Source: a virus. From it: a DNA stretch of 40,789 nucleotides. Location: positions 1-40,789 of IMG/VR virus record IMGVR_UViG_3300037104_000240; one strand, 5' to 3'. Below, piece after piece: positions 1 through 40,789 of the stretch (its first letter is position 1; every line of letters begins with the position of its first letter). A program made the translations under genes and the position numbers. The notes beneath the pieces are model-generated. The model saw only the letters and a list, made by a program, of their open reading frames with translations, was not told the DNA's origin and ran no database searches.

Positions 1-92
1 TTAAACTCCAGGATAATATCCTCGTGGGAATCCGAATCCTGCGAGAAAAAAACTTGGTCTTTCGTGAGAACAAAACTAGCGGGTTTGCACAT
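1..92 (-). CDS. Solenoid repeat protein, copy B: N-terminal fragment at contig start
   Basis: This is the 5' end of a minus-strand gene, beginning at the ATG complement at 90-92 and running off the window start. The visible residues start MCKPASFVLTKDQVFF and are identical to the start of the copy at 122-697. A Shine-Dalgarno sequence (AAGGAAG on the minus strand, about 101-107) precedes the ATG. The remainder of the gene is almost certainly the open frame at 40219-40789, since the map appears circular; about 93 bases (equivalent of 513-605) would then be missing between the contig ends. The protein has no assigned function. Confidence 0.75.
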   Translation of the reverse strand, partial: MCKPASFVLTKDQVFFSQDSDSHEDIILEF

Positions 93-127
93 AATTAAAA
101 ACTTCCTTTTTTGATTCTTTTTTAATT
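1..127. repeat. 127-base exact direct repeat, left copy (partner 606-732)
   Basis: Bases 1-127 are identical to 606-732. The identity starts at the first base of the window and ends where copy A's 3' end diverges from copy A's own upstream region. The repeat covers the ribosome binding site and first codons of the solenoid gene. Its length and its start at base 1 suggest that the contig was broken at an assembly repeat. Confidence 0.9.
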
Positions 128-697
128 TAGTTTTTTGCTGGAACCGTAGAACTCCGCCTTACCACCAGACACTTTTCCCTGGCTGGAACCGTAGAACCAC
201 GCCTTACCACCAGACACTTTTCCCTGGCTGGAACCGTAGAACCACGCCTTACCACCAGACACGGTGCCCTGGCTGGAACCGGAGAAATCTGCCTCACCAC
301 CAGACACGGTGCCATGGCTGGAACCGTAGAACCACGCCTTACCACCGGAGACTTTTACGGAACCAGACAACACAATGCGGGATTGCCCCTTCGATACTTC
401 GCCGGAAGTAATGAAGTGGGATTTTTTCCAGTCCTTGAGTTTAGCGCGTGTGCGTTTCTCATCGGTTTTAGCATCAAACCAATCGGGCTTTAAATCCTGA
501 TCGACTTTGAAATACCACTTTGATAAAGGCAGCCGATAATCCTCTTTAGGTGGAACAATTTCCACCTGTAGAAGCACGATTTTTTCATCCGTGTTGGGAG
601 TTAGCTTAAACTCCAGGATAATATCCTCGTGGGAATCCGAATCCTGCGAGAAAAAAACTTGGTCTTTCGTGAGAACAAAACTAGCGGGTTTGCACAT
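122..697 (-). CDS. Gly/Ser-rich solenoid repeat protein, copy A (5 repeat units)
   Basis: A 191-residue protein. I chose the ATG at 695-697 because AAGGAAG lies 9-10 bases upstream and copy B begins at the same Met; an in-frame start 26 codons further upstream (775) is less supported. Residues 1 to about 110 form a charged globular domain (SFVLTKDQVFF, KWYFKVDQDLKPDWFD). From about residue 112 come five 15-residue units of the type VSGGKAWFYGSSQGK, ending in KKLN. The repeat period and alternating small/aromatic pattern suggest a beta-solenoid like other short Gly-rich repeat proteins of bacteria and phages. There is no signal peptide or membrane segment. It lies in the early minus-strand arm, directly upstream of a second copy. 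Function unknown; surface recognition or assembly scaffolding are guesses. Confidence 0.8.
   Translation of the reverse strand: MCKPASFVLTKDQVFFSQDSDSHEDIILEFKLTPNTDEKIVLLQVEIVPPKEDYRLPLSKWYFKVDQDLKPDWFDAKTDEKRTRAKLKDWKKSHFITSGEVSKGQSRIVLSGSVKVSGGKAWFYGSSHGTVSGGEADFSGSSQGTVSGGKAWFYGSSQGKVSGGKAWFYGSSQGKVSGGKAEFYGSSKKLN
137..361 (-). repeat. 45-base tandem repeat, 5 units (copy A)
   Basis: Five units start at 137, 182, 227, 272 and 317, each encoding 15 residues. Variation is concentrated in a few codons: Ala-Trp, Ala-Glu or Ala-Asp before Phe; Tyr-Gly or Ser-Gly; and Gln-Gly-Lys, Gln-Gly-Thr or His-Gly-Thr. The unit next to the globular domain (317-361) has a distinct end (ACTTTTACGGA on the plus strand) shared with the other two loci. 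Confidence 0.95.
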
Positions 698-732
698 AAT
701 TAAAAACTTCCTTTTTTGATTCTTTTTTAATT
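606..732. repeat. 127-base exact direct repeat, right copy (partner 1-127)
   Basis: Identical to 1-127 at an offset of 605 bases. It contains the start region of solenoid gene copy A and its ribosome binding site. It ends in TTTTTTAATT (723-732), a microhomology also found at the 3' end of both gene copies (118-127 and 40215-40224). Confidence 0.9.
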
Positions 733-905
733 GGTTCATACGTTTTTGGGTTTCGTCGTCCGGTATGGCATTCATACCAAAGCTTTCTGCGACAATTTTC
801 GGTGTCAGTTATGCGTTTGCTTTTTTCTCCCAATATCATCATGTTTCCACAAATTAGACACGACCTTTTAACCTTTTTTACCTCATGCGTAAAGTCAGTA
901 GTCAT
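681..905 (-). CDS. Small Zn-finger-like protein
   Basis: A 74-residue protein starting MTTDFTHEVKK with GAGGT seven bases before the ATG at 903-905. A CLICG knuckle is followed by further Cys residues (NC, YEC), consistent with a small treble-clef or zinc-ribbon-like fold, although the spacing does not match a family I can name. Its 3' end overlaps the start of the solenoid gene by 17 bases, suggesting translational coupling in the early arm. Function unknown; small Cys-rich early phage proteins often bind DNA or host enzymes, which is only an inference here. Confidence 0.6.
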   Translation of the reverse strand: MTTDFTHEVKKVKRSCLICGNMMILGEKSKRITDTENCRRKLWYECHTGRRNPKTYEPIKKESKKEVFNYVQTR

Positions 906-950
906 TTCGTTTACCTCGCTGTTAGTGTTTACTACGTTTATATTGTTATA

Positions 951-1136
951 CTATTTTTTTAATGCGTCAAGTTTTTTTTGCAGATAATCTTTTTCGTTGT
1001 CAATCCAATGGCAGTAAGTTACATATTCGTTACAATCTAATTTCATATATTGTTTAATAGCATTTTCAGCCGTATTAGACTCAATAATCTCAATGCCATG
1101 ACCTCCATGCAGTTTAAATCGAGATAGATTTTCCAA
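951..1136 (-). CDS. Small hypothetical early protein
   Basis: A 61-residue protein that starts with TTG at 1134-1136, supported by GGGAGG six bases upstream. It overlaps the end of the preceding Zn-ribbon gene by 23 bases. The sequence (ENLSRFKLHGGHGIEIIES) resembles short phage proteins that fold as a mixed alpha/beta domain, with a Lys-rich C-terminus, but I do not recognise the family. Its position in a chain of overlapping small genes supports expression. Confidence 0.55.
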   Translation of the reverse strand: MENLSRFKLHGGHGIEIIESNTAENAIKQYMKLDCNEYVTYCHWIDNEKDYLQKKLDALKK

Positions 1137-1467
1137 AACGGGCCTCCCTTGCTTTTTTTAATGCGTTACAGCGTTTTAAATAAGTGGCTTCATAAGCCGC
1201 AGGATTTTCGGCTTTACGCATTTCTATTATCTCGGCCTTGTGTTTCGCTTTCTCTTTGGCTCTTTCTGATCTCGTGGCCCTGGCCTTCTCAAGAGCCGCA
1301 CAACGCTTTTCGTGGATATCAGCCGGATTGGCTTTAATTCTTTGCACAGAACAGGCCATCATTTCGATGATCTCTGACCAGCAAGCCCTACAGATCCTAC
1401 CCATATCCAGGGCGTCCAACACAACCATATCGGCTGGAAAATTTCCGCATTGCGTACAGTGGTCCAT
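1114..1467 (-). CDS. Zn-ribbon protein with Lys/Ala-rich helical tail
   Basis: A 117-residue protein. CTQC at residues 4-7 and CRAC at about 26-29 make a four-Cys zinc ribbon. The rest is strongly helical and rich in Lys, Arg, Ala and Glu, with a near-repeat (KRCAALEKARATR, KRCNALKKAREAR) that suggests an internal duplication of about 40 residues. AAGGA lies eight bases before the ATG. Part of the minus-strand early operon. DNA or RNA binding is likely from the composition; the exact role is unknown. Confidence 0.6.
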   Translation of the reverse strand: MDHCTQCGNFPADMVVLDALDMGRICRACWSEIIEMMACSVQRIKANPADIHEKRCAALEKARATRSERAKEKAKHKAEIIEMRKAENPAAYEATYLKRCNALKKAREARFGKSISI

Positions 1468-1483
1468 TTTTATTATCCTTTTT

Positions 1484-1624
1484 TTAATTTAACACAATTT
1501 CAAAACGGCTTTCACGCATCCTAAATAAAAAATCCACAACTTTTGACCTATCGAAAATGAAATAGGTCAGCACAAACTTTTCATCAATAATCTGGTACTC
1601 ATCACCGTGGTAAAAGTGGCTCAT
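1484..1624 (-). CDS. Very small early protein (46 aa)
   Basis: A 46-codon frame starting MSHFYHGDEYQIIDEKFV, with a strong AGGAG Shine-Dalgarno sequence six bases before the ATG at 1622-1624. It fills the gap between the Zn-ribbon gene and the membrane/repeat gene, and its stop sits just upstream of the next gene's ribosome binding site. No homologue is recognised. The good ribosome binding site and snug fit argue that it is real. Confidence 0.6.
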   Translation of the reverse strand: MSHFYHGDEYQIIDEKFVLTYFIFDRSKVVDFLFRMRESRFEIVLN

Positions 1625-1653
1625 GATTTCTCCTATAACTAATTTTAGAAATT

Positions 1654-1854
1654 TTAATTCAGTTTCTTACTGGAACCGTAGAACAACACCTTACCACCGG
1701 AGACTTTTACGGAACCAGACAACACAATAATTCCAACCATTAATACGCCCAAGGAGACCATATTTTTTTGAACCCAACCAGCCTGCTTCTCCTCGCCGCC
1801 CTCTAATTGTTGCTCTAAACTGTGCCATTCTTCACCTCTACTAATTTCGAACAA
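1654..1854 (-). CDS. Small membrane protein carrying one solenoid unit (copy C)
   Basis: Up to 66 residues if the TTG at 1854 is used, or about 35 from the ATG at 1759-1761; neither start has a clear ribosome binding site. A hydrophobic segment (MVSLGVLMVGIIVL) is followed directly by one 15-residue repeat unit and the same KKLN end as copies A and B. Bases 1670-1728 are identical to 40595-40653 over 59 bases, so this 3' module was copied between genes. It may be a decayed paralogue or a chimera in which the module was captured behind a membrane anchor. Confidence 0.5.
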   Translation of the reverse strand: MFEISRGEEWHSLEQQLEGGEEKQAGWVQKNMVSLGVLMVGIIVLSGSVKVSGGKVLFYGSSKKLN

Positions 1855-1963
1855 AAAACCAATAAATCAACCTGCATATCTCCTCGCTCAACTCCTCCAG
1901 CTCTCCGACCAATGTTTCAATCTCAATAATAATGTACTCCACATCGTACCTCAGTGTCAACAT
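1841..1963 (-). CDS. Possible 40-aa acidic ORF
   Basis: An ATG at 1961-1963 opens 40 codons with an acidic heptad-like stretch (EIETLVGELEELSEEI). No Shine-Dalgarno sequence is seen. It overlaps the possible TTG start of the next frame. It would be the first gene after the promoter/operator region at 2049-2076, which is the main argument for it. Confidence 0.3.
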   Translation of the reverse strand: MLTLRYDVEYIIIEIETLVGELEELSEEICRLIYWFFVRN

Positions 1964-2048
1964 TTAAATTGTTTACATTGTTCATACTGTTTATCAATGC
2001 AGGATTCGCGCCAACACTCACTGTGTGATAATATGAGACAATACTAAC

Positions 2049-2076
2049 GGTATAACCGTGATAAATTTAAACTCAA
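2049..2076 (-). promoter_or_regulatory. Candidate promoter with overlapping operator dyad
   Basis: On the minus strand, TTGAGT (2071-2076) and TATACC (2049-2054) are 16 bases apart. The -10 overlaps a perfect dyad, ACGGT-ATA-ACCGT (2047-2059), placed where a repressor would block initiation. It would drive the small-gene operon running left from 1963. Support is sequence pattern only. Confidence 0.35.
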
Positions 2077-2113
2077 TGTAAAAAAAATTTACATTAGTCA
2101 AAAAATTTTTGAC
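2075..2113. promoter_or_regulatory. Two adjacent dyads upstream of the left operon
   Basis: AATGTAAA pairs with TTTACATT across five A residues (2075-2095). It is followed immediately by the near-palindrome GTCAAAAAATTTTTGAC (2097-2113). Together with 2047-2059 this makes three dyads in 67 bases next to the IS boundary. They could be repressor sites or a weak bidirectional terminator. There is no GC-rich stem, so terminator activity is doubtful. Confidence 0.4.
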
Positions 2114-2175
2114 AGCCCGCTACCACCGTTTGAGTCTTGAAGAGTGACCTTCCCCCAATGTTTGATACAAATTTA

Positions 2176-2199
2176 GGGACTTATATACTTAACGCACAC
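2176..2199 (+). repeat. Left terminal inverted repeat of the IS element
   Basis: Reads GGGACTTATATACTTAACGC then ACAC. It matches the reverse complement of 4906-4929 with two differences. It lies directly downstream of the endonuclease stop codon. Confidence 0.85.
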
Positions 2200-2201
2200 G
2201 G

Positions 2202-2942
2202 CTAAAGAACCCTTTCAATCCAGTCCTCTTTAAATTGAACGAGAGCCAGTACATGTTGTTCTTCTATCATCCCAGGATTTTTCTTTATCCTGAATTTGTA
2301 GGCCGATGTTGGAACATGCTTTAAAACCGTAAATTGGGAACCATGAAACTGCCAAGTGAAACAATGCTCCTTGGTTGCCTTCTCAAACCCTTCAAGGTTT
2401 CCTGTCTTATTCAGTTTCCATTCGTAATCAGCCGCTATGTATTGACCTGCTTCATACTCAAAAATCGTAAATTGAAGCGTTCCCATGTTTCGGACGAAAA
2501 CCACAACCCGCAAATCATCGTACTGGTTAAGCGACTGATTCACCCGTTCATTCCAAATACCCAACACGGCGTTTCCTGTTTTTTGAATGTCGGCGTGTGG
2601 GTCGCTTATTCCATAAGAATAATCCGGGGAATTTCGCCCACTGATAAGCCTTACCCCTGGAACAGCAAAAGGCCGTGTTGCTTGGATTGTTTTAACTGAC
2701 CAGGAGCAGTTATTCCACCAAACGTCCGTTACTCCTAAAGGCTGGTTGTAGTATTCGCCGCTTATGGCTTTGGCAAAAATTCCGGCAAAATCGTTGCCCT
2801 CAATATTGGCATGTCCTACGGCGATTCGATGAACTATTGAGCGCCCTATGCTGATAATAACGCTGTCTGGAAATTCTCCTAACGGATAAAGGCTTTCACG
2901 CCCTTCTTGATTTCCTCGCAATCTTGGAGGCTTTGAGGACAT
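2202..2942 (-). CDS. Putative type II restriction endonuclease
   Basis: A 246-residue protein encoded directly behind, and overlapping by 47 bases, a C5-cytosine methyltransferase; this is the classic arrangement of a type II restriction-modification pair. Around residues 70-86, GVTDVWWNNCSWSVKT contains an Asp (D73) and an S-V-K (K84) like the degenerate PD-(D/E)XK core of many restriction enzymes, preceded by acidic residues (E65, D51). There is no signal peptide or membrane segment. It should cut unmethylated DNA at the site protected by its partner. The identification rests mainly on context and the motif; the recognition site is unknown. Confidence 0.7.
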   Translation of the reverse strand: MSSKPPRLRGNQEGRESLYPLGEFPDSVIISIGRSIVHRIAVGHANIEGNDFAGIFAKAISGEYYNQPLGVTDVWWNNCSWSVKTIQATRPFAVPGVRLISGRNSPDYSYGISDPHADIQKTGNAVLGIWNERVNQSLNQYDDLRVVVFVRNMGTLQFTIFEYEAGQYIAADYEWKLNKTGNLEGFEKATKEHCFTWQFHGSQFTVLKHVPTSAYKFRIKKNPGMIEEQHVLALVQFKEDWIERVL

Positions 2943-3906
2943 TTATTATTCCTTGGATTCCGACTGTCACTAAAGGCACGGGAACTGCATTTCCGGCTTG
3001 CTTCCTAGTTTGGCTATCGTTACAAACGATCTCAAAAGACTCAGGGAACCCTTGAAGCCTTAACATTTCCCTTGGGGTCAACCGTCTTTTTCCATCAACC
3101 AGCAAGTAATTATAAGACGCACCAGCCCGAAGCGCACACGAAAAAGGATGGCTGGAAATATCACCGCCCTTGTTTTCGTGCCATATTCCTGGCTTAAATT
3201 CAGACTCGTGGGCTTGTTGTCTACGTTTTAAAATCCTCTCACTTACAAAATGAGATTTATTAGGATTTTTTTCTAAGACTTCGTTCAATGGCTTCATGGG
3301 AACAGTTTGTGAAGGCCAAGGAAAAACGTCAAACGGTTCGAGCGTTGCGGCAATAAGTACCCGCTCTCTTTTTTGTGGTAGGCCAAGCTCTAAGGCATTT
3401 AGAACCTTCCAAGAAACACAGTAGCCAATATCTTCCAATTCGGCCACTATCCGCTTTATAGTTTTACCCCCGTCATCGGAGGTTAATTGCTTCACGTTCT
3501 CTAATAGAACAGCTTTAGGCTTTTTAACCCTTAGAATACGGGCAATTTCAAAAAACAACGTTCCCCGTATATCCGCAAAACCTTTTCGGCTTCCGATAAT
3601 CGAGAAAGGTTGACATGGAAACCCCGCTAAAAAAAGATCGTGATCGGGTACGTCCTCTGCTTTGATTCTGGAAATGTCGTTAGCTGGTTGAATCCCAAAA
3701 TTATGCTCATACGCTTTCCTAGCCTCGCTGTCTATGTCACAAGCAAAAACACATTCCATTCCGAAAGAGCTAGCGGCATAGTGAAAGCCGCCGATTCCGC
3801 AAAACATGTCAACGTATCGGGTCAATCCGCTTAGATGTTTGGGAGGATTTTTTAAAGCCGTAACAGTTTTCACCATTGCGGCAAAACCTGGAATTTTATT
3901 AGTCAT
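2896..3906 (-). CDS. DNA (cytosine-5-)-methyltransferase
   Basis: A 336-residue protein with C5-methyltransferase motifs in order: I (DMFCGIGG, 33-40, AdoMet binding), IV (GFPCQPFS, catalytic Cys98), VI (ENV, 136-138), VIII (QKRER, 178-182), a target-recognition region of about 205-265, then LRLQGFPESF and X (GNAVPVPLV). All key residues are present, so it should be active. It transfers a methyl group from AdoMet to a cytosine in its target and so protects DNA from the adjacent endonuclease. Its ATG overlaps the transposase stop by eight bases, so it is probably co-translated from the transposase promoter. The target sequence cannot be read from the protein. Confidence 0.93.
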   Translation of the reverse strand: MTNKIPGFAAMVKTVTALKNPPKHLSGLTRYVDMFCGIGGFHYAASSFGMECVFACDIDSEARKAYEHNFGIQPANDISRIKAEDVPDHDLFLAGFPCQPFSIIGSRKGFADIRGTLFFEIARILRVKKPKAVLLENVKQLTSDDGGKTIKRIVAELEDIGYCVSWKVLNALELGLPQKRERVLIAATLEPFDVFPWPSQTVPMKPLNEVLEKNPNKSHFVSERILKRRQQAHESEFKPGIWHENKGGDISSHPFSCALRAGASYNYLLVDGKRRLTPREMLRLQGFPESFEIVCNDSQTRKQAGNAVPVPLVTVGIQGIINVLKASKIARKSRRA

Positions 3907-4882
3907 GGATTAACTCTTTGTAAGTAAGTTTTTTGCCAAGCATGCCAGCCACTAAAACACGGACGAAGGTAATTCCATGAGAGCCTTCAACCATATCGAC
4001 GGCCGGAAGGTTTCTTGTATTTTGGCGAAAAGAAAATTCATCCACGTATTTTTGAAGATGTTTGAAGCTCAAGTTGTGGAAGGTTCCATAATGCCCACGC
4101 TTTAACAAAGCCCAAAAACTTTCAATTCCGTTAGTGTGCGCCATGCCCTTCACATATTCTCCTACTCCATGATTAACCGATTTATGGTTGTAGCCTTTAA
4201 GCCCAACATAAGAGCGGTGTTCGTCCGTGTAAAGGTTAGCACCTTTAGCAACATTATTTTGAACATTGAAGGCAATTGTGTTTCCCTCTGTGTTTGGAAT
4301 AACGGAAGCCCTGGTTTCGCCGTCCCTGTTTCTCGCTCCAAACACGATAGCCTTTCCGACACCGCCCCGGCCCAAGTGAAGTCTTTTATTCCGGTGTTTG
4401 TTCTTTTCTTTCCCGCCGATATAGGTTTCATCGGCTTCGACCGTACCGCCAATCTTCCCTTCAATTTTACAAGAAACACGGATTCTTCCAAGCACATGCC
4501 ATGCCGACTTTTGGGTGATTCCTAATTCCTTGGCAAGCTGGATAGATGAAATTCCTTTTCTGGAAGTGCTGACTAGATACATGGCATAAAGCCAAGTGCG
4601 AATAGGAAGCTTTGAATCTTCCATTACCGTTCCAGTCCTAATCGTAAATTGTTTCCGGCAAGCTTGGCAAGTATAAAGCTTCCCATCTCGAATTTTGTAA
4701 ACTACGTCATGCCCACAATGGGAGCAACGAACGCCACACGGCCAACGACCTGATTCCACGTATTCCCTTGCGGCCTTTTCATCTGGGAACCGCTTCATAA
4801 AATCGAATGTGCTTGGTTGGGTTATCTTGACGAATTTCTTGACTACTTTCATACTTGGCCTCTTTTCGTGTGTTTTCTTCAT
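3899..4882 (-). CDS. IS1595-family transposase (ISXO2-like, DDE type)
   Basis: Up to 327 residues. An N-terminal zinc ribbon (C53, C56, C72, C75) is followed by a helix-turn-helix segment (SIQLAKELGITQKSAWHVLG) and a DDE core: D151 in VEADETYIGG, D220 in LYTDEHRSY, E254 in NGIESFW, with K261. These are the hallmarks of the ISXO2/IS1595 transposase domain. The ATG at 4880-4882 would be nearly leaderless given the promoter at 4889-4916. Met-11 (4850-4852) has AGAGG six bases upstream and is the likelier start, giving 317 residues. The frame is intact. Confidence 0.95.
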   Translation of the reverse strand: MKKTHEKRPSMKVVKKFVKITQPSTFDFMKRFPDEKAAREYVESGRWPCGVRCSHCGHDVVYKIRDGKLYTCQACRKQFTIRTGTVMEDSKLPIRTWLYAMYLVSTSRKGISSIQLAKELGITQKSAWHVLGRIRVSCKIEGKIGGTVEADETYIGGKEKNKHRNKRLHLGRGGVGKAIVFGARNRDGETRASVIPNTEGNTIAFNVQNNVAKGANLYTDEHRSYVGLKGYNHKSVNHGVGEYVKGMAHTNGIESFWALLKRGHYGTFHNLSFKHLQKYVDEFSFRQNTRNLPAVDMVEGSHGITFVRVLVAGMLGKKLTYKELIHD

Positions 4883-4888
4883 GGCCTT

Positions 4889-4916
4889 AGTATAGTCGTT
4901 TATTTGTGTGTGTCAA
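4889..4916 (-). promoter_or_regulatory. Sigma70-type promoter of the IS element
   Basis: On the minus strand, TTGACA (4911-4916) and TATACT (4889-4894) are 16 bases apart; the -35 hexamer is a perfect match. The -35 lies inside the right terminal inverted repeat, so transposase binding could repress its own operon, including both restriction-modification genes. Confidence 0.75.
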
Positions 4917-4929
4917 GTATATAAGTCCC
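4906..4929 (-). repeat. Right terminal inverted repeat of the IS element
   Basis: Its reverse complement begins GGGACTTATATACTTGACAC and matches 2176-2199 at 22 of 24 positions. Perfect identity covers the outer 15 bases (4915-4929). Confidence 0.85.
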
Positions 4930-5396
4930 CTCAAAAGTATTCTATCACCAGAAATCACGGACATTTGAGGACATACTAAACTATACTTTTTTGTATAGAT
5001 TGTTTCAAAATAAATTGACCAACAGATTATGCATGTTTCAAAATTAAAACACAAAGAGAAGTGCTGTATAAATACTATTATATACCATTGCTCTATTATC
5101 GTTTGATTCAAATGGTTTTTGATCGAAACGTCCGGGATGGTGGGGGTATACGGCATTATTGTGTAAGGAAAACGCATTAACAAAATTGCCGGTCAAGTCA
5201 TGAATTATTCGATGCCACCCCCACCCCCCGGTTTTTATTCGCGCGCATATATGGGAGATGTAAATTCTGGCGGTCTAATTTTTTAAAAATGATGGGTGGG
5301 CAAAGGAATTAATGATTTGAAAAAAGTGGTAGAAATATTTTTAGAAAATTTTTAGGTAAGATAAAGATTTAGATAAAGTATAAAAAAAGTAAACAG
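4930..5396. other. 467-base AT-rich gap without a convincing gene
   Basis: This lies between the IS element and the end of the replication gene at 5397. It holds AT-rich sequence, a CCTCAAA/TTTGAGG inverted pair (4929-4935 and 4965-4971), a C-rich run (CCACCCCCACCCCCC, about 5216-5230) and short direct repeats of GATAAAG near 5358-5380. A 98-codon frame here runs into the IS terminal repeat and shows no coding character. The gap may contain remnants of what the element interrupted. Confidence 0.5.
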
Positions 5397-6041
5397 TTAT
5401 TCTAAATCCTGTGATTTAAGGAAAAGTAATCTTTTTTGGTACATATCGCGCATGTAATCGGAAGTTGAAGGATTATCGATTTGGACTTGAAGTCTTTCGA
5501 TTTCGTATTTTTGGTCATCAACACTTTGTTTAGGTGAAGGGATTGATTGACTTTGCATTTGAGGTGTAGTTTCCCTACTCCTTATTATTAGATGGTCATA
5601 TTTACCTTTGGGTGTAGGTTTGCTACACTTTTCAGGGTGTAGTTTTGCTAGTATAGTATAGTCTGTATGTGTAGGTTCTTTTTCTTTTTTAATATTTAAG
5701 TCTTTATAAGATTTGGAATAGACTTTTGTGCGGTCCCATTCGGGTTGATATTTTAGCCAGTTTTTGACCGAGAATATTATTTTTCCATCGGATGATTGTT
5801 TTGAGATCATTCCAGCGACAATGAATTTATTGAAGTGGATAATACCGATTTTGGATTTTTTGGTTATCTCTGAATCTGTATAAGGGTCATCTACTTCATC
5901 AAGAAACTTACCATTGCAGTTGCAAAGACGAGCAAGTGCAAGAAGATTGATCCATGCGCCTTTGTATTCAAGACCGAGTGCGTTTAATTTTTCGTCGAAG
6001 AGCCATTCGCGTGGTGGGATTTTAAAATAGATTAGTGGCAT
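5397..6041 (-). CDS. Replication initiator / replisome organizer-like protein
   Basis: A 214-residue protein. The N-terminal about 110 residues (IYFKIPPREWLFDEKLNALGLEYKGAWINLLALAR, then EITKKSKIGIIHFNKFI and NWLKYQPEWDR) look like the winged-helix domain of phage replisome organizers and DnaD-like initiators. The middle is polar and probably disordered; the C-terminus (YEIERLQVQID) may be a short helix. It is encoded one base after the helicase loader, so the two genes should be one operon. The likely role is origin binding and recruitment of the loader and helicase. No helicase or polymerase is visible, so host enzymes are presumably used. Confidence 0.65.
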   Translation of the reverse strand: MPLIYFKIPPREWLFDEKLNALGLEYKGAWINLLALARLCNCNGKFLDEVDDPYTDSEITKKSKIGIIHFNKFIVAGMISKQSSDGKIIFSVKNWLKYQPEWDRTKVYSKSYKDLNIKKEKEPTHTDYTILAKLHPEKCSKPTPKGKYDHLIIRSRETTPQMQSQSIPSPKQSVDDQKYEIERLQVQIDNPSTSDYMRDMYQKRLLFLKSQDLE

Positions 6042-6042
6042 A

Positions 6043-6615
6043 TCAGGCCACAGGCTTTATTCGTTTGTCGTCCCCTGGGAGATTGATAATTTCACACCAA
6101 CCGGAGATTCTTGAGGCAATTCTGGCATCGAAGTTGTTTTCTATTTCATCAAGGTTTTTATTGCTGGTAATTATGGTTTGTCGAACCCAAGAATACCGAT
6201 TGTTGAGTATTTCAAATACCATTGAAAGGCTATAATCGCTTGTGTTTGATGGTCTTAAACCACCGAGGTCATCAAGGATGACCAATTTGCGCCTTGAAAA
6301 ATCGTTGATTATATCGTTTTCGCTTTCAGTTGGTTTGTCCATTGATTGTCGAAGTCTTAATTGAAGTTGCCCAAAAGTCGAGAATAACGGTTTTTGTTTG
6401 CCGCTTTTTATGAGTTCGTTTATGTAATAAGCCCAAGCAAGATGAGTTTTCCCTGTCCCTGTTTTTTCGCTATAAAAGAAAACTGAAGCGTCTGGATTTA
6501 ATGTGATGGGTGAATCGGATAATCTAGCAGTTATATATCTTTTTGGGATATCGCCTTGTTCTTCTAAAAATTTTTTTATTTGTTCTTCTTTTGGATTTTC
6601 TTGATTTTGAGTCAT
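6043..6615 (-). CDS. DnaC/IstB-like AAA+ helicase loader
   Basis: A 190-residue protein with Walker A SEKTGTGKTHLA (K56, T57), Walker B LVILDDLGG (D115, D116), a sensor-like TSN (150-152) and an arginine-rich C-terminal box (ARIASRISG). It matches the compact phage version of DnaC-type loaders, which load the host replicative helicase at the phage origin. The Shine-Dalgarno GAGG lies nine bases before the ATG at 6613-6615. That sequence belongs to a direct repeat able to form alternative hairpins, so translation may be controlled by RNA structure. Confidence 0.88.
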   Translation of the reverse strand: MTQNQENPKEEQIKKFLEEQGDIPKRYITARLSDSPITLNPDASVFFYSEKTGTGKTHLAWAYYINELIKSGKQKPLFSTFGQLQLRLRQSMDKPTESENDIINDFSRRKLVILDDLGGLRPSNTSDYSLSMVFEILNNRYSWVRQTIITSNKNLDEIENNFDARIASRISGWCEIINLPGDDKRIKPVA

Positions 6616-6711
6616 TTTTAGTATCCTCGCTTAGATAAATTAGGCTTGGGCGAGGACTGAAAGAGCGATCTATCTCCCTGGCGGTGATAGCAGTAAGCCC
6701 TCGCTTAGGCC
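6616..6711 (-). promoter_or_regulatory. Structured leader of the replication operon, candidate RNA switch
   Basis: In the minus-strand transcript, CTAAGCGAGG occurs twice (6699-6708 and 6625-6634), and CCTCGC (6650-6655) lies between them. CCTCGC can pair with the first copy (extended by GGC/GCC across a 4x4 internal loop) or with the second copy, whose GAGG is the helicase loader's Shine-Dalgarno sequence. The two hairpins exclude each other, so the leader could switch translation on or off. The same repeats could instead be protein-binding sites or origin iterons. Confidence 0.45.
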
Positions 6712-6717
6712 TTCACC

Positions 6718-6746
6718 TTTTTACTATCTCGTAACTTTTTAGTCAA
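6718..6746 (-). promoter_or_regulatory. Candidate early promoter for the replication operon
   Basis: On the minus strand, TTGACT (6741-6746) and TAAAAA (6718-6723) are separated by 17 bases. The predicted start near 6711 gives a leader of about 95 bases. The -10 is a moderate match (4 of 6). Confidence 0.4.
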
Positions 6747-6772
6747 GTTTTATTTTAAAAAAACTTTTTTTG

Positions 6773-6781
6773 TGTTATAAA
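6773..6781 (+). promoter_or_regulatory. Candidate extended -10 promoter of the late arm
   Basis: TGTTATAAA is a TGn plus TATAAA extended -10 element. The -35 region is poor. It lies 22 bases before the first ATG of the plus-strand arm. Confidence 0.35.
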
Positions 6782-6802
6782 AGTTTGTGAATAGGAGGAA
6801 CC

Positions 6803-7072
6803 ATGTTCGACAATAAATTTATTCCCGAAAAGAAAATCTGGTTACCCAAAGGACAAGAAGATCGAACCGATGAAAAATTTCGTTCCGAGTTGACCCGCCT
6901 TTGTGAAGAATATCGTGTGGGTGCCGCAGTCGTTGTCTATGTCAATTTTAATTCTCCCACTAAGGGCAAGATCATGATCCTGGGGCAACCGAGCTGTAAA
7001 TGGCTTGATGCCACTTGGCAACGCATAAGGCTTTTGTCCTCTGACCTCATTACCCGAAATATCGTCAAATGA
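6803..7072 (+). CDS. Small hypothetical protein upstream of terminase
   Basis: An 89-residue protein with a strong AGGAGG ribosome binding site before the ATG. The N-terminus is charged; the middle (GAAVVVYVNFNSPTKGKIMILGQ) looks like beta strands of a small alpha/beta fold, similar in character to many phage proteins encoded ahead of the terminase. There are no membrane segments. It overlaps the terminase small subunit start (ATGA), so it belongs to the packaging operon. Function unknown. Confidence 0.75.
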   Translation: MFDNKFIPEKKIWLPKGQEDRTDEKFRSELTRLCEEYRVGAAVVVYVNFNSPTKGKIMILGQPSCKWLDATWQRIRLLSSDLITRNIVK

Positions 7073-7581
7073 TCGAACTTGCCGGATCATCCATTCCTCA
7101 CAAAAAGAAAAAAACAATCTACGAAATTGAAATTGATGCCGCGAAAACTAGGTCCCCAATCAGGGGCATCTTGGCGGCGCGAAAAGCTGAAGGACTAATT
7201 GCTAAGGGTTATACCGATGTTGAAGCTTGCCACAAAGCAGGAATGTCCACCGAAGAATATATCAAATTACGAGGAACAAGCGCGGAATTGCAAAGTGGTT
7301 ATCAACGGGCCAAAGATGAGCAGATTCAGTGGTATGAAAAAATGGCGAGGAAAAGAGCCATCAAAGGTTACATCGAAACTACTTATGATGCTCAAGGGAA
7401 TGTAAAAAAATCCGTTCAGAAATTTGATAATGACCTTTTGATAAAAATGCTTGGAGCCAGGGATAAGCGGTATCGTACGGCTGTCAAGAGCGGCGAGATA
7501 AATGTGAACTTTGATTTTGCTGGTAAACTCGAAGCGGCTCGCGCGCGTGTTCAAAAACTCAAGAAAGAAAAATCAGAGTGA
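7069..7581 (+). CDS. terS: Terminase small subunit
   Basis: A 170-residue protein encoded immediately before, and overlapping, the large terminase. A basic N-terminus is followed by a helix-turn-helix-like segment (AKGYTDVEACHKAGMSTEEYIKLR), a central helical region (YQRAKDEQIQWYEKMARKRAIKG) for oligomerisation and a charged coiled-coil tail (LEAARARVQKLKKEKSE). This layout is typical of small terminases, which recognise packaging sites and regulate the large subunit. The assignment rests on position, size and domain layout. Confidence 0.8.
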   Translation: MIELAGSSIPHKKKKTIYEIEIDAAKTRSPIRGILAARKAEGLIAKGYTDVEACHKAGMSTEEYIKLRGTSAELQSGYQRAKDEQIQWYEKMARKRAIKGYIETTYDAQGNVKKSVQKFDNDLLIKMLGARDKRYRTAVKSGEINVNFDFAGKLEAARARVQKLKKEKSE

Positions 7582-9083
7582 ATGAAGCCGAATATCAAGA
7601 ACAACTCACCCAAGATATTTCCCAATATCAAGATGACCCTCTTGGTTTTGTTTTGTATTCCTTTACATGGGAAACCGGAGAATTAGAAAATTCCCCTGGA
7701 CCCCGCAAATGGCAAAAAGAAATCCTCGCAGAAGTTGGTCGGCAATTAAAAAAATCCAAAATCGTCCGTATCGCCATTGCTAGTGGTCACGGAATAGGAA
7801 AAACTTGTCTTACTGCAATGATTCAACTTTGGGCATTGTCCACTATGGTCGGAACCAAAGGCCAATGCACAGCCAATACCGGTCAGCAGTTGAAAACAAA
7901 AACCTGGGCTGAATTATCTAAATGGCATCGATTGTGCATTAATAAAGATTGGTTTGAAGTCACCGCAACTTCAATTTTTAGTAGCCAAGAAAAATATAAA
8001 TTGGAATGGAGATCAGATCAGGCCATTTGGAGAGAAAATAGGACGGAAGCTTTCGCTGGATTTCATAACTATGACAAACGCATCCTCATCATTCTTGACG
8101 AAGCTTCCGGTATCCCTCAACCCATTTGGGATACAGTCGAAGGTTTTTTTCTGGATAAGGATACTGAAATTATTTGTCTCGCTTTCGGAAACCCCCTTCA
8201 AAATTCCGGCGGCTTCTATGAAATTTTTAAGGAAGAAGAAAATCGTTTAGCCGAAGGACTTCCTCCAATTTGGAAAACTTATCACATAGATTCCCGCGAA
8301 GTTGAAGGCGTCAATCTTTCTGAAACACAAAAAATGATTGATCTTCATGGGGAAGATAGTGATTATGTCAAAACCCGCGTGCGCGGTTTGTTCCCGAACG
8401 CTTCCTCCGTTCAATTCATCCCAAGTGAACTTTGCATGGAAGCCAGGAAGCGGAAACCAACCGCTACTGCTTATGACCCACTAGTTTGTGGAATTGACTT
8501 TGCTATGAGCGGAAATGCAAACTGTGTTTTTTATTTCCGCCGAGGTTTAGATGGGAAAAGTATTCCACCCGAAATCATCCCTGGAAAAGAAATTCATGAT
8601 GCGACACGACTTGCTGAAATCTCTTGTGAAATTTTAGCCAAGAGAAAACCAGATATGGTCTTTGGCGACAAAGGCGCTATGGGCGGCCCGGTCATGGACA
8701 TTATTCGGCGCATGGGATTCAACATCATTCCAATCAATTTTGGCGGAGAACCATTGGATAAAAGCCGGTATTACAATAAGTCGGCTGAAATGGCGATGCT
8801 TAAAAAGCAATGGCTTATGGATGGTGGAGCAATTTGGGATGACCCCCGCATCCAAGATGATATGACGCAACGCGAATACGGTACAACCTTAAAAGGCCAA
8901 TTAAAGCTTGAAACAAAGGATGAAATGAAGTCTAGGGGATTGGATAGCCCTGATATTGATGATGCGCTTAACCTGACTTTTGCTTTTCCAGTAGGTATGA
9001 AAGCGAATTTGATGGGGGATACGAAAACCATGAAAACCACTCTCAAGGAGTATGAGTTTTTGGAAATGCCTCGCAGAAAATAA
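7578..9083 (+). CDS. terL: Terminase large subunit (ATPase and nuclease)
   Basis: A 501-residue protein starting with GTG inside the terS stop (GTGA overlap). The ATPase domain has Walker A SGHGIGKT (69-76) and Walker B ILIILDEAS (D174, E175). The RNase H-like nuclease has D307 in GIDFAMSG, D364 in FGDKGAMGG and the acidic cluster DSPDIDDAL (D459, D461, D462). It translocates DNA into the prohead and cuts it. The length matches the podovirus family and all catalytic residues are present. Confidence 0.95.
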   Translation: MNEAEYQEQLTQDISQYQDDPLGFVLYSFTWETGELENSPGPRKWQKEILAEVGRQLKKSKIVRIAIASGHGIGKTCLTAMIQLWALSTMVGTKGQCTANTGQQLKTKTWAELSKWHRLCINKDWFEVTATSIFSSQEKYKLEWRSDQAIWRENRTEAFAGFHNYDKRILIILDEASGIPQPIWDTVEGFFLDKDTEIICLAFGNPLQNSGGFYEIFKEEENRLAEGLPPIWKTYHIDSREVEGVNLSETQKMIDLHGEDSDYVKTRVRGLFPNASSVQFIPSELCMEARKRKPTATAYDPLVCGIDFAMSGNANCVFYFRRGLDGKSIPPEIIPGKEIHDATRLAEISCEILAKRKPDMVFGDKGAMGGPVMDIIRRMGFNIIPINFGGEPLDKSRYYNKSAEMAMLKKQWLMDGGAIWDDPRIQDDMTQREYGTTLKGQLKLETKDEMKSRGLDSPDIDDALNLTFAFPVGMKANLMGDTKTMKTTLKEYEFLEMPRRK

Positions 9084-9157
9084 ATTGTTGGCTCTTTGTT
9101 TAATAATTTGGTATTCTTATCAAGGCAAACTACCATTGCGATTTTAAGGAGAGGTTG

Positions 9158-10009
9158 ATGAAAAAATTCTTGTTCTCGATTTTCTTTTTGAGTTTGTTCA
9201 TTCCGCTTTTTGCTTTTGGCCCTCCTAGTCCGCCTAATCCTCCTCCACCAAATTCCGTGAATATTTTTGCCATCAATCAACCTATTGATTATTCCCGGTC
9301 TGTATTTTATATTCCAACCACTCAAGCGACATTGATGCCACAAAGTGTTGGGGGTTATCCCGCAACAATTGCTTCTGGAAATTTAAAATGTTGGTGGCCT
9401 ACCCAAACTCCGGTTGGGTCTTGGACTGCGCTCCCGACTTCAACTCTGACTTCAACCAGTACCGCTACTCCAACTCCAACCGGTTCATGGATAGCAACAG
9501 CAACAGCCGCCAATGCTACTGCTAGTTGGACTCCAACTCCTACCAATAGACCTACATTATCTCCTTGGAGTGATGATACAAGTTTTGAAGCTGTCACAAT
9601 TGTTAATAGGTCCAGTACTTCTGTTACAATTTTAAGAGCGAAAGGAAAATATGCAAGAGTTCATCCAGGCCGTACTAATCCGATTCTTCTTTTTCCATCG
9701 AGTGTGTCTACTTATTATCCGACTCCAACAGCAGTCATCTCAAATACTCCTAATCCAATTTGGACTCAATCGTATTTGACTCCTACTCCAACAAGAACCA
9801 ATACGCCCACGAATACATGGACGAACACTGCCACCAATACGCCCACGAATACATGGACGAACACTGCCACCAATACGCCCACGAATACAAGGACGAACAC
9901 TGCCATCAATACCGCTACGAACACTCCGACGAACACAACCACGGCTACACCAACACAAACTTGTAATCCTGCTATTACCCCGAAATGCTATAACCAAATT
10001 ATGGGGTAG
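9158..10009 (+). CDS. Secreted Thr/Pro/Asn-repeat protein 1
   Basis: About 283 residues. The ATG at 9158 follows AAGGAGAGG; a TTG one codon earlier is possible. A clear signal peptide (MKKFLFSIFFLSLFIPLFAFG) is followed by a Pro-rich stretch, a region with TPTPTG repeats, a short globular segment (about 150-200: FEAVTIVNRSSTSVTILRAKG) and a C-terminal TNTPTNTWTNTAT repeat block. The globular part resembles a short beta-sandwich motif seen in packaged decoration proteins. A signal peptide is odd in a gene placed between terminase and portal, because virions assemble in the cytoplasm. It may be exported to modify the infected cell surface. Two similar genes lie at 30297 and 31381. Confidence 0.7.
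   Translation: MKKFLFSIFFLSLFIPLFAFGPPSPPNPPPPNSVNIFAINQPIDYSRSVFYIPTTQATLMPQSVGGYPATIASGNLKCWWPTQTPVGSWTALPTSTLTSTSTATPTPTGSWIATATAANATASWTPTPTNRPTLSPWSDDTSFEAVTIVNRSSTSVTILRAKGKYARVHPGRTNPILLFPSSVSTYYPTPTAVISNTPNPIWTQSYLTPTPTRTNTPTNTWTNTATNTPTNTWTNTATNTPTNTRTNTAINTATNTPTNTTTATPTQTCNPAITPKCYNQIMG
9800..9907 (+). repeat. 36-base tandem repeat, 3 units
   Basis: Units at 9800-9835, 9836-9871 and 9872-9907 encode 12-residue NTPTNTWTNTAT-type repeats. The third unit shares a 31-base identical stretch (9875-9905) with 31104-31134 in another secreted-protein gene. Confidence 0.9.
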
Positions 10010-10241
10010 TGATTTAATCGTCATGCTTCATGGAGTTTGGTCCAAGCTCCATGGACCTTCCGAAAGGAACGATGGAGGCGTTCAGCCCTTGGTTACCTTT
10101 TTGAAAAGTATCGGTTTGGATTTAATCACAAACGGGCCTGATTGAATTAAATCTTGAAGTCTTTCAAGACCATGAAAGACCGGAAGCGGCCGATGGCGAG
10201 TATAAATTGGGCGAAGGGCTATCCCTCTTTAGGAGAAAAAC
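10010..10241 (+). ncRNA. Structured intergenic region, possible RNA element
   Basis: There is no gene in 232 bases. Two strong dyads are present: CATGGAG/CTCCATG (10029-10053), with additional inner pairing, and the perfect eight-base stem GTCTTTCA/TGAAAGAC with a six-base loop (10159-10180). Neither is followed by a T run, so they are not standard terminators. Possible roles are an RNA processing or stability element, or a packaging-related site near the terminase genes. Confidence 0.3.
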
Positions 10242-10544
10242 ATGAGTGGTGCTTTAGGTGGAATTGGATTGGGATTAAGTGGTCTTAGTTCCATTATTGG
10301 ACTTGTCAATGGTTCAAACTCAAATAACCAAGCCCAAAGTACTTTGAACACTCTCGCCACGAATGAAAATAATTTAATCGCACAACAACAACAAGAACTT
10401 GCTATCGAACAAGCTCAACCCGCTGAACTCGCTCAAAGACAATTACAAGAAAATCTTCAGCAACAACTTCAAACTAAAAATAGCCCTTTTTCAAATCCTC
10501 TTTCTGTTTCAAACCAAGGCGGATTAAGAGGAAAATTAGGATGA
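10242..10544 (+). CDS. Small Gln-rich virion-associated protein
   Basis: A 100-residue protein with a Gly/Leu/Ser-rich hydrophobic N-terminus (GALGGIGLGLSGLSSIIGLVNG) followed by a Gln/Ala-rich helical segment (LIAQQQQELAIEQAQPAELAQ). AGGAG precedes the ATG. It overlaps the portal start by four bases (ATGA). The composition resembles small internal core proteins of podoviruses. Function unknown; a structural or ejection role is inferred from place and composition. Confidence 0.65.
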   Translation: MSGALGGIGLGLSGLSSIIGLVNGSNSNNQAQSTLNTLATNENNLIAQQQQELAIEQAQPAELAQRQLQENLQQQLQTKNSPFSNPLSVSNQGGLRGKLG

Positions 10545-12304
10545 TAGAAACCCCACCGAAATCAGAAGTCATTCCTCAACCTAATGAGAATGAACAAGCC
10601 GATGAATACATGCGGCTCGAAATGTTGCGTAGCCGACTCATGGTTGATAGAGCTGCGTATTTAGATACTTGGGAGGAAATTAATCGTTGGTTAGACCCCC
10701 ATCTTGTAATTTGGGACCCATCCTCTTCCGGTTTCCCAAATTTTGATGACGTAAAAATTACTTCATACCCGTTCCTAGCATTTGATACGCTTCAAGCAGG
10801 TCTTTGTACGGGCATCACTCCCGAAAACCAAGACTGGCATTCCATCGAACCAGAAGATGAGGAATTAAAAACCGATGAACCTTCTTTGGACTGGTGTCAT
10901 AAATTAAATGAACTTTATAAATGGACTTTTCAGAATTCAAATTTTTACCAAGAGGCACCAATCTTCTATCGGGCTGGGTCTAGATTTTTAACAGCCGCGA
11001 TGATGTGTGAAGAAGATTTCCAAAATCGCTGTAGATATACCGTATTCCCAATGGGGTCTTATTATTGTTCAAATAACGGGATAGGGATGGTTGATACTTT
11101 TATTTTTGAGACTCGATTTAAACTTAGACAGATTGTTGATTTGTTTTGCCCTAAAGATTCTAAGGGCCAACCTAATGTTTCAAATCTTGCTTCGACTTAT
11201 CAATTCGCTTGGAATGACCCAAAACAACGTGAGAATCCTTGGAATATGGTTTGGGCGATAGAACCAAATCTTGATTATGATATTACAAAAGCAAAATACA
11301 ATTCCAGATTCAAAAAATACAAAGCAAGTTATTACATGAGGGATTCAACCGAAAAAAGAATTATTCAGCAAAAAGGTTTTGATGACTTTCCGGTTTTCGT
11401 ATTTCGATGGTTTCGCCAACCTACCGATGCTTATGGAGTGGATGGACCTGGGCGGAAGGCTCTTGGTGATGTAAAGGAAATATTCCGTGCAACCGGAATG
11501 TGGAATAATGCCGTTGCAAAAGTTATTGAACCCCCAATGGTTGCCCCACCCGAAGTTGGGCAATACCCAATGGGGACAATTCCAGGGTTCTTGAATGTTG
11601 CTCCAGGAGCGGCAAAACAAGGCGAAGGATTCCGGCCCGCTTATCAAATCCAACCCGATCTAAAAGCCATTCAAGAAAAAAGAATGGAATTAAAAACTTG
11701 CATTGACAAAACTTGTTTTGCGGATGTTTTCAGGATGATTGCCAATACTGATAAGACGCAACCCGAAACAGCGACTTATTGGCTTCAAAGAATTCAAGAA
11801 AATTATAATATCCTGGCTCCGATGTATGGAAACTTTGAACACGAATGGATTAAGCCGATGTTCCGTGTCATGTTCTCGATATTTTCGCGTCAAGGTGCTT
11901 TTAAGCAAGGCGGCGCAGTTGGGCCACCTCCTCCCCAACTCGCCGCAAAGGGGTTGAAGTTTAATGTCATTTCAGCTATCCCCGCCGCTCTAAAAATTCT
12001 ACAGACTTCCGGTTACGATAAAGGTTTGTTATTTTTGGAAACTGCCGCAAAAATATATCCACAAATTTTAGATGTATTTAATTTAGATGAAATGGGGCGG
12101 AGATATTTTGTTGCTTGTAATCTCCCTGGGAAACTCATAAATGGAACTGATAAAATACAAGCCATAAGACAACAACGGGCGCAACAGATGGCGGCTCAAG
12201 CCAAAACCGAAGCGTTGCCTAAAATTGGAAAGGGTGCAAAAGATTTAGCCGCCGCTCATGCTGGAATTTCTGAAACTCAATCCAATTCTCCTGAAGGTAC
12301 TTAA
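10541..12304 (+). CDS. Portal (head-to-tail connector) protein
   Basis: A 587-residue protein typical of the podovirus head-tail connector family. Characteristic stretches include LDTWEEINRWLDPH near the N-terminus, FDTLQAGLCTGITPENQDWHSI and PMGSYYCSNN. The C-terminus is Ala/Gln-rich and basic. Twelve copies would form the portal ring at the capsid vertex, through which DNA is packaged by the terminase and ejected. Size and position behind terL fit. Confidence 0.92.
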   Translation: MIETPPKSEVIPQPNENEQADEYMRLEMLRSRLMVDRAAYLDTWEEINRWLDPHLVIWDPSSSGFPNFDDVKITSYPFLAFDTLQAGLCTGITPENQDWHSIEPEDEELKTDEPSLDWCHKLNELYKWTFQNSNFYQEAPIFYRAGSRFLTAAMMCEEDFQNRCRYTVFPMGSYYCSNNGIGMVDTFIFETRFKLRQIVDLFCPKDSKGQPNVSNLASTYQFAWNDPKQRENPWNMVWAIEPNLDYDITKAKYNSRFKKYKASYYMRDSTEKRIIQQKGFDDFPVFVFRWFRQPTDAYGVDGPGRKALGDVKEIFRATGMWNNAVAKVIEPPMVAPPEVGQYPMGTIPGFLNVAPGAAKQGEGFRPAYQIQPDLKAIQEKRMELKTCIDKTCFADVFRMIANTDKTQPETATYWLQRIQENYNILAPMYGNFEHEWIKPMFRVMFSIFSRQGAFKQGGAVGPPPPQLAAKGLKFNVISAIPAALKILQTSGYDKGLLFLETAAKIYPQILDVFNLDEMGRRYFVACNLPGKLINGTDKIQAIRQQRAQQMAAQAKTEALPKIGKGAKDLAAAHAGISETQSNSPEGT

Positions 12305-12306
12305 AA

Positions 12307-12687
12307 GTGATTAAAACGGATGACCCGGAATATCTTGCCATAAGAGATAAAATTTTAAATGTTTCTCAAAGAAAAGAACAAGAGGCATGGGAAGCGATTT
12401 TAAGTACTGAACCGGGGCGTAGAGTTCTTTGGCAGTTAATGGATAAATTTGGGCTCTATGATTACGTCTTTGATGGTAACGGGCAAAAGATGGCTGAAAA
12501 AGCCGCAAAACAAGGATGCGCTCAATTCATTAGAAATCAAATATCTTTCTATGTTGGGGGAGAAATATGGATGAACATGGAAAGAGAACAAATGATAAGA
12601 CGCCAACAGGATGATTCAGAAATTGAAAGACAGACAAAAAAGCTTGATGAAAAACGAGGAAGAAAACCAAATGCTGACAGAGAATGA
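12307..12687 (+). CDS. Bbp19-like small phage protein
   Basis: A 126-residue protein starting with GTG. The sequence (AWEAILSTEPGRRVLWQLMDKFGLYDYVFDGNG, then EKAAKQGCAQFIRNQISFY) has the signature of the small Bbp19-type phage proteins encoded next to the portal in BPP-1-like phages. The C-terminus is highly charged and helical. Its role is unknown; it is conserved in the capsid block. It overlaps the following small gene. Confidence 0.7.
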   Translation: MIKTDDPEYLAIRDKILNVSQRKEQEAWEAILSTEPGRRVLWQLMDKFGLYDYVFDGNGQKMAEKAAKQGCAQFIRNQISFYVGGEIWMNMEREQMIRRQQDDSEIERQTKKLDEKRGRKPNADRE

Positions 12688-12841
12688 AAAATTAGTAATT
12701 CTTCAAGAATCTGAAAAAGCAAAAGACATGCGATTTTGTAAGCGAATTGAAACATGGATAGCAGGAAATCTTGTTGGCGTTGATTTTGAATTTAAACTTG
12801 ATAAAGACGCATTAAAAATCCGTTTAAATGAAAAACATTGA
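12671..12841 (+). CDS. Very small protein in the capsid block (56 aa)
   Basis: The likely start is the ATG at 12671, with GAGGAAG eight bases upstream inside the previous gene; the frame extends further upstream but without a ribosome binding site. It is a charged, amphipathic sequence (LTENEKLVILQESEKAKDM, then VGVDFEFKLDKDALKI). A promoter-like sequence begins at its stop codon. Function unknown. Confidence 0.55.
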   Translation: MLTENEKLVILQESEKAKDMRFCKRIETWIAGNLVGVDFEFKLDKDALKIRLNEKH

Positions 12842-12867
12842 CTAAAAAAGGAAATAGGGTTTATTAT
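12838..12867 (+). promoter_or_regulatory. Candidate promoter of the scaffold/capsid genes
   Basis: TTGACT (12838-12843) and TATTAT (12862-12867) are 18 bases apart, each matching consensus at 5 of 6. The predicted start near 12874 lies upstream of a terminator-like hairpin and the scaffold gene, giving an extra transcript for highly expressed capsid genes. Confidence 0.5.
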
Positions 12868-12905
12868 AGATTTTGAAAATTGAATTTGCCTCACGGAAGA
12901 ACCGA

Positions 12906-12937
12906 GGGTGACTTGTGAAAACAAGCCATCCTTTTTT
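12906..12937 (+). terminator. Intrinsic terminator or attenuator before the scaffold gene
   Basis: An 11-base stem with one mismatch and one G-T pair, closed by a GAAA loop (12906-12931), is followed by TTTTTT (12932-12937). It lies between the promoter at 12838 and the scaffold Shine-Dalgarno sequence, so it would attenuate both that transcript and read-through from the portal. Confidence 0.65.
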
Positions 12938-12963
12938 ATTTTCAGCACAAAAAGGAGATTTGA

Positions 12964-13725
12964 ATGCCCGAATCAGTCGCCGCAGGTTCCGAAGCCCACG
13001 CACCCGCAAGCCCGGGATCTTCTGCACCAGCCGCACCCGTTTCTGCAACTCCACCTGCGCCAGCCGCACCAGTGCCGGTTGCTCCACCGCCAGCGGAGGC
13101 TGTGCCTACAAAAGCTGTTGAGCCTAAACCTGCCGAGCCGGTAAAGGCAGAATCCGCAAAAGCGGAAGTTAAGGTTGAACTGATTTCAAAAGCGGATCAA
13201 TTAAAGCTTCCAGAAAAAATCAACGAAGCCGAATCTGAATTCTTGAAGGGGAAGTTGGAAACAACCGCAAAATCGCTTATCGAAAATAAAATGCCTTTAG
13301 CCGAGGCGCAAAAAGTTTTCGAGAACCAACTTCAAAATTTCAGGGAAATTGCCGCTTATGGGGACGCCCGCTTGAAAGCAATGGCCGATGCCTGGGACAA
13401 ACAAATCCTTTCTGATGCGAAGCTTGGAGGCGAAAATCTTAATCGTACAAGTCAGCTTGCCGAGAGAGCTTTAACGACTCTTTTCGGGAAAGACTTTTAT
13501 GAGAAAGAATTGAAGGGTCTTTATTTAATTCATAATCCCGAAGTTATCAAGGGATTGGTGAAATTTGCGGAGAATGCTGGAGATGCGGCTTTGGTTTCGC
13601 TTGGTGATAAACCAACACCTCCTCCGCCACCTGCACAGACGATCGGACAAAAAGTTTATTCGGGTAAAGATGGAAAACCATACGACCCGATGAACCCAGG
13701 TCCACAAACTTTAAAAAGATACTAA
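12964..13725 (+). CDS. Scaffolding protein
   Basis: A 253-residue protein with AAAGGAG before its ATG. The first about 70 residues are Ala/Pro-rich and disordered (APAAPVSATPPAPAAP). Then comes a highly helical charged region (AESEFLKGKLETTAKSLIENKMPLAEAQKVFENQLQNF), and a Pro-rich tail ending in TLKRY. Placement directly before the major capsid gene and the acidic helical composition are those of capsid scaffolding proteins, which guide prohead assembly and then leave. The local G+C content is raised by the Ala/Pro codons. Confidence 0.75.
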   Translation: MPESVAAGSEAHAPASPGSSAPAAPVSATPPAPAAPVPVAPPPAEAVPTKAVEPKPAEPVKAESAKAEVKVELISKADQLKLPEKINEAESEFLKGKLETTAKSLIENKMPLAEAQKVFENQLQNFREIAAYGDARLKAMADAWDKQILSDAKLGGENLNRTSQLAERALTTLFGKDFYEKELKGLYLIHNPEVIKGLVKFAENAGDAALVSLGDKPTPPPPPAQTIGQKVYSGKDGKPYDPMNPGPQTLKRY

Positions 13726-13741
13726 CGAATAGGAGACACAA

Positions 13742-14800
13742 ATGACTACAGCCAATACCACCTACTATCCTTCGATAGTAGATGCGGCCAAGGAGCGTGA
13801 CCAGGAAGGGAAATTACTTCCTCATGTTTATTCTCTTTCACAGTGCAATGCTTGGGTTAATTGGTGCGTTTGGACTGAAACGAACCAAGCCCGGAGCCAC
13901 ATGGTTTCAGTCGAAACAACGGCTCCACTTCCTTCCACGCGCATTTTGAACCGTGGTGTTCTGAGTTCTTATGGAACTTGGACGCAAATCGAGGAAACTG
14001 TCGCTCAAATCAAAGATTGGATCGAGATTGATGAGGATGTTGCCAATTATGGTGGCGACCCCGAATCATTCCGAGTCCGTCAATCGCAAGGACGCATTCG
14101 GGCTATGGGTCGAAAATTCACTTATCTTTCCTTCTACGGGAATCGTGGGTCGAATCCTTCTGATATCAATGGCCTTTCGATGCGTTTTGGAGCGATCAGC
14201 GGCGCAACGAATGCTCAAAATGTCATCAATGCTGGTGGCACGAATAATACGAATCTTTCTATCTGGTTGATTGGATTTGGGCCTTTTGCCTTGACGGGAA
14301 TTTTCCCGAAGGGGTCAATTGCCGGTATCCATCACAGGGATTGGGGCTTGCGTCCGATTACGAATGCTGTTGATTCAACCGGCGGCGCAAATGGAAAACT
14401 GGCTGTCTATCTTGATGAGTTCACGATGGACTTCGGAATTTTCCCTGCTGACTGGCGGAATATTGTTCGCATCGCTAATGTTGATTATCCGAATCTTAAT
14501 GCTCAGACTGGAGCAGATTTGACTTTCCAGATGGACGAAGCGATTTCTCGTCTACCAGAGGAAACGAATCTTCCCCCGGAGCCGGGAGTAGAAAGCACTA
14601 AGCCGATTTACAAATGGTTTATGCCTCGTCCTGCTCAAAGGAATCTCCGTCATCAGATCAAGTCCACCGTCATTCAGGGCGCGGGTCTTGCGAAGGGTGG
14701 CTATGAGATGGCTTACACTCCTTCGTTCATGTGGCATTATTCCGATATTCAAATCGGGATTAACGATCAGGCTCTCCTGACCGAATCAAACGTTTCGTAA
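13742..14800 (+). CDS. Major capsid protein
   Basis: A 352-residue protein preceded by AGGAG. It follows the scaffold gene and precedes a cement-like gene. The sequence (LSQCNAWVNWCVWTETNQARSH, RILNRGVLSSYGTW, ...DINGLSMRFGAI) matches my recollection of the major capsid protein family of BPP-1-like podoviruses, a variant of the HK97 fold. The size is usual for that family. It forms the icosahedral shell. The codons look more biased than those of neighbouring genes, as expected for high expression. Confidence 0.88.
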   Translation: MTTANTTYYPSIVDAAKERDQEGKLLPHVYSLSQCNAWVNWCVWTETNQARSHMVSVETTAPLPSTRILNRGVLSSYGTWTQIEETVAQIKDWIEIDEDVANYGGDPESFRVRQSQGRIRAMGRKFTYLSFYGNRGSNPSDINGLSMRFGAISGATNAQNVINAGGTNNTNLSIWLIGFGPFALTGIFPKGSIAGIHHRDWGLRPITNAVDSTGGANGKLAVYLDEFTMDFGIFPADWRNIVRIANVDYPNLNAQTGADLTFQMDEAISRLPEETNLPPEPGVESTKPIYKWFMPRPAQRNLRHQIKSTVIQGAGLAKGGYEMAYTPSFMWHYSDIQIGINDQALLTESNVS

Positions 14801-14824
14801 AAATAAAAGGAAAGGGGAAAAAAA

Positions 14825-15289
14825 ATGCCAGTATTAGATGTCCAGAATTTAATTGCTAGTGGGGTAACCCTCACTAATACCACTGAGACGCTTTTGACTT
14901 ATTCTATCGATCAGCAAGCGGTCAAGCGTCACATGGAAAACGGAGAAGAGGTGGGTATTGGCGTGTTCGTGACTGCGGTTACGAATACATCATCCGAAAC
15001 CTACAACTTCATTGTTAAGAACGGTGATACCGCTGCCTTGACCAGCAACACGGTTAATGTGGCTCAAACTGGTCCCATGGCCCAAAGTACGGATGCTCGT
15101 ATCAATCCGTCTTTGGCTGGTTTCCAGAATGGTTTCTTTCTGTCCATTTCTCCAAACTCATTAATTTATGAGTATGTTGGATTGAGCATGATCGGAACTG
15201 GGACTACGAACATGACGATAACAGCTTATCTCCTGAATAAATCCGAGTGGAGTGCTTATCAGGCTCAACCGGCGAATTACACTCCCTAA
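14825..15289 (+). CDS. Capsid cement/decoration protein (Bbp16-like)
   Basis: A 154-residue, mostly beta-strand protein (VGIGVFVTAVTNTSSETYNFIVKNG, SLIYEYVGLSMIGTG, NMTITAYLL). It follows the major capsid gene at the position of Bbp16, the cement protein of BPP-1, and the predicted jelly-roll-like strand pattern fits. It would bind the outer capsid and stabilise it. A strong terminator follows the gene, so this ends the high-expression capsid transcript. Confidence 0.7.
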   Translation: MPVLDVQNLIASGVTLTNTTETLLTYSIDQQAVKRHMENGEEVGIGVFVTAVTNTSSETYNFIVKNGDTAALTSNTVNVAQTGPMAQSTDARINPSLAGFQNGFFLSISPNSLIYEYVGLSMIGTGTTNMTITAYLLNKSEWSAYQAQPANYTP

Positions 15290-15305
15290 TCGGGAGCTAA
15301 AAAAT

Positions 15306-15349
15306 GTAAGAAGCCCTGGAAAAACCGGGGTTTCTTACTATTTCTTTTT
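15306..15349 (+). terminator. Intrinsic terminator after the capsid genes
   Basis: A 14-base stem (GTAAGAAGCCCTGG paired with 15325-15338, with two G-T pairs) and an AAAAA loop are followed by TATTTCTTTTT. This is the clearest terminator in the window. The tail genes downstream must be reached by read-through or antitermination, since no promoter is seen before 15361. Confidence 0.85.
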
Positions 15350-15360
15350 CGGAGGTTTAC

Positions 15361-16020
15361 ATGATTGTTGAAATCAAGGAATGGGAAACATTGGATAAGA
15401 AAGGTCATCCAAGGGCATTTTTTTATAATCGAATTGTTCATGGTGGTGATATTTTTTCAATTCCTGATACACTAGTAGTTCATGAAATTGATTCAGATGT
15501 TGAATTTGAAAAAGATGGAAAAAATCCGAAAAAAGAAAGACTCATTACTCATTTTAATGTGAGGGTTTCGGCCAATCCTAATGCCGATACGGTTGAAATG
15601 ACTGAATACGAACATCGGCTTCACACGATTAAAACTTCTCCAATGGCAAGACGATGGGGAAAAGAAGATAAAGAATTGTTCTTAAAATATTATTGGTATT
15701 CACCTGAATACATGAAACCCGCCAATCGTGGCGCGCAACCAAATATTGACCCCGAAGATTCAATGCCGACTAAGTGGGGCAGGAATATTCCTACTGTTAC
15801 TCCAGGGGCGAATACATCGGTCGGTGATTCCGACACAGGAGAGTTTGTCGGAAAGTTAACAGGTATGACAGATGCGAATGCTGTCAGGATTGTTAACAAA
15901 ACTTCGGATGCAAGCAAGTTGAATATGTGGCTTGAATATGAAAAAGCGTTGAAAGGTGGAGGACGAGAAAAAGTTATGAATGCGATCCTCACCCAATTAA
16001 AGACAGCAAGCGGAGGTTAA
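15361..16020 (+). CDS. Hypothetical protein between capsid and tail genes
   Basis: A 219-residue protein preceded by GGAGG. It starts with a beta-rich domain ([24 protein letters not shown]) followed by a short helical region. The middle is Pro/Asn-rich, and the C-terminus is a helix pair ([29 protein letters not shown]). Its place between head and tail genes suggests a head-completion or assembly role, but I do not recognise the family. Confidence 0.7.
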
Positions 16021-16021
16021 G

Positions 16022-16207
16022 ATGCCTCTTGAAAAAGGTTCAAGCAAGGCTGTAATCAGTAGAAACATTTCTGAATTTCGTCATGCGGGTCATCCTCAAG
16101 CCCAGAGCATTGCAATAGCAATGCACCAAGCTGGGAAAGCTCATCCTAAACATGGGAAGGCTCACCATGAGCCAGTTCATACCCATCATGCTCCTGGGAA
16201 GATGTAA
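16022..16207 (+). CDS. Small His-rich phage protein
   Basis: A 61-residue protein of the common phage type beginning [16 protein letters not shown], with a following [15 protein letters not shown] segment. The C-terminus is rich in His, Lys and Pro ([14 protein letters not shown]). Similar short proteins are widespread next to tail-tube genes in podoviruses, with no established function. The stop codon overlaps the next ATG (TAATG). Confidence 0.75.
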
Positions 16208-16437
16208 TGGCAATTAATATAAAACCGAGTCATAAAGGTAAACTTCACCGGGCATTGGGAATTCCGAAAGGACAAAAAATTCCTATTGCCAGACTTCAAG
16301 CAGCGAAACATTCTTTAAGCCCGGCGATTCGGAAGGAAGCAAATTTTGCATTGGTGGCAAAGACTAAGTTTCATCATTCTCTCCCAACGACCGAAACAAT
16401 TTATGCAAAATCTTACACAGAAGATTGTTATAAATGA
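16207..16437 (+). CDS. Small basic phage protein
   Basis: A 76-residue protein of the type [26 protein letters not shown] with LSPAIRKEANFAL. This is a recurrent short family in phage structural operons, here with an extended C-terminus. It is basic and helical, perhaps nucleic-acid binding. It overlaps both neighbours by one to four bases. Function unknown. Confidence 0.75.
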   Translation: MAINIKPSHKGKLHRALGIPKGQKIPIARLQAAKHSLSPAIRKEANFALVAKTKFHHSLPTTETIYAKSYTEDCYK

Positions 16438-17198
16438 ATGCTAAAACCGAGATCGCCAATTTAGCACTCGCTCATTTAGGAATTGGAACACAAATTTCCG
16501 ATTTGGATACCGATGATTCTTCGGAATGCAAGATTCTAAGAACTCTTTTTGATTATTGGATGTCAACTGTTTTATGCGGTTATTCTTGGAAATTCGCAAC
16601 TACTTATGCCAATATAGAACCTATCATTTGTTTCCCTACTCAAGAGTATAAATTTGCTTATCGGTATCCGGCTGATTGTCATTTCTTGGTAAGATTTTGG
16701 AATGGCGAAAAATTAGACGACCGAACAAATATGATTCCATTCGATTTCATGAATGATTCTGAAGGCCGTTTAATTTTGACCGATTGGGGGCCATCCACTG
16801 CTTTAACTTCCGCCGTTTCCAATATGACACAACCCATCCCAAGTCCGTTCCCGCCCACCACGAATTTTACAATCACTTCTGGTGATATTGTCCCAATGAT
16901 TCAATACATTCAAAATTATCAAAGTATTCAATTTTTCCCAGCTGAATTTATTTGGGCTTTTTCTTTGATGTTAGCGGCATGGGCCGCTCCCTCAATGCCT
17001 AATATTGGCATGGTTGATTTAAGGGAAAAGAATTTGGCTTTAGGGATGGCCGCAATGCAGCAAGCAATGGCCCATGACAGAATGGAAGCTAAACCGCCGT
17101 TCCAGATGGTAGGGGAATTGACAAAATCAAGAACCGGATACAGATTTGCGTATCAAAAGAATGGATTGGCAATGGAGCCGTCCAATTACACCCCATAA
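16434..17198 (+). CDS. Tail tube adaptor (gp11-like tail tubular protein A)
   Basis: A 254-residue protein. Its start, MNAKTEIANLALAHLGIGTQISDLD, is the signature of podovirus tail tubular protein A / head-tail adaptors, and the Trp/Phe-rich continuation (YSWKFATTYANIEP) agrees. It would sit under the portal and connect it to the nozzle protein encoded next. Length and order are as in T7-like and related phages. Confidence 0.88.
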   Translation: MNAKTEIANLALAHLGIGTQISDLDTDDSSECKILRTLFDYWMSTVLCGYSWKFATTYANIEPIICFPTQEYKFAYRYPADCHFLVRFWNGEKLDDRTNMIPFDFMNDSEGRLILTDWGPSTALTSAVSNMTQPIPSPFPPTTNFTITSGDIVPMIQYIQNYQSIQFFPAEFIWAFSLMLAAWAAPSMPNIGMVDLREKNLALGMAAMQQAMAHDRMEAKPPFQMVGELTKSRTGYRFAYQKNGLAMEPSNYTP

Positions 17199-17210
17199 GG
17201 AGAATTTTGA

Positions 17211-20200
17211 ATGGAAACAATTCTCCAGAGTAATTTTGGGGGCGGAGAGATTGCTCCTGAATTTTGGAATGATAAGACCTTAAAACAATATCCGATTTCC
17301 CTCAAGACATGCCGCAATTTCAAGATTGATCGAGGTGGGAAACTAAAAAAATGTCCAGGGACAATAATTGTCCCTGGAAGTAATACTCTAACTTCAAGTC
17401 CTCGTTTAATTCCTTTTATTATCGGCCCACAAGAAAGTTATATATTGGAGTTTGTGGATAATGCGATTTATTTTATAAAAGATGGTGAATTTGTTTCTCC
17501 TGATTTAACAGCTTGGTCTGGTTCGACAACTTATGTTCCGGGTCAGACAGTTGAAGGTGATGGATCAACTTATTATTACACGGCGATTTATACTAGTTTG
17601 CAGAATTTGAATATTCAGCCTGGGGTTACAACTGGATGGGCAAATTATTGGGTAAAATCTTATTTACCTGGGTATTCTATACAATCTCCATTTACTAATT
17701 TGGAAGCACAGGATATTAAATTTCGGCAAGTAAATGGTGTTCTTTATATTGTTCATCCAAATTATCCGCCACAACAAATAATTTATTCAAATCCAGATAA
17801 GAAACAACCAGTTTTTTATTGCACCCAAATTCCATTTACGCAACTTCAAAAATCTAATGTTTTTAATATGACTGCTACCCCAATTGGACAATCAACTTAT
17901 TCATATAAATATATGGTTACTACAGTTAATGCAAAAACCGGAGAAGAAAGTTATCCTGGTTTGGTTGGATTTTTGGGTTCACAACAGGCACTCATAAGTA
18001 TGTCTACAACTTCTGTATTGACAATAGTTTCTCCTGTTGATAATGGAAGAAATCCTGCCGATCTTTTTTATCAAATTTTGGGTTATGAATATGTTTATAA
18101 TAATATCGTTACAGTTATAACCTCTAGTGCCCATGGATTTCCTGCTGGAAATTCTGTTACGTTTTTTGGTATTACACAAACCGGAACAAAAAATCAAAAT
18201 GGACAAACGGTTGTTATTGACACGGTTCCATCAACGACTTCATTTACTTTTTCTTATTTAAATTCCAGATATATTTCGGGAGCATATAATCCTCCAGGAG
18301 GACAAGCATCAACAGGGACTGGTGGTATAGCAAAACCATCAACGGCTATTACAATAACCGCTATAAGTAAAAGTAATCCTTGCATAATAACTGCATCATC
18401 TCATGGATTTTTAAATGGAGATATAATCACTCTTCTTGGTACTGGTGTTTTTCTATTGGATTCGAAACCTTATAAAATAGGATTGATTGATTCAAATAAT
18501 TTTGTTTTACAAGGAATTGATAGTAGTGATTTTATTATTCCGAGTTCTATTACCGGGCAGGCTTATCCAAACATTCTAAACACTGGTTTAAATAGTATTA
18601 TTTCTCCAACAAATACAAATATTATCAGTTGGAATAGTTTAGACCAACAGAATGAAAATAACACTATTTTTTATAACATTTATCGAAATGATGGGTCTGG
18701 TTTTGGATTTATCGCTTCAACCTATCAATTAAGTTATATTGATATCGGGGTTCCGATTGATTTGAATGTTGATCCACCAAGTTATAATGCTCTTTTTCAA
18801 ACACCCGGAAATTATCCATCTAAAATTGAAGTTTTCCAACAGAGATTAATGTTGGCATCAACCAGTTCTAATCCTCTTGAATTCAATGCTAGTAGAACTG
18901 GGTTTCCGAAAAATTTCACAGATCATCAAAATATTCAATCTGATGATGCTATTGTTCAACAAACTTTATGGTCGGAATCGGGTTCAATTATTCAAGATAT
19001 GATCGATTTTGGATTCTTGGTTGTTTTTACAGATCAGCACGAATTTGTTTTCAGGGGAGATTCAACGGGAACGATAACGCCCGAAGAAATAAACTCAACT
19101 CGCCAGATGTTTAATGGCGCCGCAAAACTTCATCCATTAAAAATAAATAAAAGCATTATTTTCTTGCAAGCCAATACCAGCATAATTCGTGACTTGCAAT
19201 TACAAATAACTCCCTATGGAATGACTTATCTTGCGGCTAGTAATGAATTAACTCTTTATTCAAAACATCTTGTTGAAGGTTATGCTATTACCGATTGGGA
19301 TTTTCAAAAGATTTATGATAGTACAATTTGGGCCGTGAGAGATGATGGAATTCTAATCGGTACACCTTATAATTTAGAACAAGGGCTTAGTGGGTCTTGG
19401 TTTAGGCGTGATACGCAAGGAACTTGGGGAAATATTTGTTGTGTACAAGAAGGATTAGAAACGGCAGTTTATATTACTTGTGAAAGAACACAATCTGATT
19501 TAACTTCAAAATGGGAGATCGAAAGAATGTCCAGCGATCAATGGACTGATTTGAGGGACGCAAATTATTTGGATGGAGCAATTATTGTTGATGGAAGGAA
19601 TTCAACCGTAGCTCCAACAACTACTATGACTTTATCACTTACATCAGGAAGCACCAAATGGGATGGAACGCAGAATTTAACTCTGACTGCTAGTGCCGCA
19701 TTTTTTACAAATAACATGGTCGGGGACTGGATATTTTTGGAAGGTCAAGATGTTTATTCGAATGGTCTTTTGGTTACACGAGGAACTCAAGTTAAATTCC
19801 AAATTGAGACACGAACAAATTCTACTGTAGTTACTGGAACGGTTGAAGGGACCGTACCAGATGGAACTAATGCTTATGGAACAGATGGAACCATTTATAC
19901 CAATATGCGAAGTGTAGCTTTAACGGTTTGGGGTCATGCCACAACCACAATAACCGGAATTCCCATTGGGGGTCCAGTTGCGATAGTCGGGGATGGAATG
20001 GTTCAATCCAACCCATATAATTTAAAACGTGGCGAAACGGCCATTATTTCAAGAGGTACAATTAACATTCCAGAACCAGCAGTGGTGATTATTATTGGAT
20101 TTCCATATTTTTCAGATTTAGAAACTTTAAATTTTGACCAAGAACCAAAAGATTCCCTTATCAATAAAAAAACAAGATTAAAACAAGCCGCTTGCATGGT

Positions 20201-20498
20201 AAACTCGACTCAAGGATTTTGGGTTGGTGATAAGAATCCAAACACTAATCCATCAGCACCTCAAAATCAAATGGGACCAATTCAAAATCCCGATTATCAT
20301 TATGGATTGATTGAAGCAAAGATAAGGGAAATTGCTGGTTATGATTCATCTGTTGATTTGACTACGGGACTTGTTCTTGTTGATTTTTCTGGTGATTTTG
20401 GGTATGGGTCAAACCTTTTTATTCGTAGTCTTGATCCGATACCTTGTAACTTTTCGGCTGTAGGATTTTCGGTTGATATGCCGAGCATAGGAAAATAG
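17211..20498 (+). CDS. Tail nozzle (tail tubular protein B-like)
   Basis: A 1,095-residue protein. The N-terminus (LQSNFGGGEIAPEFWNDKTLKQYPISLKTCRNFKI, then GKLKKCPGTIIV) is the family hallmark seen as NFxGGE(L/I)xP...L..C.NF...G...RPGT. The remainder is beta-rich with inserted Ig-like regions (for example VTVITSSAHGFPAGNSVTF and a similar IITASSHGFLNGDIITL, an internal duplication). It forms the tail nozzle through which DNA leaves. It is longer than T7 gp12 (about 800 residues), the extra length lying in the inserted domains. Confidence 0.88.
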   Translation: METILQSNFGGGEIAPEFWNDKTLKQYPISLKTCRNFKIDRGGKLKKCPGTIIVPGSNTLTSSPRLIPFIIGPQESYILEFVDNAIYFIKDGEFVSPDLTAWSGSTTYVPGQTVEGDGSTYYYTAIYTSLQNLNIQPGVTTGWANYWVKSYLPGYSIQSPFTNLEAQDIKFRQVNGVLYIVHPNYPPQQIIYSNPDKKQPVFYCTQIPFTQLQKSNVFNMTATPIGQSTYSYKYMVTTVNAKTGEESYPGLVGFLGSQQALISMSTTSVLTIVSPVDNGRNPADLFYQILGYEYVYNNIVTVITSSAHGFPAGNSVTFFGITQTGTKNQNGQTVVIDTVPSTTSFTFSYLNSRYISGAYNPPGGQASTGTGGIAKPSTAITITAISKSNPCIITASSHGFLNGDIITLLGTGVFLLDSKPYKIGLIDSNNFVLQGIDSSDFIIPSSITGQAYPNILNTGLNSIISPTNTNIISWNSLDQQNENNTIFYNIYRNDGSGFGFIASTYQLSYIDIGVPIDLNVDPPSYNALFQTPGNYPSKIEVFQQRLMLASTSSNPLEFNASRTGFPKNFTDHQNIQSDDAIVQQTLWSESGSIIQDMIDFGFLVVFTDQHEFVFRGDSTGTITPEEINSTRQMFNGAAKLHPLKINKSIIFLQANTSIIRDLQLQITPYGMTYLAASNELTLYSKHLVEGYAITDWDFQKIYDSTIWAVRDDGILIGTPYNLEQGLSGSWFRRDTQGTWGNICCVQEGLETAVYITCERTQSDLTSKWEIERMSSDQWTDLRDANYLDGAIIVDGRNSTVAPTTTMTLSLTSGSTKWDGTQNLTLTASAAFFTNNMVGDWIFLEGQDVYSNGLLVTRGTQVKFQIETRTNSTVVTGTVEGTVPDGTNAYGTDGTIYTNMRSVALTVWGHATTTITGIPIGGPVAIVGDGMVQSNPYNLKRGETAIISRGTINIPEPAVVIIIGFPYFSDLETLNFDQEPKDSLINKKTRLKQAACMVNSTQGFWVGDKNPNTNPSAPQNQMGPIQNPDYHYGLIEAKIREIAGYDSSVDLTTGLVLVDFSGDFGYGSNLFIRSLDPIPCNFSAVGFSVDMPSIGK
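17354..17378. repeat. 25-base perfect palindrome inside the nozzle gene
   Basis: TCCAGGGACAAT, a central A, then ATTGTCCCTGGA. It encodes the CPGTIIVPG region of the protein. A perfect 12-base stem inside coding sequence is unusual and could form an mRNA hairpin near the start of the gene. Confidence 0.9.
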
Positions 20499-20499
20499 A

Positions 20500-21042
20500 A
20501 TGAACACAGAATCTTCTCAACAAACTCCATTTCCTCAAGATTCATTGATGGAAAGTATTTCCGGTTTATTAAATGGAGTGGGAGGATTAACTACATCCAT
20601 TCTTAAGGGAAATGAAACTGGAATGGATTATCGTTTTAAAGCGCAAGAGGCTGGATTTAACGCACAAGAAGCTGGAATTAGTGTAAAGCAATTATGGAAT
20701 CAAGAAATCTGGAAAGAAGGACAGATAGAAGAAAAGGGCGCACAAATGATTGGGGCAGAACGAGCCGCCCAAGCCGCTCAAGGAATAAATGTCAGTAGTC
20801 CTGCTTCTCGTCAGATTACTAATGAAACAGCAAATATAACCGGTAAAGATATTTTCACTTTAAGGAACAATGCTTTCATGAAAGCCTTTGGATATGAGGC
20901 CCAACAAATGCAAGATACCTCCGAATCGAAACTGGATACGATAAAGGCCAATGAAGCCGAAAGTGCGGGTTTATTTGGCGGAATTGCTCAATTCGTAGGA
21001 AGTGGATTAAAAGCTCTTCCTGGCCTGGGGGTAACTGATTAA
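20500..21042 (+). CDS. Internal virion protein (gp14-like)
   Basis: A 180-residue protein. A hydrophobic Gly/Leu/Ser-rich segment (MESISGLLNGVGGLTTSIL) is followed by a long Gln/Ala/Glu-rich helix (FKAQEAGFNAQEAGISVKQLW) and a C-terminal hydrophobic stretch (SAGLFGGIAQFVGSGLKALPG). Size, composition and position after the nozzle gene match the T7 gp14 class of small core proteins, which are ejected and may form an outer-membrane pore. Its stop overlaps the next ATG. Confidence 0.75.
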   Translation: MNTESSQQTPFPQDSLMESISGLLNGVGGLTTSILKGNETGMDYRFKAQEAGFNAQEAGISVKQLWNQEIWKEGQIEEKGAQMIGAERAAQAAQGINVSSPASRQITNETANITGKDIFTLRNNAFMKAFGYEAQQMQDTSESKLDTIKANEAESAGLFGGIAQFVGSGLKALPGLGVTD

Positions 21043-22868
21043 TGGCAATGAGAACACCTATTGTTGAGCCTCCCATCAAAGCACCTGCGATTGAACCGGA
21101 GATTGCTCCAGAAATTCATTTTGGAATAAAAATTCCAGAACGCCAAGGGGAAGCCGAAGAATTTCAAAAAGGAACCGAAGCCATTACTTCTGGTTTGCAG
21201 GAAATGAATAAGCAATTCGAGAAGCAAGCGGAATTTACAGTTCAAAATCAATATGAGACTCAATTAAGCGATATAAAGACAAATATTCTTGGCCGAGCCA
21301 GAACTTATCAAGGTTCCGATTCTTTTCAAGTTGCGCCACAATCTATTGATGAATTTGAAAAGAGTGCTGGTGAATTAGGTAAAAACATAAAAGATCAACA
21401 TCAAAAAGATTCTTTTGCTTTATTAACAAAAACCTATAAAAGAGATTTAAACGAGGAAATCAATAAACATGTTGCATCTCAAATTCCGATTGCTTATGCA
21501 AAAGGATTGGATGATTTTTTTGGATCAAAAGCAATCGAAGCGTCTTTGGCAGCAGATGACCCGGATAAAATTAATCAAATATTAAAAGAAACCCATGATA
21601 AATGTTCGCAAAATTCGGAGCATACAAAATCAAGTCCAGATTTATCTGATGCTTATGAAAAATTACAAAATCAAAGAATAATTGATGCTGTTGTAACTGA
21701 AAAGAAAAATGGAAACGATGCCAATGGAGCATTTCAATTTTTACAAGATTCTTTTAATAAAGGAATGATTACTGAAAATTATTTTAAGACCGCACAAAAA
21801 CAAATAGCTCTAAGCGTAGCGATCCAAACCGCAAAAGATGATTGGCAAAAAAATATTTTAGGTCATAAAGAATTTATGCAATCCGACGGTCAAATTGATA
21901 AAGAAAAAGTCGAACAATATGTATTTAATAAATATAACGATCAAACTAATAAATCGTTTGCCGTTCAACGAGATATAAAAACTTTAATGCAAGATTACAA
22001 TGTTAATTCAAGAAGGGGAAAGCAAAATGCTGATGAATCATTTTATAATTTTGTAATTCAACAACGTGATTTAAGAAATCAAGGAAAACAAGCTTATAGT
22101 TTTGACCAAGTTCTTAATATGAGAAATGACCCAAAATTTGGACCTTGCGATGATGTAAGTGCCGAAAGAAGAAGATTGAAAGCGGTAACTTTACAGAATC
22201 CAAAGGGTTCTAAACCGGCTATTTTAGAAAGATTACACGAAGGAATATTAGACGGAACAACTACCCAAGAAATGATAGATGATGCGGTTAAAATTGGAGA
22301 TTTGGGGCCAATGGATGCTATGAAATTAGAAAGTGTAAAGAATAAATATGATACAGGAAGCAATCCCACTTATAAAGCTAAATGGAATCAGATCAGAAAA
22401 GAAACAAAAAGTTGGTTTGGAAAAGATTTAGATTCTTATGATTCTTTTATGTCTGATTTTATTTCAGGTGGAGAACCAGGAGAAAGCGTAAAAGATTTAA
22501 AAAATAGATACCAAAAAGCAGTTGATGAAAGAACTAAGGGCGGATTTGTTAAAAGAACTTTTTTCCCTAAACCAAAAAATGAAATAGAAGAAGAAAAATT
22601 AAAATCACAAATTGGTCAAGAAGCCTTTGAAACAATGAAGTCTTATTTACCAAAACAATATGCCGGAGATGTTTTGGCTGAAAAAACAGAACTTGAAAAA
22701 CAATATGGTGCGGATGCTTTTGAACCAGGAAAACCAATTTTAAATGCAATTCAATCAATCATTAAAAGAAATCAATTACCTGGAAATGAAAAATTAATGC
22801 CTATAACCAAAAGAAATATTGATTGGATTATGTCCAAGAATCCAAACGGTATTTGGTCTGAACGATAA
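21042..22868 (+). CDS. Internal virion protein (gp15-like)
   Basis: A 608-residue protein that is almost entirely helical and charged (KETHDKCSQNSEHTKSSPDL, VEQYVFNKYNDQTNKSF). No catalytic motif is seen. Its position between the small and giant core proteins matches T7 gp15 and equivalents, which form the inner core and the periplasmic channel during DNA ejection. It overlaps the next gene by one base (TAATG). Assigned from order and composition. Confidence 0.7.
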   Translation: MAMRTPIVEPPIKAPAIEPEIAPEIHFGIKIPERQGEAEEFQKGTEAITSGLQEMNKQFEKQAEFTVQNQYETQLSDIKTNILGRARTYQGSDSFQVAPQSIDEFEKSAGELGKNIKDQHQKDSFALLTKTYKRDLNEEINKHVASQIPIAYAKGLDDFFGSKAIEASLAADDPDKINQILKETHDKCSQNSEHTKSSPDLSDAYEKLQNQRIIDAVVTEKKNGNDANGAFQFLQDSFNKGMITENYFKTAQKQIALSVAIQTAKDDWQKNILGHKEFMQSDGQIDKEKVEQYVFNKYNDQTNKSFAVQRDIKTLMQDYNVNSRRGKQNADESFYNFVIQQRDLRNQGKQAYSFDQVLNMRNDPKFGPCDDVSAERRRLKAVTLQNPKGSKPAILERLHEGILDGTTTQEMIDDAVKIGDLGPMDAMKLESVKNKYDTGSNPTYKAKWNQIRKETKSWFGKDLDSYDSFMSDFISGGEPGESVKDLKNRYQKAVDERTKGGFVKRTFFPKPKNEIEEEKLKSQIGQEAFETMKSYLPKQYAGDVLAEKTELEKQYGADAFEPGKPILNAIQSIIKRNQLPGNEKLMPITKRNIDWIMSKNPNGIWSER

Positions 22869-25800
22869 TGTCTCCAACCGAGCTTAACGACCAACCTCCC
22901 GATTTGGTTGATAAAGTTTCTAACGACCAACCTCCCGATTTGGTTGATCCTATTCACAATGATTATTTAGAAGCAAAAAAAACATCTCCAGATAAAGCCT
23001 CTCAAATCTCAAAAACAGCCTATCAAATTAATGAATCTCCTGAATATGTCGAACAACATTTTGAACAACTACAAAATGTTGGAGATATTAAATCTCCTCA
23101 ATATTTTCAAGATATGAAAGAAAACAATCCAATTACCCATAATGTTTTATCTAAACCAAACACAATGATTCAAATGTCAGATACAGAAAGCATGGAAGGG
23201 GCGAAAAAGCTTGAGGACCATGTAAACAAATTTAATCTCATTCATACTCTTGGAAATCTATATACACAAGCGACTGACCCAAAATTATGGTTTGAAGATT
23301 TACCAGAAGGTGCATATATAGGCTATCTTCAATCGGCTTCTGCCGCCGCACACATTATGGGAGTTCCAGAAGATAAGAACCAATACGCCAAACTCGCCAA
23401 ATATTATAAATCAGAGACACAAGATAGTCTTTTTGAAAGTTTCGGGGAAGCCATACCAACAACTTCGGCCATGTTGGGATTAGCTTATACAGGGAATGTT
23501 GAAGCTATACCATTTTTCTTTGGGATTTCATCTTTTGCTCAAGCCCACCAAGAAGCTACCGAGCGTGGAGCCACGCCATTACAAGCGATGGGAACAGCTT
23601 CTATTCAAGGCGCAATGGGGTATGGCCTTGGAAGATTATCTTTGGGACCATTGACCGATGCCGCAACAAAAATGGTTTCAACAATCGGAGTTAATGCCAC
23701 ACGTCAACGAATATTACAAATAGGAGCAACTATAGGAACGTCGGCGGTTGGTATGTATGGGTTATCGGCCATCCAATTATATTCAAAAGCTTTTGCCGAT
23801 AAAGTGATGGGAGTCGATCCAAATGCTTTTGATGGATTGGACGATAAAATAAAAAAAGCTGGCCCGTCATCAATGGTATTGGGAGGAATTTTTGGATTAG
23901 CTGGTGCTGGAGCAATAGCGCGTGGAATGGAACACCCTCTGACAGAAAAAGAAATATTACTAAAGAGTTTTGTTGAAAAAGAAGAAGCTAAAGAGTCAAA
24001 AATAAATGAAGCAAATAAATTCGCAATAGAATCTGTTGTTCCTACTATTGAAATTCCACATGCCAAAACAAAAGAAACAAAAGAAATAAATTTTTTGGAA
24101 TATGAAAAAACAATAAATGATAATGAAAAGGCATTCATTAAAGAGATGGGCTTAATTTCTGATGAAATCCCTGCCGGAAAACGTAACCCAAATATTTTAT
24201 CCGACATTATCAAGTCCAATGTTGGCGATACTCCTATGGCGAATGTTTATGTCCCGTTTGAGGCATGGAATAAGTTTCATGGATATGAAGCCGAGGAAAA
24301 AGCAAAGGAAATGGGATTATCAGAATCTTATGAGGAATTTAAATTAAGACCAACTACCGGACATTTGAAAATTCCGATGCAAACTTGGATGACGCATATT
24401 CATGGAACTCCAGCAGAGGAAGGTTTAATTAATGATACCAAGTTATCGGAACAAGGAAAAACAACAAATGAACTAAAAGAAGAAACAAAAAAGGTTGAAA
24501 CGAAACCACAAGAACCAGGAGCAATAAAGAAAACTATTGAAGTTTTTAAAAATATTATTATTCCAAAAGAAAAACCATTGACTGAAAACGAGAAGGCATC
24601 AAGAGATGCCGTTAAACAATCTTCCGATGAAATCGGGTTCACCAATAAATCTTATCCTGGGTTGCCAGATGAATTAAATAAGTATATCGGGAAAATTAAA
24701 GATGAAGCTATCGAAAAGGCTGAATCTGAACTTAATAAACAGCAGGAAAAAGAAACAACTCCTGCTAACCAAAATGCAGTTGAAAAGAAGCGTGAACAAT
24801 TTACGAAATGGGCCACCGAAAAAATCGAAAATGACCCTCGAACTATTGCTCTTAATCATCTTAAAGATTCCGGAATTGATGTTGAGAAAGCTTGCTCGGA
24901 TATTCTTAAAGGACAAGGAACCGAAGAAGAAAAAATAAGATTTTCTATTGAAAGACAATTAGGGTGGAAAGAAATAAATGGCGTTGACCCAATAGATTTA
25001 GCCCACTTGCTTCAAGGATATGATTCCCAAAAAGAAATTAAAACTTTAGTTGATAATGCGATGGTTTCGCATGAAGCACCATTAAAAGATACACCGCAAT
25101 TCAAGGAGGAATCCGAGAAAGCACTTCATACCGAGGATACGCTTCATCCCTTGGCCGTTGAATCTGCAATTTTAAGACGCATATGTGAAGGAAAAAATAG
25201 TGCACTACCAGCCTTCAAGAAAGAATCCGATAATGCTCTTGAGAAAGTTTCTTGGTGGTTTGGGTTGGGCGAAGAACAACAGAAAGCTAATGCAGAATGG
25301 AAACGTCAATTAGACTTTGAAACTAAAGTTAAAAAAGCTCAAATTAAATATGATGCAGAAAAAATATTGAACTCAAAACTTTCAAAAGAAGCTATCAATC
25401 CAAGAACATTTTATCTTGCCGAAAAGAAAGCTGCGGTTGCTTATGAGAAGGCAATGAATAAAGGAGATATTCAGGGCGCATGGAAAGCCAAAGATGAACA
25501 GCTTTTGAATCATGCTCTTGCTATTCAAGCATGGAAGAATATGGCAGAAAATGTTAAATGTAAAAAAGTAATCAATAAATATGCTAAACGTGGTGATGAT
25601 TTGATGAACATGTCTTATGGACACACTAAAGCGATTGATGTAATAACCGAAGGTATTGGTGCGAAAATGGGGTCAATGGCGGTTGATCCAACTGACCAAA
25701 AAATTGCAACAGGAATATTACAAGAAGCCAAAAAAGATTTTCGTTCTTATGAACAAGTATCCAATGAGATTGCCGACAAAACAGGGATGATTCTTGGGAA

Positions 25801-28228
25801 AGATAAGCAATGGAAAAGAGAATCTATTGAGGATTTTCTTTCGAGAAAAAGGCCATTGTGTCGTGGGATGGATACTATTATTCCACCAGATATTTTAAAG
25901 TCAATGAAGCCGATGAAGGAACTCACTTTTGGTGAATTGCGGGATATAAAGAATTCAATTCTTGTCATAGCCCATGATGGGATACAAGAAAAACAGGGAT
26001 TGACCGGAGAATATAAGCAGGGAATGTCAGAATGCGGGAAACAATTAATAGATCGCCTGAACGATATACTTGGAATGAAATATGAAGATAAAAATGAAAT
26101 TCAACATTACCCAAACAAACAAGAAATTTTTAAAATAATAAAAGATGTTATTACAGAAAAACCGAGCCATTGGGCCGGTAAACTCACTTGGACATTGACG
26201 ATAGCTCATATCGCTGATGGGGGTGATAATGGGCCATTCCACGATTTTATTTATAGGCCATTAAGTCATGGTGAGGGCAATTACTTTACGGCTATTGAAA
26301 ATAGGACAAGGGCATTACAAGCGATTGTGGATAAACATTATTTGGAAGGAGAATGGGAAAAAATAAAAGATAAAAAATATACTTTTGATTTTTACCAAAA
26401 AGGAAATCCAATAGACAATTCTCAACTAAGACAATTACTGTTGAATATGGGGAATGAATCAAATCTTAGAAGGGTTTTTGATGGAGAAAAATTAACAAGA
26501 GAACAAGCGGATTTAATGGTATCTAATCTCAGCAAGAAGGATTGGGATTATTGCCAATCCGTGTGGGATTTTCTTGAAGAAAAATGGCCTGATATTGTTA
26601 GGCTTGAAAGGGATGCAAGGGGAGTAGAACCTGAACAAATAGAGGCAAGAATGATTATTGGGCCTCATGGTGTTTATAGAGGTGGTTATTTTCCAGCCGA
26701 ATACGATCAAACCAAAGCTTCTATTATAAATCCATTAGATAAACCGTTGAATGATTTTCTTCAAACAAATAATTCCAGAAAAACACCAGAACGAGGATAT
26801 GCCAAAGGAAGGATTTATTCGGTAGATAAACCATTGAGTCTTAGTGAGAATGTCCTTTTCAATCATATCGAAGAAGTCGAACACGATTTGGCTTTTAGGA
26901 AACCACTAATTGATGTACAGAGATTTATAAATCAACCAGAAGTTATGAAAGCATTGCAAGACTCGTTGAGTGTTTCAGGATATAAAAATCTTCAAAAATG
27001 GTTAACTTATATTGCGGCTCCAAAAAATTCTGAAATGGGAAGTTTTGAAAGGAATTTCCTGACGCCTTTTTATAAATCATTCATGTCTACGATAGCCTAT
27101 CGTCCATTGATGACTCCTTTAAAATGGAGTTCAGATGTTCTAAGCACCCTGCATGATGAGACAGTGAAGCAAGGAAATCCAATTTCGGCCATCAAAACAT
27201 ATTGCAATACACAGTTACAATTCGTAAAAGAGATATACGAGAATGGTGGCGTTCACCCTGTCATTGATCGCATAAATGAATTATCTCCGATGATGAAAAA
27301 CAGGCCAACTGGTTTTGAAGTCGAAACACAATCTTTGGAAGATTTAAAAAGAGGTCCGGTTGAATGGAATCCCACAAAACCGAGTGCTTATTCTATTGGT
27401 AATGCGGCAAATGCTTTAGATAGGGCCAATAGATTCGGATTTGTTTTTGAGAGGATTGCCGATGCTGGAAATGTTTACGCAAAATGGTGGGACGTATATC
27501 ACGAAAACATTGGAAAGATGGATAAACAAAAGGCCGTGGATATAGCTGATGAAACTATTAAACAACAATTCGGGACGGGTTCTATTCTTGAAAGGACGGG
27601 AGTTCAAAGAAGTATTGTTGGAAGAATATTCGCTCCCGCTTATTCATTCGCTTCCATGATGTTTCAGAAAATTGTTCTGGATAAAAAGATGATGGAATTA
27701 AGTTGGAAGAATGGCGATAAACCAATGGCGGCTTATATTGCGGCTTGTGGAATGGCTTATATCATGGCACAAGGAACGACTGAATATCTGATGAGAGAAG
27801 CAGTAAGGAATGCTCCCGAAGAAAATAAGTGGAAAAAACCAGAAACAAATATAGCTTTAAGAACAATCGAAACCACTGCTAAAACAATACCACTTGCTGG
27901 AACTGCTTTGAGTTGGATGGGAGAAAAATTCATAAAAGGCAGAAAATCATATACAAAAGAACTTCATTTAGATGTAGTAGATTCGATAGCCCAGGAATAT
28001 CTACAACCAGCGGTTGATGTTGGTGACTTTTTCAAGACTGGTAAATGGACAGAAAAGGATTCAGAGGATAGTTTAAAAGCAGCCCAATTAGTTACAAAAA
28101 GTCCACAAATCTTCAATAGTTGGGTATTCAATTTCACAGATGCGTGTAAACATGATAATTTAAGATGGCAGGATTTGGTTTCAAGAAGAGCAAAGATTAG
28201 TTTGAAAAAGCCAGGAGAAGGTGAATAA
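22868..28228 (+). CDS. Giant internal virion protein (gp16-like ejection protein)
   Basis: A 1,786-residue protein. The N-terminus carries a 12-residue duplication (NDQPPDLVD twice). Residues about 150-360 include several hydrophobic stretches (SAMLGLAYTGNVEAIPFFFGISSFAQ, AVGMYGLSAIQLYSKA, GGIFGLAGAGAIARGM) that could insert into the host membrane. A long charged helical part follows, and the C-terminal third (FAPAYSFASMMFQKI, ALSWMGEKFIKG) resembles other large podovirus ejection proteins. No transglycosylase motif is visible, unlike T7 gp16. It is probably ejected to extend the tail across the periplasm. Confidence 0.75.
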   Translation: MSPTELNDQPPDLVDKVSNDQPPDLVDPIHNDYLEAKKTSPDKASQISKTAYQINESPEYVEQHFEQLQNVGDIKSPQYFQDMKENNPITHNVLSKPNTMIQMSDTESMEGAKKLEDHVNKFNLIHTLGNLYTQATDPKLWFEDLPEGAYIGYLQSASAAAHIMGVPEDKNQYAKLAKYYKSETQDSLFESFGEAIPTTSAMLGLAYTGNVEAIPFFFGISSFAQAHQEATERGATPLQAMGTASIQGAMGYGLGRLSLGPLTDAATKMVSTIGVNATRQRILQIGATIGTSAVGMYGLSAIQLYSKAFADKVMGVDPNAFDGLDDKIKKAGPSSMVLGGIFGLAGAGAIARGMEHPLTEKEILLKSFVEKEEAKESKINEANKFAIESVVPTIEIPHAKTKETKEINFLEYEKTINDNEKAFIKEMGLISDEIPAGKRNPNILSDIIKSNVGDTPMANVYVPFEAWNKFHGYEAEEKAKEMGLSESYEEFKLRPTTGHLKIPMQTWMTHIHGTPAEEGLINDTKLSEQGKTTNELKEETKKVETKPQEPGAIKKTIEVFKNIIIPKEKPLTENEKASRDAVKQSSDEIGFTNKSYPGLPDELNKYIGKIKDEAIEKAESELNKQQEKETTPANQNAVEKKREQFTKWATEKIENDPRTIALNHLKDSGIDVEKACSDILKGQGTEEEKIRFSIERQLGWKEINGVDPIDLAHLLQGYDSQKEIKTLVDNAMVSHEAPLKDTPQFKEESEKALHTEDTLHPLAVESAILRRICEGKNSALPAFKKESDNALEKVSWWFGLGEEQQKANAEWKRQLDFETKVKKAQIKYDAEKILNSKLSKEAINPRTFYLAEKKAAVAYEKAMNKGDIQGAWKAKDEQLLNHALAIQAWKNMAENVKCKKVINKYAKRGDDLMNMSYGHTKAIDVITEGIGAKMGSMAVDPTDQKIATGILQEAKKDFRSYEQVSNEIADKTGMILGKDKQWKRESIEDFLSRKRPLCRGMDTIIPPDILKSMKPMKELTFGELRDIKNSILVIAHDGIQEKQGLTGEYKQGMSECGKQLIDRLNDILGMKYEDKNEIQHYPNKQEIFKIIKDVITEKPSHWAGKLTWTLTIAHIADGGDNGPFHDFIYRPLSHGEGNYFTAIENRTRALQAIVDKHYLEGEWEKIKDKKYTFDFYQKGNPIDNSQLRQLLLNMGNESNLRRVFDGEKLTREQADLMVSNLSKKDWDYCQSVWDFLEEKWPDIVRLERDARGVEPEQIEARMIIGPHGVYRGGYFPAEYDQTKASIINPLDKPLNDFLQTNNSRKTPERGYAKGRIYSVDKPLSLSENVLFNHIEEVEHDLAFRKPLIDVQRFINQPEVMKALQDSLSVSGYKNLQKWLTYIAAPKNSEMGSFERNFLTPFYKSFMSTIAYRPLMTPLKWSSDVLSTLHDETVKQGNPISAIKTYCNTQLQFVKEIYENGGVHPVIDRINELSPMMKNRPTGFEVETQSLEDLKRGPVEWNPTKPSAYSIGNAANALDRANRFGFVFERIADAGNVYAKWWDVYHENIGKMDKQKAVDIADETIKQQFGTGSILERTGVQRSIVGRIFAPAYSFASMMFQKIVLDKKMMELSWKNGDKPMAAYIAACGMAYIMAQGTTEYLMREAVRNAPEENKWKKPETNIALRTIETTAKTIPLAGTALSWMGEKFIKGRKSYTKELHLDVVDSIAQEYLQPAVDVGDFFKTGKWTEKDSEDSLKAAQLVTKSPQIFNSWVFNFTDACKHDNLRWQDLVSRRAKISLKKPGEGE
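22885..22948 (+). repeat. 28-base direct repeat at the start of the ejection protein gene
   Basis: The same 28 bases occur at 22885-22912 and 22921-22948, 36 bases apart, encoding two copies of NDQPPDLVD. The identity at DNA level implies a recent duplication. Confidence 0.9.
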
Positions 28229-28233
28229 CAATA

Positions 28234-28262
28234 TTGAACAATATATTTTTTTATGACATAAT
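28234..28262 (+). promoter_or_regulatory. Candidate promoter of the tailspike gene
   Basis: TTGAAC (28234-28239) and CATAAT (28257-28262) are separated by 17 bases. It lies in the only gap (53 bases) between the ejection protein and tailspike genes. The -35 overlaps a small dyad, ATATTG-AA-CAATAT. Confidence 0.45.
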
Positions 28263-28281
28263 TTTTACTTAGGAGATTTGG

Positions 28282-29904
28282 ATGACAATTTCATCGCAAT
28301 CAATAAGACAAGATTATACAGGGTCGGGAATAACTGGTCCATATACATTTCCATTTACGGTTTTTGATATTACTACACTTGGAGTTATTGTAACCGATTC
28401 TAGTGGAAACGATACCATACTTGTTTTAAATATTGATTTTACTGCCACTGGAACAAAGGCTCCCTCTGATTTTACAAAGGGTGGTTCAATTACACTCACG
28501 AATAATCTTACATCAGGTTATCATCTTTCTATTTTATCAAATGAAACGGGTTTACAAGGTACATCCATTAAGAACAATTCGTCTTATTACGCTTTTCTTC
28601 ATGAAAATGAATTTGATAAATTGGCTTTATTTGATCTCCAAGTTTTAGAAAAACTTAATAAAACAATATTGGCTCCAGATAGTGAACCAGCAGGAACAAC
28701 AAATTTAACTTTGCCATCCATATCTAATAGGTCAAATAATCTTTTGGGTTTTGATTCTACTGGGAATTTATCTTTATATCGTTCTAATTTGATGCCAGTA
28801 AGTAACAATCAATTAAATCATTGTATTTATCTTTCATCTTCTTTTTCGTCATATCCTGCTGACAATTTGTTTTTGTTTTCCTCCATTGATGGGTACACTT
28901 GGAAGCCAATTTCAAACCAACCTTTATTTACTCATGGTGGAGGCGTTAGTGCTTTACGCGACCCTTCGGTTAGATATTGGAACGGGATGTATTATTGCGC
29001 TTATACCACCCAAGGAGGCGGGTATAGCGGAACTCCGGAATGGGGGTTATTGAGTTCTCCTGATTTGATTAACTGGACTGATTTAGGGAATGTGGATGTT
29101 TCGACTACAATGGGGGCTACTTTTTATCTATGGGCTCCAGAATTATTCGTTGACCCAGTAAGTGGTAATCTTTGTGTAACTTGGAGCGGGAACACAACAT
29201 CTGATGTGAATATGACTCCGTACATGCAAATTGCGGTATCCTCTACAATTACGAATACTTCATGGTCTACTCCTATTGCAATTACAAAAGGAGGTTCTTT
29301 CCCAACGAATGTGATTGATACTTTCCTAGTTTATGGAGGTGGAACTTATTATTTATGGTTCAAAAATGAAACAACGAAATATATTGGAGTTGCAACTTCC
29401 AATACTTTAATGGGGACATACACCTTTCAGGCGGATAGTTCTGCATCAAATTTTAATTGGGGAAGTACTTTTGAAAGCATTTCGGTTGTACAAGTTTCTG
29501 GAAATTTCCAAACTGGTGTAGGAACTTGGAGAGCATACTTTGGGTTTTATACAACTGGATTTTATTGGAGTGAAGCTTCAAATGTTTCGACTTCTTTGTG
29601 GTTAGCTAATTGGACAGCTAAAACAAAAATTATTGATATTTATTGGGGATCGTTAGGAGATCAACTTCAAAATATGTGTCAGATGGATGTTGTGAAAATT
29701 TCAAATGTTGGTTCTGCAATCGATATACTTTCTGCTTTCATGACTACCGGACAACCACTTAATAATTACATGGGGAACGGCGCTCCTCGTGTTACAAATG
29801 ATAATACTCAAGGATGGGGAATAGGAAGTATTTGGGTTGATGTGGTTAATAAGGCAAAATATATTTGCGTATCTGCGGCAACAGGAGCAGCGAGTTGGAT
29901 TTGA
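28282..29904 (+). CDS. Tailspike with GH43-like beta-propeller
   Basis: A 540-residue protein. Residues 1 to about 130 form an adaptor domain like the T7 tail-fibre N-terminus (RQDYTGSGITGPYTFPFTVFD, ...FDKLALFDLQVLEKLNKTI). Residues about 180-480 look like a five-bladed glycosidase propeller of the GH43/GH32 type: LRDPSVRYWNGMYY (D227), WAPELF, VIDTFLVYGGGTYYLWF (D346) and TFESISVVQ (E398) fit the usual Asp/Asp/Glu triad. The C-terminus (TNDNTQGWGIGSIWVD) is a common spike-end motif. It likely binds and degrades a capsule or surface glycan. A separate promoter and RBS (AGGAG) precede it. Confidence 0.8.
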   Translation: MTISSQSIRQDYTGSGITGPYTFPFTVFDITTLGVIVTDSSGNDTILVLNIDFTATGTKAPSDFTKGGSITLTNNLTSGYHLSILSNETGLQGTSIKNNSSYYAFLHENEFDKLALFDLQVLEKLNKTILAPDSEPAGTTNLTLPSISNRSNNLLGFDSTGNLSLYRSNLMPVSNNQLNHCIYLSSSFSSYPADNLFLFSSIDGYTWKPISNQPLFTHGGGVSALRDPSVRYWNGMYYCAYTTQGGGYSGTPEWGLLSSPDLINWTDLGNVDVSTTMGATFYLWAPELFVDPVSGNLCVTWSGNTTSDVNMTPYMQIAVSSTITNTSWSTPIAITKGGSFPTNVIDTFLVYGGGTYYLWFKNETTKYIGVATSNTLMGTYTFQADSSASNFNWGSTFESISVVQVSGNFQTGVGTWRAYFGFYTTGFYWSEASNVSTSLWLANWTAKTKIIDIYWGSLGDQLQNMCQMDVVKISNVGSAIDILSAFMTTGQPLNNYMGNGAPRVTNDNTQGWGIGSIWVDVVNKAKYICVSAATGAASWI

Positions 29905-29924
29905 AATGAAAAGGAGATGATGAG

Positions 29925-30287
29925 ATGAAAACAAAATTAGGATTGGTGATTCTATTTGCTCTTATAATTACAGCAAATGCGATGGCAATAGGGCCACAAA
30001 GGGGAGCTATCGCATTTGGGTCAAATACCTCAGCATCTTCTGTTACTCTTGTTCCTGGATATTCCGGATTGAGTTATTATTTATATTTTAGTAGCACAAA
30101 TGATAATTCAACTCCCGCAACGATTAATATTTCTAATGGTTCAATTACATATTTTTATCATATTCCAGCAAATAGTGGAATTGTTCATTCGTGGGCTTTG
30201 GCTCCAGTTACCATTGGAGCGCCATGGATTCTTTCAAATTCATCTTCCGTAACACTTCAAATAAATGCAAAGGGTATTTTGCCGTAA
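29925..30287 (+). CDS. Small secreted beta-sandwich-like protein
   Basis: A 120-residue protein with AAGGAGATGATGAG before the ATG. A signal peptide (MKTKLGLVILFALIITANAMA) is followed by a beta-rich domain (TSASSVTLVPGYSGLSYYLYF, TPATINISNGSITYFYHIP). It follows the tailspike and precedes two further secreted proteins. It may be a cell-surface or periplasmic factor made in infection. Its family is not recognised. Confidence 0.65.
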   Translation: MKTKLGLVILFALIITANAMAIGPQRGAIAFGSNTSASSVTLVPGYSGLSYYLYFSSTNDNSTPATINISNGSITYFYHIPANSGIVHSWALAPVTIGAPWILSNSSSVTLQINAKGILP

Positions 30288-30296
30288 GGCAATACA

Positions 30297-31202
30297 TTGA
30301 AAAATTATTTATTCGCTCTCATCCTGTTAATGCCTTGTATTTCTAATGCCCAATTCAATGTGAATGGGGCTTATAATTCTACGGCAGTATCAATATACGT
30401 TTACCCTCAATCATCTTATCCGACTCTTCCGATTCTTTCGCATTGGTGGGATTCCACTCTTTACGGAGGAGATATTGGAGATTGGATTTATGATTATTCT
30501 TATGAAGATGTTCAAATAAATACAATCACCAAAAGAGTGAATGGCCCTAATGGGAAACTGTCTGATCTTTTAAATGTTACAAGAGCGCAAAACGGAACAA
30601 AAGCAAGTAATAAAGGTTCAGGGAATACCGATACTTATTCGATGTTTCTTTTTTATATTCCAACAATCACTTCTACTCCAACATTGACATTAACCCCAAC
30701 AATTACACCAACCCCCACAATAACAATAACACCGACTATAACTTATACTGATACAATTTCTGAAACTTTTACCCCGACTTTCACTAAAACGATTTCTCCA
30801 ACCCAAACTCCAACTTTGTTTTCGTATTTGCAGAATATTGATTTTAATGTTCAACAAATAGCAAAAGTATTCATAACTCTTACAATTACTCCAACAGCCA
30901 CTCCAACGGCCACGCCTACGAATACAACGACTTATATTCCATCAGATACGCCAACTAATACACCCACAGAAACACCAACCGATACACCAACCTATATACA
31001 TACGAATACTGCAACCTACACACACACGAACACGGTTACCTATACGCCTACGGATACGCCGTCCAACACCGCTACATACACACCAACAGCCACTCCAACG
31101 GCCACGCCCACGAATACAAGGACGAACACTGCCACAAATACGCCAACTAATACACCAACGGCTACTCAAAATTGTACGACTACCACAACACCAAGTTGTT
31201 AA
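30297..31202 (+). CDS. Secreted Thr/Pro/Asn-repeat protein 2
   Basis: A 301-residue protein starting with TTG (30297), ten bases after the previous stop. It has a signal peptide ([18 protein letters not shown]), a domain of about 100 residues with aromatic residues ([23 protein letters not shown]) and a long low-complexity C-terminal half rich in TPTxTPT and TNTPT repeats. DNA repeats in this half match those of the gene at 9158 (31 identical bases). The Thr-rich tail could be glycosylated or act as a stalk. Role unknown. Confidence 0.65.
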
Positions 31203-31247
31203 TTTAAGAATGAAAAATGAATTTATTTAAAATGTTTTATTTGCTAT

Positions 31248-31256
31248 AATTTCCAA
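31248..31256 (+). promoter_or_regulatory. Candidate extended -10 promoter
   Basis: TGCTATAAT is a perfect extended -10 (TGn plus TATAAT), with no clear -35. It lies about 12 bases before the strong AGGAGG of the 38-residue gene and would serve the secreted-protein and lysis genes downstream. The exact position may be off by a base or two. Confidence 0.45.
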
Positions 31257-31267
31257 TAGGAGGAATT

Positions 31268-31384
31268 ATGAAAGAACTTTTTCCTTTATTCTTCGATTTC
31301 TTTTTTCTGCCCTGTTTTGCCGTAATTTCTTTTTTAGTTATCTTTTGGATATGTGAAATCATAGCGGAGACAATTACGAAATGA
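31268..31384 (+). CDS. Very small membrane protein (38 aa)
   Basis: The ATG at 31268 has a strong AGGAGG five bases upstream. The 38 residues begin MKELFPLFFDFFFLPCF, continue as one long hydrophobic helix (VISFLVIFWICEII) and end in TITK. Its stop overlaps the next gene's ATG (ATGA). The size and single membrane helix fit a small holin, antiholin or membrane regulator, but position alone does not decide. Confidence 0.7.
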   Translation: MKELFPLFFDFFFLPCFAVISFLVIFWICEIIAETITK

Positions 31385-32337
31385 AAAAAAGATTACTGTT
31401 TTTTTTTATTATTTGTGGGATTTCCTCAAGCATGTATGGAGCGATGCCTTATGATGTTTCGGGGTTAACGCTTTATATCAATCCTGATACGCTTTCATTG
31501 GCCGATAACTCTCCTGTGTCAACTATCACAGACCAGTCATCCAATGGTTATGTTTTTTCTCAATCTGTTTCCTCTCATATGCCGATTTTAAAATATCAAT
31601 ATCTTAATGGGCATTCGGTTTTAAATTTCAGTAATCCAGTGAGTCAATTTTTAGGAGCTTCTATTTCAGAGACGGCAGTCATGGCTACTACAGCGAATAC
31701 TTGCTGGTTTATTTTTAACACAACCAACAACGACCCATCTGGTGGAGCAGGGATGTACTTTTCCATAAATCCCCTTATGACTTTCCATTTGAGTGCATAC
31801 GACTCAGGGTCAGTTATCTACTTGGAGTTTCCGTGGCATGCATTAACGGCCAACGAACCAACGACAAATGTTTGGCACATATTTACAGGCCACCAAAAAA
31901 AAGACGGAGGGACATTAAGTATTGATATTGATGGAACTCAAATCGGTTCTGGGTATTATGCCGGAACTTTGACTTTATCTGGAGCCACATCGATGTTTTT
32001 AGGGGGATTTAATCCAGTTGGACAGTATGGATACGACGGGAAGATGGGGCCTTTTCTTTGGTACGCGTCAGACCAACAGCACGGAAGCTCGGATTACAAT
32101 TTAGTCTATAATTGGCTGAACAATACTTGGCTTGAATCTCCTCCCTCTCCGACTCCAACTAATACACCGACTAATAGCCCTACCAATAACTTCACACCCA
32201 TTCCAACAAATACCCCGACTAATACTCCTACGTTCTCTCCGACTAACTCCCCAACTAACACTCCCACAAGCACACCCACAAACACTCCCACACCCATCCC
32301 AGTAAGATTTATGATGCTTTTGGGTGTTGGGAAATGA
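31381..32337 (+). CDS. Secreted LamG-like lectin with Thr/Pro/Asn stalk (protein 3)
   Basis: A 318-residue protein. A signal peptide (KKRLLFFFIICGISSSMYG) is followed by a concanavalin A/LamG-like domain at about residues 24-240 (GLTLYINPDTLSLADNSPVS, ...GHSVLNFSNPVSQFLGAS, TLSIDIDGTQIGSGYY, YDGKMGPFLWYAS). The C-terminus is a TPTNTPTNSPTN-type repeat stalk ending in VRFMMLLGVGK. LamG domains bind glycans, so this may be an exported glycan-binding protein that masks or blocks receptors on the infected cell, or a virion appendage. Its stop overlaps the next gene's ATG. Confidence 0.7.
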   Translation: MKKRLLFFFIICGISSSMYGAMPYDVSGLTLYINPDTLSLADNSPVSTITDQSSNGYVFSQSVSSHMPILKYQYLNGHSVLNFSNPVSQFLGASISETAVMATTANTCWFIFNTTNNDPSGGAGMYFSINPLMTFHLSAYDSGSVIYLEFPWHALTANEPTTNVWHIFTGHQKKDGGTLSIDIDGTQIGSGYYAGTLTLSGATSMFLGGFNPVGQYGYDGKMGPFLWYASDQQHGSSDYNLVYNWLNNTWLESPPSPTPTNTPTNSPTNNFTPIPTNTPTNTPTFSPTNSPTNTPTSTPTNTPTPIPVRFMMLLGVGK

Positions 32338-32642
32338 ACTTCAAATGGGATGATCTTTCAAATAAAACGGCGATTGTTTCAACTATTCTTGGATTTTGTG
32401 CGGTTCCATTTAAGTTTTTTGCCACAAAAGGATATGTAACTAGATTAGAAAACAGGATTGAAAATTTGGAAATAACCGTTGACTCAAACGATAAACATTT
32501 TTCTGAAAAATTTGATAAACATAAAACCGAAGTTGAAAACTCAATAAATGGAATCAGAGAAATAACCGAAAGACAATTTGGAGTCTTGGTAAAAATGTCC
32601 GACGATGTTGGAAAAATAAAAGGGAAAATGGATATTGAATAA
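32334..32642 (+). CDS. Membrane-anchored coiled-coil protein in the lysis cassette
   Basis: A 102-residue protein with one hydrophobic segment near the N-terminus (KTAIVSTILGFCAVPFKFF), then a coiled coil (VTRLENRIENLEITVDSND) continuing to the end. It directly precedes and overlaps the endolysin gene. This layout fits a holin-like or spanin-like accessory protein; no lipobox is present, so an outer-membrane spanin is unlikely. The ATG overlaps the previous stop (ATGA). Confidence 0.6.
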   Translation: MNFKWDDLSNKTAIVSTILGFCAVPFKFFATKGYVTRLENRIENLEITVDSNDKHFSEKFDKHKTEVENSINGIREITERQFGVLVKMSDDVGKIKGKMDIE

Positions 32643-33144
32643 TGCTGATTTCCAGACAGCTCTTAAAATAACCCTCAAAAATGAAGGCGGATATTCTGAT
32701 AATCCAAATGATTCCGGAGGTGAGACTAACTATGGAATCACAAAATCAATGGCAGTTTTGAATGGATATACTGGTCCAATGAAATCAATCCCCATGAGTA
32801 CCGTTGAATTGATTTACCTTAAATATTATTGGCTTCCACTCCAATGTGCAATGATGATTTCTCAAAATTTAGCAAACAACGTATTCGATTCGGGAGTCAA
32901 CCAAGGGCCTGGAACATCGGCTAAAATTCTTCAAAAATCTTTGAACCTTATGGAAGAAAATCTCAATGTGGATGGAGTGATAGGACCTAAAACACTTCAA
33001 GCGGCAAACAATCTAACCAATCAAGGAAAAGAAAACGAATTGATTTCAAACTTCTCGGATATTCGGAAAGGATATTATCGCCTATTAGTTAAAGAATTTC
33101 CAAAAAATCAGGAATTTTTAAACGGGTGGTTAGCCCGTTGCTGA
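32635..33144 (+). CDS. Endolysin, GH108 N-acetylmuramidase
   Basis: A 169-residue protein starting with TTG and overlapping the previous stop. The catalytic motif LKNEGGYSDNPNDSGGETNYGIT (E17) is diagnostic of glycoside hydrolase family 108, and the C-terminal half (FDSGVNQGPGTSAKILQKSLN, VDGVIGPKTLQAA) is the associated peptidoglycan-binding part. It cleaves the MurNAc-GlcNAc bond of peptidoglycan. There is no signal peptide, so it needs a holin to reach the wall. Confidence 0.93.
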   Translation: MNNADFQTALKITLKNEGGYSDNPNDSGGETNYGITKSMAVLNGYTGPMKSIPMSTVELIYLKYYWLPLQCAMMISQNLANNVFDSGVNQGPGTSAKILQKSLNLMEENLNVDGVIGPKTLQAANNLTNQGKENELISNFSDIRKGYYRLLVKEFPKNQEFLNGWLARC

Positions 33145-33677
33145 AAAGAATTTTTATTTTATTACTCATATCGAGCGTTTGCCAAGCCCAAGATAAATAT
33201 CCTCGCACCCATTGGATTATGTTGGCGTACCACCATGAGACGGGTTATCGAGTTTCATTTGATGAAGCCAAGGATATTGCGGCTTCAATCGAAAAATGGT
33301 CAAAGCATTTCAAAATTGACCCCGATTGGATGACTGCGATTTACACACAAGAAAGCTATTATAATCCAGAATCATCTGATGGCAAGGGATCATGGGGGAT
33401 ATGCCAATTACAATTAAAAACAGCCCAGGAAGTAGCAGATGAATTGGGACTTGGAATCAAAATAGAGGTCATCGACTTAAAATACAATACGGATACAGCA
33501 ATCATGTTATCGTGTTGCCACTTTTCGGATTTACTCGATAGTTATTTTGGCGATTACAAAATTGCAACAAGAGCATATAATTGTGGTAGTGGGGCTTTGA
33601 AGAAATATGATAGAAGCCGTGCTTATTATGAGCGTGTCGTTCATTGGTTCATTAAGTTTTTAGAAACGAAAAAGTAA
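33126..33677 (+). CDS. Exported lytic transglycosylase
   Basis: Up to 183 residues from the GTG at 33126; the TTG at 33138 gives a cleaner signal peptide (LKRIFILLLISSVCQAQ). The SLT fold shows YTQESYYNP (catalytic Glu76), GKGSWGICQLQ and RAYNCGSGALKKY. It cleaves peptidoglycan with formation of an anhydro end. The signal peptide makes it holin-independent. It overlaps the endolysin gene, so two wall enzymes with different export routes sit together. Confidence 0.88.
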   Translation: MVSPLLKRIFILLLISSVCQAQDKYPRTHWIMLAYHHETGYRVSFDEAKDIAASIEKWSKHFKIDPDWMTAIYTQESYYNPESSDGKGSWGICQLQLKTAQEVADELGLGIKIEVIDLKYNTDTAIMLSCCHFSDLLDSYFGDYKIATRAYNCGSGALKKYDRSRAYYERVVHWFIKFLETKK

Positions 33678-33911
33678 ACTCCCTTCCGGCGATCATCCTT
33701 CGCCTGGGTTGGGTTGCACTTCATAATAGGCCGTGGAATTGTGGCCACTTTTGGCGGGGCAACCTACAAAAAGAAAACCTGCCAAGGGAACTCTAAATGG
33801 GCGCGGGGCCGCCCTTAACGATTCTGGCTTTCCGTACTGCGTATGCGGGGCGGATTAACCCTTCGCGCCAGCGGGAATGCCGGTGGCTCATTTTAAATTC
33901 AGGAGGATGAG
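33678..33911 (+). ncRNA. GC-rich structured intergenic region, possible RNA element
   Basis: These 234 bases are clearly richer in G+C than the genes around them. They contain several dyads: GGCGA/TCGCC (about 33692-33708), GGGCG/CCGCCC (about 33799-33815) and GCCAGCGG/CCGGTGGC (about 33870-33891). A 37-codon frame (33797-33910) exists, but its sequence looks non-biological. The region may be a structured RNA or foreign insert ahead of the holin-like gene. Confidence 0.35.
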
Positions 33912-34211
33912 ATGGTTTACATGGCAGCAACACCGGCGACACCGGTAACACCAACGCCTATGGAGATAATTCCGACTCCCGCTCCCGCGTCTAAACCGAT
34001 TTCATTTTGGGCGCACCTTGGGGCGATATGCGTCACTGTTTTGGGTCTCGCAAGCGCGGTAGCTTCCGTTTTGCAATTGGTACCGCTTCCGCCTCATGTT
34101 GGGCTTATCATCGCAGGCGTGGGGACAGTCACCACGCAAATACTTCATCTTTGTGGAGTGACTCCTCCCACTCCGAAACAAGCGGCTGATGAAGTTGGAA
34201 TAAAACTTTGA
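33912..34211 (+). CDS. Holin-like small membrane protein
   Basis: A 99-residue protein with AGGAGG five bases before the ATG. A Pro/Thr/Ala-rich N-terminus is followed by two membrane helices (WAHLGAICVTVLGLASAVASVLQLV and HVGLIIAGVGTVTTQILHLCG) and a short charged tail. The size, two helices and position among the lysis genes fit a class II-type holin. Its stop overlaps the patatin start (TTGA). Confidence 0.65.
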   Translation: MVYMAATPATPVTPTPMEIIPTPAPASKPISFWAHLGAICVTVLGLASAVASVLQLVPLPPHVGLIIAGVGTVTTQILHLCGVTPPTPKQAADEVGIKL

Positions 34212-35083
34212 AAGCTGGTATTTTCTTTGGCGGCGGTTCGTTTATTGCGCTTCATTGCGGCTACTGTGCTGGACCCCTTAATGGCGTGGCTTTTGATCGC
34301 TTGTATGGTGTTAGTTGTGGTAGTCTTTGGGCTTCCCTTCTTGGTTTTGTGGGCCGTGATAAAGGGGTGGAAATTTTACGGTCCATAAAAAATACTTCAG
34401 ATATTTTCGAACAAAAAGATATTTTTGCAGATATAGGCGATACTGTAGGACGCAGATGGGCTTCTATTCCAACAGGTTTCAATTATTCTCCACTTCGGAA
34501 GTTAATTCAGAAATACATCATTGGAGTTCCAACTATTCCCGTAACGGTTTATACCGTAAATCTCGAAACTGGATATGGATTGCACATTACTGCTATGCCG
34601 GATGGAACTTATCAAACAGATCGCCCTGAAATGGGAGAAATCAAACTCATTGGAGATTTTCAAGATAAACTGCTTTCTTCTTGCTTGGTTTATCCTATTG
34701 TTGATGCTTTTCTTGACAAACAAAATAGGGGATGGATTGATGGAGGTTTCCGAGAAGGCGGTCCGGTTGTTAAAGCTTTGAATGATGGAGCCTCCGAACT
34801 TCATATTTGTTTAACTGGTATGTATTCTGAAGATTGTCATTTTTTAGGAAATGCGAATGATGTTTTGAGTGGAGTGACCAGAGAACTTGAAATCATGGCC
34901 AACCAGAATGTTATCGGGGCCGTTAATATGGCTTTATATTGCAATCCCGTAGGAACTTTGATTTACCAAGCAAAGCCTCAAGGCTCGAGTGAAGTCTTTA
35001 TTCCTTCTGATATTTTGGAGAATATCGAGATAGGGAAAAACACAATTCCTACAGTTGGGCCATCAATTCAGATCATTGATTGA
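34208..35083 (+). CDS. Patatin-like phospholipase
   Basis: A 291-residue protein starting with TTG at the previous stop. The oxyanion GGG motif (FFGGGSF, 8-10), the nucleophile elbow GVSCG (S36) and the catalytic DGG (D178) are all present, the order and spacing of patatin Ser-Asp hydrolases. It probably hydrolyses membrane phospholipids. Directly behind the holin-like gene at the end of the late operon, it could help disrupt the envelope at lysis or act on host lipids. There is no signal peptide. It is rarely seen in phage lysis cassettes. Confidence 0.88.
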   Translation: MKAGIFFGGGSFIALHCGYCAGPLNGVAFDRLYGVSCGSLWASLLGFVGRDKGVEILRSIKNTSDIFEQKDIFADIGDTVGRRWASIPTGFNYSPLRKLIQKYIIGVPTIPVTVYTVNLETGYGLHITAMPDGTYQTDRPEMGEIKLIGDFQDKLLSSCLVYPIVDAFLDKQNRGWIDGGFREGGPVVKALNDGASELHICLTGMYSEDCHFLGNANDVLSGVTRELEIMANQNVIGAVNMALYCNPVGTLIYQAKPQGSSEVFIPSDILENIEIGKNTIPTVGPSIQIID

Positions 35084-35275
35084 TTTCTCTTTTAATTCTT
35101 TTAGGACTTGAAGTAGAAGTTTCTCTATTAATTCTGTTGTTATTGGTGTCCTGTAATTACGCATTTTAAATGTGTATTCCTGTTTGATTAGGGATAAGGG
35201 GACGGTGTGTTCGATTGGCCAAGTCTTTTTCACGTCTAGCCACTCTGAAATTAAATTTCTATTTTGCTTTTTCAT
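35063..35275 (-). CDS. Small hypothetical protein, end of the recombination operon
   Basis: A 70-residue basic protein (MKKQNRNLISEWLDVKKTWPIEHTVPLSLIKQ, then a helical Leu/Lys-rich C-terminus). Its ATG overlaps the stop of the preceding 45-residue gene (ATGA), which supports translation by coupling because no Shine-Dalgarno sequence is present. Its 3' end overlaps the patatin gene's 3' end by 21 bases on the opposite strand. Function unknown. Confidence 0.5.
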   Translation of the reverse strand: MKKQNRNLISEWLDVKKTWPIEHTVPLSLIKQEYTFKMRNYRTPITTELIEKLLLQVLKELKEKSINDLN

Positions 35276-35409
35276 CGCATAAATAATGTGCTAGCTGTGA
35301 TACTCGAAGCGCTAATCCAATAAACTGTTTTTGCGTAATTATGAAAATAAAATTCATAAGCAGCGGCAGCTAAATCAAGAAAGCATAAGAGAACAACAAA
35401 TAGGTTCAT
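35272..35409 (-). CDS. Very small membrane protein (45 aa)
   Basis: The ATG complement at 35407-35409 has GGAG about nine bases upstream and overlaps the stop of the nuclease gene (ATGA). The product begins MNLFVVLLCFLDLAAAAYEF, then FYFHNYAKTVYWISASSITA, so it has two short hydrophobic segments. Its stop overlaps the next ATG. The double coupling makes it credible despite its size. Confidence 0.6.
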   Translation of the reverse strand: MNLFVVLLCFLDLAAAAYEFYFHNYAKTVYWISASSITASTLFMR

Positions 35410-35801
35410 ATTTTATCTCCAAAAAAAATGGCCTTGATGTACTTGATAGCTTCCCCTCGTTCTACCATTGAGGGAGTAACACGCATTACTTTCCACCCAT
35501 GAATCATAGCTTCACAATCTCTTATACGATCCCTCTCATATCCTTTCCCAGTTGTATGGCCACTTAAACCGCCATGTCGATATTTCCAAGTCCCCCCATC
35601 TACTTCAATCATTGCTCGAATTTCAGGCCATGCGTAATCAGCTCGATAACCTGCCGTGGGATGCCATCTAAATTCCTTTTCTGGCGTTGGGATACCAACT
35701 GCCTTTATATCCCTTTCTAATAACCTAATCCACTTAGTTTGTTCATGTTGTCTGACAAGGTCTTTTACTTGCTGATGTGCTGTCTTAAATACTTTTTTCA
35801 T
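35406..35801 (-). CDS. Phage endonuclease of the PD-(D/E)XK / Vsr-like type
   Basis: A 131-residue protein. The core (FRWHPTAGYRADYAWPEIRAMIEVDGGTW) has the R-ADYAWPE...EVDG pattern, and GYERDRIRDCEAMIHGWKVMRVTP follows; this is the widespread phage endonuclease fold with DUF559/Vsr-like arrangement. In such operons it often serves as a Holliday junction or branched-DNA nuclease, which fits its place downstream of RecT, exonuclease and recombinase genes. It overlaps both neighbours (ATGA). Confidence 0.75.
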   Translation of the reverse strand: MKKVFKTAHQQVKDLVRQHEQTKWIRLLERDIKAVGIPTPEKEFRWHPTAGYRADYAWPEIRAMIEVDGGTWKYRHGGLSGHTTGKGYERDRIRDCEAMIHGWKVMRVTPSMVERGEAIKYIKAIFFGDKI

Positions 35802-35965
35802 CTTTCCAATTCCGTTAATTCAATATCTAAATCTTCTGCATCTTTGACTATTTGCTCTGCCGTCATTCGATCAAACCATTCCATAGCATCTTCTTCATTG
35901 GGTGCCGGAATAACCATCCTTCCGTTTATTTTAAAACTGATTATGTAATTCGTGTATCCGCTCAT
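35798..35965 (-). CDS. Very small acidic protein (55 aa)
   Basis: The ATG complement at 35963-35965 has GGAGGTG seven bases upstream, and the stop overlaps the nuclease ATG (ATGA). The product (MSGYTNYIISFKINGRMVIP, then APNEEDAMEWFDRMTAEQIV) is an alpha/beta, acidic small protein. The strong ribosome binding site and the overlaps on both sides support it. Function unknown. Confidence 0.7.
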   Translation of the reverse strand: MSGYTNYIISFKINGRMVIPAPNEEDAMEWFDRMTAEQIVKDAEDLDIELTELER

Positions 35966-36831
35966 TTAAACACCTCCGAATGGAATTTATCTATTTCAGT
36001 TTCTTCAAGCTTGACGTAATTCTTGATATAAGTTTCCACACTTGAATGGCGTGTAAGTCTTATAGCATATTGAATTGGTACGTTCATTTCGGCTATTGCC
36101 GTACAGAAACAATGGCGAAGGGTATGAGTCGAGAAGTGAATTTCAGGTCCGAATCCTGCCCAATCTCTAGCAACTGAAATAATCCACCGTGCTATCGTTC
36201 CTTTATCCCAATGACCTTCGCATTGTTGAAAAACAAATTCTGGTGCAGGATTAGGAGGAGTGATATTAAAAAGAAGTTGAGACATTGGGATAGTAGCCAA
36301 CTTCCGACCTTTCCCCAATACCGTTAATCTTTTTTTCTCTCGGTCAAAATCAGACCACTTTATTTTGGCGATCTCATGGAGCCTTAATCCATGTTGCATT
36401 CCCAAGATGACAGCCATTGACTTCATGCAATTAATGCGAGTATCGAATTTCAAGCAAGCAATTAGATTTTCTCTCTGCTCTTTATCAAGACTCTTTGGGT
36501 TTGGCTGTACTGACTTCAAGGGAATGTCATCAAGAATAAGAGTTGGGTCATCTTTGATTTTATTTATTCTCAATAGGTACTTGTAAAATTTTCTGTAGCA
36601 AGCCCTTCGGCGTTGGATGGTATTATCTTTGTTTCCTTTTTCTTGGAACCTGATAAACAAGTCACTGAAATCTTGAGGGTCAGCCCTATGCCAATTCTTC
36701 TTGCGCTCTTTTAAAAATAGGTACAGAGTCTTGAGGTCAGCACCATATGCCTTCATTGACTCTTCCGACTTCATATACTTTTTTAGAAAGTCAGAATAAG
36801 GATGGAGTTCAACAATCGGGTTCGTAAGCAT
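35962..36831 (-). CDS. Tyrosine recombinase / integrase
   Basis: A 289-residue protein of the XerC/D type: an N-terminal SAM-like core-binding domain (residues about 10-95, SMKAYGADLKTLYLFLKERKKNW) and a catalytic domain with R150 (HGLRLHE), K174 (LGKGRK), H236 and R239 (HTLRHCF), H262 (TRHSS) and Y272 (or Y268). It cuts and rejoins DNA through a 3'-phosphotyrosine. Its place inside the recombination operon, with no repressor or att site seen, leaves open whether it integrates the phage or resolves multimers. It overlaps the HTH gene. Confidence 0.9.
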   Translation of the reverse strand: MLTNPIVELHPYSDFLKKYMKSEESMKAYGADLKTLYLFLKERKKNWHRADPQDFSDLFIRFQEKGNKDNTIQRRRACYRKFYKYLLRINKIKDDPTLILDDIPLKSVQPNPKSLDKEQRENLIACLKFDTRINCMKSMAVILGMQHGLRLHEIAKIKWSDFDREKKRLTVLGKGRKLATIPMSQLLFNITPPNPAPEFVFQQCEGHWDKGTIARWIISVARDWAGFGPEIHFSTHTLRHCFCTAIAEMNVPIQYAIRLTRHSSVETYIKNYVKLEETEIDKFHSEVFK

Positions 36832-37048
36832 CTCCCTTTCCAGGAACGTTTTCAGGACTATCGGTATTTTTTTCTAAACTATAAATCCCGTATCCTTTAG
36901 ATTCGTCAACGTATATTTTAAGACCCTTTGCACGCAAATCCGAAATACGACCAGTATATTTCGGAATGTGTAATTCGTTTATAATATCCATTGGAGTTAA
37001 TTTTCGACCCTTTAAAAGTTCCCGTTCAAGTCTTTCGCATTGGGTCAT
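36809..37048 (-). CDS. Small helix-turn-helix protein
   Basis: A 79-residue protein. CERLERELLKGRKLTPMDIINELHIPKYTGRISDLRAKGLKI matches the short phage winged-helix family (HTH_39-like) often found near recombination and replication genes, with a polar C-terminus. AAAGG lies seven bases before the ATG. It begins three bases after recT ends and overlaps the recombinase by 23 bases. It may regulate the operon or act as an excisionase-like partner for the recombinase; both are inferences. Confidence 0.75.
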   Translation of the reverse strand: MTQCERLERELLKGRKLTPMDIINELHIPKYTGRISDLRAKGLKIYVDESKGYGIYSLEKNTDSPENVPGKGDAYEPDC

Positions 37049-37051
37049 GGA

Positions 37052-38203
37052 TTAACCTTTGAAAGTTTTCCAACAAGAAGCGTAGTACGGGTGCATTTTA
37101 GATTGTGCATCTAACCCAAGTGTCTTGAAATAGGCATCAAGCTCTTGGCGTGTCTTACACATATCCATATCGCTGTTGATTTCGCTTTCGATTGGAGGGG
37201 TAGGTTTATGTTGGTAGCCTTTGCGTTTAAAGGCCGTTTTTTTAGGACTTCCTTCTTCCAACGCTGATTCATCGGATTGAGGTGATTTTGCCTCATTCTC
37301 TATTGGTTTAGAGGATAAACGAGCCTCTTCAACGGCATGTTGGTATGGTGATACTCCACCTTTTGACACTATTTCTGCCTGTTTCTTGAGTTCCTCCAAT
37401 TTTGACTTTTCTTCAGGTGTGAGTTCTGGCTCAATATCAATGGTTTTTGAAAGACGGCTTGATGTGGTTTGAGGTTGAGTAACTTCTATTACTTGGCCAT
37501 CTGGGTATTCTTGGACCTCTCCGGTTTCTAGGTCAATAATGCCTTCGTCTTTACGAATCGCATTTTGCATTTCAATAGAAAGAACACCGAATTTTGCCAA
37601 TCCATTCTTGGTAACAGTCTTTAAAGCCATTGTATTAAAATCGGTTTTCCATAGGCCGCTTCCGCTTTTATATATTTGACTGTACCTTTTGGCATGGGCT
37701 TCGATTTCGTCTTTTGTCAAGTAAAAGAATTTTTTGAACCCGTTTAGGAGTTTGAAATAGAGAAGATAACCCACTACTTTTTCGCTGGACTTTTGGTCTT
37801 TAAATTCCATGTCGCCGGTGAAGCGGTCATATTTTACAATCTGTCCTTCATAAATGATGACCGGGTTAATTGTTTCATACTGGCCTGATCTAAGGGCTAA
37901 TTGGACATACCCCTTCCAACCTAATTGAAACTGGGCCACGCCACTATAAGGGATAATGTAGGCTTGTGCTAAAGAGGGATTGATAGGTAAATCCAAGCTC
38001 GCAGCCACTAAAGCCGCGCTAATAACACTCATAGGTTCACAAGCTCCCAATGCCTTGTTTGTTTTATAAGCTGAAATAACACTCGAAATGAATTGGGGAG
38101 CTTTTTTCCCCAGGACTTCATTAAATCGCTTTTTGATTGAATCCCGGGCAATGAGTTTTTCAATCCTTGTTTCTGCCACTTGTAAATCTTTATTCTCCGT
38201 CAT
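37052..38203 (-). CDS. recT: RecT single-strand annealing protein
   Basis: A 383-residue protein. The segments FISSVISAYKTNKALGACEPMSVISAALVAASLDLPINPSLAQAYIIPY and QFQLGWKGYVQLALRSGQYETI are the signature of RecT-type annealing proteins. The C-terminal 150 residues are charged and less conserved, with an unusual extra region. It anneals complementary single strands exposed by the exonuclease encoded just upstream (14-base overlap). AAAGGAG precedes the ATG. Together they form a two-gene recombination system. Confidence 0.93.
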   Translation of the reverse strand: MTENKDLQVAETRIEKLIARDSIKKRFNEVLGKKAPQFISSVISAYKTNKALGACEPMSVISAALVAASLDLPINPSLAQAYIIPYSGVAQFQLGWKGYVQLALRSGQYETINPVIIYEGQIVKYDRFTGDMEFKDQKSSEKVVGYLLYFKLLNGFKKFFYLTKDEIEAHAKRYSQIYKSGSGLWKTDFNTMALKTVTKNGLAKFGVLSIEMQNAIRKDEGIIDLETGEVQEYPDGQVIEVTQPQTTSSRLSKTIDIEPELTPEEKSKLEELKKQAEIVSKGGVSPYQHAVEEARLSSKPIENEAKSPQSDESALEEGSPKKTAFKRKGYQHKPTPPIESEINSDMDMCKTRQELDAYFKTLGLDAQSKMHPYYASCWKTFKG

Positions 38204-39116
38204 TGTTTTCTCCTTTTTCCCAATAGATTCTGAACATTCTTCCTGCTTTCCTGTTCACTGTATAACTCGATTCCTTTGTCTCGGATAAGACAATGGAAAA
38301 TCCATTTCCAACAACTTTTTCAGCATCGCCAACTTTCATTAAAAGTTTTGCCTTGATGCTGTCCTTCATTTTCTTGGCGATGGTTTCTTGTTCTCCGAAT
38401 GCTTTGTATTCTTGGGTAAGGGAGAGATAATCCAACTGTTCGCTAACATCAACAACTTTATCTTTTGTTGCAGTGTTAAATAATTCAGCGATAAAACAAG
38501 AGTCTCGTTCAAAGTTTGGCTCAGGTTCTTTATTTTCTTTGATCGATTCCAAAAAGTCCTCGCACTTTTCGAGTATCGCTTTGTGGATTTTTTCATCAGC
38601 TTTCCTTTCTATGACTTTCGGATTGTTACCACCCACCAAAGCTCCTAAATATAATGTATCAATACCCGAAACTAACATTTCATGCTGGCATTGAAGCTCG
38701 TAATAAACGGGAGCCTGTAAATCTTCCCCATCAAGAAGCCAACCATTCTTGAATGCGAGAGAATCAACGTTTTTTATTTCCAAGAGCGCTCTGGGCATTA
38801 AAATTTCATAATCAAAAGATGAACCAATACCTAAACCTTCAAGTCGGATATACTCTGTTTTTGGCTTAATGCCCCATTCTTTATCTTCGGCTATACCATT
38901 TGCGATACTCTCTTGAAGTCTTTTACCCCATTTCATGCGGGTATTTTCCTCAAATTGCCCCAAGTCTTTATTTTTTTTTCGGTGCCATAGCTCAAATGCC
39001 GTGAGCCACGGATTGATACCAAACAATGCCGATATTTCGGTTGAGGTTATATCCTTGGCCCGTTCAGTCAGCCAAGCTTCTTTCGTAGTAAATGGAATTA
39101 CCTGTCTTTTCATCAT
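38190..39116 (-). CDS. YqaJ-like (lambda-type) exonuclease
   Basis: A 308-residue protein. WLTERAKDITSTEISALFGINPW, MKWGKRLQESIANGI, IGSSFDYEILMPRALLEIKN (the catalytic D...E-x-K core) and YYELQCQHEMLVSGI are the conserved motifs of the YqaJ viral recombinase/lambda exonuclease family. It degrades duplex DNA 5' to 3' to provide single strands for RecT. Two adjacent Met codons lie at the start with AGGAG just upstream. Confidence 0.92.
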   Translation of the reverse strand: MMKRQVIPFTTKEAWLTERAKDITSTEISALFGINPWLTAFELWHRKKNKDLGQFEENTRMKWGKRLQESIANGIAEDKEWGIKPKTEYIRLEGLGIGSSFDYEILMPRALLEIKNVDSLAFKNGWLLDGEDLQAPVYYELQCQHEMLVSGIDTLYLGALVGGNNPKVIERKADEKIHKAILEKCEDFLESIKENKEPEPNFERDSCFIAELFNTATKDKVVDVSEQLDYLSLTQEYKAFGEQETIAKKMKDSIKAKLLMKVGDAEKVVGNGFSIVLSETKESSYTVNRKAGRMFRIYWEKGENNDGE

Positions 39117-39123
39117 TCTCCTA

Positions 39124-39530
39124 TCATATAAGGTACTTTACTTCTAATCCGATAATTTTCCTTAAACCTTTTGGGCCAATCGAAGTAGACTTTCCTGAAT
39201 TCTCACTCCACCGAACCCGTTTATATTTTTTCTTCTTCGGCTTTTCAATATGACTCGTTCCCCCTCCGTCCATAGGACAAATCGGCCCGATGTTTTCCCT
39301 TTGTTGAGTTCTGGGCCAATCACTATTGAAAACTGTTGAGCATTTTGAGCAACGAAAATAGGGCATAAAGCCTATCTCTCCATTTTCATGGTGTAAATGC
39401 GTTTCACCTCTTGGAAAAACGGGCAAACGGGGCCAGTGGGCCAGCGAAGCTTTTCAATGTAAATCCTTGCGCTTTCTTGGCCCGGAAACATCTTGAAAAG
39501 CTGAAACGTGCTGATAGCCATATTCTTCAT
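39124..39530 (-). pseudogene. Frameshifted Zn-ribbon gene with an IS1595-transposase-like N-terminus
   Basis: The ATG at 39528-39530 has GAGGTGG just upstream and overlaps the previous stop. The first frame reads ISTFQLFKMFPGQESARIYI then EKLRWPTGPVCP, clearly like the start of IS1595 transposases (compare STFDFMKRFPDEKAAREYVE in the element at 3899). It stops at 39372. A second frame from 39426 to 39124 continues a plausible zinc ribbon (FMPYFRCSKCSTVFNSDW) and a Lys-rich tail (EKPKKKKYKRVRW). A one-base shift within 39372-39426 joins them. This could be a broken gene, programmed frameshift or sequencing error. It may be a domesticated DNA-binding domain. Confidence 0.55.
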
Positions 39531-40144
39531 AAACCACCTCTTGTTTTCTTTAACCACATACGCATTATACTTAAAACCCTATCGGGTTTTAAGTACCTTA
39601 ATAAAATTGATTCTAAAATGTTACTTTCTCCTAAATAATCTTCTAAATCATTACTCTCAAAATCTTTTTCTAATTCAATTCGTTTAATTTTTTTCCATCC
39701 TTTTTCTTGAGAGCTTAAAAAAATAATAAACTTTTCCAAAAAAAGACGGCTTAAAACTGGATTGGACATGTCGGGATAACTTCTCGCACCCGTTAAATAT
39801 CCTGGATAACTGCTAAAATCTATATAAATAAAATTATTTATTTTTTGATTGGGTTTTAAAGCAGTTTCAAATCCATGAGAAACTTCATCAAATAATTTTA
39901 TTATTTCTTTGTTTTTAATTTCATTCTCAAATAAAAGTTTTTTTGCTTGATAAATCTTCAATTTTAAAAACCATTTAAAATATCCGAATTTTTCATGTAA
40001 GAAAATATAGAAAAACCAAATACTGCCTAATAATGAAAAGCTAACGCCTATTCCAAAAGTGACAAGATTACAAGGATGACCGATAGTAGATAAAATCAAT
40101 CCAATACCTCCAACAAAAAGCGTTGTAGGAGATGCAAGAACCAT
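39527..40144 (-). CDS. Membrane protein of unknown function
   Basis: A 205-residue protein with two N-terminal membrane helices (TTLFVGGIGLILSTIGHP and TFGIGVSFSLLGSIWFFYIFL), then a basic/aromatic linker and a helical cytoplasmic part (FDEVSHGFETALKPNQKIN, LEKDFESNDLEDYLGESNIL). It is markedly AT-rich compared with neighbours. No family is recognised. It sits at the head of the recombination operon with a promoter-like TATAAT 24 bases before its ATG; the ribosome binding site is weak. A role at the host membrane, such as superinfection exclusion, is only a guess. Confidence 0.6.
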   Translation of the reverse strand: MVLASPTTLFVGGIGLILSTIGHPCNLVTFGIGVSFSLLGSIWFFYIFLHEKFGYFKWFLKLKIYQAKKLLFENEIKNKEIIKLFDEVSHGFETALKPNQKINNFIYIDFSSYPGYLTGARSYPDMSNPVLSRLFLEKFIIFLSSQEKGWKKIKRIELEKDFESNDLEDYLGESNILESILLRYLKPDRVLSIMRMWLKKTRGGL

Positions 40145-40167
40145 GAAAAGTGATTGCTTAATCCGCT

Positions 40168-40173
40168 ATTATA
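40168..40173 (-). promoter_or_regulatory. Candidate -10 element of the recombination operon
   Basis: On the minus strand, TATAAT occurs 24 bases before the ATG at 40144. No good -35 is seen, so the call is tentative. It would transcribe the membrane protein, exonuclease, recT and downstream genes. Confidence 0.3.
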
Positions 40174-40218
40174 CAAATGTCCCACCATTTCAGGTATTAA
40201 GTAAGTAATTCCCTTTTT

Positions 40219-40789
40219 TTAATTTAGTTTTTTGCTGGAACCGTAGAACTCCGCCTTACCACCAGACACTTTTCCCTGGCTGGAACCGTAGAACCACGCC
40301 TTACCACCAGACACTTTTCCCTGGCTGGAACCGGAGAACCACGCCTCACCACCAGACACGGTGCCCTGGCTGGAACCGGAGAAATCTGCCTCACCACCAG
40401 ACACGGTGCCATGGCTGGAACCGGAGAACAACACCTTACCACCAGACACGGTGCCATGGCTGGAATCGGAGAAATCTGCCTTACCACCAGACACGGTGCC
40501 ATGGCTGGAATCGGAGAACAACACCTTACCACCAGATACGGTGCCATGGCTGGAACCGTAGAACAACACCTTACCACCAGACACTTTTCCCTGGCTGGAA
40601 CCGTAGAACAACACCTTACCACCGGAGACTTTTACGGAACCAGACAACACAATGCGGGATTGCTCCTTCGATACTTCGCCGGAAGTAATGAAGTGGGATT
40701 TTTTCCAGTCCTTGAGTTTAGCGCGTGTGCGTTTCTCATCGGTTTTAGCATCAAACCAATCGGGCTTTAAATCCTGATCGACTTTGAAA
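40219..40789 (-). CDS. Solenoid repeat protein, copy B (9 repeat units), 5' end outside the window
   Basis: The frame is open from the window end (FKVDQDLKPDWFDAK) through KKSHFITSGEVSKEQSRIVL to nine 15-residue units and the KKLN end. It is the second copy of the gene at 122-697, with nine units rather than five. Its 5' end is most likely bases 1-92. The unit alphabet is richer than in copy A, with Val-Leu before Phe and Ser-Asp in place of Tyr-Gly in several units. One nucleotide difference (40664; Gly to Glu) marks it as distinct from copy A. Function unknown. Confidence 0.8.
   Translation of the reverse strand, partial: FKVDQDLKPDWFDAKTDEKRTRAKLKDWKKSHFITSGEVSKEQSRIVLSGSVKVSGGKVLFYGSSQGKVSGGKVLFYGSSHGTVSGGKVLFSDSSHGTVSGGKADFSDSSHGTVSGGKVLFSGSSHGTVSGGEADFSGSSQGTVSGGEAWFSGSSQGKVSGGKAWFYGSSQGKVSGGKAEFYGSSKKLN
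40234..40638 (-). repeat. 45-base tandem repeat, 9 units (copy B)
   Basis: Units start at 40234, 40279, 40324, 40369, 40414, 40459, 40504, 40549 and 40594. The last (40594-40638) is the boundary variant next to the globular domain, shared with 317-361 and with the single unit at 1669-1713. Units differ by small clusters of bases rather than by random single changes. Confidence 0.95.

What the first reader, a model, noticed from the sequence alone, without database searches (positions are those of the whole stretch)
122..697. A modular repeat-protein family with 1, 5 and 9 copies of one 45-base unit at three neighbouring loci
The unit encodes 15 residues of a likely beta-solenoid. Units vary as if drawn from a small alphabet (Trp, Glu, Asp or Val-Leu at one position; Tyr-Gly, Ser-Gly or Ser-Asp at another; Lys or Thr at the unit end) while the flanks are identical at DNA level. 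This looks like a phage locus that diversifies by unequal recombination and conversion between tandem units, possibly a non-retroelement route to variable protein surfaces. In the BPP-1 group, variation is instead generated by a reverse-transcriptase system, which is absent here.
Basis: partly seen in the sequence, partly recalled or inferred. Interest (0 to 1): 0.7.

Follow-up and report, generated by a model that had tools for sequence, protein, structure and literature searches.

The report
Phage protein with shuffled repeat arrays
A phage makes early proteins with one constant front half and a back half built from a variable number of near-identical 15-residue blocks, and relatives with the same front half vary their back half either by gaining or losing blocks or with a mutation-making reverse transcriptase, so this looks like a swappable platform for variable binding proteins.

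Summary
The repeats are real: 5 units (copy B), 9 (copy A) and 1 (copy C) of one 45-bp block. A and B are not distant: the contig ends are overlaps of about 127 bp, so the genome closes into a circle with A directly downstream of B, minus about 93 bp. AlphaFold2 predicts a confident beta-solenoid behind a ~95-aa N-terminal domain that has no Pfam, PHROGs, NCBIfam or PDB match.

Three IMG/VR scans gave over 100 loci with this domain. Most carry tandem repeats of other unit lengths. One clade (22 loci) carries a DUF6273 C-lectin; 18 of these have the template/variable repeat pair of a diversity-generating retroelement. RT was found in 16 of 20 lectin records searched, and in 0 of 32 repeat-type records and the window. 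Three contig pairs with no mismatch in 7.7-9.8 kb of flank differ in the array (2 units, 6 units, 68 bp). Across 43 arrays, unit differences are mostly non-synonymous at a few codons.

The genes lie in the early recombination region, not the virion operon. Diversification by unit gain and loss is well supported in relatives but not shown in the window's own population. The ligand is unknown.

The parts
122..697 (-). Copy B gene: 191-aa protein starting MCKPASFV, N-domain plus five 15-residue units
   Evidence: start chosen from the family's conserved Met-Cys and a GGAAG ribosome-binding site upstream
404..697 (-). Conserved N-terminal domain of copy B; near-invariant C2, S6, H23, E46, P49, D66-Q67-D68, P71, W73
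   Evidence: 47-sequence alignment A7
128..352 (-). Array of copy B, five 45-bp units (unit codes 10-6-8-8-9)
40219..40789 (-). Copy A gene, 3' part, cut by the contig end
40225..40629 (-). Array of copy A, nine 45-bp units (unit codes 1 to 9)
1..92 (-). Probable 5' part of copy A across the circular junction (about 93 bp missing between 40789 and 1)
   Evidence: exact copy of 606-697; part of the 127-bp exact match 1-127 = 606-732
40665..40789 (.). Right contig end, exact copy of 388-512
1654..1854 (-). Copy C: one unit (code 11) on an unrelated TM-like N-terminus; probably a remnant
37052..39116 (-). RecT-like and RecE-like genes downstream of A on the same strand, placing A and B in the early region
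   Evidence: PHROGs phrog_148 and phrog_434

Best explanation
The two genes (B, then A, in tandem) encode early, probably cytoplasmic phage proteins with two parts: a conserved ~95-aa N-terminal domain, and a C-terminal recognition module, here a beta-solenoid made of 15-residue units in which some residues are fixed and others come from a small alphabet. The module is diversified by recombination between near-identical units, within an array and between the tandem gene copies, which adds, removes and reshuffles whole units. In a related clade the same N-domain instead carries a C-type-lectin module (DUF6273) diversified by a retroelement (RT, Avd, TR, VR). The shared design suggests that the module binds a changing target, probably a host or rival-phage macromolecule met early in infection, while the N-domain does a constant job. 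Shown: arrays, N-domain homology, module exchange, DGR linkage in relatives, array differences between contigs with identical flanks, early-gene location. Inferred: recombination as the cause, and the binding role. Unknown: the target and the N-domain activity.
For: N-domain conserved with different C-terminal modules. Solenoid model pLDDT 92.6 and 88.5. Three contig pairs with 0 mismatches in about 7.7-9.8 kb of flank but arrays differing by 48, 162 and 68 bp. Two paralogues on one contig with different arrays, L037/L039. In the window, A and B share units in order and B has a mosaic unit. In 43 arrays 45 synonymous against 268 non-synonymous variants, expected synonymous fraction 0.246, P = 7e-6, against dN/dS 0.07-0.31 in aligned N-domain pairs that differ. 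Same N-domain is a DGR target: TR/VR in 18 of 22 lectin loci, RT in 16 of 20 lectin records and 0 of 32 repeat records, Avd in 9 of 11 loci. Early-region setting.
Against: No population data for this phage; no relative with the same 15-residue unit was found. The window's own arrays show no non-synonymous excess (pN/pS 1.01 and 0.7; 5 synonymous of 16 and 4 of 12 variants). The contig pairs may be re-assemblies of related samples, and L044/L048 breaks the frame. No ligand, expression or localisation data. The lectin branch is essentially one clade, so the module swap may be a single event.
Confidence: 0.6

Rival explanations
1. Receptor-binding or virion-decorating protein: the solenoid is displayed on the particle and unit changes alter host or surface binding, as in phage tail fibres.
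For: DUF6273 DGR targets in gut phages are usually read as receptor-binding or capsid-decorating proteins (PMC10743442, PMC11792537). Beta-solenoids are common in tail spikes.
Against: A and B lie on the early strand next to RecE, RecT and integrase, away from the capsid and tail genes. Neighbours of 20 relatives are mainly recombination, repressor, integrase and HNH genes, and in Dulem virus 35 the gene follows the repressor genes. No structural family is among the commonest neighbours of the DGR branch.
Confidence: 0.15
2. Neutral repeat expansion: the arrays slip and recombine like any tandem repeat and the C-terminus is a tolerant tail with no diversified binding role.
For: The window's own arrays have pN/pS near 1 and unit loss is expected of any tandem repeat; one relative, L048, has a broken frame.
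Against: Across the family, 28 of 43 arrays have no synonymous variant against 130 non-synonymous ones, with changes confined to a few unit positions; a confident regular fold; the same N-domain carries a DGR-diversified lectin in one clade.
Confidence: 0.15
3. The array differences between relatives, and the unit numbers in the window, are assembly artefacts of collapsed tandem repeats.
For: The contig breaks exactly in the repeated flank, and many relatives' contigs end inside arrays. A collapsed repeat would also give unit-length differences with homologous ends.
Against: The L011 array is about 120 bp, which one typical read can span. The paralogous arrays in L037/L039 and in window A/B differ in unit content, not only in number. 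The existence of the unit variants does not depend on assembly across the array.
Confidence: 0.1

Closest known systems
Diversity-generating retroelements with DUF6273 C-lectin targets (PMC10743442, PMC11792537; surveyed in PMC8144416) and BPP-1 Mtd
   Same: Relatives with the same N-domain are complete DGR targets: VR at the 3' end, TR, Avd and RT downstream. Constant N-terminal part, variable C-terminal module.
   Different: The window has no RT, and its module is a tandem-repeat solenoid, not a C-lectin.
HNWD NLR sensors of Podospora (het-d, het-e; PMC12222747)
   Same: Near-identical units, a few hypervariable sites per unit under diversifying selection, gain, loss and shuffling of units by unequal exchange.
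   Different: WD40 repeats in a fungal NLR; no sequence relation tested or claimed. Works like, not a member of.
NeuO of the CUS-3 prophage (PMC3046976)
   Same: Phage-borne gene whose in-frame tandem repeat number varies, on a beta-helical protein.
   Different: A 7-bp unit changing by strand slippage, which phase-switches an acetyltransferase; not a unit alphabet on a binding surface.
Pfam beta-solenoid and repeat families (LbR_Ice_bind, Bactofilin, B_solenoid_ydck, pentapeptide repeats)
   Same: Solenoids with short turns; weak hits below the curated cut-off only; weak tblastn hits to pentapeptide proteins on plasmids.
   Different: No family reached its cut-off for the window protein, and the best PDB fold matches were not significant.

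Membership tests
Diversity-generating retroelement (window locus) | reverse transcriptase gene in the same genome | tested here: not met
   PF00078 search of the window record: 0 matches
Diversity-generating retroelement (window locus) | template/variable repeat pair with adenine-specific mismatches | tested here: not met
   the only long direct repeats touching the genes are the gene copies and units themselves
[quoted passage not shown]
   18 of 22 loci; 8-17 of 9-20 mismatches at template A
Diversity-generating retroelement (lectin relatives) | RT and Avd genes next to the target | tested here: met
   RT in 16 of 20 records; RT and Avd each in 9 of the 11 loci whose neighbours were scanned
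Beta-solenoid repeat protein (fold class) | regular strand pattern repeating once per sequence unit, confidently predicted | tested here: met
   AlphaFold2 models, DSSP strands in each 15-residue unit; prediction, not a solved structure
Known Pfam, PHROGs or NCBIfam family | match above the curated cut-off or a convincing E-value | tested here: not met
   N-domain also without a Pfam match above cut-off in 47 members
Phage receptor-binding or virion protein | present in virions, encoded with tail genes | tested here: inconclusive
   gene context argues against; virion content not testable here
HNWD-like shuffled-repeat sensor (works like) | length polymorphism of the array between close relatives | tested here: inconclusive
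   three contig pairs with identical flanks differ, but independence of samples is unknown; not tested for the window's own array

The most novel reading that the evidence does not exclude
Phages use one intracellular effector domain as a platform for a rapidly diversified recognition module, with two interchangeable engines: a diversity-generating retroelement acting on a C-lectin, or recombination between identical tandem units acting on a solenoid. The products recognise variable host defences or rival phages early in infection, a phage counterpart of variable immune receptors.
Probability: 0.3. Interest if true: 0.9.

Novelty: new variant of a known kind. Interest (0 to 1): 0.72.

Why it matters
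It joins two diversification routes on one conserved, uncatalogued phage domain and places both in early, apparently non-virion genes, where diversified phage proteins are little expected. It gives a direct test of whether tandem-repeat shuffling is a working alternative to retroelements for making variable protein surfaces, and a large set of natural arrays to test it with.

Tried and rejected
Direct searches with the window protein and with its array alone found no relative in IMG/VR; plasmid hits were only weak pentapeptide matches. Relatives of the phage by major capsid protein (L084-L094, 68-81%) lack the N-domain in their mostly partial records. Pfam, PHROGs and NCBIfam gave no family for the window protein. 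PDB sequence and fold searches gave nothing significant; BFVD gave two uncharacterised phage proteins. Rejected: a long-distance relation between copies A and B (they are tandem across the contig ends), a DGR in the window, and copy C as firm evidence of a third gene. A recalled likeness of the N-terminal Met-Cys to Ntn hydrolases or SRAP was not supported by any search. The N-domain comparison L099/L101 was out of register (L101 starts inside the domain) and is not used; the L017/L018/L027 and L127/L128 array differences were not used because their flanks diverge. Literature searches found no description of this domain.

Full report
Observation. The window is an IMG/VR virus record of 40,789 bp. 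Copy B (122-697, minus strand) carries five 45-bp units, copy A (40219-40789) nine and copy C (1654-1854) one. As distinct DNA units, A reads 1-2-3-4-5-6-7-8-9 and B reads 10-6-8-8-9; unit 10 looks like a mosaic of other units. The first unit begins GTCTCC in all three copies, and the last unit of A and B is the same, while the interior differs. That is what exchange inside an array would leave.

Correction of the map. Window 1-127 is an exact copy of 606-732, followed by a mismatch, and the last 125 bp are an exact copy of 388-512. This is what a de Bruijn assembler with k of about 127 leaves when two near-identical gene copies lie in tandem. The simplest circular reading is B, then 29 bp, then A, with about 93 bp of shared sequence missing at the ends. 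A would be 251 aa. The three loci are therefore one tandem pair and a third remnant about 1 kb away. A linear genome, or a mixed population with different copy numbers, is not excluded.

The protein. The conserved start is Met-Cys (MCKPASFV). The N-terminal ~95 residues match an uncatalogued domain first seen in three gut phage records (alignment), including Dulem virus 35, where the gene follows the repressor genes. AlphaFold2 with an 18-sequence alignment gives mean pLDDT 92.6 for copy B and, without an alignment, 88.5 for copy A; both show strands in each unit. No PDB entry matches significantly.

The family. Three scans of IMG/VR gave 20, 49 and 52 loci and one scan of GTDB genomes gave 4, overlapping between scans. 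The C-terminal parts are tandem repeats of 8, 9, 19, 20 and other residue lengths, a few non-repetitive sequences, or a DUF6273 lectin (Pfam). A quick N-domain tree places the lectin rows as essentially one group inside repeat rows (2 changes, support 93) and the window next to L033; with 101 columns many forks are unresolved.

The retroelement branch. In 18 of 22 lectin loci the 3' variable repeat has a copy about 500-600 bp downstream, with 8-17 of 9-20 mismatches at template adenines. RT was found in 16 of 20 lectin records searched, and in none of 32 repeat-type records nor the window. RT and Avd were each found in 9 of 11 loci whose neighbours were scanned. The four lectin loci without a TR/VR pair are also the four records without RT. 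The others are therefore real DGR targets, and no structural gene is among their most frequent neighbour families.

Array change in the repeat branch. Three contig pairs have no mismatch in flanks including the N-domain but different arrays: L011/L013 by 48 bp (2 units; about 7.7 kb compared), L099/L100 by 162 bp (6 units; about 9.0 kb), L044/L048 by 68 bp (about 9.8 kb) with a frame break. From the prefix and suffix lengths, the deletion ends share 36, 100 and 0 bp. L040/L042 are identical including the array. L037 and L039 are two paralogues on one contig with different arrays. Whether the pairs are independent samples could not be established here, and only the L011/L013 array fits in one typical short read.

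Pattern of unit variation. In 43 arrays, 45 synonymous and 268 non-synonymous variants were counted, against an expected synonymous fraction of 0.246 (P = 7e-6; variants are not all independent); 28 arrays have no synonymous variant. In many arrays the invariant codons are identical at DNA level while a few codons toggle between residues such as TAC/TGC/TTC or GAC/GGC. N-domain pairs that align and differ give dN/dS 0.07-0.31. The window's own arrays do not show the excess.

Setting. In the window the genes are on the strand that carries RecE, RecT and integrase, upstream of them; capsid and terminase genes are on the other strand. Neighbours of 20 relatives include integrases, HNH, Sak4, RecT, SSB and repressors. 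That these are early genes is inferred from their families, not from expression data.

Interpretation. A constant N-domain with a swappable, diversified recognition module explains the data best. In the window the module is a solenoid changed by unit recombination (inferred). The role inside the cell, perhaps counter-defence or competition with other phages, is inference; DGR-diversified antigen sensors have been proposed in bacteria (PMC10907252). The closest functional analogue is the HNWD sensor of Podospora (PMC12222747).

Noticed in passing
window 9155-10009, 30297-31202, 31381-32337: Three late-strand genes share PTPTNTPT-type threonine/proline repeats at DNA level (12-72 bp periods), a second repeat system in the same phage.
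   Followed up: no
window 2896-4882: A C-5 cytosine methyltransferase and an IS1595-family transposase lie in tandem on the minus strand within a few kb of copies B and C.
   Followed up: no
window 34208-35083: Protein with a GVSCGS motif, patatin-like by eye, near lysis-type genes; not tested.
   Followed up: no
L129, L141, L079, L028: DUF6273-type relatives with no TR/VR pair and no RT in their records, as if the retroelement had been lost.
   Followed up: partly
L037 and L039 (one contig, IMGVR_UViG_3300031111_000008): Two paralogues with identical N-domain proteins but different 8-residue arrays about 7 kb apart.
   Followed up: partly
L110-L141 flanks: The DGR-bearing loci repeatedly neighbour tRNA-His guanylyltransferase, GmrSD-type restriction and transposase genes.
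   Followed up: no
L056, L063, L062, L049, L017: The same N-domain also carries 19-20-residue repeats that look leucine-rich or LRR-like by eye.
   Followed up: no
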